From the NCBI GenBank assembly GCA_022750375.1, contig JAKIVU010000006.1, positions 8,553 to 56,501 of the forward strand: 47,949 nucleotides of DNA, written 5' to 3'. Both the position numbers and the translations under genes were made by a program. This document shows positions 1-47,949 of this stretch, one piece after another. This DNA is from Thermoplasmata archaeon. GTDB taxonomy: Archaea; Thermoplasmatota; Thermoplasmata; Lutacidiplasmatales; UBA184. A model generated the notes under the pieces. That model searched no databases. It had not been told where the DNA came from and saw only the letters and a program-made list of their open reading frames with translations. How positions within the stretch are numbered: the first letter of the stretch is position 1; each line of letters begins with the position of its first letter.

Positions 1-336
1 TCTCGACCGTTCCCGAGATCCGGACCGAGCGACGCGCCGGGTCCTCGGCGACGATATTCAACCCCCGAGATTTGGTGAACGAACGGACCACCTCGAGGTC
101 CTCCGCGCGGGCCCCGTGGGCGGCCGCAAACTCCTCTCGAGTGAGATGCGTACGGTTCCGAAGCGGTCGACGCCCCAACTCCTCGAGCGACGGGGGCGGT
201 CCCGCCCGCGAGCCCCGCCGCAAGACGACGGTGACCTCCGCGATCTCGTGCCGGTCGGTCGGCCCCGTTCGGCGTGCGCCCGCGAGGATTTGCCGTTCAC
301 TTCCCGGCAACTCCACGGAACTCTCTCCGGCCTCCA
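1..336 (-). CDS. S53 (sedolisin/kumamolisin-like) peptidase, N-terminal activation (pro-)domain, truncated by window edge
   Basis: Reverse translation from ATG at 336: MEAGESSVELPGSERQILAGARRTGPTDRHEIAEVTVVLRRGSRAGPPPSLEELGRRPLRNRTHLTREEFAAAHGARAEDLEVVRSFTKSRGLNIVAEDPARRSVRISGTVE. This resembles a pro-kumamolisin domain; the frame is open to the window edge. Confidence 0.7.
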
Positions 337-423
337 TGTGCTCCGCCTCCGCCTCTTCCCGAGGGCCTCGGAATGAATACGCTCGTCGACCGGCCGAGGA
401 GCGGGGGTTCGTCCCGACAGCGG

Positions 424-1974
424 CTACCCTTCGGGATGGGAAAACGAGTCCTGGAACGCCCGGGCGCCGAACGGACGTCCGGTCAGTTCACGGATTCGCG
501 GAACCCAGTCGTAGAGCGACCCGGGCGCGAACCAGTTACGGGTCAGCCAGGGTCCGACGCGGCGATTCGGCCAGAGCGGCTCTCCGAACCGTTCGCGCAG
601 GGTGCTCGCCAACTGGTGATGGAAGAGTTTCGCGAGAAGGTAGTTCGGCGCGTACGACGGAAGGTCGATGTAGAACGAATCGACGAACGTGTGCGCGGGG
701 TATTCGTCGTACCCGAACAGACGTCGCTCGAATCGATGTGCCTCCGGCATCGGGTCGCGGTCGGGGTCGCGGTAGAGCGCCTGCTCGATCCGGATCCAGT
801 GCGTGATCGAGGCGGCTTCCGCGAGTTCGTCGTCGCGCCGCGCGGCCGCAAAGGAGCGTGCCTGATCGCGGGAGATCCCGTTCTGCATCGACAGCGACCG
901 TTCGTTCTTCGCCACCCCCTCGAACAGGCTGCCGATCCCCTCGTGGAACCCGCCAAATCCCGGGACGTTCTCGTGCCAGCGGAGCAGATGCCGGGGCGAC
1001 CGGATGGACGCCGAGTGGACCGCGTGGCCGACTTCGTGGAACATTACGCTGTAGGCGTGCCACCCCGGTTGGGGGTGCACCAGGATCCGAACGTCGCGGG
1101 GAGGGTCCGGGGCGAGCGTCAGCCCACCGGCGGTCAGGTCGTGGAAGACGACCCGGAATCGCATCCGCTCCGTGGGGAAGCCCCACTCCTTGACGGCGCG
1201 AAGGATCGTCGGGAGCATCGAACGCATCGGGAACGACCCGACCGGAAGGGAGGCGCGTCGATGTCGTTCGTAGTGGGGATCCCACGGGTACCAACCGGCG
1301 GCGTCTGTCCCGCTTCGGGCCCGGTCGTGCATCGCATGAAGGTAGGGCCTCGCGTGGCGGGTCACCGCCTCCCCCAGCGCCTCGATCCGTGACGGAGTGA
1401 ATCCTTCGTGACCGAGACGCAGCTCGGCGAACGTGCGGTATCCCAGGGCGCGCGCCCGTTCGTTCCGGATTCGGATCAGGTCGCGGAGGGCCCCTTCCAT
1501 CGGCCGGTAGAGCGGCTCCAGTGCGTAGTACGCTCGCCGCCGGTTCGCGGGATTCGGGTCCTCGCGGACCGTTCGATAGATCACCGCACGGTTGACCCGC
1601 TGTCCTTTCCAGAGCGGCCGGAACGCGACCGCACGACGTTCCAGTGCGCTCCGAGCGCGCACCACGTCCGGGTGCTGTTCGACCTGGGTGTCGAGGAGGA
1701 TCCGTTCGAGCAGCTCGAGCCGTCGCCGCAGGAGGAACGGCCACGGCCGACGGGAGGCGGAACGGACCCAGCGCAGGATGCGTTCGTCCGAAAGCAGGGC
1801 ACCGCGTCGGAGTTGCCAAGCCTCCGACCCGTGAGAGGAGCGTCCCGTGCTGAGATTCCAATCGGCGATGAGGATCGCCTGGTCGAATCGTTCGAGCCGA
1901 AGGTCGAGGTCCAGAATGAACCGCCGACCGTCCCCGGCCGTGGGCGTCGTGGGAATCGAGAGCTCGGTCGTGAC
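424..1974 (-). CDS. M3-like (oligoendopeptidase F-type) zinc metallopeptidase; 5' end uncertain
   Basis: HEVGH zinc motif (SVMFHEVGHAVH) and downstream ENVPGFGGFHEGIGSLFE. Track ORF is 424..1665 (GTG), but the frame stays open and coding-like (FILDLDLRLERFDQAILIADWNLSTGRSSHGSEAWQL) up to the ksgA stop. Confidence 0.75.
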   Translation of the reverse strand, partial: VTTELSIPTTPTAGDGRRFILDLDLRLERFDQAILIADWNLSTGRSSHGSEAWQLRRGALLSDERILRWVRSASRRPWPFLLRRRLELLERILLDTQVEQHPDVVRARSALERRAVAFRPLWKGQRVNRAVIYRTVREDPNPANRRRAYYALEPLYRPMEGALRDLIRIRNERARALGYRTFAELRLGHEGFTPSRIEALGEAVTRHARPYLHAMHDRARSGTDAAGWYPWDPHYERHRRASLPVGSFPMRSMLPTILRAVKEWGFPTERMRFRVVFHDLTAGGLTLAPDPPRDVRILVHPQPGWHAYSVMFHEVGHAVHSASIRSPRHLLRWHENVPGFGGFHEGIGSLFEGVAKNERSLSMQNGISRDQARSFAAARRDDELAEAASITHWIRIEQALYRDPDRDPMPEAHRFERRLFGYDEYPAHTFVDSFYIDLPSYAPNYLLAKLFHHQLASTLRERFGEPLWPNRRVGPWLTRNWFAPGSLYDWVPRIRELTGRPFGARAFQDSFSHPEG

Positions 1975-2019
1975 CGGCGAAGGTCCCCGGGGCCGATAAG
2001 CCGGCGCCGCCCGCCGACC

Positions 2020-2895
2020 TCACTCTAGGCGCTGGGTCAGTGCGAGGAACGCCTCGGGCGGGAGGTCTTCGGGGCGGAGTCTCGCCCAGTCCGCGGGCCA
2101 ACCGGCGTCGCGGGCGAGCGCGTCGGCTCCGCGGGAGGGAGTCGCCAACCGGGGCAGAAGGTTCCCGAGTTGCTTTCGCCGGGACGAGAAGAGCGCGCGG
2201 ACGACGCGCTCGAACGTTGGTACGGAGGCGACCGGGAGCGGTCCCATCCGGGCGATGTGCACCCCGAGCCGGCTCTCCACCTCCGGCACCGGGGAGAATG
2301 CGGTCGCCGCCACCGTCCGGAACAGCTCGACCTCCCCATACAGTCGGGCGAGCAGGCTGAGCCGCCCGTACCGCTTCGAGCCCGGGCCGGCCGCGAGCCG
2401 CTCGGCGACTTCCCGCTGGACCAGGAAGACGATCCGACGGGTCCGGGCCTCGAACAGGCGGATGAGGATCGGCGTCGCGACGGAGTAGGGAAGGTTTCCG
2501 ACCACGCCCGCCGCCGCCGGGAGTTCGACCTCCAAGGCGTCCCCCACGACCACCTGGATGCGGTCGCCGAACGTCGACCGAAGGTATCCGGCCAGCCTGG
2601 GGTCGCGTTCGATCACCGTCAGCGGCGAGATCCCGCGTCGCAGCAGGGCGGCGGTCAGAATGCCGAGTCCGCCCCCGATCTCCACGACCGGCTGCCCGGG
2701 CGTCACGTCGAGGAGTGCGGCTTCGGCATCCGCGACGAACGGGTCCGTCAGGAATGACTGGCCCCAGCTCTTGGCGGGGCGGACGCCCAACGCCGCGAGC
2801 GTGCGCCGGATATCCTCCGGACGTTCGGGGACCCCGAACCCCGAGGGGGCGGGTGGTTTACGGGGCGACGAAGAGGCGGTACTTGTCCTCGACAC
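2020..2895 (-). CDS. ksgA: 16S rRNA (adenine-N6,N6)-dimethyltransferase, KsgA/Dim1 family
   Basis: SWGQSFLTDPFVADAEA, VVEIGGGLGILTAALL, GNLPYSVATPIL motifs. Confidence 0.93.
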   Translation of the reverse strand: MSRTSTASSSPRKPPAPSGFGVPERPEDIRRTLAALGVRPAKSWGQSFLTDPFVADAEAALLDVTPGQPVVEIGGGLGILTAALLRRGISPLTVIERDPRLAGYLRSTFGDRIQVVVGDALEVELPAAAGVVGNLPYSVATPILIRLFEARTRRIVFLVQREVAERLAAGPGSKRYGRLSLLARLYGEVELFRTVAATAFSPVPEVESRLGVHIARMGPLPVASVPTFERVVRALFSSRRKQLGNLLPRLATPSRGADALARDAGWPADWARLRPEDLPPEAFLALTQRLE

Positions 2896-3403
2896 CGCTC
2901 AATTCCTGTTCGATCCGTCCGACGATCAGCTTCTCCGGGTTCTTCAGATGGCACCGCTGCTCGAGGTCCGCGAAGCTCGCGTACGCGGCGCGCTTGCGCT
3001 CGTCCACGATCTGCTGCATCGTTTTCTTCCCGATACCGGGCAGCAGCTCGAGCAAATGGAAACGGCGCGAAACCGCCGGCGACTCGTTGAAGAATCGGAG
3101 GTAGCGGGGCTCGTTCGACTTCACGATCTTCTCCAGGGTCCCCGTGAGCTCCGAGCGTCCCGAAACCGTGAGTTCATCGTAGCCGATCCGGCGCCGAACG
3201 TGGTCGATCGGGGGCGGCGTCCCCGACACCGGAACGAGCGGGATCCGCCCCCCGGCGACGAGCTTCGCGCCCGTCTTTGGCACCAGCTCGAACAGCTTCA
3301 GCTCGTCCTCGCCGATCGCGAGGGCGAGAGGTTCCCGGTGAAATCCCCGCTCAGTCTGCCGACCGTTCGGCAGGTAATCCAAGATGTACGCGTAATTCTC
3401 CAC
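2858..3403 (-). CDS. DUF655 family protein (archaeal, HhH-like)
   Basis: MENYAYILDYLPNG... LLPGIGKKTMQQIVDERK; located between rpoF and ksgA as in many archaea. Confidence 0.88.
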   Translation of the reverse strand: MENYAYILDYLPNGRQTERGFHREPLALAIGEDELKLFELVPKTGAKLVAGGRIPLVPVSGTPPPIDHVRRRIGYDELTVSGRSELTGTLEKIVKSNEPRYLRFFNESPAVSRRFHLLELLPGIGKKTMQQIVDERKRAAYASFADLEQRCHLKNPEKLIVGRIEQELSGVEDKYRLFVAP

Positions 3404-3418
3404 GGGCCGGACCCCCGA

Positions 3419-3733
3419 TCATCGGTGCTGTGCCACGATCTCGAGGAGTCGCGTGATCTGCGCCTCGTCGAGCACGACCCGCTCCTTCGAGAACAGGAGT
3501 CGGATCTCTTCCGGGTACTGTGGCAGGGTATCGGCGACCTTGACGGCGACGGTCGCGTCGACGAACGGGAGGGTGCGCAGCTCGGCGATCAGCTTGTCCG
3601 TCGCCTCGGTCGAGAGGCGCGCGAACAGTTCCGCGTGCTGGAGGGCGAGACCGGCCTCGCGAGGGAGCGTGCGGTGGGTCGCCTCGTCGGTGAGGAGGTC
3701 CTTCACGCGGGACAGGGAGACCGGTTCAGGCAT
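3419..3733 (-). CDS. rpoF: DNA-directed RNA polymerase subunit F (Rpb4-like)
   Basis: 104 aa protein between L21e and DUF655; C-terminus resembles RpoF/Rpb4. Confidence 0.88.
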   Translation of the reverse strand: MPEPVSLSRVKDLLTDEATHRTLPREAGLALQHAELFARLSTEATDKLIAELRTLPFVDATVAVKVADTLPQYPEEIRLLFSKERVVLDEAQITRLLEIVAQHR

Positions 3734-4040
3734 GGGACCCTCCGGTAGGGCCGACCGGGAGCAGATGGACCGGGGTCGCGATGAGTTCCTTCAATTTTCC
3801 ACCGTCGTGGAACTGGATCCGGTACGCCCGCCCGGATTTCGCCACGACCGTGCAGACGCGGCCCTGGTACCGGGGGTGAGGCTGCCCGTGCGGGTCGGAC
3901 GGCTCGATCCGGACCATGACCTTCTCGCCGATCTTGAACTCGCGCAGGAACCGGGTCACGGGGGGCATGCCCCGCTCGCGTACCTTCTTCGTGAATACGC
4001 CGCGCGAGCGGGAGCGGAACCCCTTGGAACTCTTGACCAT
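3726..4040 (-). CDS. rpl21e: 50S ribosomal protein L21e
   Basis: MVKSSKGFRSRSRGVFTKKVRERGMPPVTRFLREFKIGEKV typical L21e. Confidence 0.95.
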   Translation of the reverse strand: MVKSSKGFRSRSRGVFTKKVRERGMPPVTRFLREFKIGEKVMVRIEPSDPHGQPHPRYQGRVCTVVAKSGRAYRIQFHDGGKLKELIATPVHLLPVGPTGGSHA

Positions 4041-5279
4041 CTACGCCACCTCCGTATCGTGGATCTCCATCACATCGAGAAAGTCGACCTTGAGCGGGAC
4101 TCCGAGGAGCGCGGCGAGACTCGGTTCGGTGCGACCTCCATCTCCTTCCACCCACTCCTTGACGTACGTACCGGCCTCGGTCCTCAGGTCGAGCGTGAAC
4201 CGTCCCTCGGAAGCATCCACCAGACGTGCGGCGACGATCCGCCGCGTTCGTACGCGGTCGGCTCGACGATGCGCAACGCGGGTGGGGGTCCGCTGGGCGA
4301 TCGCTCGGGCCAGCGCGAGGTCCAAGGCCTCATTAACCTTTGCCACCGAAGCGGTCCCGACGACGCCGACACGGTAGCTCTTGTCCGGGCTGGCTTCCTT
4401 CACGCGGACGACATCCGGGGCATCGGCCGGAGCGAGTTCGAGCACCTCCACCCGTCCGGCGGCGCTCCGCGCGAGTTCCGCGGCGATCCACGTGAGGTCG
4501 AGCGTGCGGTGGCGGGGACGGAGCAGTTCCAGGACGAACGGCCGTCCCCGGCCGAGCATCCGGGCGTCGATATCCTCGCGTCCCATCCCGTGGAACCGGC
4601 TGCCCTCCCCTCCCGTCGCGGTGAGGAACGGCGCGGCGGCGATCTCCTCGACGCTTTCCGCGTACGTTTTTCCGGTGCCGCCGCACGTGTCACAGCCGCG
4701 ACCCTGGCATCGACGGCAGGGCCACCGGGTCTGGGGGAGCGTGCGGTCGAGTTTTCGATACCGACCCTGGATGTACACGGGGAGGACCGTGAGGTCGACC
4801 CGGCCTACGGCAAGGTCGGCGAGGAAGACGACGTCCGGACGCACGGTGCCTCCGGACGCCCCGCTGCGAGCTTCGATCCGCTTTCCGAGCTCCCGGTTGA
4901 ACGCGGAACGGATACTTTCCCCCCACTCCGTCCCGACCTCGACCCAGAGCGACTCTTCCCGGGCGAGGAGCTCGGGCTCCCATCGCGAGCCACAGGTGAA
5001 GCGGTGCCACTCGAACCCTTCGGCTGCCCGGATCGACCGGTCGACCCAGGCGTCCGAGCGCCCGAAGACGCCCTCGCATACCGGGCACGCGGTCGCGACC
5101 GGGGGGGAACCATCGCCGAGGATCGCCTCGATGCGGGCGGCGCGCTCCGGGTTCGTGAGGCCGTGTCCCAGCCGACCGAACAATCGCCCGAAGCATTCGG
5201 GGCAGAGGCCTCTCGTGCGCGCACGACGCGCGGCGGCGAGCGCGCTCTCGGGGACGTCGAACGTCACGGGGTCCGGCAC
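4041..5279 (-). CDS. pus10: tRNA pseudouridine(54/55) synthase Pus10
   Basis: N-terminal CPECFGRLFG/CPVCEG zinc-binding region; C-terminal RRADRVRTRRIVAARL and LRTEAGTYVKEWVEGDGGRTEPSLAALLG. Confidence 0.92.
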   Translation of the reverse strand: MPDPVTFDVPESALAAARRARTRGLCPECFGRLFGRLGHGLTNPERAARIEAILGDGSPPVATACPVCEGVFGRSDAWVDRSIRAAEGFEWHRFTCGSRWEPELLAREESLWVEVGTEWGESIRSAFNRELGKRIEARSGASGGTVRPDVVFLADLAVGRVDLTVLPVYIQGRYRKLDRTLPQTRWPCRRCQGRGCDTCGGTGKTYAESVEEIAAAPFLTATGGEGSRFHGMGREDIDARMLGRGRPFVLELLRPRHRTLDLTWIAAELARSAAGRVEVLELAPADAPDVVRVKEASPDKSYRVGVVGTASVAKVNEALDLALARAIAQRTPTRVAHRRADRVRTRRIVAARLVDASEGRFTLDLRTEAGTYVKEWVEGDGGRTEPSLAALLGVPLKVDFLDVMEIHDTEVA

Positions 5280-5378
5280 GGCGTCGGCACCGTCGGCGAG
5301 GGTTAAGGTTCTCCTCGGGAGCGCTGCGTCCGGCCGGCCAGCTATTTAGACGCTCGAGGGATGGGTCTCGCGGGCGAC

Positions 5379-5774
5379 ATGGCATCGATCACGGAAGCGG
5401 AACTCACCCGAGCCATCGAGCGGACCTTGGTTTCCCAAGGAAAGATGACCCCGCCCGAAGCCCGAACGACGGCCCGGATGGTCCTCGGCTACTTCGGTCT
5501 CGACGACGCCGTGCTCGACAACAAGCTGTCGAGCGAGGACCGGGACCGGTTCTACCAGCTCGAGGAGGAGGGGCTGCTCACGAGCGAGGAGGAGGACGCG
5601 ACCGTCTCCCGAGGGAAGACCTGGCGGATCCACTATTGGCTGCTCAAGAAGGCCCGCATCCGCGACGTGGGTCAGGCCGGTGACGCACCGGCGACCGAGG
5701 ACGCCGGCACCGTCTATCGGGACATCGGGGAATCCGACTGGAAGCACCGTGCGGACCCCCCGCGCGGGTCGTAG
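5379..5774 (+). CDS. conserved archaeal hypothetical protein (possibly DUF6015-like)
   Basis: ORF 5361..5774; ATG at 5379 (MASITEAELTRAIERTL...) preferred because a TATA-like CTATTTAG lies about 33 nt upstream. Confidence 0.6.
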   Translation: MASITEAELTRAIERTLVSQGKMTPPEARTTARMVLGYFGLDDAVLDNKLSSEDRDRFYQLEEEGLLTSEEEDATVSRGKTWRIHYWLLKKARIRDVGQAGDAPATEDAGTVYRDIGESDWKHRADPPRGS

Positions 5775-5785
5775 TCTTCCGGAGG

Positions 5786-6610
5786 TCACTTGCCGCCGGG
5801 TCGGCGGCGTCCCGCGTGGGGCAGTAGCGCCGGGTAGTCCGCGACCGCGATCACGGTGCGCACGTGCTCGATCGCCGCGAAGGCGAACGTGATCGCCGCG
5901 AGCAGCGCGGCGAACGAGGCGAGGGAGATCGTGAGTCCGGAGAATCCGAACAGCAGGAGGATCGCGGCGAGGGAAGCGAGCGCGTTGAAGCTGGCGTGCA
6001 TCCCGACCGCGAGCAGATAGTACGAGCCCGTGCCGGGCCCGGCGACGTTGAACCGGCTCCGCGCGTACCCGTAGCCGAACATCCCCGTGGAGCTTCCGTG
6101 CAGCAGGACGCTCGATACGCTCCGAACGAGGATCAGGGCGATCCCGGCCTCGAGCCCTCCCACGAGGTAAGCCGAGAGCCCGTAGAGAAATGTCTCGAAG
6201 AAGCCGAATCCGAGGCCGACCGAGGCGCCGAACACCGGTCCGTCCGCCACCGACCGGATCTGGTCCCGATAGGCGTACACCCCGGACCCCTTCAGGGCCT
6301 CTTCGACGAACGGCGCGACGATGAGGACGAGGAAGAACGCTCCCAGCGAGGAATTACCGTTCAGGAACAGGAACTCCGGACCGGGGTAGGTTTGGCTCAC
6401 GCTCGTGCCGAGGCCCACGATGAGCGCTTCGAGGATCGCCGCGACGACCGTCGCAAAGAACGCCCCGTAGACGAACGCGTTGAGGATCGGTCCCCACGAC
6501 GCCGCTTGGAATCGCTCGGTCCGACGGACCCAGGTGAGGTAGAGGAGCGCCGGGACCAGGGAGACGAGGATCAGGATGAGGAGGTCGGAGATGGCGTCGA
6601 ATGCGCTCAT
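5786..6610 (-). CDS. PrsW family intramembrane metalloprotease-like protein
   Basis: Multiple TM segments, EEALK motif (APFVEEALKGSG), FGFFET and LLHGSSTGMFGYG. Confidence 0.8.
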   Translation of the reverse strand: MSAFDAISDLLILILVSLVPALLYLTWVRRTERFQAASWGPILNAFVYGAFFATVVAAILEALIVGLGTSVSQTYPGPEFLFLNGNSSLGAFFLVLIVAPFVEEALKGSGVYAYRDQIRSVADGPVFGASVGLGFGFFETFLYGLSAYLVGGLEAGIALILVRSVSSVLLHGSSTGMFGYGYARSRFNVAGPGTGSYYLLAVGMHASFNALASLAAILLLFGFSGLTISLASFAALLAAITFAFAAIEHVRTVIAVADYPALLPHAGRRRPGGK

Positions 6611-7530
6611 CCGGGCGCCCCCGGGGCAGGGTACTTGTAGAATCCCTCGCCGGATTTACGACCGAACCGCTTCGCCGCGACCATCGTCCGTAGGAGCGGG
6701 CAGGCCCGGTACCGTGGGTCCCGGAAGCCGTCCCACAGGACGTCGAGGATTGCGAGGGCCGTATCGATCCCGACGAGGTCCGCGAGCTCGAACGGACCCA
6801 TCGGGTGGTGGAAGCCGAGCTTGTAGGCGGTGTCGATGTCGTCCCGCGCCGCGACACCCTCGTAGAGCATCCAGGCCGCCTCGTTGAGGAGGACCGCGAG
6901 CGCCCGCGTGGTGACGAACCCGGGGGTGTCGCGCGACGTCACGACGGTCTTGCCGAGGCTGACGGCGAACCGACGGGCTTCCTCGACCACCTCGGGCCGG
7001 GTCGTGTGACCGGGGATCAGTTCGACGAGCGACATCCGGAGGACCGGATTGAAAAAGTGGAGCCCGACCAGTCGACCGGGATCCTTCAACTCCTGCGCGA
7101 TCGAGGTGATCGGGAGGGAGGAGGTATTGGACGCGAGGAGCGCGGACGGCTGGGCGATCTCCTCGATCTGACGGAACACGTCGCGTTTCATGGCGAGGTT
7201 CTCGGGCGCCGCCTCGATCACGATCTGGGCGGACTCGACACGACGGAGTCCGATCGCCACGTCGATGCGTGCGACCGCGGCTTCCTTGTCTCCCGGCCCG
7301 AGCGTCCCCTTCTTCACGGCGTGGTCGAGCGCGCGACCCGCGTGGGCGAGGCCCCGACGGGCGAACTCTTCGTTCACATCCTCGAGGGTCACCGGATAAC
7401 CGGCGACGGCGCACTGCGCCGCGATCCCGCTTCCCATGATCCCGGCCCCGACCACGAAGACCCGCTGTTGGACCGATTGCCGCGGGTCGCTGCCCGATTC
7501 GATCACTTCCGGTTCCGGGGCGGCGCTCAT
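6607..7530 (-). CDS. 3-hydroxyacyl-CoA (3-hydroxybutyryl-CoA) dehydrogenase
   Basis: VFVVGAGIMGSGIAAQCAVAGYPVTLEDV, FNPVLRMSLVELIPG, TPGFVTTRALAVLLNEA; ATG at 7530 preferred over track start 7590. Confidence 0.9.
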   Translation of the reverse strand: MSAAPEPEVIESGSDPRQSVQQRVFVVGAGIMGSGIAAQCAVAGYPVTLEDVNEEFARRGLAHAGRALDHAVKKGTLGPGDKEAAVARIDVAIGLRRVESAQIVIEAAPENLAMKRDVFRQIEEIAQPSALLASNTSSLPITSIAQELKDPGRLVGLHFFNPVLRMSLVELIPGHTTRPEVVEEARRFAVSLGKTVVTSRDTPGFVTTRALAVLLNEAAWMLYEGVAARDDIDTAYKLGFHHPMGPFELADLVGIDTALAILDVLWDGFRDPRYRACPLLRTMVAAKRFGRKSGEGFYKYPAPGAPG

Positions 7531-8462
7531 GGGGCTCCCTCCAAGACCGGGGGCGCCCGGACGACCTGGAGGTACTCGCAAGCGCGGCACAAATCACCGG
7601 CGGAGGGGTCACCGCAGGAGCGGCAGCGCGTGGGCGCGCCCGAGGCGTCGTCGCGCGACCATCGGTCGACGAGTCGCTCGTGCGTGCGCAGCAGAGATTG
7701 TCGCGTCCCGGGTTGGGCTTCCTCGAGCTGCCAGACGATCTCACGGAAGAGATTGCGCGACGCTCGACCCGCGTGCGGGCACTCCCCGTGGTCGAACGGG
7801 AGCGCTTTCAATCGCGCGTAGAGGAAGACCTCGCGCTCCGGAACGAGCGCGAGCGGCGCGACGCGCCGAACCAGACCGGGTTGAGGAGTTCGATGGGGAG
7901 CCATTCGGACCAGCCGGTCGAGGTCTCCGTGCACCAGGTTCATCAGTACAGTCTGGGCGAGGTCGTCCAGGTTGAACCCGAGGACGAGCGCGTCGGCGCC
8001 GGCGTCACGGGCCGCCCGGTTCAACAACTGACGTCGCCAGACACCGCAGAACGAGCACGGGATAGTCGACGGCAGCCGGGCCGCGGCCCGGTCGGTCGTC
8101 GTTCCGAGTTCGTCCTCGGCCCGGACGATCCGATGGTCGACCCCGAGCCGGCGCGTGAGGGTCTCCGCCGCGCGGAGCGTGCCCGACCGGTACCCGGCGA
8201 CTCCTTCGTCCACGCTCAGCGCGATCAGGCGAACGGACGGCCGCTCGCGAAAGTAGTCGTCGGACAGCGCGAGGGCGACCGCCGAATCTTTTCCTCCGGA
8301 GAGTGCGACGGCGACCGTGCCCTTACCGAACCGGGGGAGCTGGCGACGGAATTCCTGGCGGACCCGCTCCTCGACGGACCGCACGAAATGGCCGGCGCAC
8401 GCGTGCCCGGCGCGATACGGCTGGTCGATGACCGCAGGTGCGTCACACGCGGAGCAGCGCAC
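7527..8462 (-). CDS. PP-loop ATPase, TIGR00269/Ncs6-TtcA type tRNA thiolation enzyme
   Basis: VALSGGKDSAVAL PP-loop, CSFCGVWRRQLLN, N- and C-terminal CxxC zinc motifs. Confidence 0.87.
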   Translation of the reverse strand: MRCSACDAPAVIDQPYRAGHACAGHFVRSVEERVRQEFRRQLPRFGKGTVAVALSGGKDSAVALALSDDYFRERPSVRLIALSVDEGVAGYRSGTLRAAETLTRRLGVDHRIVRAEDELGTTTDRAAARLPSTIPCSFCGVWRRQLLNRAARDAGADALVLGFNLDDLAQTVLMNLVHGDLDRLVRMAPHRTPQPGLVRRVAPLALVPEREVFLYARLKALPFDHGECPHAGRASRNLFREIVWQLEEAQPGTRQSLLRTHERLVDRWSRDDASGAPTRCRSCGDPSAGDLCRACEYLQVVRAPPVLEGAP

Positions 8463-8528
8463 GGAGGTCGGAACCGCGCTTCTCTATTTGAGGAACGAGC
8501 GCGGCCGGCGGTTCCTCTGCGCGCATAC

Positions 8529-8534
8529 GATTAA
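8529..8534 (+). promoter_or_regulatory. archaeal TATA-like box of xerA
   Basis: GATTAAGAG about 31 nt upstream of the xerA ATG. Confidence 0.5.
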
Positions 8535-8561
8535 GAGCAGAACGTCCGCCAACGAACCGGG

Positions 8562-9476
8562 ATGGCATACACTCGCCTCCCCCCCCGCTCGCCGGGCAAC
8601 TCGCGGCCCGGCGGCACGGATGTCGACCCGAACGCGCCGGCCGGCCCCTTCGACGCCCTGGCGCTCGTCGGACGATTCCAACGGATGCTCCAGTCCCAGG
8701 AACGGAGCCCGTGCACGGTCAAACAGTACGGTCACATCGCCCGCACGTTCCTGGCCTACGCCCAGAAACCGCTCGAGGAGGTGACGCTCCGTGACCTCGA
8801 ATCGTTCCGGGAGTACCTCGTGCTCCAGCGGCACTACTCGAAGAACTCCGTGTACACCACGGTCCGGGGACTCACCTGCCTATTCCGGAACTTTGGCCTC
8901 GCCGTCGCCGACCAACTCGAACCGCCGCGGCGACCCGAGCGCCTCCCCCGCTATCTTTCGGAGGAAGAGATGCATCGGCTCTTCGAGGCGGTGCGCGATT
9001 CTCCCCGCGACAGCGCGATCATTCACGTGCTCGCGTTCGCCGGTCTGCGGGTCAGCGAGGTCTGCCACTTGCAGGTCGAGGACATCGAGTTCGAGACGAA
9101 CATCCTCCACGTCCGCTCCGGCAAGGGCGACAAAGACCGCGAAGTGATCCTGGAGGACCGAACCCGGGCGGCGATCGACCGGTATCTCACCGACCGTACT
9201 CTGGCCGGGGAGTCGAGCCTCCGGCTGTTCGCGGTCGGACCGGTGACCGTGGAACGGATCGTCCGTCGCGCCGCCGGTACGGCCGCCATCCCCCGACGCG
9301 TGACGCCCCACGTCCTCCGGCACACCCTCGCCACCGCGTTGCTCTCCCGAGGGTGCGATATCCGGTACATCCAGAAGCTCCTCGGACACGCCTCGGTCGC
9401 GACGACCCAGATCTACACGCACGTCGACACCCAGGCATTGCGGAACGCCTACCAGCGGGCGAAGCCGGAGTATTAA
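8562..9476 (+). CDS. xerA: tyrosine recombinase XerA/XerC-like
   Basis: Catalytic set visible: FAGLRVSEV (R), KGDKDREV (K), HVLRHTLAT (HxxR), LGHASVATTQIYTHV (H...Y). Confidence 0.9.
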   Translation: MAYTRLPPRSPGNSRPGGTDVDPNAPAGPFDALALVGRFQRMLQSQERSPCTVKQYGHIARTFLAYAQKPLEEVTLRDLESFREYLVLQRHYSKNSVYTTVRGLTCLFRNFGLAVADQLEPPRRPERLPRYLSEEEMHRLFEAVRDSPRDSAIIHVLAFAGLRVSEVCHLQVEDIEFETNILHVRSGKGDKDREVILEDRTRAAIDRYLTDRTLAGESSLRLFAVGPVTVERIVRRAAGTAAIPRRVTPHVLRHTLATALLSRGCDIRYIQKLLGHASVATTQIYTHVDTQALRNAYQRAKPEY

Positions 9477-9500
9477 CGGCCGGGGTTTCTCGGCCCCTTC

Positions 9501-10697
9501 GTGTCCAGTACCTCCGCCGAGGTCGTGATACTCGGCGCCGGGATCGCCGGGTGCGCGCTCGCGTACCACCTTGCCGAGCGGCACGTCGGGCCGTTGGTGC
9601 TCTACGACCCTCGAACTCCCGGCGCGGGTGCGACGGGTCGGGCGGCGGGGATCGTCACGGAGCAGCTCTGGAATCGTTGGGACGTCGAGGTCACGCGGGA
9701 GTCCAAGGAACAGTACGCGAGGCTGAGCGCGCGTTGGGACGCCTCGGCCTACTCGGTCAATGGCTTCGTCCGATGGGCGAACGGTGCGGATGCGATCTCG
9801 GTTCTCGACGCGGCCGTGGGACGGCTCCGTTCTTGGGGGGTGGACGTGAGGACGCTCGACGCGGCCGAGCTCACCGAGCGGGTTCCGTGGGGCCGGTTCG
9901 ACGACGCGCCGCGTGCCATCTGGAGTCCTGGCGACGCGGTGGTGACCCCGAGCACCATGGGCGAGATCTATGCAGAAGGTGCGCGCCAGGCCGGAGTGGA
10001 GTTCCTTCTGGGGACCCCGATGACGTCGTTCCGGAATACTTCGGATGCATGGGAGCTCGAGACCGGGGGACGCACGGTCCGAGCGAAGAATGCCGTGGTC
10101 GCGGCCGGCGCCTGGTCGAAGGAGATCCTTCGAGCGATCGGTCACCCGCTCCCCCTCGCGCCGTATAGGACCCAGGCGGCCGTCCTCCGACCGGCGTCGG
10201 GGCCGGTCCTCTTTCCGTCAGTGCACGACATCGACGTGGACGTCTACGCTCGCCCCGAAGCGAACGGACGCCTCCTCGCCGGCGACGGAACGCGACTCGT
10301 CGAGGTCGACCCGGAGACGTTCCAGACCGGCGCGGACGAATCCTTCGTTGCGCATCTCGCCGAGACGTTCGGACAGCGTTTTCCGGGCTGGGCGGACGCC
10401 GAGCTCGTGCGCGCCTGGGCGGGGGTCTGTACCTCGACCCCGGACCGTCGTCCGTTGGTGGGACCCGTCCCCGGGGCCGGCGGGCTGTACAGCGTGGTCG
10501 GGTTCAACGGGTTCGGGGTCATGCGCGCGGGTGGAGTCGCGCAACGTCTCGCCGACTTGATCGCCGCCGGTGCGGAGTCGGACCCTGCTCTCGAACAGTT
10601 GAAACCGGTCCTCCCCGGACGGTTTACCGGGCCGCCCGACGCATTCCTTCCCCGTCCGGGATTCACGCTGGACGACGGAGACGATCCCCGCTTCTGA
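9501..10697 (+). CDS. FAD-dependent oxidoreductase (DAO family)
   Basis: VVILGAGIAGCALAYHLAE Rossmann motif; C-terminal GLYSVVGFNGFGVMRAGGVAQRLADLI. Confidence 0.87.
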   Translation: MSSTSAEVVILGAGIAGCALAYHLAERHVGPLVLYDPRTPGAGATGRAAGIVTEQLWNRWDVEVTRESKEQYARLSARWDASAYSVNGFVRWANGADAISVLDAAVGRLRSWGVDVRTLDAAELTERVPWGRFDDAPRAIWSPGDAVVTPSTMGEIYAEGARQAGVEFLLGTPMTSFRNTSDAWELETGGRTVRAKNAVVAAGAWSKEILRAIGHPLPLAPYRTQAAVLRPASGPVLFPSVHDIDVDVYARPEANGRLLAGDGTRLVEVDPETFQTGADESFVAHLAETFGQRFPGWADAELVRAWAGVCTSTPDRRPLVGPVPGAGGLYSVVGFNGFGVMRAGGVAQRLADLIAAGAESDPALEQLKPVLPGRFTGPPDAFLPRPGFTLDDGDDPRF

Positions 10698-10720
10698 GGC
10701 CCGCGCCGACCGCCGTGCGA

Positions 10721-11626
10721 TCAGTCGAGCGTACGAATTCGCTCGAGCTTCTCGAGGAACTCCACGCCCTCACCGGTGTTCATCGGCTTCCCATCGTCCC
10801 GGGTGAGGGGGAGGCCCGCCGATTCGCACGCCTCGGTCGGACTCTTCCCTTCGAGCAACGCCCGCATCGCCTTTCGTTCCCGCTTTCCGAGGGTCAACCC
10901 CTCGACCTGGAACTCTTCGAACGCCTCGAAGGCGACCGGGCAGACGACGCTCGCGAGCTTTGCGACCTCGGCCGCGTAGAGCCGGATCTCCTCCTGGGAG
11001 TGAGGGTCGAGGCGGAGTGAGAGGAAGTGGAACAGGTTGTGCAGATTGATCTTCCAGTACCATTGCGTGTAGTAGGCGACGGGGAGAAGGAGTCGGGCCG
11101 TCTCTCGAGCGACCCCTGCCTCCAACGCGCGGGTGTAGGCGGCGTACGCTTCCTTGGAGACCGAATCGAGGTCCGATCGGAACCGGTCGACCACTTCCGG
11201 TGGTAGCGGGTCCGCTCGACCCTGGCGGTTGCGAGTCGATTGATGGCGAACCTCCTCCGCCGGGGGGAGCTCGTACTCATCGGGGACGATACTGTACCTG
11301 GCGCTGTACTCGTTTGTACTGCTGGTGCGATGCCGAATCCACTGACGGGCGACGAAGATCGGAAGACGGACGAGAAACTTGTACTCGACCATTTCGAACG
11401 GCGTCGTGTGCCGGTGGCGCATCAGGTATCGGATGAGTCCGCGGTCGTCCCGGACCGATTTCGTCCCCTGGCCGTAGGAAACGCGCGCTGCCTGGACGAT
11501 CGCGGCGTCGTTGCCCATGTAGTCCACCAGGACCACGAACCCGTGGCGCAACACCGGGTGCTTGACGCCGATCGACTGGTCCGCTGCCGGGACCGAGACG
11601 CGCGCCATCGGGCTATCGTCGGGCAC
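10721..11626 (-). CDS. thyX: flavin-dependent thymidylate synthase
   Basis: ThyX signature RHRTSSTNEYSARY. GTG at 11626 (MPDDSPMARVSV) or ATG at 11608 preferred over 11731; TATA-like GTTTATGC lies about 27 nt upstream of 11626. Confidence 0.93.
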   Translation of the reverse strand: MPDDSPMARVSVPAADQSIGVKHPVLRHGFVVLVDYMGNDAAIVQAARVSYGQGTKSVRDDRGLIRYLMRHRHTTPFEMVEYKFLVRLPIFVARQWIRHRTSSTNEYSARYSIVPDEYELPPAEEVRHQSTRNRQGRADPLPPEVVDRFRSDLDSVSKEAYAAYTRALEAGVARETARLLLPVAYYTQWYWKINLHNLFHFLSLRLDPHSQEEIRLYAAEVAKLASVVCPVAFEAFEEFQVEGLTLGKRERKAMRALLEGKSPTEACESAGLPLTRDDGKPMNTGEGVEFLEKLERIRTLD

Positions 11627-11724
11627 GGCGACGGGGAGTCCGGGCCGAGCATAAACCCGCGGTTCCGCCTCCTCCGTCGCCGGGAAAGCGTTTAGCCCCG
11701 CCCCTCGCTTCGCGGAGCGGAGGG

Positions 11725-14001
11725 GTTGCAACGTCCCGTATTCTCGTCGCGGTCGCGTGGCCGTACGCCAACGGCCCGTTCCATATCGGCCATCTGGCCG
11801 GCGCCTACCTTCCAGGCGACGTCTTCGCCCGGTTCCACCGTCTCCGCGGGAACGAGGTCCTCATGGTCTCGGGCTCTGACATGCACGGAACCCCGATCCT
11901 GGTCCGGGCCGAAAAAGACGGGACGACCCCGGCGATCATCTCCGAGCGGTTCCACGAGGTGAATCGCGCCGCGTTCGAACGACTCGGCGTCTCGTTCGAC
12001 CTGTTCACCACCACGCGGACGGTCGTCCACGAACGAACCGTCCAGGACCTCTTCCTCGTGCTCCTCGAGAACGGGTTCGTACGACGGCGAACGGAGGAGA
12101 GCCCGTACTGCCCGAACCATCGCCGGTTCCTGCCGGACCGGTACGTCCTCGGGACCTGTCCCCATTGCGGGTTCGAGAGCGCGCGCGGGGACGAATGCGA
12201 CAACTGTGGTCGACCGCTCGAGGCACGGCAGCTCGGCTCACCGCGCTGTGCGCTGTGTGGCACCCCGGCCGAGTTCCGAGCGTCCGAGCACTTCTACCTT
12301 GAGCTCGACCGTCTTGAACCGCAGCTCAAGGAGTTCTTGGACCGCCAGAGCCACTGGCGCCCGGGGACGCTGCGCGTGGCGCAGAATTTCATCACCGAGG
12401 GCCTCCATCCGACCCCGATCACGCGGGACTTGGAGTGGGGCGTTCCAATCCCGCTCGAGGGGTACGATTCGAAGCGGTTCTATGTCTGGTTCGACGCGCT
12501 GATCGGGTACCTCTCGGCGTCGAAGGAATGGGCGATCCGGGCCGGACGCCCCGACGCCTGGAAGCGGTACTGGGACGTGGGGGAACCCGTGCGGCCCTAC
12601 TATTTCGTCGGAAAGGACAACAAGTTCCACCACACGATCGTCTGGCCCGCGATCCTTCTCGGAGTCGGCGGTCTTCACCTGCCGTACGACGTTCCGGCCA
12701 ACGAGTGGCTCCTCGTTCAAGGAGGCAAGATATCGAAGTCACGATCGGTCGATGCCGACGTGTTCATTCCGGCGCTCCTCGCCAAGTACCCTCCGGACGT
12801 CATCCGGTTCTACGCGACGCTCCTGGCGCCCCAGAACCACGACACGGAGTTCGATTGGGCCGAGTTTCACAAGGTCCGGGAGGACATCCTCGCCAACCAG
12901 TATGGCAACCTCGTCCAGCGCGCGCTGGTGCTCACGCGGGAGCAGTACGCGGGCCGAATCCCGGCCCCCCCCGAGAGCTGGCGCCCGGAAGCGCCGGACG
13001 GCGTCGGGGCGCATCTTCGCGCGGCCCACGAGCGGATCTCGAACGAGTACGAGAACGTTCGACTGAAGGAAGGGCTGGACCTCGCCCTCGACGAGGTCCG
13101 CGAAGCGAACCGACGGTTCCACGAAGGTAAACCGTGGCAGCTCGAGGGTGACGAGCGCGCAGCGGTCGTCTACGAGACGCTCTGGCGTATCCGGGCGATC
13201 GCGACCTGGCTGGCCCCAGTCCTTCCATTCTCCAGCGCCGAGGTGTTCCGGATGCTCGGTTTTGCCGACCCTCCCGGCCGAGGGGATTGGGACCGCGCGC
13301 TCGAATCCCCCCCCGTCGGACAGACCCTGGGGGAGGTCCGTCCCCTCTTTCCGCGCACGGAACCGCCGGCCGGTGCGCCGCGCTCGGCCCCCACTCCGCG
13401 GGCGACCCCGCCGTCCGGCGAGCGATGGCCGCCCCTCGGTGCCCGGGCCGCCGTCATCCGCAGCGCCGCCGTTCACCCCTCGGCGGACAAGCTCTACGTA
13501 CTCGAACTCGACGTCGGCGAGCCGAAACTTCGGACCGTGGTCGCCGGCCTTCGGTCGTCGTACGCGATCGAGCAGCTCCAGGATCGGCCGGTCGTTCTGC
13601 TCTCCAACCTCGCACCGCGCACGATCCGCAAGATGACCTCGCAGGGGATGGTCCTCGCGGCCGATGTGGGAGAGCGCGCGGTGTTGCTCGCCCCTCCCGA
13701 GGGTACTCCGCCGGGCGCATTCGTGGCGGGAACGACGGAGGCGGACCGAACGATCTCCTACGAAGAGTTCTCGGCGACCCCGCTCCTGGTCGGGCGGGCG
13801 ACCGGGCCCGGCGCTCGGGGGGTGACCCGGTTCGAGATCGGGGGCCGCGAGATCGAGGTCGCGGAAGCGTGGCCGGTAGGCACCGTTGCGGTCGTCCGTC
13901 TAGCGAGTCCCGACGCGTCCTCCGCGGAGGTCATCTCGTTCGGGGCCGGTCTCGCCGTACATCCCTCGGAAGAAGTCGCATCGGGATCCCGGGTCCGATG
14001 A
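11725..14001 (+). CDS. metG: methionyl-tRNA synthetase with C-terminal Trbp111/EMAP-II-like tRNA-binding domain; 5' end non-canonical or affected by sequence error
   Basis: VAWPYANGPFHIGHLAGAYLPGDVFARFH (HIGH motif) upstream of the track ATG at 11863; GGKISKSRS (KMSKS-like); no in-frame ATG/GTG/TTG close upstream of the HIGH motif. Confidence 0.92.
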   Translation, partial: VATSRILVAVAWPYANGPFHIGHLAGAYLPGDVFARFHRLRGNEVLMVSGSDMHGTPILVRAEKDGTTPAIISERFHEVNRAAFERLGVSFDLFTTTRTVVHERTVQDLFLVLLENGFVRRRTEESPYCPNHRRFLPDRYVLGTCPHCGFESARGDECDNCGRPLEARQLGSPRCALCGTPAEFRASEHFYLELDRLEPQLKEFLDRQSHWRPGTLRVAQNFITEGLHPTPITRDLEWGVPIPLEGYDSKRFYVWFDALIGYLSASKEWAIRAGRPDAWKRYWDVGEPVRPYYFVGKDNKFHHTIVWPAILLGVGGLHLPYDVPANEWLLVQGGKISKSRSVDADVFIPALLAKYPPDVIRFYATLLAPQNHDTEFDWAEFHKVREDILANQYGNLVQRALVLTREQYAGRIPAPPESWRPEAPDGVGAHLRAAHERISNEYENVRLKEGLDLALDEVREANRRFHEGKPWQLEGDERAAVVYETLWRIRAIATWLAPVLPFSSAEVFRMLGFADPPGRGDWDRALESPPVGQTLGEVRPLFPRTEPPAGAPRSAPTPRATPPSGERWPPLGARAAVIRSAAVHPSADKLYVLELDVGEPKLRTVVAGLRSSYAIEQLQDRPVVLLSNLAPRTIRKMTSQGMVLAADVGERAVLLAPPEGTPPGAFVAGTTEADRTISYEEFSATPLLVGRATGPGARGVTRFEIGGREIEVAEAWPVGTVAVVRLASPDASSAEVISFGAGLAVHPSEEVASGSRVR

Positions 14002-14678
14002 GCGACGCGACCCGACTTGACCTCCACGTGCACTCGATGTACTCCCCGGACTCCCGTCAGTCGCTGGAGGCGATCGTCGGGCGCCTCTCGTTCGCCGGAC
14101 TGAAGGGATTCGCGCTCACCGACCACAACACCGTGCGCGGACACGCCGCGCTCGCGGAGCTGCGGTCCCGGTTCCCCGCGTACCTGTTCCTCCCCGGGGT
14201 CGAGGTCTCCACGGTCGAGGGGCACCTGCTCGCCTACGGTCTGCGGGAGGCGCCCCCGAGGCGTCGTCCGGTGGCCGAGACCATCGAGTGGGTGCGCGCG
14301 CACGGAGGCGAGGCCGTTCCCGCGCACCCGTTCCGTCGATCCCATGGAATGGGACGCACCGTGGGAGACACGGTCTCGGTCTCGGCGATCGAAGGCCGCA
14401 ACGGACACAACTCCGAGGTCGCCAACCTGCGCGCGGAGCACCTCGCGGCGCGGAGGAACCTCGGAACGACCGGAGGGAGCGACGCGCATTCGCTCGTCGA
14501 CCTCGGGCGGGCGTTCACGGAGTTCGACCCCGCGGTCGCGTCGGTCGACGACCTCCTCGAAGCGTTGCGGCGGCGTTCGACGGGGGCGGCCGGAAGGTCG
14601 ATGACGTGGACGGGCCGCGTCCGCCTCGCGGCTCGGACCGGTCTGCTGCGCGCGAGCCGAGGATTCCGCTCGATCTAG
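13998..14678 (+). CDS. PHP domain phosphoesterase
   Basis: LDLHVHSMYSPDS, LTDHNTVRGH, GVEVST, HPFRRSHG, GGSDAHSLVDLG; ATGA overlap with metG stop. Confidence 0.88.
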   Translation: MSDATRLDLHVHSMYSPDSRQSLEAIVGRLSFAGLKGFALTDHNTVRGHAALAELRSRFPAYLFLPGVEVSTVEGHLLAYGLREAPPRRRPVAETIEWVRAHGGEAVPAHPFRRSHGMGRTVGDTVSVSAIEGRNGHNSEVANLRAEHLAARRNLGTTGGSDAHSLVDLGRAFTEFDPAVASVDDLLEALRRRSTGAAGRSMTWTGRVRLAARTGLLRASRGFRSI

Positions 14679-14709
14679 CGCGACGGGACGCGCCGCGGCC
14701 TCGTCTGCT

Positions 14710-15279
14710 TTAAGCCGGCCGTTCCTGCCCCCGCCGCGCCGAGGTGGCAGAATGGTTAATGCGACGGACTGCAGATCCGTTTCCTGGGGGTTCGATTCCC
14801 TCCCTCGGCTTTCGTTTTCGGGCCGAACCCCGCTTCGGCGCGTTCGCTTGACGTCCCCGCCGGTGGGGGAACATGTGGGGGAGGCTCCCGGGCGAGGACG
14901 GCCCACACGACCCGAGCCACACCCCATCGGGATCCTGAACGAACAGGAGCTGGGCCGGCCCGTCAACGAATCCGACGACCGGTCGCGCGCCGGCCTTGAC
15001 GACCGAGCGGAGCCACCGCCGCGGGTCCGCCACGTAGAATCCGAAGTGGTCGAACTCCTCGCCGGGTCCAAACGGTCGGTAGAATGGGGTGCCCTTCGGG
15101 TAGTAGTTCAATTCGAGCCGGTGCGGAGAACCGGGAAACACGAGGTGGACCCAGAGCCCCCCGTGCGAGAACCAACCTCGTTTCACTTCTCGGAAACCGA
15201 GCTTTCGGTAGAAGCGAAGTGAGCGGGTCAGATTTCGAACGCGGATCCCCGAGTAGACGAACCGAACGTCGTTCCGCAT
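14710..15279 (-). CDS. VOC (glyoxalase/bleomycin resistance) family protein; C-terminus overlaps tRNA-Cys antisense
   Basis: MRNDVRFVYSGIRVRNLTRSLRFYRKLGF... LFVQDPDGVWLG typical VOC; frame runs on through the tRNA. Confidence 0.75.
   Translation of the reverse strand: MRNDVRFVYSGIRVRNLTRSLRFYRKLGFREVKRGWFSHGGLWVHLVFPGSPHRLELNYYPKGTPFYRPFGPGEEFDHFGFYVADPRRWLRSVVKAGARPVVGFVDGPAQLLFVQDPDGVWLGSCGPSSPGSLPHMFPHRRGRQANAPKRGSARKRKPREGIEPPGNGSAVRRINHSATSARRGQERPA
14738..14810 (+). tRNA. tRNA-Cys (GCA)
   Basis: GCCGAGG...CCTCGGC acceptor, anticodon loop CTGCAGA, T-arm GGGGGTTCGATTCCCTC, discriminator T; TTTAAG box about 26 nt upstream. Confidence 0.95.
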
Positions 15280-15369
15280 CGGAGGAGACGACCGCCGTAG
15301 CGGTCTAATTCCTTTCGGGGTACGCGGGCGAACGGGTCGGAAGAGCGGCGCGGGGGGAGCGGCGCCGGA

Positions 15370-16335
15370 TCAAAACCGGTCCCCCAGCATGCAAAGGAAT
15401 CGGGGATCGTCGGGCGCAAACTTCGCGATGGCCGCGCCCACGGTCCACTCCCCTTGAAGCGGTGCGGCCATGAAAACGTACCAGCCCGAGGTCAAGGTGA
15501 CGTACCCCCGGCGCCGGAAGAACTTCGGCGCGTCGGACACGGGGGTCATGTGAAACGCGACCGCGGTTCCTTTGGCCCTTCGTTCGATCTCGGTCACGAG
15601 CGACGCGCGAGCACGATCCGAACTCACCAACATCTCTCCGCAGGTGGTTCGGCTGGCATTGTACTGAGCGAGCGCGTACCCGGTGACCGAACGGCCATCG
15701 CGCACCACGATCAGCTCTCGCGCTGGGTCGAACTCCTTCGTGGCGGCGGAGATCCGGAACGATCCGACCGGCCGTTGGCAAAATCCGATCCTCCCTCTCG
15801 CTCGAAGAGCATGGAACCGTTCGAGCTCGGCAAGGTCGGAGGGGCGCGCGGGGCGTGCACGGTGACGAACGGGGGATGGCGCCACGGTTCGCCCGGGGGG
15901 TCGGACCGCCCACGGGAAGGCGTAGACGTCGCGGTAGCCTAGCTTCTCGTAGAGGTGGTGGGCGCCCCACGAGAGGTTCGTCCACAACGCGACGAACCGT
16001 ACCCCGGCCTCGCGTTCCCGTCGATGCACCTCGGTAAGGATCTGCCGTGCGACGCCCGCGCGAGCTCGGTCGGGTCGAGTCCCCACCGAGGCGATAGCGC
16101 CGATCGTCTCGGTCCCTTCCGGGAACGTGTACGAGAGTCTTTTCACCAGAGTTTGACCGACCACTTGGCCGCGTTCGACCGCGAACACGCCCACGTAGTC
16201 TGCGTAGAGGTTCGAGCGGCGTCGCCAGAGCGCGACCGCCCGGCGGTCCGCCGCGCCACCGAGCGCCGAGAGATGGACGAGCAGCCGGTCCGCGTCCATC
16301 GAGGGCGTCAGTTCGTCGAACGTCAGGAACCGCAC
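15370..16335 (-). CDS. GNAT family N-acetyltransferase
   Basis: IASVGTRPDRARAGVARQILTEVHRRERE, LYEKLGYRDV; possible second GNAT-like half. Confidence 0.75.
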   Translation of the reverse strand: MRFLTFDELTPSMDADRLLVHLSALGGAADRRAVALWRRRSNLYADYVGVFAVERGQVVGQTLVKRLSYTFPEGTETIGAIASVGTRPDRARAGVARQILTEVHRREREAGVRFVALWTNLSWGAHHLYEKLGYRDVYAFPWAVRPPGRTVAPSPVRHRARPARPSDLAELERFHALRARGRIGFCQRPVGSFRISAATKEFDPARELIVVRDGRSVTGYALAQYNASRTTCGEMLVSSDRARASLVTEIERRAKGTAVAFHMTPVSDAPKFFRRRGYVTLTSGWYVFMAAPLQGEWTVGAAIAKFAPDDPRFLCMLGDRF

Positions 16336-16522
16336 GAAGGATCGCCACGGGAGGCAGGAGCCGGTCGGCTTGGAGCTATCGGGCGCGGATCAATCCCGCG
16401 AAGCCCCGAGGGAGGCCGGCCCGAAAAGACCGCTTTGCGGGTAAGGGTCGAGCGCAACGGGCGCCACCCGGAGCGTTCGTCGGTTGGCTCTCCGGATCAC
16501 GCTCGGCCCGGGTCGGCCACCC

Positions 16523-16981
16523 TCAAGGCGATGGTTTCTTTTCGGCCGCGGGAGCTTTTGCGACCAGGACGGAGCACCGCGCATAGTGAAGGATGCCGTC
16601 CGACACGCTCCCGAGGAAGAAGCGGCCTAGGGCGTCCAGACCGCGCGACCCGACGACGATGAGGTCGACCGAATTCTTTTCGACGAACCCGACGACCGCG
16701 GCGACCGGGTCGCCCTCGAGGAGGTGCGCTTCCACGCCGGGGAGGCCCCGCTTCACGATCCGCGATTTCTCTACCTCGAGCGCGGCCCTCGACTCGGCGA
16801 TCGTCCGCTCGACCCCCTCACCGGCCGGGAGCGAGACGCCGAACCCGCGCGAGACGAGCGACACTACTCCGACGATCGTGAGTCGGGCCTTCGTGAGGCG
16901 CGCAATATCCGCGGCTTCGTTCGAGGCGACGATCGATTCCGGAGAGCCGTCGAAGGCGACGACGATCGAGTGAACCGTCAT
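16523..16981 (-). CDS. universal stress protein UspA family
   Basis: IVVAFDGSPES, LIVVGSRGLDALGRFFLGSVSDGILHYARCSVLVAK. Confidence 0.92.
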   Translation of the reverse strand: MTVHSIVVAFDGSPESIVASNEAADIARLTKARLTIVGVVSLVSRGFGVSLPAGEGVERTIAESRAALEVEKSRIVKRGLPGVEAHLLEGDPVAAVVGFVEKNSVDLIVVGSRGLDALGRFFLGSVSDGILHYARCSVLVAKAPAAEKKPSP

Positions 16982-17083
16982 TTCGCCGTGCCAGAGCCCA
17001 CGCGCAGATAGCGATTACCGGCGGAACGGTCGCCGGTCCCGCCGCTCCGCCAACCCTATGCTCCAGTGAGGGGAGTGCGGCTG

Positions 17084-18295
17084 ATGGAGTCGCCCCCGTC
17101 GGCGCCCGGCCGTCCGGAATCTCTGCCGGCGGTCGTACTGGGGGCGGGATACGCCGGACTCACCGTCGCCCAAGAGCTCCACCGTCGCTCGAGGGGCAAG
17201 GTCCCGGTCGTTCTGATCGACCGAAATCCGGTCCACGTGCTGCGGACCGAGCTGTACGAGGTCGGTAAGCTCGCATCGACCGGTGACGCGACGGACGCTT
17301 GGGTCGTCCCGCTCGCCGGCGTGCTCGACGGGACCTCCGTTGCGTTTCGCCAGGGCACCGTGCAATCGATCGATCTCGCCGGGACCACGATCACGCTCGA
17401 CACCGGCGAGGTTCGATTCCGGTCGTTGGCGATCTGCCTGGGGAGCGTCGCCGCGTACTACGGCGTCCCCGGGGCCGCAGAACACACGCACCAGGTGTAC
17501 CGGCTGTCGGGCGCCAAGCGGCTCGCGGCGGCCATACTCCAGATCGAGAAGGCCTCGACGTCGCTTCCCGGGGAACGACGCCCCCGCATCCTGATCGTCG
17601 GGGGAGGGTCTACCGGCACGGAACTCGCCGCGGAGATCGCCACGACCGACTGGCGGGCGATCGCCGACCCGCACGCTCGGCGGCCGAACGTGTTCCTGCT
17701 CACGGGCTCGCTCCCTTTCCTCGCGGGGTTCCCTCCCGCACTCGTGGAACGGGCGGAGAGAGTTCTGGCGCGTTCGGGAGTCGAGCTCGTACGCGGCCTC
17801 AACGTGACGCGCGTCGAGCCGGGTCGCGTCACCCTGGCGGACGGCTCGGTGTTCGCGTGCGACGCGGCGGTCTGGTGTGCCGGGCTCGAGGCTCCCCCCG
17901 TGGTGCGACAGCTTCCCGTCCCTCACGGAAGGGCAGGACGAGTCGCCGTCGAGGCGACGCTCGAGATCCCCGGACATTCCGGGGTCTTTGCGGTCGGTGA
18001 CGTCGTGGAACTCCAAGACCCCCGAACCGGCATGCCCGTTCCCTCCACGGCTCAAGCCGCCCTCGCCGAAGCCCGCACGGCCGCGCGGAATCTGCTCGCT
18101 CGCTGGAAAGGCAAGTCGCAGGTTCCGTTCGAGTACCGCGAGCGGGGGGTCGTCGTCGCCCTCGGACTCGGCCAGGCCGCGGGTTCCGTCCGAAAGGTGC
18201 CGATCTGGGGAAGCCCGGCGGCGCTCCTCAAACGGATCGTCCAACGGGACTACGCGCACTCGATCGAGCGCGGCGAGCCCCCGACGCTGATCTAG
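17084..18295 (+). CDS. NAD(P)/FAD-dependent oxidoreductase, type II NADH dehydrogenase-like
   Basis: VVLGAGYAGLTVAQEL, ILIVGGGSTGTELAAEIA, GVFAVGDVVEL; ATG 17084 or GTG 17066. Confidence 0.85.
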   Translation: MESPPSAPGRPESLPAVVLGAGYAGLTVAQELHRRSRGKVPVVLIDRNPVHVLRTELYEVGKLASTGDATDAWVVPLAGVLDGTSVAFRQGTVQSIDLAGTTITLDTGEVRFRSLAICLGSVAAYYGVPGAAEHTHQVYRLSGAKRLAAAILQIEKASTSLPGERRPRILIVGGGSTGTELAAEIATTDWRAIADPHARRPNVFLLTGSLPFLAGFPPALVERAERVLARSGVELVRGLNVTRVEPGRVTLADGSVFACDAAVWCAGLEAPPVVRQLPVPHGRAGRVAVEATLEIPGHSGVFAVGDVVELQDPRTGMPVPSTAQAALAEARTAARNLLARWKGKSQVPFEYRERGVVVALGLGQAAGSVRKVPIWGSPAALLKRIVQRDYAHSIERGEPPTLI

Positions 18296-18344
18296 CCCCC
18301 CCGGCAAGGGGGATATTCCCGAACCTGGTCGGTCGAGTATCGCG

Positions 18345-19319
18345 ATGAAGGCCCTCGCACTCATCGGCGGCTTCGGAACTCGCCTGCGTCCGGTCACGTA
18401 CAGCGTGCCCAAGCAATTGATCCCCATCGCGGGGAAGCCGATGCTGTACCACGTTCTCGACCTCCTTCCGGCGGACGTCGAGGAGGTGGTCCTCGCGACG
18501 GGATACAAGGCGGAGGTGATCGACGCCTATGTCCGGGCCCACCCGCTCCGATGGCCGGTGCGGACCGTACCCGAGGCCGAACCCCTCGGTACCGGGGGCG
18601 GAATGAAGAACGCGGGCGGAGGGATCTCCGACCCGTTCTTTCTGCTGAACTCCGACGTGATCGCTTCCGCGGATCTCAACGCGCTCCGTGCCGCCCATCT
18701 CGCACGCGGCGGGGTCGGGACGATGGCGTTGTTCGAGGTGGAAAACCCCCAGCCGTACGGCGTCGCGGCGCTGGGACCCGAGGACCGGATCACGGCGTTC
18801 GTGGAGAAGCCGGAGCCGAAGGACGCGCCGTCCCGCTGGATCAACGCCGGAGTCGCGATCTGGCAGCGGGACGTGCTCGATGCCGTGCCGGCCGGGCGGC
18901 AGGTGAGCTTCGAGCGCGAGATCGTGCCGGGGTTGCTTCCGAGGGGAGTCTACGGTTTCCGGTTGGGGGGATACTGGGAGGATGCCGGTACCCCCGAGCG
19001 CCTTCTCCACGCCCAACGGCTGCTGTTCGACGATCACCGCGGTGGGCCGGGAGGAGTACCGAACGGGGCGAAGGGACCAGGTCCGGTGGCCACGATGGGG
19101 GAGGTGGACGTCCGGGACGCCACGTTCGGCAAGTACGTCACGCTGGGCGCCCACGTGACGGTCGAACCGGGGGCGCAAGTCGAGAACTCGATCCTGATGG
19201 ATGGTGCGTCCGTCGAGCGGAACGCCACGGTCGTCGACAGCCTGCTCGGTCCCAACGCGCGCGCTCGCTCCGGACACCGAGTGGCCGGTCAGGTGCTGGG
19301 CGAGGGCGCCGAAGCCTGA
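18345..19319 (+). CDS. sugar-phosphate nucleotidyltransferase (NDP-sugar pyrophosphorylase)
   Basis: MKALALIGGFGTRLRPVTYSVPKQLIPIAGKPMLYHVL, C-terminal left-handed beta-helix-like repeats. Confidence 0.9.
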   Translation: MKALALIGGFGTRLRPVTYSVPKQLIPIAGKPMLYHVLDLLPADVEEVVLATGYKAEVIDAYVRAHPLRWPVRTVPEAEPLGTGGGMKNAGGGISDPFFLLNSDVIASADLNALRAAHLARGGVGTMALFEVENPQPYGVAALGPEDRITAFVEKPEPKDAPSRWINAGVAIWQRDVLDAVPAGRQVSFEREIVPGLLPRGVYGFRLGGYWEDAGTPERLLHAQRLLFDDHRGGPGGVPNGAKGPGPVATMGEVDVRDATFGKYVTLGAHVTVEPGAQVENSILMDGASVERNATVVDSLLGPNARARSGHRVAGQVLGEGAEA

Positions 19320-19320
19320 T

Positions 19321-20357
19321 TCAGTAGGCGGGACCGGTCACGACGACCTTTACCGCCTCGTCCGGGCGGGCGGCGAGCCGAAACGCCTCTTCGGCGCGCG
19401 CGAGGGGGATCCGGTGGGTCACGAGGTCTCCAAGGGTGAGTTCGCCGGCCACGACAAGACGATGCACGTCCGCGATATCCGGCTCCGTGGTCGCGTACGA
19501 CGGGATCAGTCGGACCCCTCTCAGATAGAGGTCCTGGAGGTCGGCGTCGAGCCGGCTCCCGGATTCCGGCAGTCCGAAGAGGTTCACCGTGCCGCCGCGC
19601 CGGACCAGCTCGGTCGCTTGGCGGAGCACCGCCGGGTGTCCCGTAGCGACCACGGCGAGGTCGACCCCGCGCCCGTGGGTGCCCCGCTCCACCGCGGCCT
19701 TCACCGCGCCGTCCTCCCTCGGGTCCACGGTAACGTCCACGCCGCCCCGTTCGGCCGCCGCCCGGCGAAGTGGGGCGACCTCGCTGCCCCCGACCCAGCT
19801 CGCCCCGAGGGCGCGGGCGAGGCGAGCGTAGAGCAGGCCCACCGGTCCGAGGCCGAGCACCCAGACCGACGCCTGGAGGGGGAGCCCGACGCGCCGTATC
19901 GCCGTTCGAGCGCAGCCGGCCGGCTCCAGCAAAGTGCCCACATCCCAGGTGACGGTGGGAGCGATCCGGAGGACCGCGCCGCGCCGCACGTTCTCCTCCG
20001 GAACCCGGAACGCTTCGGCGAACCCGCCCGGATCGATGTTCGTCCGAGAGTACGTCGGGCAGAAGGTGAAGTCCCCTCGCGCGCAGACTTCGCAGGCGTT
20101 GCACGGCACGTGGTGGTGGACGAAGACCCGGTCACCTATCGAAAGATCCGAGACTCCCGCCCCCAACTGGGAGATCCGTCCCACGGGCTCGTGGCCGAGG
20201 ATCCCGGCGCTGCGATAGTTGCCGCGGAGCTTCTCGAGATCGGTCCCACAGACGCCGCACGCGGCGAGCGCGACGACGACCTCGCCGGGACCCGCGACGG
20301 GCTCCGGACGGTCGTCCAGGCCAACGGTGCCGTGGTCCGTGAGGTGGGCGAACTTCA
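19321..20357 (-). CDS. zinc-dependent alcohol/polyol dehydrogenase
   Basis: ACGVCGTDLEKL, GHEPVGRI, CNACEVCARGDFTFC structural zinc site, VLGLGPVGLLYARLA. Confidence 0.9.
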
Positions 20358-21746
20358 TTCGCGGGCGCGGGCCGCCACGATCGCCGCGTCGAGGATCTCG
20401 ACCGCTTCGTCGATCTCTTCCCGACGGACGACGAGTGGGGGAATGTACCGGAGCGTCGATTTTCCACACGGGAGCAGGATCAGGCCACGGCGATACGACT
20501 CCTCGAGCACGTGGTCTCGGAAGGCCACCGCCGGCTCCTTCGACCGACGGTCTCGGACGAACTCTGTGGCCGTCATCAGTCCGAGGCCACGAACGTCGCC
20601 GATCTCGTCGTGCCGGGTCTGGAGCTCGCGGAGCCGGCCGATCAGATAGGTGCCCTGGACCCGCGCATTGTCGAGGAGTTGTTCCTTCTCGATGACGTCG
20701 AGGGTGGCGAGCGCCGCGGAGGCCGCGACGAGGTTGCCCCCGAAGGTGTTCGAGTGGGCGCCGTTGACCGTGAAATCCAGGTCGGCACGAAGGGCGACCG
20801 CGCCCATCGGAATTCCGCCACCGATCGCCTTCGCCATCGTGACGATGTCCGGGACGATCCCGTGGTGCTCGATCGCGAACCACTTGCCCGTTCGGCCGAT
20901 CCCTGCCTGGACCTCGTCGTCAATGAACAGGATGCCGTGTTCGTCCAGGATCGACTTCACGGTCGTATGCCAGCCCTTCGGGGGAATGATGTACCCCCCT
21001 TCGCCCATCACCGGCTCCACGATCATCGCCGCAACGTCCTCGGGCGGGATCGAGGTCTGGAAGTAGAGCTCTTTCAGGATCTTCGCGCAGTAGAGGTCGC
21101 AGCTCGGGTATTCGAGCTTGTACGGGCAGCGATAACAATTCGGCGCGGGAATGTGGTGACCGCCGGTAGCGAACGAGGCGTAGCGCGCCCGCTGCACCGG
21201 CTTCGAGGTCGTCATCGAGAGCGCGCCCATCGTGCGTCCGTGGAACGCACCGAGGAGACCGATCACGATCGGTTTCTGGCGTTGCCACCGGGCGATCTTG
21301 AGTGCCGCCTCGGCGCTTTCCGTGCCGCTGTTGGTGAAGAAAATCTTCTTCTGGAACCTGCCGGGGACGATCTTGGAGATCCGTTCTGCGAGGCGGACCT
21401 GGTTCTCGTAATAGTAGTCCGTGCCGGCAAAATGGCTGAGTCGGCCGACCTGTTCCCGGACCGCTCGGACGACGTCGGGATGCGCGTATCCGGTCGCATT
21501 GACCGCGACACCGGACGAGAAGTCGAGGAGTCGGTTCCCGTCCACGTCCGTGATCCAGACCCCGCTCCCGGACTCCGCGACGATCGGCGCCGTCTTCGTC
21601 GTCGTCATGAGGATCGCGTGGTCGCGCGCGATGATCGCCTGGGCTTTGGGGCCGGGGATGGCCGTCTTCAACATGACGCCGCGTTTGGGGGCGGTCGCCG
21701 TCTCGGTCGGGGCGGCGGGGGTCGGGGGAGGGACGCTCTGGCTCAT
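20355..21746 (-). CDS. class III aminotransferase (4-aminobutyrate/acetylornithine aminotransferase family)
   Basis: FFTNSGTESAEAALKIAR, GAFHGRTMGALSMT, LFIDDEVQAGIGRTG, MAKAIGGGIPMGA. Confidence 0.92.
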   Translation of the reverse strand: MSQSVPPPTPAAPTETATAPKRGVMLKTAIPGPKAQAIIARDHAILMTTTKTAPIVAESGSGVWITDVDGNRLLDFSSGVAVNATGYAHPDVVRAVREQVGRLSHFAGTDYYYENQVRLAERISKIVPGRFQKKIFFTNSGTESAEAALKIARWQRQKPIVIGLLGAFHGRTMGALSMTTSKPVQRARYASFATGGHHIPAPNCYRCPYKLEYPSCDLYCAKILKELYFQTSIPPEDVAAMIVEPVMGEGGYIIPPKGWHTTVKSILDEHGILFIDDEVQAGIGRTGKWFAIEHHGIVPDIVTMAKAIGGGIPMGAVALRADLDFTVNGAHSNTFGGNLVAASAALATLDVIEKEQLLDNARVQGTYLIGRLRELQTRHDEIGDVRGLGLMTATEFVRDRRSKEPAVAFRDHVLEESYRRGLILLPCGKSTLRYIPPLVVRREEIDEAVEILDAAIVAARARE

Positions 21747-21937
21747 GGAATCACCAGACTCTCCACGCCCGCGCGGAAGGTAAAAGCTTGCGGGCGGTCA
21801 TCGACCGCGCCGGTCGCGGAGAAAGCTCGCGCAGCAGCGGCCAGATGTTTGTCTGCAACCCGGCGTTCGTTCACGCGCATGTGTCGAGTCGGCACCGCGC
21901 CGCCCGACCCCCGAGCATCGGCTCCGGCCGGGAACTT

Positions 21938-22135
21938 TCACTCTTGGTTCGGGTCTATCCTTCGAAGGTCGTGGTAGCAGACCCTGCAGCGCTTGGGACT
22001 CGGGAGCAGATCCTTCGGTAGACAGTCGCACTCGCATTCGTGCGGAGCTCCCTCTTCGTCCGAACTGCCCGTCGAGGTGCAGAATTGGCACACAATTCCG
22101 TCGGATGCCTCGCGCCCAATAACCCCATCGCCCAA
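21938..22135 (-). CDS. small Cys-rich (zinc-ribbon-like) hypothetical protein
   Basis: 65 aa: IVCQFCTSTGSSDEEGAPHECECDCLPKDLLPSPKRCRVCYHDL; CxxC...CxCxC...CxxC. Confidence 0.45.
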   Translation of the reverse strand: MGDGVIGREASDGIVCQFCTSTGSSDEEGAPHECECDCLPKDLLPSPKRCRVCYHDLRRIDPNQE

Positions 22136-22181
22136 TCCCCGATAGCGAGCCCAGTTTGGCCGCGCGGTGCGGTCCCGGCGC

Positions 22182-22463
22182 CTAGGGTAGTTGGGTGGCG
22201 GATATTCCCCACGGGCCTTGTGCGAATCGGAGAGAGTCCCCGCTGGCCGAATTCTCTCCGACGTTCAGGACGATGGTTTCGTTGCTCGAGAGCGTGATCG
22301 GGAGCGTGTCGCCGCCGTAGGGGCCCCATCCGGTCCCCGGAGCATATGTGGCGAGAATTCGACCGGAGTCATCCAGCAGCGTAACGTTCACGAACGTCAC
22401 ATTCGCACCAGAACTGAAGTCCGAGATCGAAAAGCTCGCGTCGGCAGTAGTCTCGTAAATCAT
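22182..22463 (-). pseudogene. C-terminal part of a pilin-like/secreted protein, possibly frame-split from 22460..22843
   Basis: MIYETTADASFSISDFSSGANVTFVNVTLLDDSGRILATYAPGTGWGPYGGDTLPITLSSNETIVLNVG; beta-rich extracellular-type sequence without a signal. Confidence 0.45.
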
Positions 22464-22843
22464 GGTTGCCGCGGTGATGCGGGGAACCAGGAGGAGCGAG
22501 CCCGGTCATACAATAGACCCGCTGTGTAACAGTACTCCGTGACCCCGGAGCCCGGGCTCGAGCAACCCCCCGGGCCCCGCGTACCGCCTACGACGACGAC
22601 GGAGGTTGGATTCGAGGCAAACAGCCCGTCGTACCTCGTCGACTGGTTGGGCCGGCTCTGAAATCCGCTCCACAAGTAAGCTCCTACTCCTGCGGCGGTG
22701 ATCACAATCACCACAGCGACAACAGTGGTGATGATCCACTCCCTGCGGAGTCGGCGGGGCCTACTCCCGCCTACTCTCGCCGGAGTGGAGTCTGGAGAAG
22801 GAATGGCAGAACTTCCCGCGGTCACGGCACCTCGCTGCCTCAC
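22460..22843 (-). CDS. membrane-anchored, type IV pilin-like secreted protein, N-terminal part
   Basis: RRLRREWIITTVVAVVIVITAAGVGAYLWSG single TM after a basic segment, then ...GVTEYCYTAGLLYD; frame ends abruptly. Confidence 0.5.
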   Translation of the reverse strand: MRQRGAVTAGSSAIPSPDSTPARVGGSRPRRLRREWIITTVVAVVIVITAAGVGAYLWSGFQSRPNQSTRYDGLFASNPTSVVVVGGTRGPGGCSSPGSGVTEYCYTAGLLYDRARSSWFPASPRQP

Positions 22844-23006
22844 CCTATGATTGGGTGCCGAACGGATTAAGGTGAGCGCCCGAAGAGAACGACTTGTCGG
22901 CTCATTCCATAAGCCGCGGCTACACTGATTGCGGTCCCTCCATCGGCCGCGCGACGCCGCGTGGAACGTCTCCCTTTATGCCGCGGTTCCGGGTCGAACC
23001 CTATCG

Positions 23007-23297
23007 ATGGGGTCGGCGGGCGAAGCGGAGGAACCGCGCGACGCCGAAATCGAACTCCTCCGCGAGGTCGTTCCGGGGCGAGCCGTCCTGACCGAACTGG
23101 CCCGCGGCTTCCTCCTCGAACACCAGGCCAATCCGGATCGCGCGGTCCGTTTCGCCGCGACGTTCCTGAGAGAGTGCACCGGTGTCGCACCGCCCGCACG
23201 GGTCGAAACGACCCGGCCGGTCACCCTTGCGCGGCTCCAGCTCGGTCGACTACCTCGCGGTGCGGTCGACCCCACGAACTTTCCGCAGCGTCGATAA
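23007..23297 (+). CDS. hypothetical protein
   Basis: ORF 22929..23297; ATG 23007 (MGSAGEAEEPRDAEIELLREVV...) with TTTATG about 30 nt upstream. Confidence 0.5.
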   Translation: MGSAGEAEEPRDAEIELLREVVPGRAVLTELARGFLLEHQANPDRAVRFAATFLRECTGVAPPARVETTRPVTLARLQLGRLPRGAVDPTNFPQRR

Positions 23298-23312
23298 CCG
23301 GCGCCGTGCGAC

Positions 23313-24272
23313 TCACGGCGAAAGATCCCGGACCCTAACATACGCGCGGAGGTCACGCGGAAATGACCGACGGGTCAAGCACACGCGAACGCCGCTCGGT
23401 CGGCCGAAGAGCGATCCCGGGCAGACGAGCACCGACGCACGAAGGCACTTGCGGGTGAAACGGTCCCCGCCGGACGGAACCGGGTCGTCGAACGCTACCG
23501 GCGCTGCGAGCGTTGGTCCGCTCGGGGTTGCCCGACGCCAGAGTTCCTGGTTGCGGGCCATGACCGATCGGACTTGACCGAGGATTCGGTCTCGGTCCGC
23601 CAAAGTCGCTAAGGCGCCGGCGACCGAGTAGTTGGGAAGTTCGTCCACGACGAGTCCGTGAAAGTGGGCGAACCGGTCCTGCTCGTCCTCGGGCGGAACG
23701 ATGAATCCTACGCGCAGGTCGTCCGCGCCGTACGCCTTGGTGAAGGAGCCGGTCGACCACAGCCCCGGGAGAGCGAGGCGCTGGACCGAAGCGGCGGAGG
23801 TGAACTCACGGAACGTCTCATCGACGACGATGGCACGGGCATCCCGTGCCCATTCAGCGAGGACCTCCCCGGACCAAAGGTTACCGATCGGGTTTCGGGG
23901 CTGGGAAACGATCGCCAGCGCGGTGCGTCCCGAACTCGTTACCAGGCGGTAGCCCGCGGAGCGCGCGAGGTCAAAGAGTGGAGGATACTCCGGAAACTGT
24001 ACGCGGCAGCGGGCGCGGACCTCGCCCCGACGACGGGAAAGGTAGGTCACCGCCTCCGCGTTCGACTCCGTTGCGCCGTGGGTGAGAAAGAGCCGAGAGG
24101 GGCTCACCCCGACGAGTTCCGCGAGGTGGCGACGAAGCTCCTTCTCCGTAGCGGATCGGACTTCGGCCCGCGTAGGGAGGGGGTGGTGGACGGTGCCGTG
24201 CATCCCACTCGCGCCGAGGTTGTATCGACATTCCGGATGGCTGTCGATCCAGTCGGCCAGCGGGAACTTCAC
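23313..24272 (-). CDS. PLP-dependent class I/II aminotransferase-like protein
   Basis: LFLTHGATESNAEAVTYL, IVSQPRNPIGNLW, IVVDETFREF, STGSFTKAYGADDLRVGFIV. Confidence 0.8.
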   Translation of the reverse strand: MKFPLADWIDSHPECRYNLGASGMHGTVHHPLPTRAEVRSATEKELRRHLAELVGVSPSRLFLTHGATESNAEAVTYLSRRRGEVRARCRVQFPEYPPLFDLARSAGYRLVTSSGRTALAIVSQPRNPIGNLWSGEVLAEWARDARAIVVDETFREFTSAASVQRLALPGLWSTGSFTKAYGADDLRVGFIVPPEDEQDRFAHFHGLVVDELPNYSVAGALATLADRDRILGQVRSVMARNQELWRRATPSGPTLAAPVAFDDPVPSGGDRFTRKCLRASVLVCPGSLFGRPSGVRVCLTRRSFPRDLRAYVRVRDLSP

Positions 24273-24374
24273 GATACCCGCGAACGAGCGCGACCCTAAA
24301 GCGCGACGGCTAGCGTCATTCCAACTGCCGGTCGACGCGAACTATCTTTAGTCGGCCGACCCCACCATCCTTGG

Positions 24375-24890
24375 ATGGCGAGGGCACGGAGAGCCGCCGC
24401 GTCAGTCCAAGTCGGACCGAACGGGCGAATCATCGCGCTCTCGGCCGCTTGGTTCTCGGACGGAGCGCGCCGGCGGACGGACGCCCGTCGGGAGGCGCGA
24501 TGCGTGGAATGCCATCGGGAGCTGCGGAGCCACCGGACGCCGTACTGTTCGCGCCGGTGCCAGTGGATGTTCCACGGTCACTATTTTTGGGACTCCGCCC
24601 GATCCTACGTGATGCTTCGGGACCGATACACGTGCCGAATCTGTGGAACGCGACACCGGGCCCGCGAGCTGGACGTCGATCACATCATCGAGATCGCTCG
24701 CGGCGGCGCCGCGCTCGAATATTCCAACCTTCAGACGGTGTGCCGCGTGTGTCACGGCAAGAAGACCCGTGCGTTCCTGAGTCAGTCGCGATCGGCCCGC
24801 GGCTCCGACGGAACGTCGGTCGACTCGCCCGGCGACAGCGATCGCTCCAGCTCAGGGATTGAGAACGGGAGTCCGCTGCCGGTATTGTAG
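24375..24890 (+). CDS. HNH endonuclease with N-terminal zinc finger
   Basis: CVECHRELRSHRTPYCSRRCQWMF then YTCRICGTRHRARELDVDHIIEIARGGAALEYSNLQTVCRVCHGKK. Confidence 0.85.
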   Translation: MARARRAAASVQVGPNGRIIALSAAWFSDGARRRTDARREARCVECHRELRSHRTPYCSRRCQWMFHGHYFWDSARSYVMLRDRYTCRICGTRHRARELDVDHIIEIARGGAALEYSNLQTVCRVCHGKKTRAFLSQSRSARGSDGTSVDSPGDSDRSSSGIENGSPLPVL

Positions 24891-26020
24891 AGCAGCACGG
24901 TCTCGCCGGACCGGATGGCACCGTCCCGAACGAGCGACGAGAGCGCCGCGTATGTCGCTGCCCCTTCCGGCGAGGCGGAGATCCCATGACGTCGTGCCAG
25001 CATCTCCATCGCCTCGACCATCGCGCGGTCCCTGACGGTCACTCCACCTCCGCGGCTTTCGCGCACCGCTTCGAGAATTCGCTCCGAAGCGAACGGTGAG
25101 GGAACGAGGAGTCCCGGAGCGACCGTATGAGGGTCGGCCCAGGGGGTGACGCTGGCGGCCCCGTCCCGGAGCGCCCTGACCACCGGGGCACAGCCTTCGG
25201 GCTGCACCGAATAGAGGCGAGGGATGCGTTCGAGGAAGCCGAGCGCGCGCAACTCTTGGAACGCCTTGTACATCCCAATGAGCCCGGTGCCACCGCCGGT
25301 GGGGTAGACGATCGCCGACGGGAAGTCGTCGTCCGCCGATTGCTCGAAGATCTCGAGGCCCATGGTTTTCTTTCCCTCGACGCGGTACGGCTCTCGTAGG
25401 GTCGACATGTCGAACGACCCCGAGCGGGCCTCAGCGGCGCGCGCGGCGGCCCCGGCTTCTCGCAGGGTGCCCGGAACCTCGACCACCTCGGCACCGTAGG
25501 CGCGACACCCTTCCTTCATCGGAGCGGGCGTGCGTTCGGGCAAGTACACTCGGACCGCGAGACCCGCTCGACTTCCGTACGCCGACAACGCCATTCCGGC
25601 GTTTCCCGCGCTCGGTACGAACACGGTCCGGATCCCCAGTTCCTTCGCCCGAGATACAGCGACCGACATCCCGCGGGCCTTGAACGAGCCGGTCGGCAGC
25701 CCGCCGTCGTCCTTCAGAAGCAACCGAACGCCCGGCGCCTCCCTGACCTCGCCGAGCGGAAGGATCGGCGAGAAGCCCTCCCCGAGAGTGACGATGTCCT
25801 CGGTCCGCTGTACGGGCAACAACTCGCGGTACCGCCAGAGGGAGGCCCCCCGGTGGTGCAGATCGTGTTTCCAGTCGTCGCGGGTGAGTTTCGCGAGGTC
25901 GTAGGTGGCGAGTAGCGCATGCCCACAGGCCGGGCAGGTTCCCACGGCGTGCGACGGGTCGACCTGGGCGCAGCAGCTGCGGCAATCGAGCGAGGTGAGC
26001 AGTGATCCTGTGTCCGACAT
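24782..26020 (-). CDS. thrC: threonine synthase
   Basis: N-terminal CRSC...CPACG zinc ribbon, LLLKDDGGLPTGSFKARGMSVAVSRA PLP-lysine motif, YPTGGGTGLIGMYK; ATG 26020 or GTG 26038. Confidence 0.88.
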   Translation of the reverse strand: MSDTGSLLTSLDCRSCCAQVDPSHAVGTCPACGHALLATYDLAKLTRDDWKHDLHHRGASLWRYRELLPVQRTEDIVTLGEGFSPILPLGEVREAPGVRLLLKDDGGLPTGSFKARGMSVAVSRAKELGIRTVFVPSAGNAGMALSAYGSRAGLAVRVYLPERTPAPMKEGCRAYGAEVVEVPGTLREAGAAARAAEARSGSFDMSTLREPYRVEGKKTMGLEIFEQSADDDFPSAIVYPTGGGTGLIGMYKAFQELRALGFLERIPRLYSVQPEGCAPVVRALRDGAASVTPWADPHTVAPGLLVPSPFASERILEAVRESRGGGVTVRDRAMVEAMEMLARRHGISASPEGAATYAALSSLVRDGAIRSGETVLLYNTGSGLPFSIPELERSLSPGESTDVPSEPRADRD

Positions 26021-26131
26021 TCCGCTCCGGGAGTTCACGAACCGCGCACGCGGCTAAAGCTGTCCCGTGATGGGCTGTTCGCCCTCCCGCTTTTTGTCTC
26101 TGGATCGACTGCCCTCGGGTCGAGCAGAAAG

Positions 26132-27346
26132 ATGCCTCCCAAGGTTCCGACCCCTGCCCAGGTCCATCGGTCCGCCCTCGTCGTCGACACTCACGCCGAC
26201 ACTCCGCAGCGCTTTGCGGACGACGGTTTCGACTTGGACGACCCTCTTCAGGGCGGTCAGCTCAACCTCGCCTCCATTCACAAGGGCAACCTCGGAGCAC
26301 AGTTTTTTTCGATCTGGGTCGAGCCCACGCTCTACAACGGGCAGTTCGCCCGCCGCACGCTGGAGCTGATCGACGCCGTCAAGCGTCAGGTAGCGGATCA
26401 TTCCCGTCACGTGGTCTTCGTGGCCACTCCTGAGGGCGTCGAACGTGCCCACCGGACACGCAAGTTCGCGGCGTTGATGGGCATCGAGGGCGGCCACTCG
26501 ATCGAAAACTCGCTCGCGTTGCTACGGCAGTACCACGCCCTCGGGGTCCGCTACATGACCCTGACCTGGTCGAATTCGAACGACTGGGCCGACTCCTCCG
26601 GCGACCTCGACGACCCGGCCGTTCCCCACACCAAGAATGGACTCACGGGATTTGGAGAGCGGGTGGTCCGCGAGATGAACCGACTGGGCATGATGGTCGA
26701 CATCTCACACGTCTCGGACCGCACTTTCTACCGGGCGGTGGCCATCAGCCGCGCCCCGGTCCTCGCTTCCCACTCGAACGCCCGCGCCCTGTGTGACCAT
26801 CCCCGAAACATGACCGATGACATGATCCGGGCGCTGGCCAACACCGGCGGACCCAACTCAAAGGGCGGCGTGGTCCAGGTCAACTTTTTCTCCGGTTTCC
26901 TCTCGCAGGCATATCGGGATGCCTGGAAGGCGCGAATGCCGGAGGTGGACGCGGCCGACGCCGTCGCCCACAAGAAAGCCAAGGTCGCGGGCCGGAAGTT
27001 TACCCACGCCGACAAGGAACAGATTCGGCGCCGCTATATGGACAAGATTTCCCGTCCGCCGTTCTCAGCGCTCATCGACCACATCGACCATATCGCCAAG
27101 CTGGTAGGCGTCGACCACGTGGGCCTCGGTTCTGACTTTGACGGCGTCAGCAACCAGCTTCCGAAAGGATTGGACTCGGCTGCCGACCTGCCGAAGATCA
27201 CGCGGGCCCTGATGGAGCGCGAGTACTCCGCCGACGATTGCCGCAAGATTCTGGGTGCCAACCTGCTGCGGGTCTTCCGCGAAGTCGAGGCAGTATCCAA
27301 GGAATTGAACACCGCAGGTTCGAGCGGGCCGAGGCACAGGGTGTAA
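26132..27346 (+). CDS. M19 family membrane (renal) dipeptidase
   Basis: LVVDTHADTPQRF, GIEGGHSIENSLALLRQYHALGVRYMTLTW, VDISHVSDRTFY, SHSNARALCDHPRNMTDDM, VGLGSDFDG. Confidence 0.92.
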   Translation: MPPKVPTPAQVHRSALVVDTHADTPQRFADDGFDLDDPLQGGQLNLASIHKGNLGAQFFSIWVEPTLYNGQFARRTLELIDAVKRQVADHSRHVVFVATPEGVERAHRTRKFAALMGIEGGHSIENSLALLRQYHALGVRYMTLTWSNSNDWADSSGDLDDPAVPHTKNGLTGFGERVVREMNRLGMMVDISHVSDRTFYRAVAISRAPVLASHSNARALCDHPRNMTDDMIRALANTGGPNSKGGVVQVNFFSGFLSQAYRDAWKARMPEVDAADAVAHKKAKVAGRKFTHADKEQIRRRYMDKISRPPFSALIDHIDHIAKLVGVDHVGLGSDFDGVSNQLPKGLDSAADLPKITRALMEREYSADDCRKILGANLLRVFREVEAVSKELNTAGSSGPRHRV

Positions 27347-27465
27347 TCGACCACGCACCCACGCTCGGGAGAACCTCGATGAGAGTACGGTCCTCATCGC
27401 TGAGGAGTGCCGAGCGGTCCGTACGTCCATAAACCAGTAGCCGCGATCATCACTGCCGGAGCTCC

Positions 27466-28062
27466 GTGAGCGACCAAGGCACCCCCCACGACGCTCCGGA
27501 GGATGTCTTGGCGGAGCTGGGGCCGGCGGAGGTTCGGAAGGTTCGGCTCCATCAGGGAGCGATCACTGGGGTCGGTCTGGTCCTACTGGCGGGAACGACA
27601 TTCTTCGGCGCGGTGGTCCAAGCCGGAGTTACGCTCTGCGCGATATGCTTCGGGCTAACCTGCGGTCCTGGCATCGAGATTTGCCCGGGCTCGGTGCTGT
27701 TGTTGGCCATCGTCGTGGCCGTACTTCTTCTTGAGTCCGCGCTGGTCGCGGTCGGACTTTCGACGCGCGCGGTGGCGCGGGGAACAATTCGAGTGGGTGT
27801 TTTCGGCGTCGGGCGAGCGAGCGCGATCAAACCAGAACCACCGCTGAGCTTTCTCGCGCCGATGTTCCTCTTCTTCGGATGGTCGCTTGCAGCTCTGGGG
27901 TTAATGCTTCCATTCGACATTTTTGGGGACTGCATCGAGCCGTGCGATTACCCGTGGGTTCTATCCGGTTACCCGGAGCTATTGGTGATCCTCGGAGCCG
28001 GCCTTCTGGCCACCGGCGGGGTGATCTTCGGCTTAATTTCGTTGAGGCGCAGGCGCGCCTAG
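27466..28062 (+). CDS. hypothetical multi-TM membrane protein
   Basis: Four predicted hydrophobic helices; Cys-containing segments CAICFGLTCGPGIEIC and DCIEPCDY; ATAAAC about 34 nt upstream of GTG. Confidence 0.55.
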   Translation: MSDQGTPHDAPEDVLAELGPAEVRKVRLHQGAITGVGLVLLAGTTFFGAVVQAGVTLCAICFGLTCGPGIEICPGSVLLLAIVVAVLLLESALVAVGLSTRAVARGTIRVGVFGVGRASAIKPEPPLSFLAPMFLFFGWSLAALGLMLPFDIFGDCIEPCDYPWVLSGYPELLVILGAGLLATGGVIFGLISLRRRRA

Positions 28063-28116
28063 CCTCCCCACCGAAAACTCCGAGAGGAGTCGGACAGCAC
28101 CCTCGCGCGGGTGGCG

Positions 28117-28142
28117 GTGGGTGCAATCGAGTGTGCACCCAC
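28117..28142. repeat. perfect inverted repeat / hairpin upstream of the DUF3052 gene
   Basis: GTGGGTGCA-atcgagtg-TGCACCCAC, 9-bp stem, 8-nt loop. Confidence 0.7.
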
Positions 28143-28178
28143 TCGTCGGGAAAGAGTCGGCGCTCGGGTGGGGCGATC

Positions 28179-28637
28179 GTGAAGCGCTTTAGACGCCCGA
28201 CTTCGTCCCTGACGCAGGAGTCCGTGGCAGGATACTCGCGAACACCGCTCGTGCGGAAGTTGGGAGTTCGACCGGGGTCTCGAGTCTGCCTCGCCCACTC
28301 ACCCCGAGAGGTCCGTGCCGAGCTCCGCTCGACGCTCTCCGCGTGCCAGGAGATTCGGCTCGGCTCGGGTCCGTTGGACTTCGTGATCCTCTTCGCGAAA
28401 TCTCACGACGTTCTCGGAGGGGAACTGGCACTTGCCGCTCCGTGCCTCTCGCCCGCGGGCGTGGCCTGGTTGAGTTGGCCGAAGCAGAGCTCGGGAGTTC
28501 CGACCGATCTCGGAGAACACGTGGTACGAGAGATGGGCCTCCGGGCGGGACTGGTCGACGTGAAGGTATGTGCGGTCACGGAAGTCTGGTCCGCACTGAA
28601 ATTCGTCCGACGACGAGCGGACCGCCGCCCGGGCTAG
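28179..28637 (+). CDS. DUF3052 family protein
   Basis: VAGYSRTPLVRKLGVRPGSRVCLAHSP...; GTG at 28179 inside ORF 27879..28637. Confidence 0.65.
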   Translation: MKRFRRPTSSLTQESVAGYSRTPLVRKLGVRPGSRVCLAHSPREVRAELRSTLSACQEIRLGSGPLDFVILFAKSHDVLGGELALAAPCLSPAGVAWLSWPKQSSGVPTDLGEHVVREMGLRAGLVDVKVCAVTEVWSALKFVRRRADRRPG

Positions 28638-29107
28638 CGTGCCCGGATCATCCGCTCTGTCTCGCGGATTTGACCGAGGAATACCGCTCGTGCCTCGTCG
28701 TCCACGGTGGCCGTGTCGAGCGCCCCGCGCGCCCGAGCGACATAGCGGCGAGCGGACTTCCCATCCCGGCCGGCCACGAACGCTCTGGCCATCGCCTCGT
28801 ACGCGGTGCAGAGGAGATCATCGAGCCCGCTCTCTTCACACAAGGTAAGGCACGACCGGGCGAACTCGAGCGCGAGCGGCGCCTCTTTGAGGGCGGCGTA
28901 CACGCGCGAGACCTGCCAGTCGGCGATCGCGTTCTCGCGGGGGGTTCCGATGAGGCTCCAGTGATAGCTGGATGCGTGGACGAGATGGAGCATCTGGCGA
29001 TCCCCGGCCCCGGTGCGGCCCTTTTTCTCGAGGTAGTCCCATGTCGCATTGAAACATCGGGCCCCAATCTTCCGGTGGAATTTCCGTTCGGTCGTCGAGA
29101 GACTCAT
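28634..29107 (-). CDS. conserved hypothetical protein (helical, TPR-like)
   Basis: LHLVHASSYHWSLIGTPRENAIADWQVSRVYAALKEAPLALEFARSCLTLCEESGL. Confidence 0.6.
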   Translation of the reverse strand: MSLSTTERKFHRKIGARCFNATWDYLEKKGRTGAGDRQMLHLVHASSYHWSLIGTPRENAIADWQVSRVYAALKEAPLALEFARSCLTLCEESGLDDLLCTAYEAMARAFVAGRDGKSARRYVARARGALDTATVDDEARAVFLGQIRETERMIRAR

Positions 29108-29402
29108 GGATATCCTGGGAGGTCACCGCCCCGAATTTAAGCCTCCCGAGGAAGCTCGAGACCTTGCTAATTAATGTATCAGGCATTGCTTTTTTCGGCC
29201 CGGTCTCGGCTGAAAGTAACCGAGCTCGAACGAGTGGCCAACGGCCAGAAGTTGACGAGCGAGAACGACGGTTTTCGACGTTCAACAGGAAGTCTCGAAA
29301 GTCAGAGATCCCGGAAACGACGCCGAAATTCGGTCAATGATTGCCGTTTGCGGTCCCGGTCGCGCGAAGACGAATTCTTCCGCGCGAGGCGGCAGAGGTC
29401 GA

Positions 29403-29475
29403 TGGGCTCGGCCGGATTCGAACCGGCGGTCTTCGCTGTGTGAGAGCGACGTCGTAACCACTGGACCACGAGCCC
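29403..29475 (-). tRNA. tRNA-Val (CAC)
   Basis: Reverse complement GGGCTCGTGGTCCAGTGGTTACGACGTCGCTCTCACACAGCGAAGACCGCCGGTTCGAATCCGGCCGAGCCCA; anticodon loop CTCACAC; CTTAAG about 30 nt upstream. Confidence 0.95.
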
Positions 29476-29512
29476 GACGGTACGGGTCGAAGGTCGGGGT
29501 CTCTTAAGGATG

Positions 29513-30382
29513 TTACAAGGGGAGGGAGAGCACCGCCGGGAGGAGGAGGCTGGCCGTGATCGTGAGGATGAGTCCGCTCGCGAGCGCGAGGCTACCCGCT
29601 TCCGCGTCGCCGTATCGCGTCACGAAGTACAGGGTCGTGTCCATGGACGTCGCGCCGCCCAACGAAGCGAGCCCGGCACCCCGAAGTCGACGACCGAGAT
29701 AGGGCGAGAGGATCATCGTCAGGTCCTCTCGGAGGAAATTGGTCAGAAAGGCGAGGAGGCCGAGCACCGCGCCGGCGCGCGCTGCGACGAGCGGGCCGGC
29801 GAGGGAGTAGAAGCCAAAGGCGAGGGAGGTCGCGAGGGCGGCGCTGACCGCCAGGTGGTCGGCCAGTGCGAACAGAATTGCGGCGGCGACCGCTCCGGCG
29901 ATCGCGGCGGTCAGCGGCACCCACACTCCCCTCAACGCGGAGAGTCGCAGGGGGATGTCGAATCCGACCAGGGCGAGCAACACGTAGAGCACCCACGGGA
30001 TGGCACTCTCGGCCGGTATCGATACGACCCGTCCCACTCCGAGACCAACGAGGAGGGACGCGAGCAGCACGAAGCTGAGCGGCAGTCGCTCGTCGCGCGG
30101 TGGTGCGGGGTTCGGGGGAGTCGGGTCCGGACGCAGCCGTACCAGACCGAGGTAGATCCCGGCCGTGAGACCGAGGATCAGGAGGGCGAACGCGATGGCC
30201 GCCGGGACCGCGGCAACCAGGGCGGTCCACGGGACGGCGTTGAGCGATGCGCCGAGGAGCCCGACCAGCACGACGATCGTAACCAGCGTCGCCCTCGGGA
30301 CCCACGGGCCGCGAGACGGGACGAACCGGCCCGCGACAAAACCGATGGCGAAGGCGATGTAGAGCAGCGGGTCGAACGCCAC
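29513..30382 (-). CDS. LysO-like (DUF340) lysine exporter family membrane protein
   Basis: FGFYSLAGPLV, GLLAFLTNFLREDLTMIL, LGGATSMDTTLYFVTRYGD. Confidence 0.8.
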   Translation of the reverse strand: MAFDPLLYIAFAIGFVAGRFVPSRGPWVPRATLVTIVVLVGLLGASLNAVPWTALVAAVPAAIAFALLILGLTAGIYLGLVRLRPDPTPPNPAPPRDERLPLSFVLLASLLVGLGVGRVVSIPAESAIPWVLYVLLALVGFDIPLRLSALRGVWVPLTAAIAGAVAAAILFALADHLAVSAALATSLAFGFYSLAGPLVAARAGAVLGLLAFLTNFLREDLTMILSPYLGRRLRGAGLASLGGATSMDTTLYFVTRYGDAEAGSLALASGLILTITASLLLPAVLSLPL

Positions 30383-30389
30383 GGGGGGA

Positions 30390-31730
30390 TTAGCCGCTCC
30401 ACGCGGTCATACTGGCGGGTCGGGGCCGGGCGGAAGGGGGACCCAGCCAGACCGTTTCGTCACGGTGGGCGCCGTACCCGACGTATTCGACCGCGACCCC
30501 GGTCTCCTGTTCGATGAAGTCGAGATACCGTCGGAGGTCCGATGGCAAGGCGGTGGCGCCCTCGCGACGGATCCGTTCCTTCAGCCGCTCGTGGAACTCG
30601 GGCCACCCGGGGAGCTGCTCGTACACGGGCTCTGCGCGGCCCAGATCGTCGGCGCTCGTCGGCAGGGCGTCGTGGACAGTCGACCCGTCGGGCATCTGGT
30701 ATCGGACGCAGACCGGGATCCGCTCGAGCCCCCCCAGCACGTCGACCTTCGTGATCGCGAGCGAAGTGAATCCGTTGAGCCGGGCCGCGTACCGGAGCAG
30801 AACGAGATCCAGCCACCCACACCGGCGCGGCCTTCCGGTCGTGGCACCGCGCTCCCCGCCGACCCGGCGGAGAAACTCGCCGCGCTCCCCGGTATCCTCG
30901 GTCGGAAACGGTCCGGCCCCGACGCGAGTGGAGTAGGCCTTCGCCACCCCAACCACGTCGTCCAGCTCGGTGGGCGGGATCCCGCTCCCGAGCAGGGCCC
31001 CGGCGCTCGTGGGGTGGGAACTCGTCACGTACGGGTAGGTTCCGAAGTCGAGGTCGAGCAGCGCGCTCTGCGCCCCTTCAAGAAGAACACTTTCGCCGCG
31101 CGCGACGGCGTCCCAGAGCAGCTGCTCGGTCGGTCGAATGTACGCCGCGAGGCGACCTCCGACCTCCACCAGTCGACCCAGCACCTCGTCGATCGGAGGG
31201 AGTCCCGTGAGGTGCGTCTTCGTCGCGTACAGGAGTTCGAGCCGTTCCCGAAGCACCGCGGGACGACTGAGCTCGGCGAGCCGGATCCCAAAGCGCCCCG
31301 CGCGGTCGGCGTACGCGGGGCCGATCCCGCTCCGCGTCGTCCCCAGGGACGCCGCAGGGCGGTGTCGCCCACGGAGTTCGTCCTCCCAGACGTCTTCGAT
31401 CTCGTGTAGCGGGAGAATGACATGCGCTCGGTCCGAGAGGACGACTTCCCCTCGCAGGAGCCCGCGCTTTTCGAGTCCCTGGAGCTCCTCTTCGAGCTTG
31501 AACGGCTGGATCACCATGCCGGGGCCGCTGATCCCCGTCACGCCGTGACGGAGGACCCCGCAAGCGAGCTGGTGGAGGACGACCGGGCCCTCGGGGAGGA
31601 CGATCGTGTGACCCGTGTTCGGACCGCCCGCGCTGCGTACGACGTAGCGCGCGGACGCGGACATGAAGTCGGCGATCTTGCCCTTCGCCTCATCGCCGAA
31701 TTGCGCCCCGAGCACGATACGAACGCTCAC
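30390..31730 (-). CDS. purA: adenylosuccinate synthetase
   Basis: VLGAQFGDEAKGKIADFM, GGPNTGHTIV, GTTRSGIGPAYADRAGRFGIR, LLEGAQSALLDLDFGTYPYVTSS; GTG start at 31730. Confidence 0.93.
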   Translation of the reverse strand: MSVRIVLGAQFGDEAKGKIADFMSASARYVVRSAGGPNTGHTIVLPEGPVVLHQLACGVLRHGVTGISGPGMVIQPFKLEEELQGLEKRGLLRGEVVLSDRAHVILPLHEIEDVWEDELRGRHRPAASLGTTRSGIGPAYADRAGRFGIRLAELSRPAVLRERLELLYATKTHLTGLPPIDEVLGRLVEVGGRLAAYIRPTEQLLWDAVARGESVLLEGAQSALLDLDFGTYPYVTSSHPTSAGALLGSGIPPTELDDVVGVAKAYSTRVGAGPFPTEDTGERGEFLRRVGGERGATTGRPRRCGWLDLVLLRYAARLNGFTSLAITKVDVLGGLERIPVCVRYQMPDGSTVHDALPTSADDLGRAEPVYEQLPGWPEFHERLKERIRREGATALPSDLRRYLDFIEQETGVAVEYVGYGAHRDETVWLGPPSARPRPASMTAWSG

Positions 31731-31835
31731 CGTCGTCTCCGCGTTCTCCCGGAGCAGAACGGATAGAAGGCACTTGTGCCCGTGACTCCGGCACGCTCCC
31801 GCCGGCGTCGCCGCCGCACGGCTTCCACAACGGTA

Positions 31836-32996
31836 ATGAAGCACACCACGGTCCGCGGCGGAATGGTCGCCCAGCGGGTCCGCACCGTCGAGATATCGGG
31901 CATCCGCAAAATGTTCGAGGCGGCCCCGCCGAACTCGATCAACCTCGGTCTGGGGGAGCCGGATTTCGAGCCTCCCTCGGAAGTCATCGAGGCGCTCTGC
32001 GCCGCGGTTCGGGATGGCATGAACCACTACGGACCCTCGGCCGGAATGGCCGCCCTGCGTGACAAGGTCGCCGAAGGCTACCGCGACCGCGAGCCGAAGA
32101 CGACCCGGGAGAACGTCATCATCACGGGGAGCGGGTCCGAAGCACTGATGGCGGCCGCCCTCACTCTTTACAATCCCGGGGACGAGGTCCTGGTCCCGAA
32201 TCCCGGGTTCGTTCTCTACGGGCCGCACGCGCGCCTGATGGGGGCGACGCCGGTTGCGTACTCGCTGCACGAGCGCCGCGGCTATCTGCCCGACTTCCGT
32301 GAGCTCGAGAGGCTCGCGACTCGCCGTACGCGGGCGATCGTCGTCAACAGCCCGTCGAACCCGACCGGCGGCGTGTTCCCCTCGAAGGTGGTCGACCAGA
32401 TCGTCGATTTCGCGGAGCGTCACGACCTCACGATCGTGTCGGACGAGGTCTACGAGGAGATCGTCTACGACGGGAGCTTCGCGTCCTTCTGGGGCCGAAC
32501 CAACCGCGTGGTGATCGTCAACTCGTTCTCGAAGACCCTCGCGATGACCGGCTGGCGCATCGGCTATCTCGTCGCGCCGCGGGCCCTCGCGCTCGACCTC
32601 AACAAGATGCACTACCACATCATGGCCTGCCCGCCCACCCCCGCCCAGATCGGCGTGCTCGCGGGGCTCTCGCAGAGCACCAAGGCGATCCGGGCGATGA
32701 CCCGTGAGTTCCGGGCGCGGCGGGACCTCGTGGTCCGGCTCCTCAACCGGATCCCCGGCGTCGAAGTGATCCCGCCGGCGGGGGCGTTCTACGCCTTCCC
32801 ACGATTCCGGTGGAACAAGTCGTCATCCGAGGTGGCGATGGCGCTGCTCCGACGCGGCGTGATCACGACGCCCGGCGACGCCTTCGGGTCGCTCGGGGCC
32901 TCGCATCTGCGGCTCTCGTTCGCCGCATCCCGCGCCCATCTCGAGAAGGGGATCGGCATCCTCCGGGACTATGCGTCGGAGGTAGACGGAGTATGA
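31836..32996 (+). CDS. class I/II aminotransferase (aspartate aminotransferase-like)
   Basis: INLGLGEPDFEPP, VVNSPSNPTGGVF, NSFSKTLAMTGWRIGYLVAP; ATG 31836. Confidence 0.92.
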   Translation: MKHTTVRGGMVAQRVRTVEISGIRKMFEAAPPNSINLGLGEPDFEPPSEVIEALCAAVRDGMNHYGPSAGMAALRDKVAEGYRDREPKTTRENVIITGSGSEALMAAALTLYNPGDEVLVPNPGFVLYGPHARLMGATPVAYSLHERRGYLPDFRELERLATRRTRAIVVNSPSNPTGGVFPSKVVDQIVDFAERHDLTIVSDEVYEEIVYDGSFASFWGRTNRVVIVNSFSKTLAMTGWRIGYLVAPRALALDLNKMHYHIMACPPTPAQIGVLAGLSQSTKAIRAMTREFRARRDLVVRLLNRIPGVEVIPPAGAFYAFPRFRWNKSSSEVAMALLRRGVITTPGDAFGSLGASHLRLSFAASRAHLEKGIGILRDYASEVDGV

Positions 32997-33111
32997 TCGT
33001 AGCACTCGTCGGTATCGTGTTTCGGACGCTCGCGCGCTTCACTCCGGGCGAGACCGGCCGCGACCTCGACCACGTCGGCGCCGAACTCCTTCGCCTACGG
33101 CGCCCGTCCGA

Positions 33112-34269
33112 TTAGTGGTCCAGGATCTCCCGATACACCGCGCGCAGGCGTGCCGTCGTTACCGACCAATCGTAGTTCCGGACCTGCTGCGCCGCAGCCC
33201 CGACCCGCCGTCGCGTCTCCTCCGGCTCCCTTCCGACCGCGAGCATCGCCACCGCTAGGGCGCCCGGGTCTCCGTACGGAACCAGCCGCCCCAGCCGGCC
33301 GTGCTCGAGCACCTCTGGGACCCCGCCGACTGCGGTCGCCACGATGGGGGTGCGAGCGGCCATCGCTTCGAGGAGGACCAACCCGAATGCCTCGTACTCC
33401 GACGGGAGGACCATCGCCCGGGCGCCCCGGATGACCGCGCGATATTCTCCCGGGTCCGAAATATGGCCGAGGAATCGCACGTCGTCCGAGATCCCGAGCT
33501 TTCGTGCCTGAGCTTCGAGTTTCGACTGTTCTCCCCAATTGCGACCCATCAGGACGAGGGGGCGTCGGTCTCCGGGGTCGAGGCGGGCGACCGCCTCGAG
33601 GAGCGTAGGGAGTCCCTTGTTGGTGGCCACGCGTCCCACGAAAAGAAAATATTCGTGCGGAAGGGAGGCCGGGAGCGGGGGGTCGTTCTGGGTGGAATCC
33701 CACGCCGAGAGGTCGATCCCCGGCGGCACGATCCGGATTCGGTTCGCCGGAGCGAACTGACGGACGAGAGCGGCCTCGAACTCGGTCTCCACCACGAGCG
33801 CCCGAGCGATGCGATAGGCGGTCGCGCCGAACCCCACATCCTGCAGGCGCAGGAGCGCGCGCTTCCCCCGCGGCTCGCGGAGGTCGGCGGGATGGTAGTG
33901 GGTCGAAATGACCAGTGGAATGTCGAGTCGTTCGGCGGCCGCCGCCGACTCGAGGACGTGGCCGTACCGGTGGGAGTGTGCATGGATGATGTCCGGGTGG
34001 GTCTCGCGCAGCGCGTCGATCAACCCGACCATCATCGGAAGCGTGAGACCGGGCACGAGACGTTTCCGAACCGGGAATCGACGCACGGGAATCCCGTCGA
34101 CGACAGGAGGAAAGTTCGACCGGGTCTCCCAGCGACCCTCGTCGTAGAGGTCGCTCGCGAACACCTGGACGTCGTCTCCGTCCGATCGGAGGCGTCGCGA
34201 GATCTCCCGCACCATGGTCTCGACACCGCCGGGGGCATCGAACCGGAGCGTCACCTGGACGATCCTCAA
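33112..34269 (-). CDS. glycosyltransferase family 4
   Basis: FDAPGGVETMVREISRRL, FFVGRVATNKGLPTLLEA-like core, LPSEYEAFGLVLLEAMAARTPIVATAVGGVPEV; TTG start overlaps the upstream GT stop (TTGA). Confidence 0.88.
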   Translation of the reverse strand: MRIVQVTLRFDAPGGVETMVREISRRLRSDGDDVQVFASDLYDEGRWETRSNFPPVVDGIPVRRFPVRKRLVPGLTLPMMVGLIDALRETHPDIIHAHSHRYGHVLESAAAAERLDIPLVISTHYHPADLREPRGKRALLRLQDVGFGATAYRIARALVVETEFEAALVRQFAPANRIRIVPPGIDLSAWDSTQNDPPLPASLPHEYFLFVGRVATNKGLPTLLEAVARLDPGDRRPLVLMGRNWGEQSKLEAQARKLGISDDVRFLGHISDPGEYRAVIRGARAMVLPSEYEAFGLVLLEAMAARTPIVATAVGGVPEVLEHGRLGRLVPYGDPGALAVAMLAVGREPEETRRRVGAAAQQVRNYDWSVTTARLRAVYREILDH

Positions 34270-35447
34270 TGCCCGAGGACCTCCCGATACACGACCTCGA
34301 GCCGGTCCACGACACGGTCCCACGTGTACCGGGGCACGACCTCCGTCCGTCCGTGGCGACCGAGCCGGCGGGCGAGCGCCGGGTCGCCCCAGAGGCGGCG
34401 GAGGGCCTCGGTCAGTGCGGGCAGGTCCCCGGGGGGAACGAGCAGCCCCGTTCGCTCGTCCTCGATGAACTCGGGGATCCCCCCCACCCGGGACGCGACG
34501 ACCGGTGTTCCCTGCGCCAGGGATTCGAGCAGGACGAGCCCGAACGCTTCGTACTCGCTGGGGAGCACGCTGAACGTAGCGTCACGATAAGCGGCTGCGA
34601 CGAGGGCGTCGTCCGGCAGGTGTCCGAGGAAGTGCACTTTCGACTCGAGACCGAGGCCGCGCACCCGGGCTTCCAACGTCGCCCGCATCCCTCCGTCTTC
34701 GCCGACGAGAACGAGGTGGGCGTCGGGGTCGTCTCGGGCCAATGCGCCGAACGCGGGAAGCAGGTCGACCAGCCCTTTGTTCGAGGCCAACCGACCAACG
34801 AAGAGCACATACGGACCCGGAATGCCCATCCGGTCGCGGAACGACGGTGCCCCGTCCGGCGGGGAGGGGAGCGGCGAATAGCCCGGCGGGAGGATCTCCA
34901 CGGGCGGGAGCCGGAGTCCCAAGGTACGGAGCAGACGTTCCTCCTCGTGGGTCTGGACGATCACGCGGGAAGCGGCCGCGACGACCGGGCCCGCGAGTCG
35001 CCGGTCGTAGAATCCGCGGATCCGGTGTCGAAGCCAGCCGCCGTAGATCGACCAGATCGGATGAAAATGGGCGGTGAGAACGAACGGGGTTCCCGTGCGC
35101 GTGCGGTGACGTCGCGCCACCGCGACCTGGTTCGTTCCGTACGTGTGCGTATGCACGATGTCGGGCCGGTCCCTCTGCAGCGCATTCTCCAAACCTCGGA
35201 AGAACGGATAGTGCAGTTCGCCCGGTAGGGACCAGGCCCGCAACCGATGGACCGTTCCAAAGGGGACCCGCTCCTCCCGCGGGACGTCGGGCGGGAGCCG
35301 CTGCATCGGAAACTCCCGGTAGAGGTCGCTCGTGTAGACCTCGACCGTGTGGCCCCGCGCCCCGAGCCGCGTGGCCACCTCCGCGACGTGCCGCTCGACC
35401 CCGCCCGGTCCGGGCGGGTACCGGGTGCACAGTTGGGCGACCTTCAC
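34266..35447 (-). CDS. glycosyltransferase family 4
   Basis: YPPGPGGVERHVAEVATRL, LFVGRLASNKGLVDLLPAF, LPSEYEAFGLVLLESLAQGTPVVASRVGGIPEFI. Confidence 0.9.
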   Translation of the reverse strand: MKVAQLCTRYPPGPGGVERHVAEVATRLGARGHTVEVYTSDLYREFPMQRLPPDVPREERVPFGTVHRLRAWSLPGELHYPFFRGLENALQRDRPDIVHTHTYGTNQVAVARRHRTRTGTPFVLTAHFHPIWSIYGGWLRHRIRGFYDRRLAGPVVAAASRVIVQTHEEERLLRTLGLRLPPVEILPPGYSPLPSPPDGAPSFRDRMGIPGPYVLFVGRLASNKGLVDLLPAFGALARDDPDAHLVLVGEDGGMRATLEARVRGLGLESKVHFLGHLPDDALVAAAYRDATFSVLPSEYEAFGLVLLESLAQGTPVVASRVGGIPEFIEDERTGLLVPPGDLPALTEALRRLWGDPALARRLGRHGRTEVVPRYTWDRVVDRLEVVYREVLGH

Positions 35448-35503
35448 AGGTCGCGAAGTACCGCTTCTCTTACTTGACGGAGCGGGCGGGGCGGAATTCG
35501 ACC

Positions 35504-36583
35504 CTACGAGAGCGTCTTCATTCCGGCGAGCCGCTGGGCATACTTCTTGTAAACCTCGGTCGCCCGGGCGACCGACTCGATCTTCACGTACTCGTTCGCC
35601 TGGTGGGAGAGTTCCTCCTCCCCCGCCCCGAAGATCACGACCCGGGGATTCACCTGCGTGTAGTGGACCGCCTCCGAGGCATGCACGAGGACCGCGTTCT
35701 CGGCCTGCGCCACATCGCGCAGGACCTTCACATGCTCCGAGTTCGGGTCGATCTGGACCGCCGGCATCGAGAGGATCCGCCGCAACGTGAACGGCGTCTT
35801 GATCCGTCGCAGGTGCTCTTCGATCTCATGATAGAGTTGATCCGGTGAGTACGGAGGCGGGAACCGGATGTCGACCTCGGCGGTGCACTTGTTCGGGACG
35901 ACGTTCAATCGGGTGCCCCCGTTGAACGTCCCGATGTTCAGGGTGACGCTCCCGAGTTCCGGGTGGGCGATCCGGCCCTTGAACGATTCGAGGCCCCGAA
36001 GGATCCGCATCATTTTCCCGATGGCATTCTCGCCGAGATGCGGCATCGCTCCGTGGGCCGCCTTCCCTCGCGTCTCGATTGCGAGGTCGAGGACTCCCTT
36101 CTCTGCATAAGCGACCCGAAGTCCGGTCGGTTCGCCGACGATGACGGCCTTCGCGCGGCGGAGCGGTAGGGTCTTCGCGAGCGCCATCGCGCCCTGCATC
36201 GTGGTCTCCTCGTCGGTCGTGAAGGCGAGGACGACGGGGATCTTTCGAGCGACGAGGTCCTGTGCGGCCTCGAGCATCGCGATCACCGTTCCCTTCATGT
36301 CGGCCGCGCCCCGGCCGTACATCCGGCCGGACGCGAGCTGACTCTGGGAGAAGCTCCAGTAATCGCCGACCGGCGGCGTGTCGAGGTGACCGGAGAGCAC
36401 CACTCCGCCCTGGCCGTATTCCGCCAACAAGGACGGCGTCTGCGTGTCCCCGAACAGCGTGTTCCGCATGTGGATCTGGTCGGTGAACGACTGGACGTAG
36501 TCGAGCACCTCCTGCTTGTCGGAGAACGGGTCGCTCGGGATCTTGATCAGCTCGGCGAGCATGTCGACCATCTGGCGTTTCAT
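35504..36583 (-). CDS. M20 family metallopeptidase (ArgE/DapE/CPG2-like)
   Basis: VVLSGHLDTPPVGDYWSF, YGRGAADMKGTVIAMLEA, FTTDEETTMQGA. Confidence 0.9.
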   Translation of the reverse strand: MKRQMVDMLAELIKIPSDPFSDKQEVLDYVQSFTDQIHMRNTLFGDTQTPSLLAEYGQGGVVLSGHLDTPPVGDYWSFSQSQLASGRMYGRGAADMKGTVIAMLEAAQDLVARKIPVVLAFTTDEETTMQGAMALAKTLPLRRAKAVIVGEPTGLRVAYAEKGVLDLAIETRGKAAHGAMPHLGENAIGKMMRILRGLESFKGRIAHPELGSVTLNIGTFNGGTRLNVVPNKCTAEVDIRFPPPYSPDQLYHEIEEHLRRIKTPFTLRRILSMPAVQIDPNSEHVKVLRDVAQAENAVLVHASEAVHYTQVNPRVVIFGAGEEELSHQANEYVKIESVARATEVYKKYAQRLAGMKTLS

Positions 36584-36739
36584 CGGATCGGATACCTCTC
36601 GCCGTTCGGTACGGTCACCCGCGAACGATCTACGGGCAGGAACCGCGAGATGCGTCTTAAAGCCTGTCCGGTTTCGAATTTCGACGACTTCGGCCGGCCG
36701 GGGCCGCTCGGATCGGCCCGCGCGGGCCGGGAAGGCGAC

Positions 36740-37999
36740 TCACGCCGCCGTATGCTCTGACTCGTCGCCCGGGCCCGGATCGGTCGGGGGGTTTCGCGGG
36801 GGCGGCGCGCGGGCGACGAGGGCGGCACGGCTGTCCGCACTTGCCCACTGTACCGTGGGAAGCACGACGTGCCGGCGCGCTTCGAGCCGTCGCCGGAATC
36901 GGATCAGGTCGCGGAAGATCTCCCGCATTACGTCCTCGAATTCGCGCGTGCGGCGGTACCCGAGGGCCACCAGACGGTCGTGGATCGGGTTGTAATAGTG
37001 CTGCTCCGCCTCCGTGCGGGGGTTGGGAGGATGCTCGACGACCGGCCGGAGGTTGAACTCGGTGGCCACGCGTGCGGTCATCTCCGCGAGCTCGTTGACG
37101 GAGTACGCGGCGTCGAACTGATTCAGGACACGGTATTCACCGGTCGCCGCCGGATTTTCGATCGCAATTCGTAGCGACTGCATCGAATCTTCGAGCGCGA
37201 TGAAGCCTCGTCGCTGCTCGCCTTTGCCGTATGGCGTGATTGGCAGGCCGAGCACGGCTTGAGCGATAAATCGATTCAGCGACGTGCCCCAGGTCTCGTC
37301 GAAATCGAACCGGGTGAGGAGGCGATCGTCGCTGATCTCGGGCGTCCGCACTCCGTAGATGACGCCCTGCATCACGTCCGTCGCGCGAAGATGCCAGATC
37401 TTGGAGGCGAACATCACGTCTCCGGAATCGAAGACCTTGCTCCAGTGATACCACGACCCCGCCTGGCGAGGGAATGGCATCCGGTCTCTCCGTCCCCGAT
37501 ACTCGACCTCGAAAAATCCCTCCGCGATGTCCACATTGGGAGTACCGTACTCTCCCATCGTGCCCATCTTCACGAGGTGCGCGCCGGGGCAGACCTCGCG
37601 CATGGCGTACAGAAGGTGGAGCGTCCCGGTGAGGTTTCCCACCTGGGTGTCGACTGCGTGATGCACATCGATCATCGAGTACGGAGCGGACCGCTGTTCG
37701 GCGAGGTGGACGATCGTGTCCGGACGCTCGACCTCGAGCACGTGTCGGACGAAATCGTATCGTCCGAGGTCGCCCCGGTGGAATCCGATCTCCTTACCGA
37801 GGACCGTCCGTACCGCGGCCTGGCGGCGGGCGAACGAAGGGATGGGCGTGGCCGACCAGCTGCCGACCTCGCGCACCCGCTTACGGGTGACGAAATTGTC
37901 GATGCCCACGACCTCGTGGCCCCGCGACAGCAGGTGGAGCGCGAGGGGCCAACCCGAGTATCCGTCGATGCCGGTGATCAGGACCTTCGTGCCCGGCAC
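36740..37999 (-). CDS. agl3: NAD-dependent epimerase/UDP-sulfoquinovose synthase (SQD1/Agl3-like)
   Basis: VLITGIDGYSGWPLALHLLSRGHEVVGIDN, HLAEQRSAPYSMID, VKMGTMGEYGTPN, FDFDETWGTSLNRFIAQAVLGLPITPYGKGEQRRGFIALEDSMQ. Confidence 0.83.
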   Translation of the reverse strand: MPGTKVLITGIDGYSGWPLALHLLSRGHEVVGIDNFVTRKRVREVGSWSATPIPSFARRQAAVRTVLGKEIGFHRGDLGRYDFVRHVLEVERPDTIVHLAEQRSAPYSMIDVHHAVDTQVGNLTGTLHLLYAMREVCPGAHLVKMGTMGEYGTPNVDIAEGFFEVEYRGRRDRMPFPRQAGSWYHWSKVFDSGDVMFASKIWHLRATDVMQGVIYGVRTPEISDDRLLTRFDFDETWGTSLNRFIAQAVLGLPITPYGKGEQRRGFIALEDSMQSLRIAIENPAATGEYRVLNQFDAAYSVNELAEMTARVATEFNLRPVVEHPPNPRTEAEQHYYNPIHDRLVALGYRRTREFEDVMREIFRDLIRFRRRLEARRHVVLPTVQWASADSRAALVARAPPPRNPPTDPGPGDESEHTAA

Positions 38000-38105
38000 G
38001 GCGGAACAAGGAGAGGGTCCCGCCTTAAGATATAGGGGGACTCGGCGAGCGCGGGGTCGTTAGTTCCAAAGGGGTTAAGCCGTCGGGAACTTCCCCGTTC
38101 TGACG

Positions 38106-38900
38106 GTGGCTGTCGAGGTCGGAATGGAGTCGCACGATGTCCGGATCGTCGATACGCGCGACGAGCCGTTGAAGGGCGCGATGATGGTCGTCGGGTTTCC
38201 GACGCACGGGCTCGTCGGCTCCGTGGCGGCATCGTACCTGGTCCACACGCTCGACATGAGCCTCGTCGCGTACATGGTCAGCGAGGAGTTCCCCCCGACC
38301 GTCATCATGGAGGAGGGCGTCGTCGGAGCCCCCGTCCGTTTCTACGCGAGCAAGCTCGTGTGCGGCGTCGACCGGTCGTGCGACCAGCTGGTCGTCGTCA
38401 TCGCGGACATCCAGCCCCCCGTGGGGATGCTGAACGTGATGGGGCGCGCACTCCTGGATTGGGCCGAGGCGAAGGGGGTTCAGCTGGTCGTCGCCGTCGA
38501 AGGACAACCGATCGAGGATGAAACCCGGGGCGACGCCCGGGTCGTCGCGATGGCCAACCGCGCCGCCGCTCCGCTGCTCGAGAAGTATCAGTTCGCCGCG
38601 GCGAACGGAGTGGTGACCGGGCTCGCTGGCGGGCTCCTGTTGGGTGCGATCGGCCGGACGACGCCGGTCCTTTGCCTGGTCGCCCAGGCGCACAAGGATT
38701 ATCCCGACGCCCGGGCCGCGGCGAAAGTGATCGAGACGGTCAACCCGCTCGTGCCGCTGATGGTGCTCGACACCAAACCGCTCCGAGACAAGGCACGACA
38801 GATCGAGGCGGAGGTCCGGAAGACCCTGCAACAGACGCGAGACTCGATCTCGAGCATGCGGACCGCGGAGACCGAAGGGCCGGGTGAGATGTATCGCTGA
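38106..38900 (+). CDS. PAC2 family protein (proteasome assembly chaperone family)
   Basis: MMVVGFPTHGLVGSVAASYLVHTLDM, VVIADIQPPVGM, GLAGGLLLGAIGR; GTG start. Confidence 0.85.
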   Translation: MAVEVGMESHDVRIVDTRDEPLKGAMMVVGFPTHGLVGSVAASYLVHTLDMSLVAYMVSEEFPPTVIMEEGVVGAPVRFYASKLVCGVDRSCDQLVVVIADIQPPVGMLNVMGRALLDWAEAKGVQLVVAVEGQPIEDETRGDARVVAMANRAAAPLLEKYQFAAANGVVTGLAGGLLLGAIGRTTPVLCLVAQAHKDYPDARAAAKVIETVNPLVPLMVLDTKPLRDKARQIEAEVRKTLQQTRDSISSMRTAETEGPGEMYR

Positions 38901-39390
38901 CACGGCCCCCGGTACGACGGTCTTCCATGTACCCGACGATCGACCCGCCGTGACCCTTCGCGGCTTCCGTCCGGTCGACGTTCCGTTCATCTCCTCCGTG
39001 GTCGCGGACGCGCTCCACGAGCACTACGACCCGACCCTCTACCAGTCGCTGAGCACCGAATGGCCGGACGGGTTCCTCGTCGCCGCGGACTCTCAGGACG
39101 TGCCCGTGGGGTTCTTGCTGGGCGTAAGTCAGGTCGAACGCGAGGCGCGGATCTTGATGTTCGCGGTCGACCGCGGCCACCGCACCGTGGGGGTGGGGAC
39201 CCTGCTCATGACGGCGTTCCTCGAGCGATGCCGCGCGCGAGGCTACCATCGCGTGACGCTCGAGGTCCGAGTGTCGAACGCGACCGCGATCCGGTTCTAC
39301 ACCCGGTTCTCGTACTCGGTCCTCGACCTCCTCCGCGCGTACTACTCGGACGGAGAGAACGGCTACCAGATGGCGCGCGAGCTCGGCTGA
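38884..39390 (+). CDS. GNAT family N-acetyltransferase (RimI-like)
   Basis: DRGHRTVGVGTLLMTAFLERCRARGYHRVTLEVRVSNATAIRFYTRFSY. Confidence 0.88.
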   Translation: MRCIADTAPGTTVFHVPDDRPAVTLRGFRPVDVPFISSVVADALHEHYDPTLYQSLSTEWPDGFLVAADSQDVPVGFLLGVSQVEREARILMFAVDRGHRTVGVGTLLMTAFLERCRARGYHRVTLEVRVSNATAIRFYTRFSYSVLDLLRAYYSDGENGYQMARELG

Positions 39391-39443
39391 GCTCCCCTGC
39401 TAAGGGCGGAGGGGCTAAAGCCTCCCGACCCTGATTGCCGGCA

Positions 39444-40694
39444 ATGCCCGGTACTTGGCCCTCGGCCAGTGACCTGATGACGGCCCGTCCGTCGACCCTA
39501 CCCCACGACGCTCCGATCGCTCGCGCGCTCGGATTGATGCGGACGCACGGCTTCCACGAGATCCCGGTCCTTCGAAACTCCCGCCTGATCGGGATGATCA
39601 CCTTTGAATCGATCGCGCGGCGCGCGAGCCGTGCCCTCGACACGAAGGTCGAGCACATCCTGATCCTTCCGCCGCTCGTCACTGCGGCCTCTCGGCTGCC
39701 CGAGATCGCCGAGCAGCTGCTCGCGACGGGGCTCCGGGCCGCCCCGGTGGTCGGCGCCCGTGGAGAGCTCCTCGGGATCGTCAGTCGCACCGACATTGTT
39801 CGCGCGCTCATCTCCACGGCCGAAGCGGCCGGGATCCGGGTGGAGGAGATCGCGCGGTCGGCGGACCTCATCATTCACGAGAACGACATGTGCCGCCAGT
39901 TGACCGGCCAGATCCGTCTGCTCGAAGAGCATCCGCTGCCGGTCCTCGACCGGAAGGAACGGCTCGTCGGCGCGGTCGGCGTCGCGGACCTCGCGGCGGT
40001 GCTCTGGAGGCCGGTGACGGGCGGTAAGCGTGATGCGCGCGCGGGTCGGCCCGCGCTCGACGTCAAGGTCGGTTCGATCATGCATTCTCCCGCGGTCACG
40101 GTTCCGATGGGCACACCCGCCTCCGAGGCGGCGCGGCTGATGACTCGGGAGAAGGTGTCGAGCGTGTTCGTCGTGGAACCGGGCGCGGCCCCGCGGACGG
40201 TCGGGCAGGCCGAACTGCTCCAGCTCGTGATCGGCAAGAGCCGGGGCCCCTCCCCCCGGGGAGCAGTGGAGGATGTCTACGTGGAGATCACCGGTCTCCG
40301 CGGCTCCGGTGACCCCGGCCTCCTCGCGGAGATCGACCACCTCGTCGCCGCGGGCCTCCGGCGGATCGCTCAACAGGTTCGCCCGACCCTCTTGAGCCTC
40401 CACTTCGCCCCGCACGCCACCCACCGCACGAGCGACCTCACGCTGGAGGCCCGTTTGCACACGGAGGAGGGCATCTTCTATGCGTCCCACACCGGCTGGA
40501 ATCTATTGGCCGGGGTCTCCGACCTGCTCGAGGAGCTGGCCGGGCAGACGCGACGGGTCCGGGAGGCGAACCGACAGCGGGGACGGACGGCGCGATCCCG
40601 AGGGGTCGATGAGGAGAGCCCGGTCGACGACCCGGAGCTCGAACGTCGTATCCGCTCCGCCACCGGGGACCGTGACGCCGAGGACGAAGAATGA
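39444..40694 (+). CDS. four-CBS-repeat protein with C-terminal HPF/RaiA-like region (putative ribosome-associated regulator)
   Basis: CBS repeats: ASDLMTARPSTLPHDAPIARALGLM..., PEIAEQLLATGLRAAPVVGARGELLGIVSRTDIVRAL, LLEEHPLPVLDRKERLVGAVGVADL, VGSIMHSPAVTVPMGTPASEAARLM. C-terminus: DVYVEITGLRG...LRRIAQQVRPTLLSLHFAPHATHRTSDLTLEARLHTEEGIFYASHTGWNLLAGVSDLLEELAGQTRR. Confidence 0.8.
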   Translation: MPGTWPSASDLMTARPSTLPHDAPIARALGLMRTHGFHEIPVLRNSRLIGMITFESIARRASRALDTKVEHILILPPLVTAASRLPEIAEQLLATGLRAAPVVGARGELLGIVSRTDIVRALISTAEAAGIRVEEIARSADLIIHENDMCRQLTGQIRLLEEHPLPVLDRKERLVGAVGVADLAAVLWRPVTGGKRDARAGRPALDVKVGSIMHSPAVTVPMGTPASEAARLMTREKVSSVFVVEPGAAPRTVGQAELLQLVIGKSRGPSPRGAVEDVYVEITGLRGSGDPGLLAEIDHLVAAGLRRIAQQVRPTLLSLHFAPHATHRTSDLTLEARLHTEEGIFYASHTGWNLLAGVSDLLEELAGQTRRVREANRQRGRTARSRGVDEESPVDDPELERRIRSATGDRDAEDEE

Positions 40695-41089
40695 TCCCCG
40701 GCGGCCCCCGCAACGCGCGCCAGATGGAGCAGATGATGCGCCGCCTCGGAATGACGAGCGAACCGATCCCGGACGTCGAAGAGGTGATCGTCCGGACCCG
40801 GTCGAAGGAGCACGTCTTCCAGAAGCCCGAGGTCACGGCGCTCACCGTGCAGGGCGTCCGCACCTACCAGGTCGTGGGCCAGCCGGTGATCCGCGCCCGC
40901 AGCGCGGTACCACCAACCGAATCGTCCGGCGGGAGCGCGGCGGCCGCCCCGAGCGGTCCCCCGGAGGAAGACATCCGACTGGTGATGGATCAGGCGAACG
41001 TCTCCCGGGAGGAGGCGCTCGAGGCACTGTTCCAGGCGAAGGGCGAGCCGGCCGAAGCGATCATGAAGATCCTGACGCGGAGTCGTTAG
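40691..41089 (+). CDS. nac: nascent polypeptide-associated complex protein
   Basis: MIPGGPRNARQMEQMMRRLGM, NAC core, C-terminal UBA: IRLVMDQANVSREEALEALFQAKGEPAEAIMKIL. Confidence 0.93.
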   Translation: MIPGGPRNARQMEQMMRRLGMTSEPIPDVEEVIVRTRSKEHVFQKPEVTALTVQGVRTYQVVGQPVIRARSAVPPTESSGGSAAAAPSGPPEEDIRLVMDQANVSREEALEALFQAKGEPAEAIMKILTRSR

Positions 41090-41533
41090 GTGGACGAGCC
41101 GGCCGGACCCGTGGTCCGGGAGTGCGTCGAAGGTTACCTGTTCTCCACGTCACCGCTGGAGCTGCTGCTTTTCCGGCGACCGCCCGCTCGGGGGCAGATA
41201 TGGGTCCCGATCAGTGGGAAGGTCGAGTTGGCTGACGCCGACTGGGAGGCGGCGCTCCGTCGCGAGCTCCGCGAGGAAACCGGCCTCGACCGTCCCCGCC
41301 GCATCGTGCCGCTCGACTGGCATGTCCGGTTCCGAGCCGACAACGGCGAGACCTGGCGCCTTCACGCCTACGCGGTGGAGGTGGACCGCACGTTCGTTCC
41401 GGTCCTGAGCGCAGAGCACGAGACCTCCCAATGGACCAATCCGGCAGAGGCTATTCGGCTCCTGCATTACGAGGACAATCGGGCCGCGGTAGAGCGCCTC
41501 GGTCGCGTTCTCAGCCCCTCCCCAAAGGTTTAG
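41090..41533 (+). CDS. NUDIX hydrolase
   Basis: Nudix box GKVELADADWEAALRRELREETGL; GTG start. Confidence 0.87.
   Translation: MDEPAGPVVRECVEGYLFSTSPLELLLFRRPPARGQIWVPISGKVELADADWEAALRRELREETGLDRPRRIVPLDWHVRFRADNGETWRLHAYAVEVDRTFVPVLSAEHETSQWTNPAEAIRLLHYEDNRAAVERLGRVLSPSPKV
41529..41533 (+). promoter_or_regulatory. archaeal TATA-like box of dph2
   Basis: GGTTTAGCCC about 33 nt upstream of the dph2 ATG; same motif and spacing as other genes in the window. Confidence 0.5.
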
Positions 41534-41564
41534 CCCGTCATTCCGGTCGTCGGGGCCGACGGCG

Positions 41565-42602
41565 ATGGCGGACCCTCCCACCCCAGTACCGGTGAACATC
41601 CCACCCTCGTTCGTCTTTCCGACGATCGGGCCCGCCCTCTTCTCGGCGCTACGGGACGCGAAGCCTCAACGGATCGTGCTCCAGGTTCCGGCGGGCCTCA
41701 TACGCAACGCGCACGACCTGGCGGCACGGCTGCGAGAGGAAACCGGCGCGCGCGTCACCGTCGCCACCCGCGCCTGCTTCGGTGCCTGCGATTTTCCGTC
41801 GGTCGACGAAGCTCCGAAGTCGGACGTCGCGGTCGTTCTGGGTCACTCACCGATCCCGAACGTGCGGGTAGTACGCCCGACGTACTTCGTCGAGATGCGG
41901 GACCCGGGCGGGGACCCCGAGGCGTTGGCGGCGACCGTTGCGAGCGCTGCGCTCCCGCGGAAGCTGGGTCTGGTCGTCTCCGTCCAGCACCTCGACCTCG
42001 TGGAAGCGCTCACCCGCGCTCTCGAACGGGGCGGACGGGAGGTCCGAGTCGGTCAGGGCGATCGCCGCCTGGCGTATCCGGCCCAGGCGCTCGGATGCAA
42101 TTACACGGGCGCCGAGGCCGTTGCCGCGGACGTGGACGCGTTTCTGTTCGTCGGCACGGGAAGGTTCCACCCGATCGGCCTCGCGTTCGCGGTGGATCGA
42201 CCGGTCTGGTCCCTCGACCCGCTGCAGAACGTGATCGAACCGCCCATCGACCGGGGTGCCCTCATCCGGAAGCGGCAGCTCACCGTCGCCCGTGCGCGGG
42301 ATGCCCTCCACTGGGGGATCCTCGTCTCCTCGTTCGCGGGCCAGAACCGGATGCCCACGGCGCTCGCCCTCCAGGAGCGGGCGCAGTCGCGGGGACGCGA
42401 CGCCGAGATCCTCGTGTTCGACCGGCTCGACCCTCGCGACCTGGAGGGCCGCGCGCTGGACGCCTACGTGAACACCGCCTGCCCCCGGATCGCCCTCGAT
42501 GACGGGGAACTCTACGCGAAACCGATGCTCACTCCCCCAGAGTTCCTGATGGCGCTGGGGGAGTTACCGCTCGAGTCCTACCGGTTCGACACGTACCACT
42601 GA
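41565..42602 (+). CDS. dph2: diphthamide biosynthesis enzyme Dph2
   Basis: VLQVPAGL, CFGACDFPSVDEA, VLGHSPIPN, GCNYTGAEAVAADVDAFLFVGTGRFHPIGLA, NTACPRIALDD. Confidence 0.93.
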   Translation: MADPPTPVPVNIPPSFVFPTIGPALFSALRDAKPQRIVLQVPAGLIRNAHDLAARLREETGARVTVATRACFGACDFPSVDEAPKSDVAVVLGHSPIPNVRVVRPTYFVEMRDPGGDPEALAATVASAALPRKLGLVVSVQHLDLVEALTRALERGGREVRVGQGDRRLAYPAQALGCNYTGAEAVAADVDAFLFVGTGRFHPIGLAFAVDRPVWSLDPLQNVIEPPIDRGALIRKRQLTVARARDALHWGILVSSFAGQNRMPTALALQERAQSRGRDAEILVFDRLDPRDLEGRALDAYVNTACPRIALDDGELYAKPMLTPPEFLMALGELPLESYRFDTYH

Positions 42603-42647
42603 GCTGCACCGAAACCCAGAAGGAGGGCCGAGGGGCTCTTTGTTCCT

Positions 42648-43049
42648 GTGCGAGGCTGGGCGCTCGTGCCGGGCGGGCTCATCGCGGCCGGCGTGCTCCT
42701 GGTCGTGTGGGCGGCGATCCAGGGCGGTGCCGGTCTCGCGATCGTCGTCGTCGTGCCGGTCATCTACGGCCGCTCCCTCGCGTTCGTGGCCGGGGTGCTC
42801 CTCCTGGTGGCGGGACTCTTCACCCTCCCGCTCGCGTTCGAGTTCGACGACCCGGAGGAGCCTGCGACGGGCGGGGGTCGCACCACCGGGGCGGGCACCT
42901 CGGCGGGGGGACTCATTCTCCTCGGGCCGATCCCGATCTTCTTTGGAAGTTGGAAGGACGTCTCCGCCCGAACCCGACTGATCGCGGCCGTTCTCGGAGG
43001 GGCGGTGCTCGTCGCGGCGATCGTCGTGTTGCTGTGGTCGCGGACCTAG
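42648..43049 (+). CDS. DUF131/TIGR00304-like membrane protein
   Basis: Three hydrophobic segments and GGLILLGPIPIFFGSWKDVSARTRL. Confidence 0.75.
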   Translation: MRGWALVPGGLIAAGVLLVVWAAIQGGAGLAIVVVVPVIYGRSLAFVAGVLLLVAGLFTLPLAFEFDDPEEPATGGGRTTGAGTSAGGLILLGPIPIFFGSWKDVSARTRLIAAVLGGAVLVAAIVVLLWSRT

Positions 43050-43633
43050 CCCCGAAGACCGGCGGCGGAGAGGAACTTCCGGTGCACCCGGAGGTCGCGC
43101 GAGAGTTCGGGATGGAACGTGAGGCCCCAGAGCTTGCCCTCGCGCGCGCCGACGATCTCCTCGCCTCGCCACGCGATCGGAGTCGCCCGCGCCCCGACGG
43201 ACAGGATCCGGGGGGAGCGGATGAACACTCCCGGAAAAGGAGTGCCGCCCAATCCTTCGACCCGGATCGGTGCTTCGCACGACTCTCGTTGCGATCCGTA
43301 GTCGTTCCGGCGGACGGTGACATCCAGCGCTCCGAACGTTGGCGGGTCTCGACCCGAAGCGCTCGGCGCCAGCTCGCGGGCGAGCAGGATCAGTCCCGCA
43401 CACGTGGCGAGGACCGGCAGTCCGTGCTGGATCCGGTCTCGGAGGGGGGCCCACAGTCCCGCCGCTTCGATCAGGCGGGCGATCGTGGTCGATTCTCCGC
43501 CGGGCAGACACAGCGCTCCCACCGCGGCGAGGTCCGTAGGACCGCGCACCGCGACCGGGTCACGGACCAGCATTCGGAGTACCCGCAGATGCTCGGGGAC
43601 GTCGCCCTGAAGGGCGAGGACACCGACCTTCAT
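43046..43633 (-). CDS. pdxT: pyridoxal 5'-phosphate synthase glutaminase subunit
   Basis: MKVGVLALQGDVPEHLRVLRML, CLPGGESTTIARLI, ATCAGLILLA, GLTFHPEL. Confidence 0.94.
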   Translation of the reverse strand: MKVGVLALQGDVPEHLRVLRMLVRDPVAVRGPTDLAAVGALCLPGGESTTIARLIEAAGLWAPLRDRIQHGLPVLATCAGLILLARELAPSASGRDPPTFGALDVTVRRNDYGSQRESCEAPIRVEGLGGTPFPGVFIRSPRILSVGARATPIAWRGEEIVGAREGKLWGLTFHPELSRDLRVHRKFLSAAGLRG

Positions 43634-44943
43634 CCGGGTCCGCCGTGACGGAGCTCCTCGAGGATCTCCTTCGCGCGGTCGAACCGGATCTGGTGGTCCC
43701 GGATCAGCCGCTCGACCACACGGTCGACCTCGTCCGGTCGCGCTCCCGCGCTGGCCGCGAGGTTGCGCGCGTGAAGCTCCATGTGCCCCCGCTGGATCCC
43801 TTCGGTCGCGAGGGCGCGCAGCGCGGAAAAATTCTGGGCGAGGCCGACCGCCGCGAGCACCTCGCCGAGTTCCTTTGCGCTCTTCACGCCGAGCACTTTG
43901 ACGTTCGCTTTCGCGGTCGGATGGACCGCGGTCGCGCCGCCGATGAGACCGACGGGGGCAGGGATCTCGATCGACCCGACGAGGTTCCCGTCCTTGTCCT
44001 TCTCGTAGGTCGTCAAGGGGAGGATGACCGTGCTCGCGTCGCTCTCCCCGGCTCTCCACGCGGCATAGGAGTGGGCGCCGCTCTCGATCGCCCGGAAATC
44101 GTTCCCGGTGGCGATCACCACGCTCGAGACGCCGTTCATGATCCCCTTGTTGTGGGTCGCACAGCGGAACGGGTCCGCGACGGCGAGGGCATACGCGTCC
44201 AGGATCGCATCGACGACCTCGGCCCCGGTGGCGGTATCGGTCTTGAGCGACGCCGCCGGGAACGTCGCATGGGCGCGGGCGAGTCGGTGGATAGCGAGGT
44301 TCGAAATTATGCGCAGCACCACGCGGCCGCCCGTCAGCCGCGCGAATTCGGGCGCCAGGGCCTCGCACATCGTGTTCACGGCGTTCATGCCGCCCGCGTC
44401 GCGGGCGTCCACGAGAAGGTGGACCACGATCATCGTACCGCGGGGGGAGGAGAGGATGCGGGCCTCCAGGTCCTTCGCACCGCCCCCGAACTTGACAAGC
44501 ACCGGGTCCTTCGCATTCGCGGCCGCCAAGAGGTCCTCCTTCCGCTGGAGGAGGCGGAGGCGGGCGGCGACGGGGTCCGGCACGTCGAGGATCTGGACCT
44601 GGCCGATCATCACCGGCGCGGTCGACTGAGCGAAGAAACCTCCGCTCGCCCGGACGACCTTGGCGGCGTTCGACGCGGCCGCGACGACGCTCGGTTCCTC
44701 GATCGCCATCGGGACGAGGTACTCCTTGTCGTTGATGCGAAAGTTCGTCGCGATACCCAGGGGGAGGGGCATGACGCCGATGACGTTCTCGATCATCCGG
44801 TCGAGCGTCCCGGGGTCGACTCCCGGCGGAAACTCGAACGAGCGGGCCTCTTCGTCCGTGAGTCCGGCCCACGCCTGCACGAAGGCACGGCGCTCGGCGA
44901 TACTGCGACGGTAAAAACCGGGGATCTCCGAAGTTCGGTCCAT
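43630..44943 (-). CDS. mvaA: hydroxymethylglutaryl-CoA reductase, class II (degradative-type)
   Basis: MDRTSEIPGFYRRSIAERRAFVQAWAGL, ENVIGVMPLPLGIATNFRINDKEYLVPMAIEEPSVVAAASNAAKV. Confidence 0.93.
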   Translation of the reverse strand: MDRTSEIPGFYRRSIAERRAFVQAWAGLTDEEARSFEFPPGVDPGTLDRMIENVIGVMPLPLGIATNFRINDKEYLVPMAIEEPSVVAAASNAAKVVRASGGFFAQSTAPVMIGQVQILDVPDPVAARLRLLQRKEDLLAAANAKDPVLVKFGGGAKDLEARILSSPRGTMIVVHLLVDARDAGGMNAVNTMCEALAPEFARLTGGRVVLRIISNLAIHRLARAHATFPAASLKTDTATGAEVVDAILDAYALAVADPFRCATHNKGIMNGVSSVVIATGNDFRAIESGAHSYAAWRAGESDASTVILPLTTYEKDKDGNLVGSIEIPAPVGLIGGATAVHPTAKANVKVLGVKSAKELGEVLAAVGLAQNFSALRALATEGIQRGHMELHARNLAASAGARPDEVDRVVERLIRDHQIRFDRAKEILEELRHGGPG

Positions 44944-44957
44944 AGAGTATCTCCCCG

Positions 44958-45524
44958 CTACTCGGATTTCGCCTCGACGAGCACCGTCGCTTCCGTCGTG
45001 GCGGGCGGGTGGCGTCCGACGATCACCTTGGCCGGTCGAAGCAGTCCACCGAAGAAACGGTAGCCCTGCTGGACGACCTCGACCACGAGTCCGTCGGGGG
45101 CACCCTCCGCGACGATCGCTTCCCCCACCGCTTCGGCCTCCTCCGGCCGGAACGGTCCGCCGACCTTGACGACCGGCTCGACGCCTTCGTGGTGCAGGAA
45201 CGTCGACCACTCTCGGTCCAGGAGTTCCATCCCCCGGCGCACCGGGTCGTCGGACGGAAGCTTGCCCACGGCGTCCCGTGCGGCACGAAATCCTTCGATG
45301 ATCGGAAGAAGTTCTCGGAGCATCCCCCCTCGAGCCTGGCGAGTGATCCCCTCTCGGTCCCGTTCGGATCGCCGCCGATAGTTCTCGAAATCCGCGAGGA
45401 GGTACTTGTACCGAGTCGACCAATCCTCGCCGGGGGCGGTCGGCACGGACGCGCCCGGGGGCGCGGCCGGCACCGTCTCGGGACCTCCCTCGGCGGGGGC
45501 GTCGGACTCGGGATCGTCAGCCAT
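44958..45524 (-). CDS. grpE: nucleotide exchange factor GrpE
   Basis: YLLADFENYRRRSERDREGITRQA, LLDREWSTFLHHEGVEPV, VVEVVQQGYRFFGGLLRPAKVIVG; ATG at 45524. Confidence 0.92.
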   Translation of the reverse strand: MADDPESDAPAEGGPETVPAAPPGASVPTAPGEDWSTRYKYLLADFENYRRRSERDREGITRQARGGMLRELLPIIEGFRAARDAVGKLPSDDPVRRGMELLDREWSTFLHHEGVEPVVKVGGPFRPEEAEAVGEAIVAEGAPDGLVVEVVQQGYRFFGGLLRPAKVIVGRHPPATTEATVLVEAKSE

Positions 45525-45586
45525 GGAACGGACCTGCGAGGGTGGCCGACTATTAGCGCTTCCCGGCGCTCCCGGCAGGCCCCGAG

Positions 45587-45623
45587 CGGTCGCTCCGGAG
45601 CGGCCCGGACGGTCGCTCCGGAG
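45587..45623. repeat. 14-bp direct repeat CGGTCGCTCCGGAG x2 in the grpE-gyrB divergent intergenic region
   Basis: CGGTCGCTCCGGAG at 45587-45600 and 45610-45623 (23-nt phase). Confidence 0.75.
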
Positions 45624-45699
45624 GGTGATTTTTCCGTCGTTTCCGGGGTGCATTTTTCTTCCGCAACCCAAGCGTTATAACGCCTATCCGGCTCGGTAA

Positions 45700-47646
<1,947 letters not shown>

Positions 47647-47663
47647 GGGGCGCGTTCACCACC

Positions 47664-47949
47664 GTGGTCGATGTCACGACGCTGTCCGACGCGCTGTCGG
47701 CGGTGGGCCATCCGGGGCTCGCCTCGTCCCGGCGCCCGGTGCTGCGGAGCTCAGACGCGATCCTCATCACGCTCGCCACGCTGGACCGGGAAGGGAACCC
47801 CGTCTGGCACGGGATATGGATCGACCCCAAGGGGGTACGACCGCTGGGACCGAGCATCTCGTCCAGCCTGCTGAGCGGGGGAACGAAGGTCGCGCCGGCC
47901 ACGGTCGGGCTCGTGGACCTCGTACAAGCGGCGTACCGCTCGTACGTGG
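47664..47949 (+). CDS. hypothetical protein, truncated by window edge
   Basis: GTG-initiated open frame VVDVTTLSDALSAVGHPGLASSRRPVLRSSDAILITLATLDREGNPVWHGIWIDPKGVRPLGPSISSSLL... to the window end. Confidence 0.5.
   Translation, partial: MVDVTTLSDALSAVGHPGLASSRRPVLRSSDAILITLATLDREGNPVWHGIWIDPKGVRPLGPSISSSLLSGGTKVAPATVGLVDLVQAAYRSYV

Follow-up and report, generated by a model that had tools for sequence, protein, structure and literature searches.

The window analyzed here, a 47,949-nucleotide stretch of contig JAKIVU010000006.1 from a Thermoplasmata archaeon, carries a gene, hibA, that is very probably the Lutacidiplasmatales orthologue of the archaeal ribosome-hibernation factor HibA, with which its product agrees in homology, architecture and predicted fold. 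HibA consists of four CBS domains and an HPF/RaiA domain and is present in 47% of archaeal genomes; cryo-EM revealed three CBS positions on the 50S subunit and an HPF domain fixed on the 30S subunit (PMC13324472, Nat Commun, 27 April 2026). HibA inhibits translation, and knockout in Thermococcus barophilus resulted in delayed recovery and fewer 70S ribosomes; the Pyrococcus abyssi and T. barophilus proteins were reported to bind ribosomes and AMP, to inhibit translation and to preserve 70S ribosomes (PMC13324472). By homology, these four activities would also be expected of the window protein. The initial annotation had pointed to a CBS plus HPF-like architecture coupled to NAC; the combination of CBS and HPF domains is already published as the defining layout of HibA (PMC13324472) and is no longer surprising, and the novelty of the present case is modest and lineage-specific. 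What is new here is the pairing with nac, the gene of the nascent-chain chaperone NAC, a C-terminal tail of the lineage and a nucleotide-contact-type motif in CBS2 rather than CBS3, the CBS-HPF idea itself being known.

The hibA and nac reading frames

Positions 39444-41089 had initially been described as an ORF overlapping nac. The overlap was confirmed, but the span consists of two genes, hibA followed by nac:

39444..40694 (stop included), forward strand: hibA, protein of 416 aa with four CBS repeats and an HPF/RaiA domain (ORF list, Pfam, profile match to 9sr9_H, AlphaFold2)
40691..41089, forward strand: nac, archaeal NAC with a NAC domain and a UBA-like end, 132 codons (TIGR00264, PF01849)

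Translation of hibA starts at ATG 39444 and stops at TGA 40692-40694, while an alternative in-frame TTG at 39435 would lengthen the protein to 419 aa. The frame is shared by about 60 other non-redundant loci at approximately 35-83% identity, indicating that it is real. The nac gene begins with ATG 40691-40693, overlapping the hibA stop in the tetranucleotide ATGA (40691-40694), and ends with TAG at 41089. Its identity was assigned by the equivalog model TIGR00264 (110.4 bits, above the cutoff of 80; E = 5.8e-32) and by PF01849 (E = 7.1e-15), with the UBA-like end scoring just under its cutoff.

Domain architecture and predicted fold

The following parts were distinguished in HibA up to the end of the HPF domain:

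39459..40247, forward strand: CBS module, approximately aa 6-268, four CBS repeats forming two Bateman pairs (PF00571, Foldseek)
40005..40061, forward strand: counterpart of the PTC loop, aa 188-206, WRPVTGGKRDARAGRPALD (aligns with residues 190-207 of P. abyssi HibA, PMC13324472)
40269..40595, forward strand: HPF/RaiA-type domain (C-terminal profile, PF02482 in relatives, AlphaFold2, Foldseek)

The CBS module was matched by PF00571 with E = 2.6e-32, and three stretches were significant individually in Pfam. When the full-length AlphaFold2 model (35 natural sequences; pLDDT 83.5, pTM 0.78) was compared with the PDB by Foldseek, the best matches were the CBS parts of ribosome-bound SriA and Dri together with AMPK-gamma-like proteins. 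HibA was not among these best matches, the PDB copy used for the fold search ending at 2026-04-08 and possibly predating the HibA entries. The long PTC loop of the CBS3/4 region, a feature of HibA, is present in the window protein; its counterpart was modelled with pLDDT below 50 at residues 190-199, and G194 and D197 were nearly invariant in the alignment of relatives.

Direct scans were uninformative for the C-terminus. The window protein alone gave no PF02482 (Ribosomal_S30AE) match above the gathering cutoff in the Pfam scan, a PF02482 search of its own genome gave zero matches because of the sensitivity of the model, and the top three PDB entries in a phmmer search with the C-terminus were HPF proteins at non-significant E-values of 0.4-0.8. 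LuxC and DUF3320, which appeared in the direct Pfam/NCBIfam scans, were rejected as chance matches. Therefore alignments of collected relatives were needed, from which a full-length and a C-terminal profile were built and then run against the PDB. Among the relatives themselves, 9 of 13 and 19 of 34 matched PF02482 individually (best E = 9.1e-8). The C-terminal profile retrieved 24 chains at E ≤ 10, 21 of which were HPF/RaiA/YfiA-type or CBS-HPF proteins, the others being one DNA-binding protein and, as the two weakest, designed proteins. When the C-terminal domain was folded separately, Foldseek ranks 1-34 in the PDB were all HPF/RaiA/pY proteins with TMt up to 0.81. Two readings of the initial annotation were thus borne out: that of the N-terminal 270 residues or so as four CBS repeats, by PF00571, the model and the Foldseek matches to four-CBS proteins, and that of the C-terminus as HPF/RaiA, by the C-terminal profile, the PF02482 matches of relatives and the predicted fold, the last being the structural check it had proposed.

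Full-length match to 9sr9_H, the presumed HibA of Pyrococcus abyssi

The best PDB chain for the full-length profile was 9sr9_H (392 aa), matched over residues 4-378 with E = 2.4e-45. The alignment was collinear over approximately 370 residues and covered both the HPF strands and the PTC loop. This chain, deposited under the name 'Dehydrogenase', is almost certainly P. abyssi HibA, an identification based on chain length, the CBS-HPF arrangement and what PMC13324472 describes. Against the HibA assignment stand the missing PF02482 match of the window protein alone, its identity of only about 22% to 9sr9_H, and its charge: the HPF domain is balanced (14 K+R versus 14 D+E) and is followed by an acidic tail, so that RNA binding is less obvious.

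A C-terminal extension and a displaced nucleotide motif

Two further features set the lineage apart from P. abyssi HibA:

40596..40691, forward strand: acidic, lineage-specific C-terminal extension, aa 385-416, with a DPELERRIR helix (alignment, AlphaFold2)
39783..39794, forward strand: SRTD, aa 114-117, nucleotide-contact-type S/TxxD motif of CBS2 (SxxD in 56/56 lineage loci)

An extension of 26-41 residues past the HPF helix was present in nearly all members of the family. Its DPELExRIR-like motif was found in 51 of 56 lineage loci versus 0 of 31 HibA proteins from other Thermoplasmatota, and AlphaFold2 predicted a helix at residues 397-407 with low to moderate confidence. PMC13324472 places the C-terminus of P. 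abyssi HibA at the mRNA exit channel, close to the SD:anti-SD duplex, which would therefore be the natural location for the tail of this lineage.

The S/TxxD motif was invariant in CBS2, whereas that of CBS3 was degenerate (GxxD in 47/55 loci) and that of CBS4 variable, the window protein having GVAD and GQAE at these two positions, respectively. In 9sr9_H, on the other hand, CBS2 has SxxA, and TxxD occurs in both CBS3 and CBS4. A putative adenylate site, if there is any, may therefore have shifted to the first Bateman pair in this lineage, as far as the motifs can tell.

A second HibA-like copy of 39-40% identity (L047:1757-2962 and L048:2-823), alongside which nac was not detected, was also observed in two same-genus genomes (G041 and G038); L047 spans the HPF part, and L048 is truncated by a contig edge.

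Conserved pairing of hibA with nac within one lineage

The lineage considered here is a family of Ca. Lutacidiplasmatales, and the relatives include the isolates SubAcS10-22, AcS5-107 and SubAcS15-120, names that PMC9287336 gives to Ca. Lutacidiplasmatales genomes, which places the window in this order or very close to it. The neighbours of hibA and nac were assigned as follows:

38106..38900, forward strand: PAC2-family (proteasome assembly chaperone-like) protein, conserved upstream neighbour (PF09754, E = 3.4e-35)
38884..39390, forward strand: GNAT acetyltransferase closest to RimI, conserved upstream neighbour (TIGR01575, 7e-21, 74.8 bits, below the cutoff of 86.4)
41090..41533, forward strand: NUDIX hydrolase, conserved downstream neighbour (PF00293, E = 3.1e-15)
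41565..42602, forward strand: Dph2, diphthamide (aEF2 modification) enzyme, conserved downstream neighbour (TIGR03682, 5.1e-79, over the cutoff)

With hibA and nac, these form a run of six genes on one strand (38106-42602: PAC2, RimI-like GNAT, HibA, NAC, NUDIX, Dph2) that contains several overlaps or near-overlaps and is largely kept in the family. Directly 3' of dph2, positions 42648-43046 encode a small TIGR00304/DUF131-family membrane protein. On the reverse strand, the product of positions 36743-37999 is closely related to UDP-sulfoquinovose synthase (NF041015, 573.9 bits versus a cutoff of 575), a sulfolipid-type enzyme in an archaeon.

In all 57 non-redundant family loci with enough downstream sequence, nac was found directly 3' of hibA. 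The flanks were less constant (gnat upstream in 53/60, nudix downstream in 44/48 and dph2 in 19/23, counts that omit three loci of other families of the same order), and in those three loci the hibA-nac link was absent. The distance between the two genes was mostly -4 to 40 bp. The overlap of stop and ATG, initially taken as a sign of coupling, is seen at the window but in just 11 of the 57 loci, and was rejected as a conserved feature. Beyond these, none of 57 other Thermoplasmatota genomes carrying both genes paired hibA with nac, nor did any of 32 genomes from a second phylum (the one to which an Archaeoglobaceae genome belongs), where the nearest pair on one contig was 40 kb apart. Many of these genomes are draft assemblies in which the two genes lie on different contigs (44 of 61 in one survey), but genes next to each other would usually be assembled together. 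A pan-archaeal CBS-HPF-NAC module was accordingly rejected, and our literature search for a CBS/NAC operon found none. By the neighbourhood survey proposed at the outset, the original claim of a nac link thus holds within a single family-level lineage and does not extend across archaea.

Proposed function and alternative roles

Most likely, the product is a HibA orthologue, encoded in a run of translation and proteostasis genes, and serves to silence ribosomes that are idle and to shield them. The CBS module would sit in vacant tRNA sites of the 50S subunit with its loop at the peptidyl-transferase center, and idle 70S ribosomes would thereby be silenced and shielded, remaining reusable once growth restarts. 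The hibA gene would be co-expressed with nac within a translation/proteostasis operon, a proposal that concerns expression and does not extend to physical contact between HibA and NAC.

A closer functional pairing, in which HibA (for idle ribosomes) is produced together with NAC (for translating ones) and ribosome occupancy switches between the two, or in which NAC assists in loading or releasing HibA, looks quite unlikely to us. It would fit the fact that hibA and nac stayed together throughout the family even though pac2, gnat, nudix or dph2 had moved in several loci and divergence reaches 35% identity, as well as the overlaps in 11 loci and the co-occurrence of the HibA extension with the pairing. 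However, the pairing is lacking in the other Thermoplasmatota and in the second phylum, short gaps are commoner than overlaps, and the neighbours are generic translation/proteostasis genes as in a housekeeping operon. We consider even less probable a rewired HibA in Ca. Lutacidiplasmatales, in which obligate co-expression with NAC, an acquired, conserved helical tail that by analogy would reach the mRNA-exit/anti-SD region on the 30S subunit, and an adenylate site moved from CBS3/4 to CBS1/2 would together act as a switch, peculiar to this lineage, between ribosomes that translate (NAC-bound) and ribosomes that hibernate (HibA-bound).

Adenylate-gated silencing, as the initial annotation suggested, could operate if AMP at CBS1/CBS2 switched the lineage protein onto ribosomes. 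The invariant SRTD of CBS2 is consistent with this idea, and the CBS module of HibA binds AMP (Kd 12 μM), ADP and ATP; however, the nucleotide was observed at CBS3/4, where the lineage motifs are degenerate or variable, and for P. abyssi HibA neither ribosome binding nor the state distribution responded clearly to AMP or ATP (PMC13324472). The gate is thus not supported, and we regard it as unlikely for this lineage. Very improbable is a CBS regulator that has the HPF fold but acts elsewhere, for instance in transcription or with a partner linked to DNA: PMC13324472 refers to pulldowns linking HibA to factors of DNA replication and recombination, and the CBS-only family CM-3 includes a transcription regulator (PMC13324472), but the full-length match is to HibA, for which the principal demonstrated role is ribosomal, and the genomic setting comprises nac, dph2 and a RimI-like acetyltransferase.

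The orthologue described here adds to HibA a well-supported branch from an order of soil archaea that is uncultured. What its CBS module senses was left open by PMC13324472, and the fixed nac linkage, the new C-terminal motif and the displaced nucleotide motif provide comparative handles on this question.

Comparison with known systems

HibA of P. abyssi (Q9UYR4 / PAB0961, PDB 9sr9_H; PMC13324472) shares with the window protein the four CBS repeats, the C-terminal HPF/RaiA domain, the long PTC loop and the collinearity noted above. It differs in that only the window lineage has the acidic DPELExRIR extension, S/TxxD in CBS2 instead of CBS3/4, and the pairing of the gene with nac. The same profiles also matched both the CBS and the C-terminal HPF-like parts of PDB 9l96_a, a CBS-domain chain of 406 aa, although its full-length match was weaker than that of 9sr9_H (E = 6.8e-31). 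From sequence, this entry and 9l98, 9l9c and 9l9v probably represent another HibA-type structure; a search of the literature yielded no source for 9l96.

Dri (Pyrobaculum calidifontis, 9e6q/9e7f) and SriA-D (Methanosarcina acetivorans, 9znf/9zng/9zni) are likewise ribosome-bound archaeal CBS modules and rank with the top Foldseek hits for the CBS part, but they have no HPF/RaiA domain. Dri has two fused CBS modules and no HPF, whereas the window protein has one CBS module and an HPF domain and hence is not a Dri. Conversely, bacterial and chloroplast HPF/RaiA/pY proteins (PF02482) resemble the window protein in the C-terminal fold and, by homology, would point to binding in the 30S channel; they have no CBS module, and the archaeal domain carries two insertions (PMC13324472).
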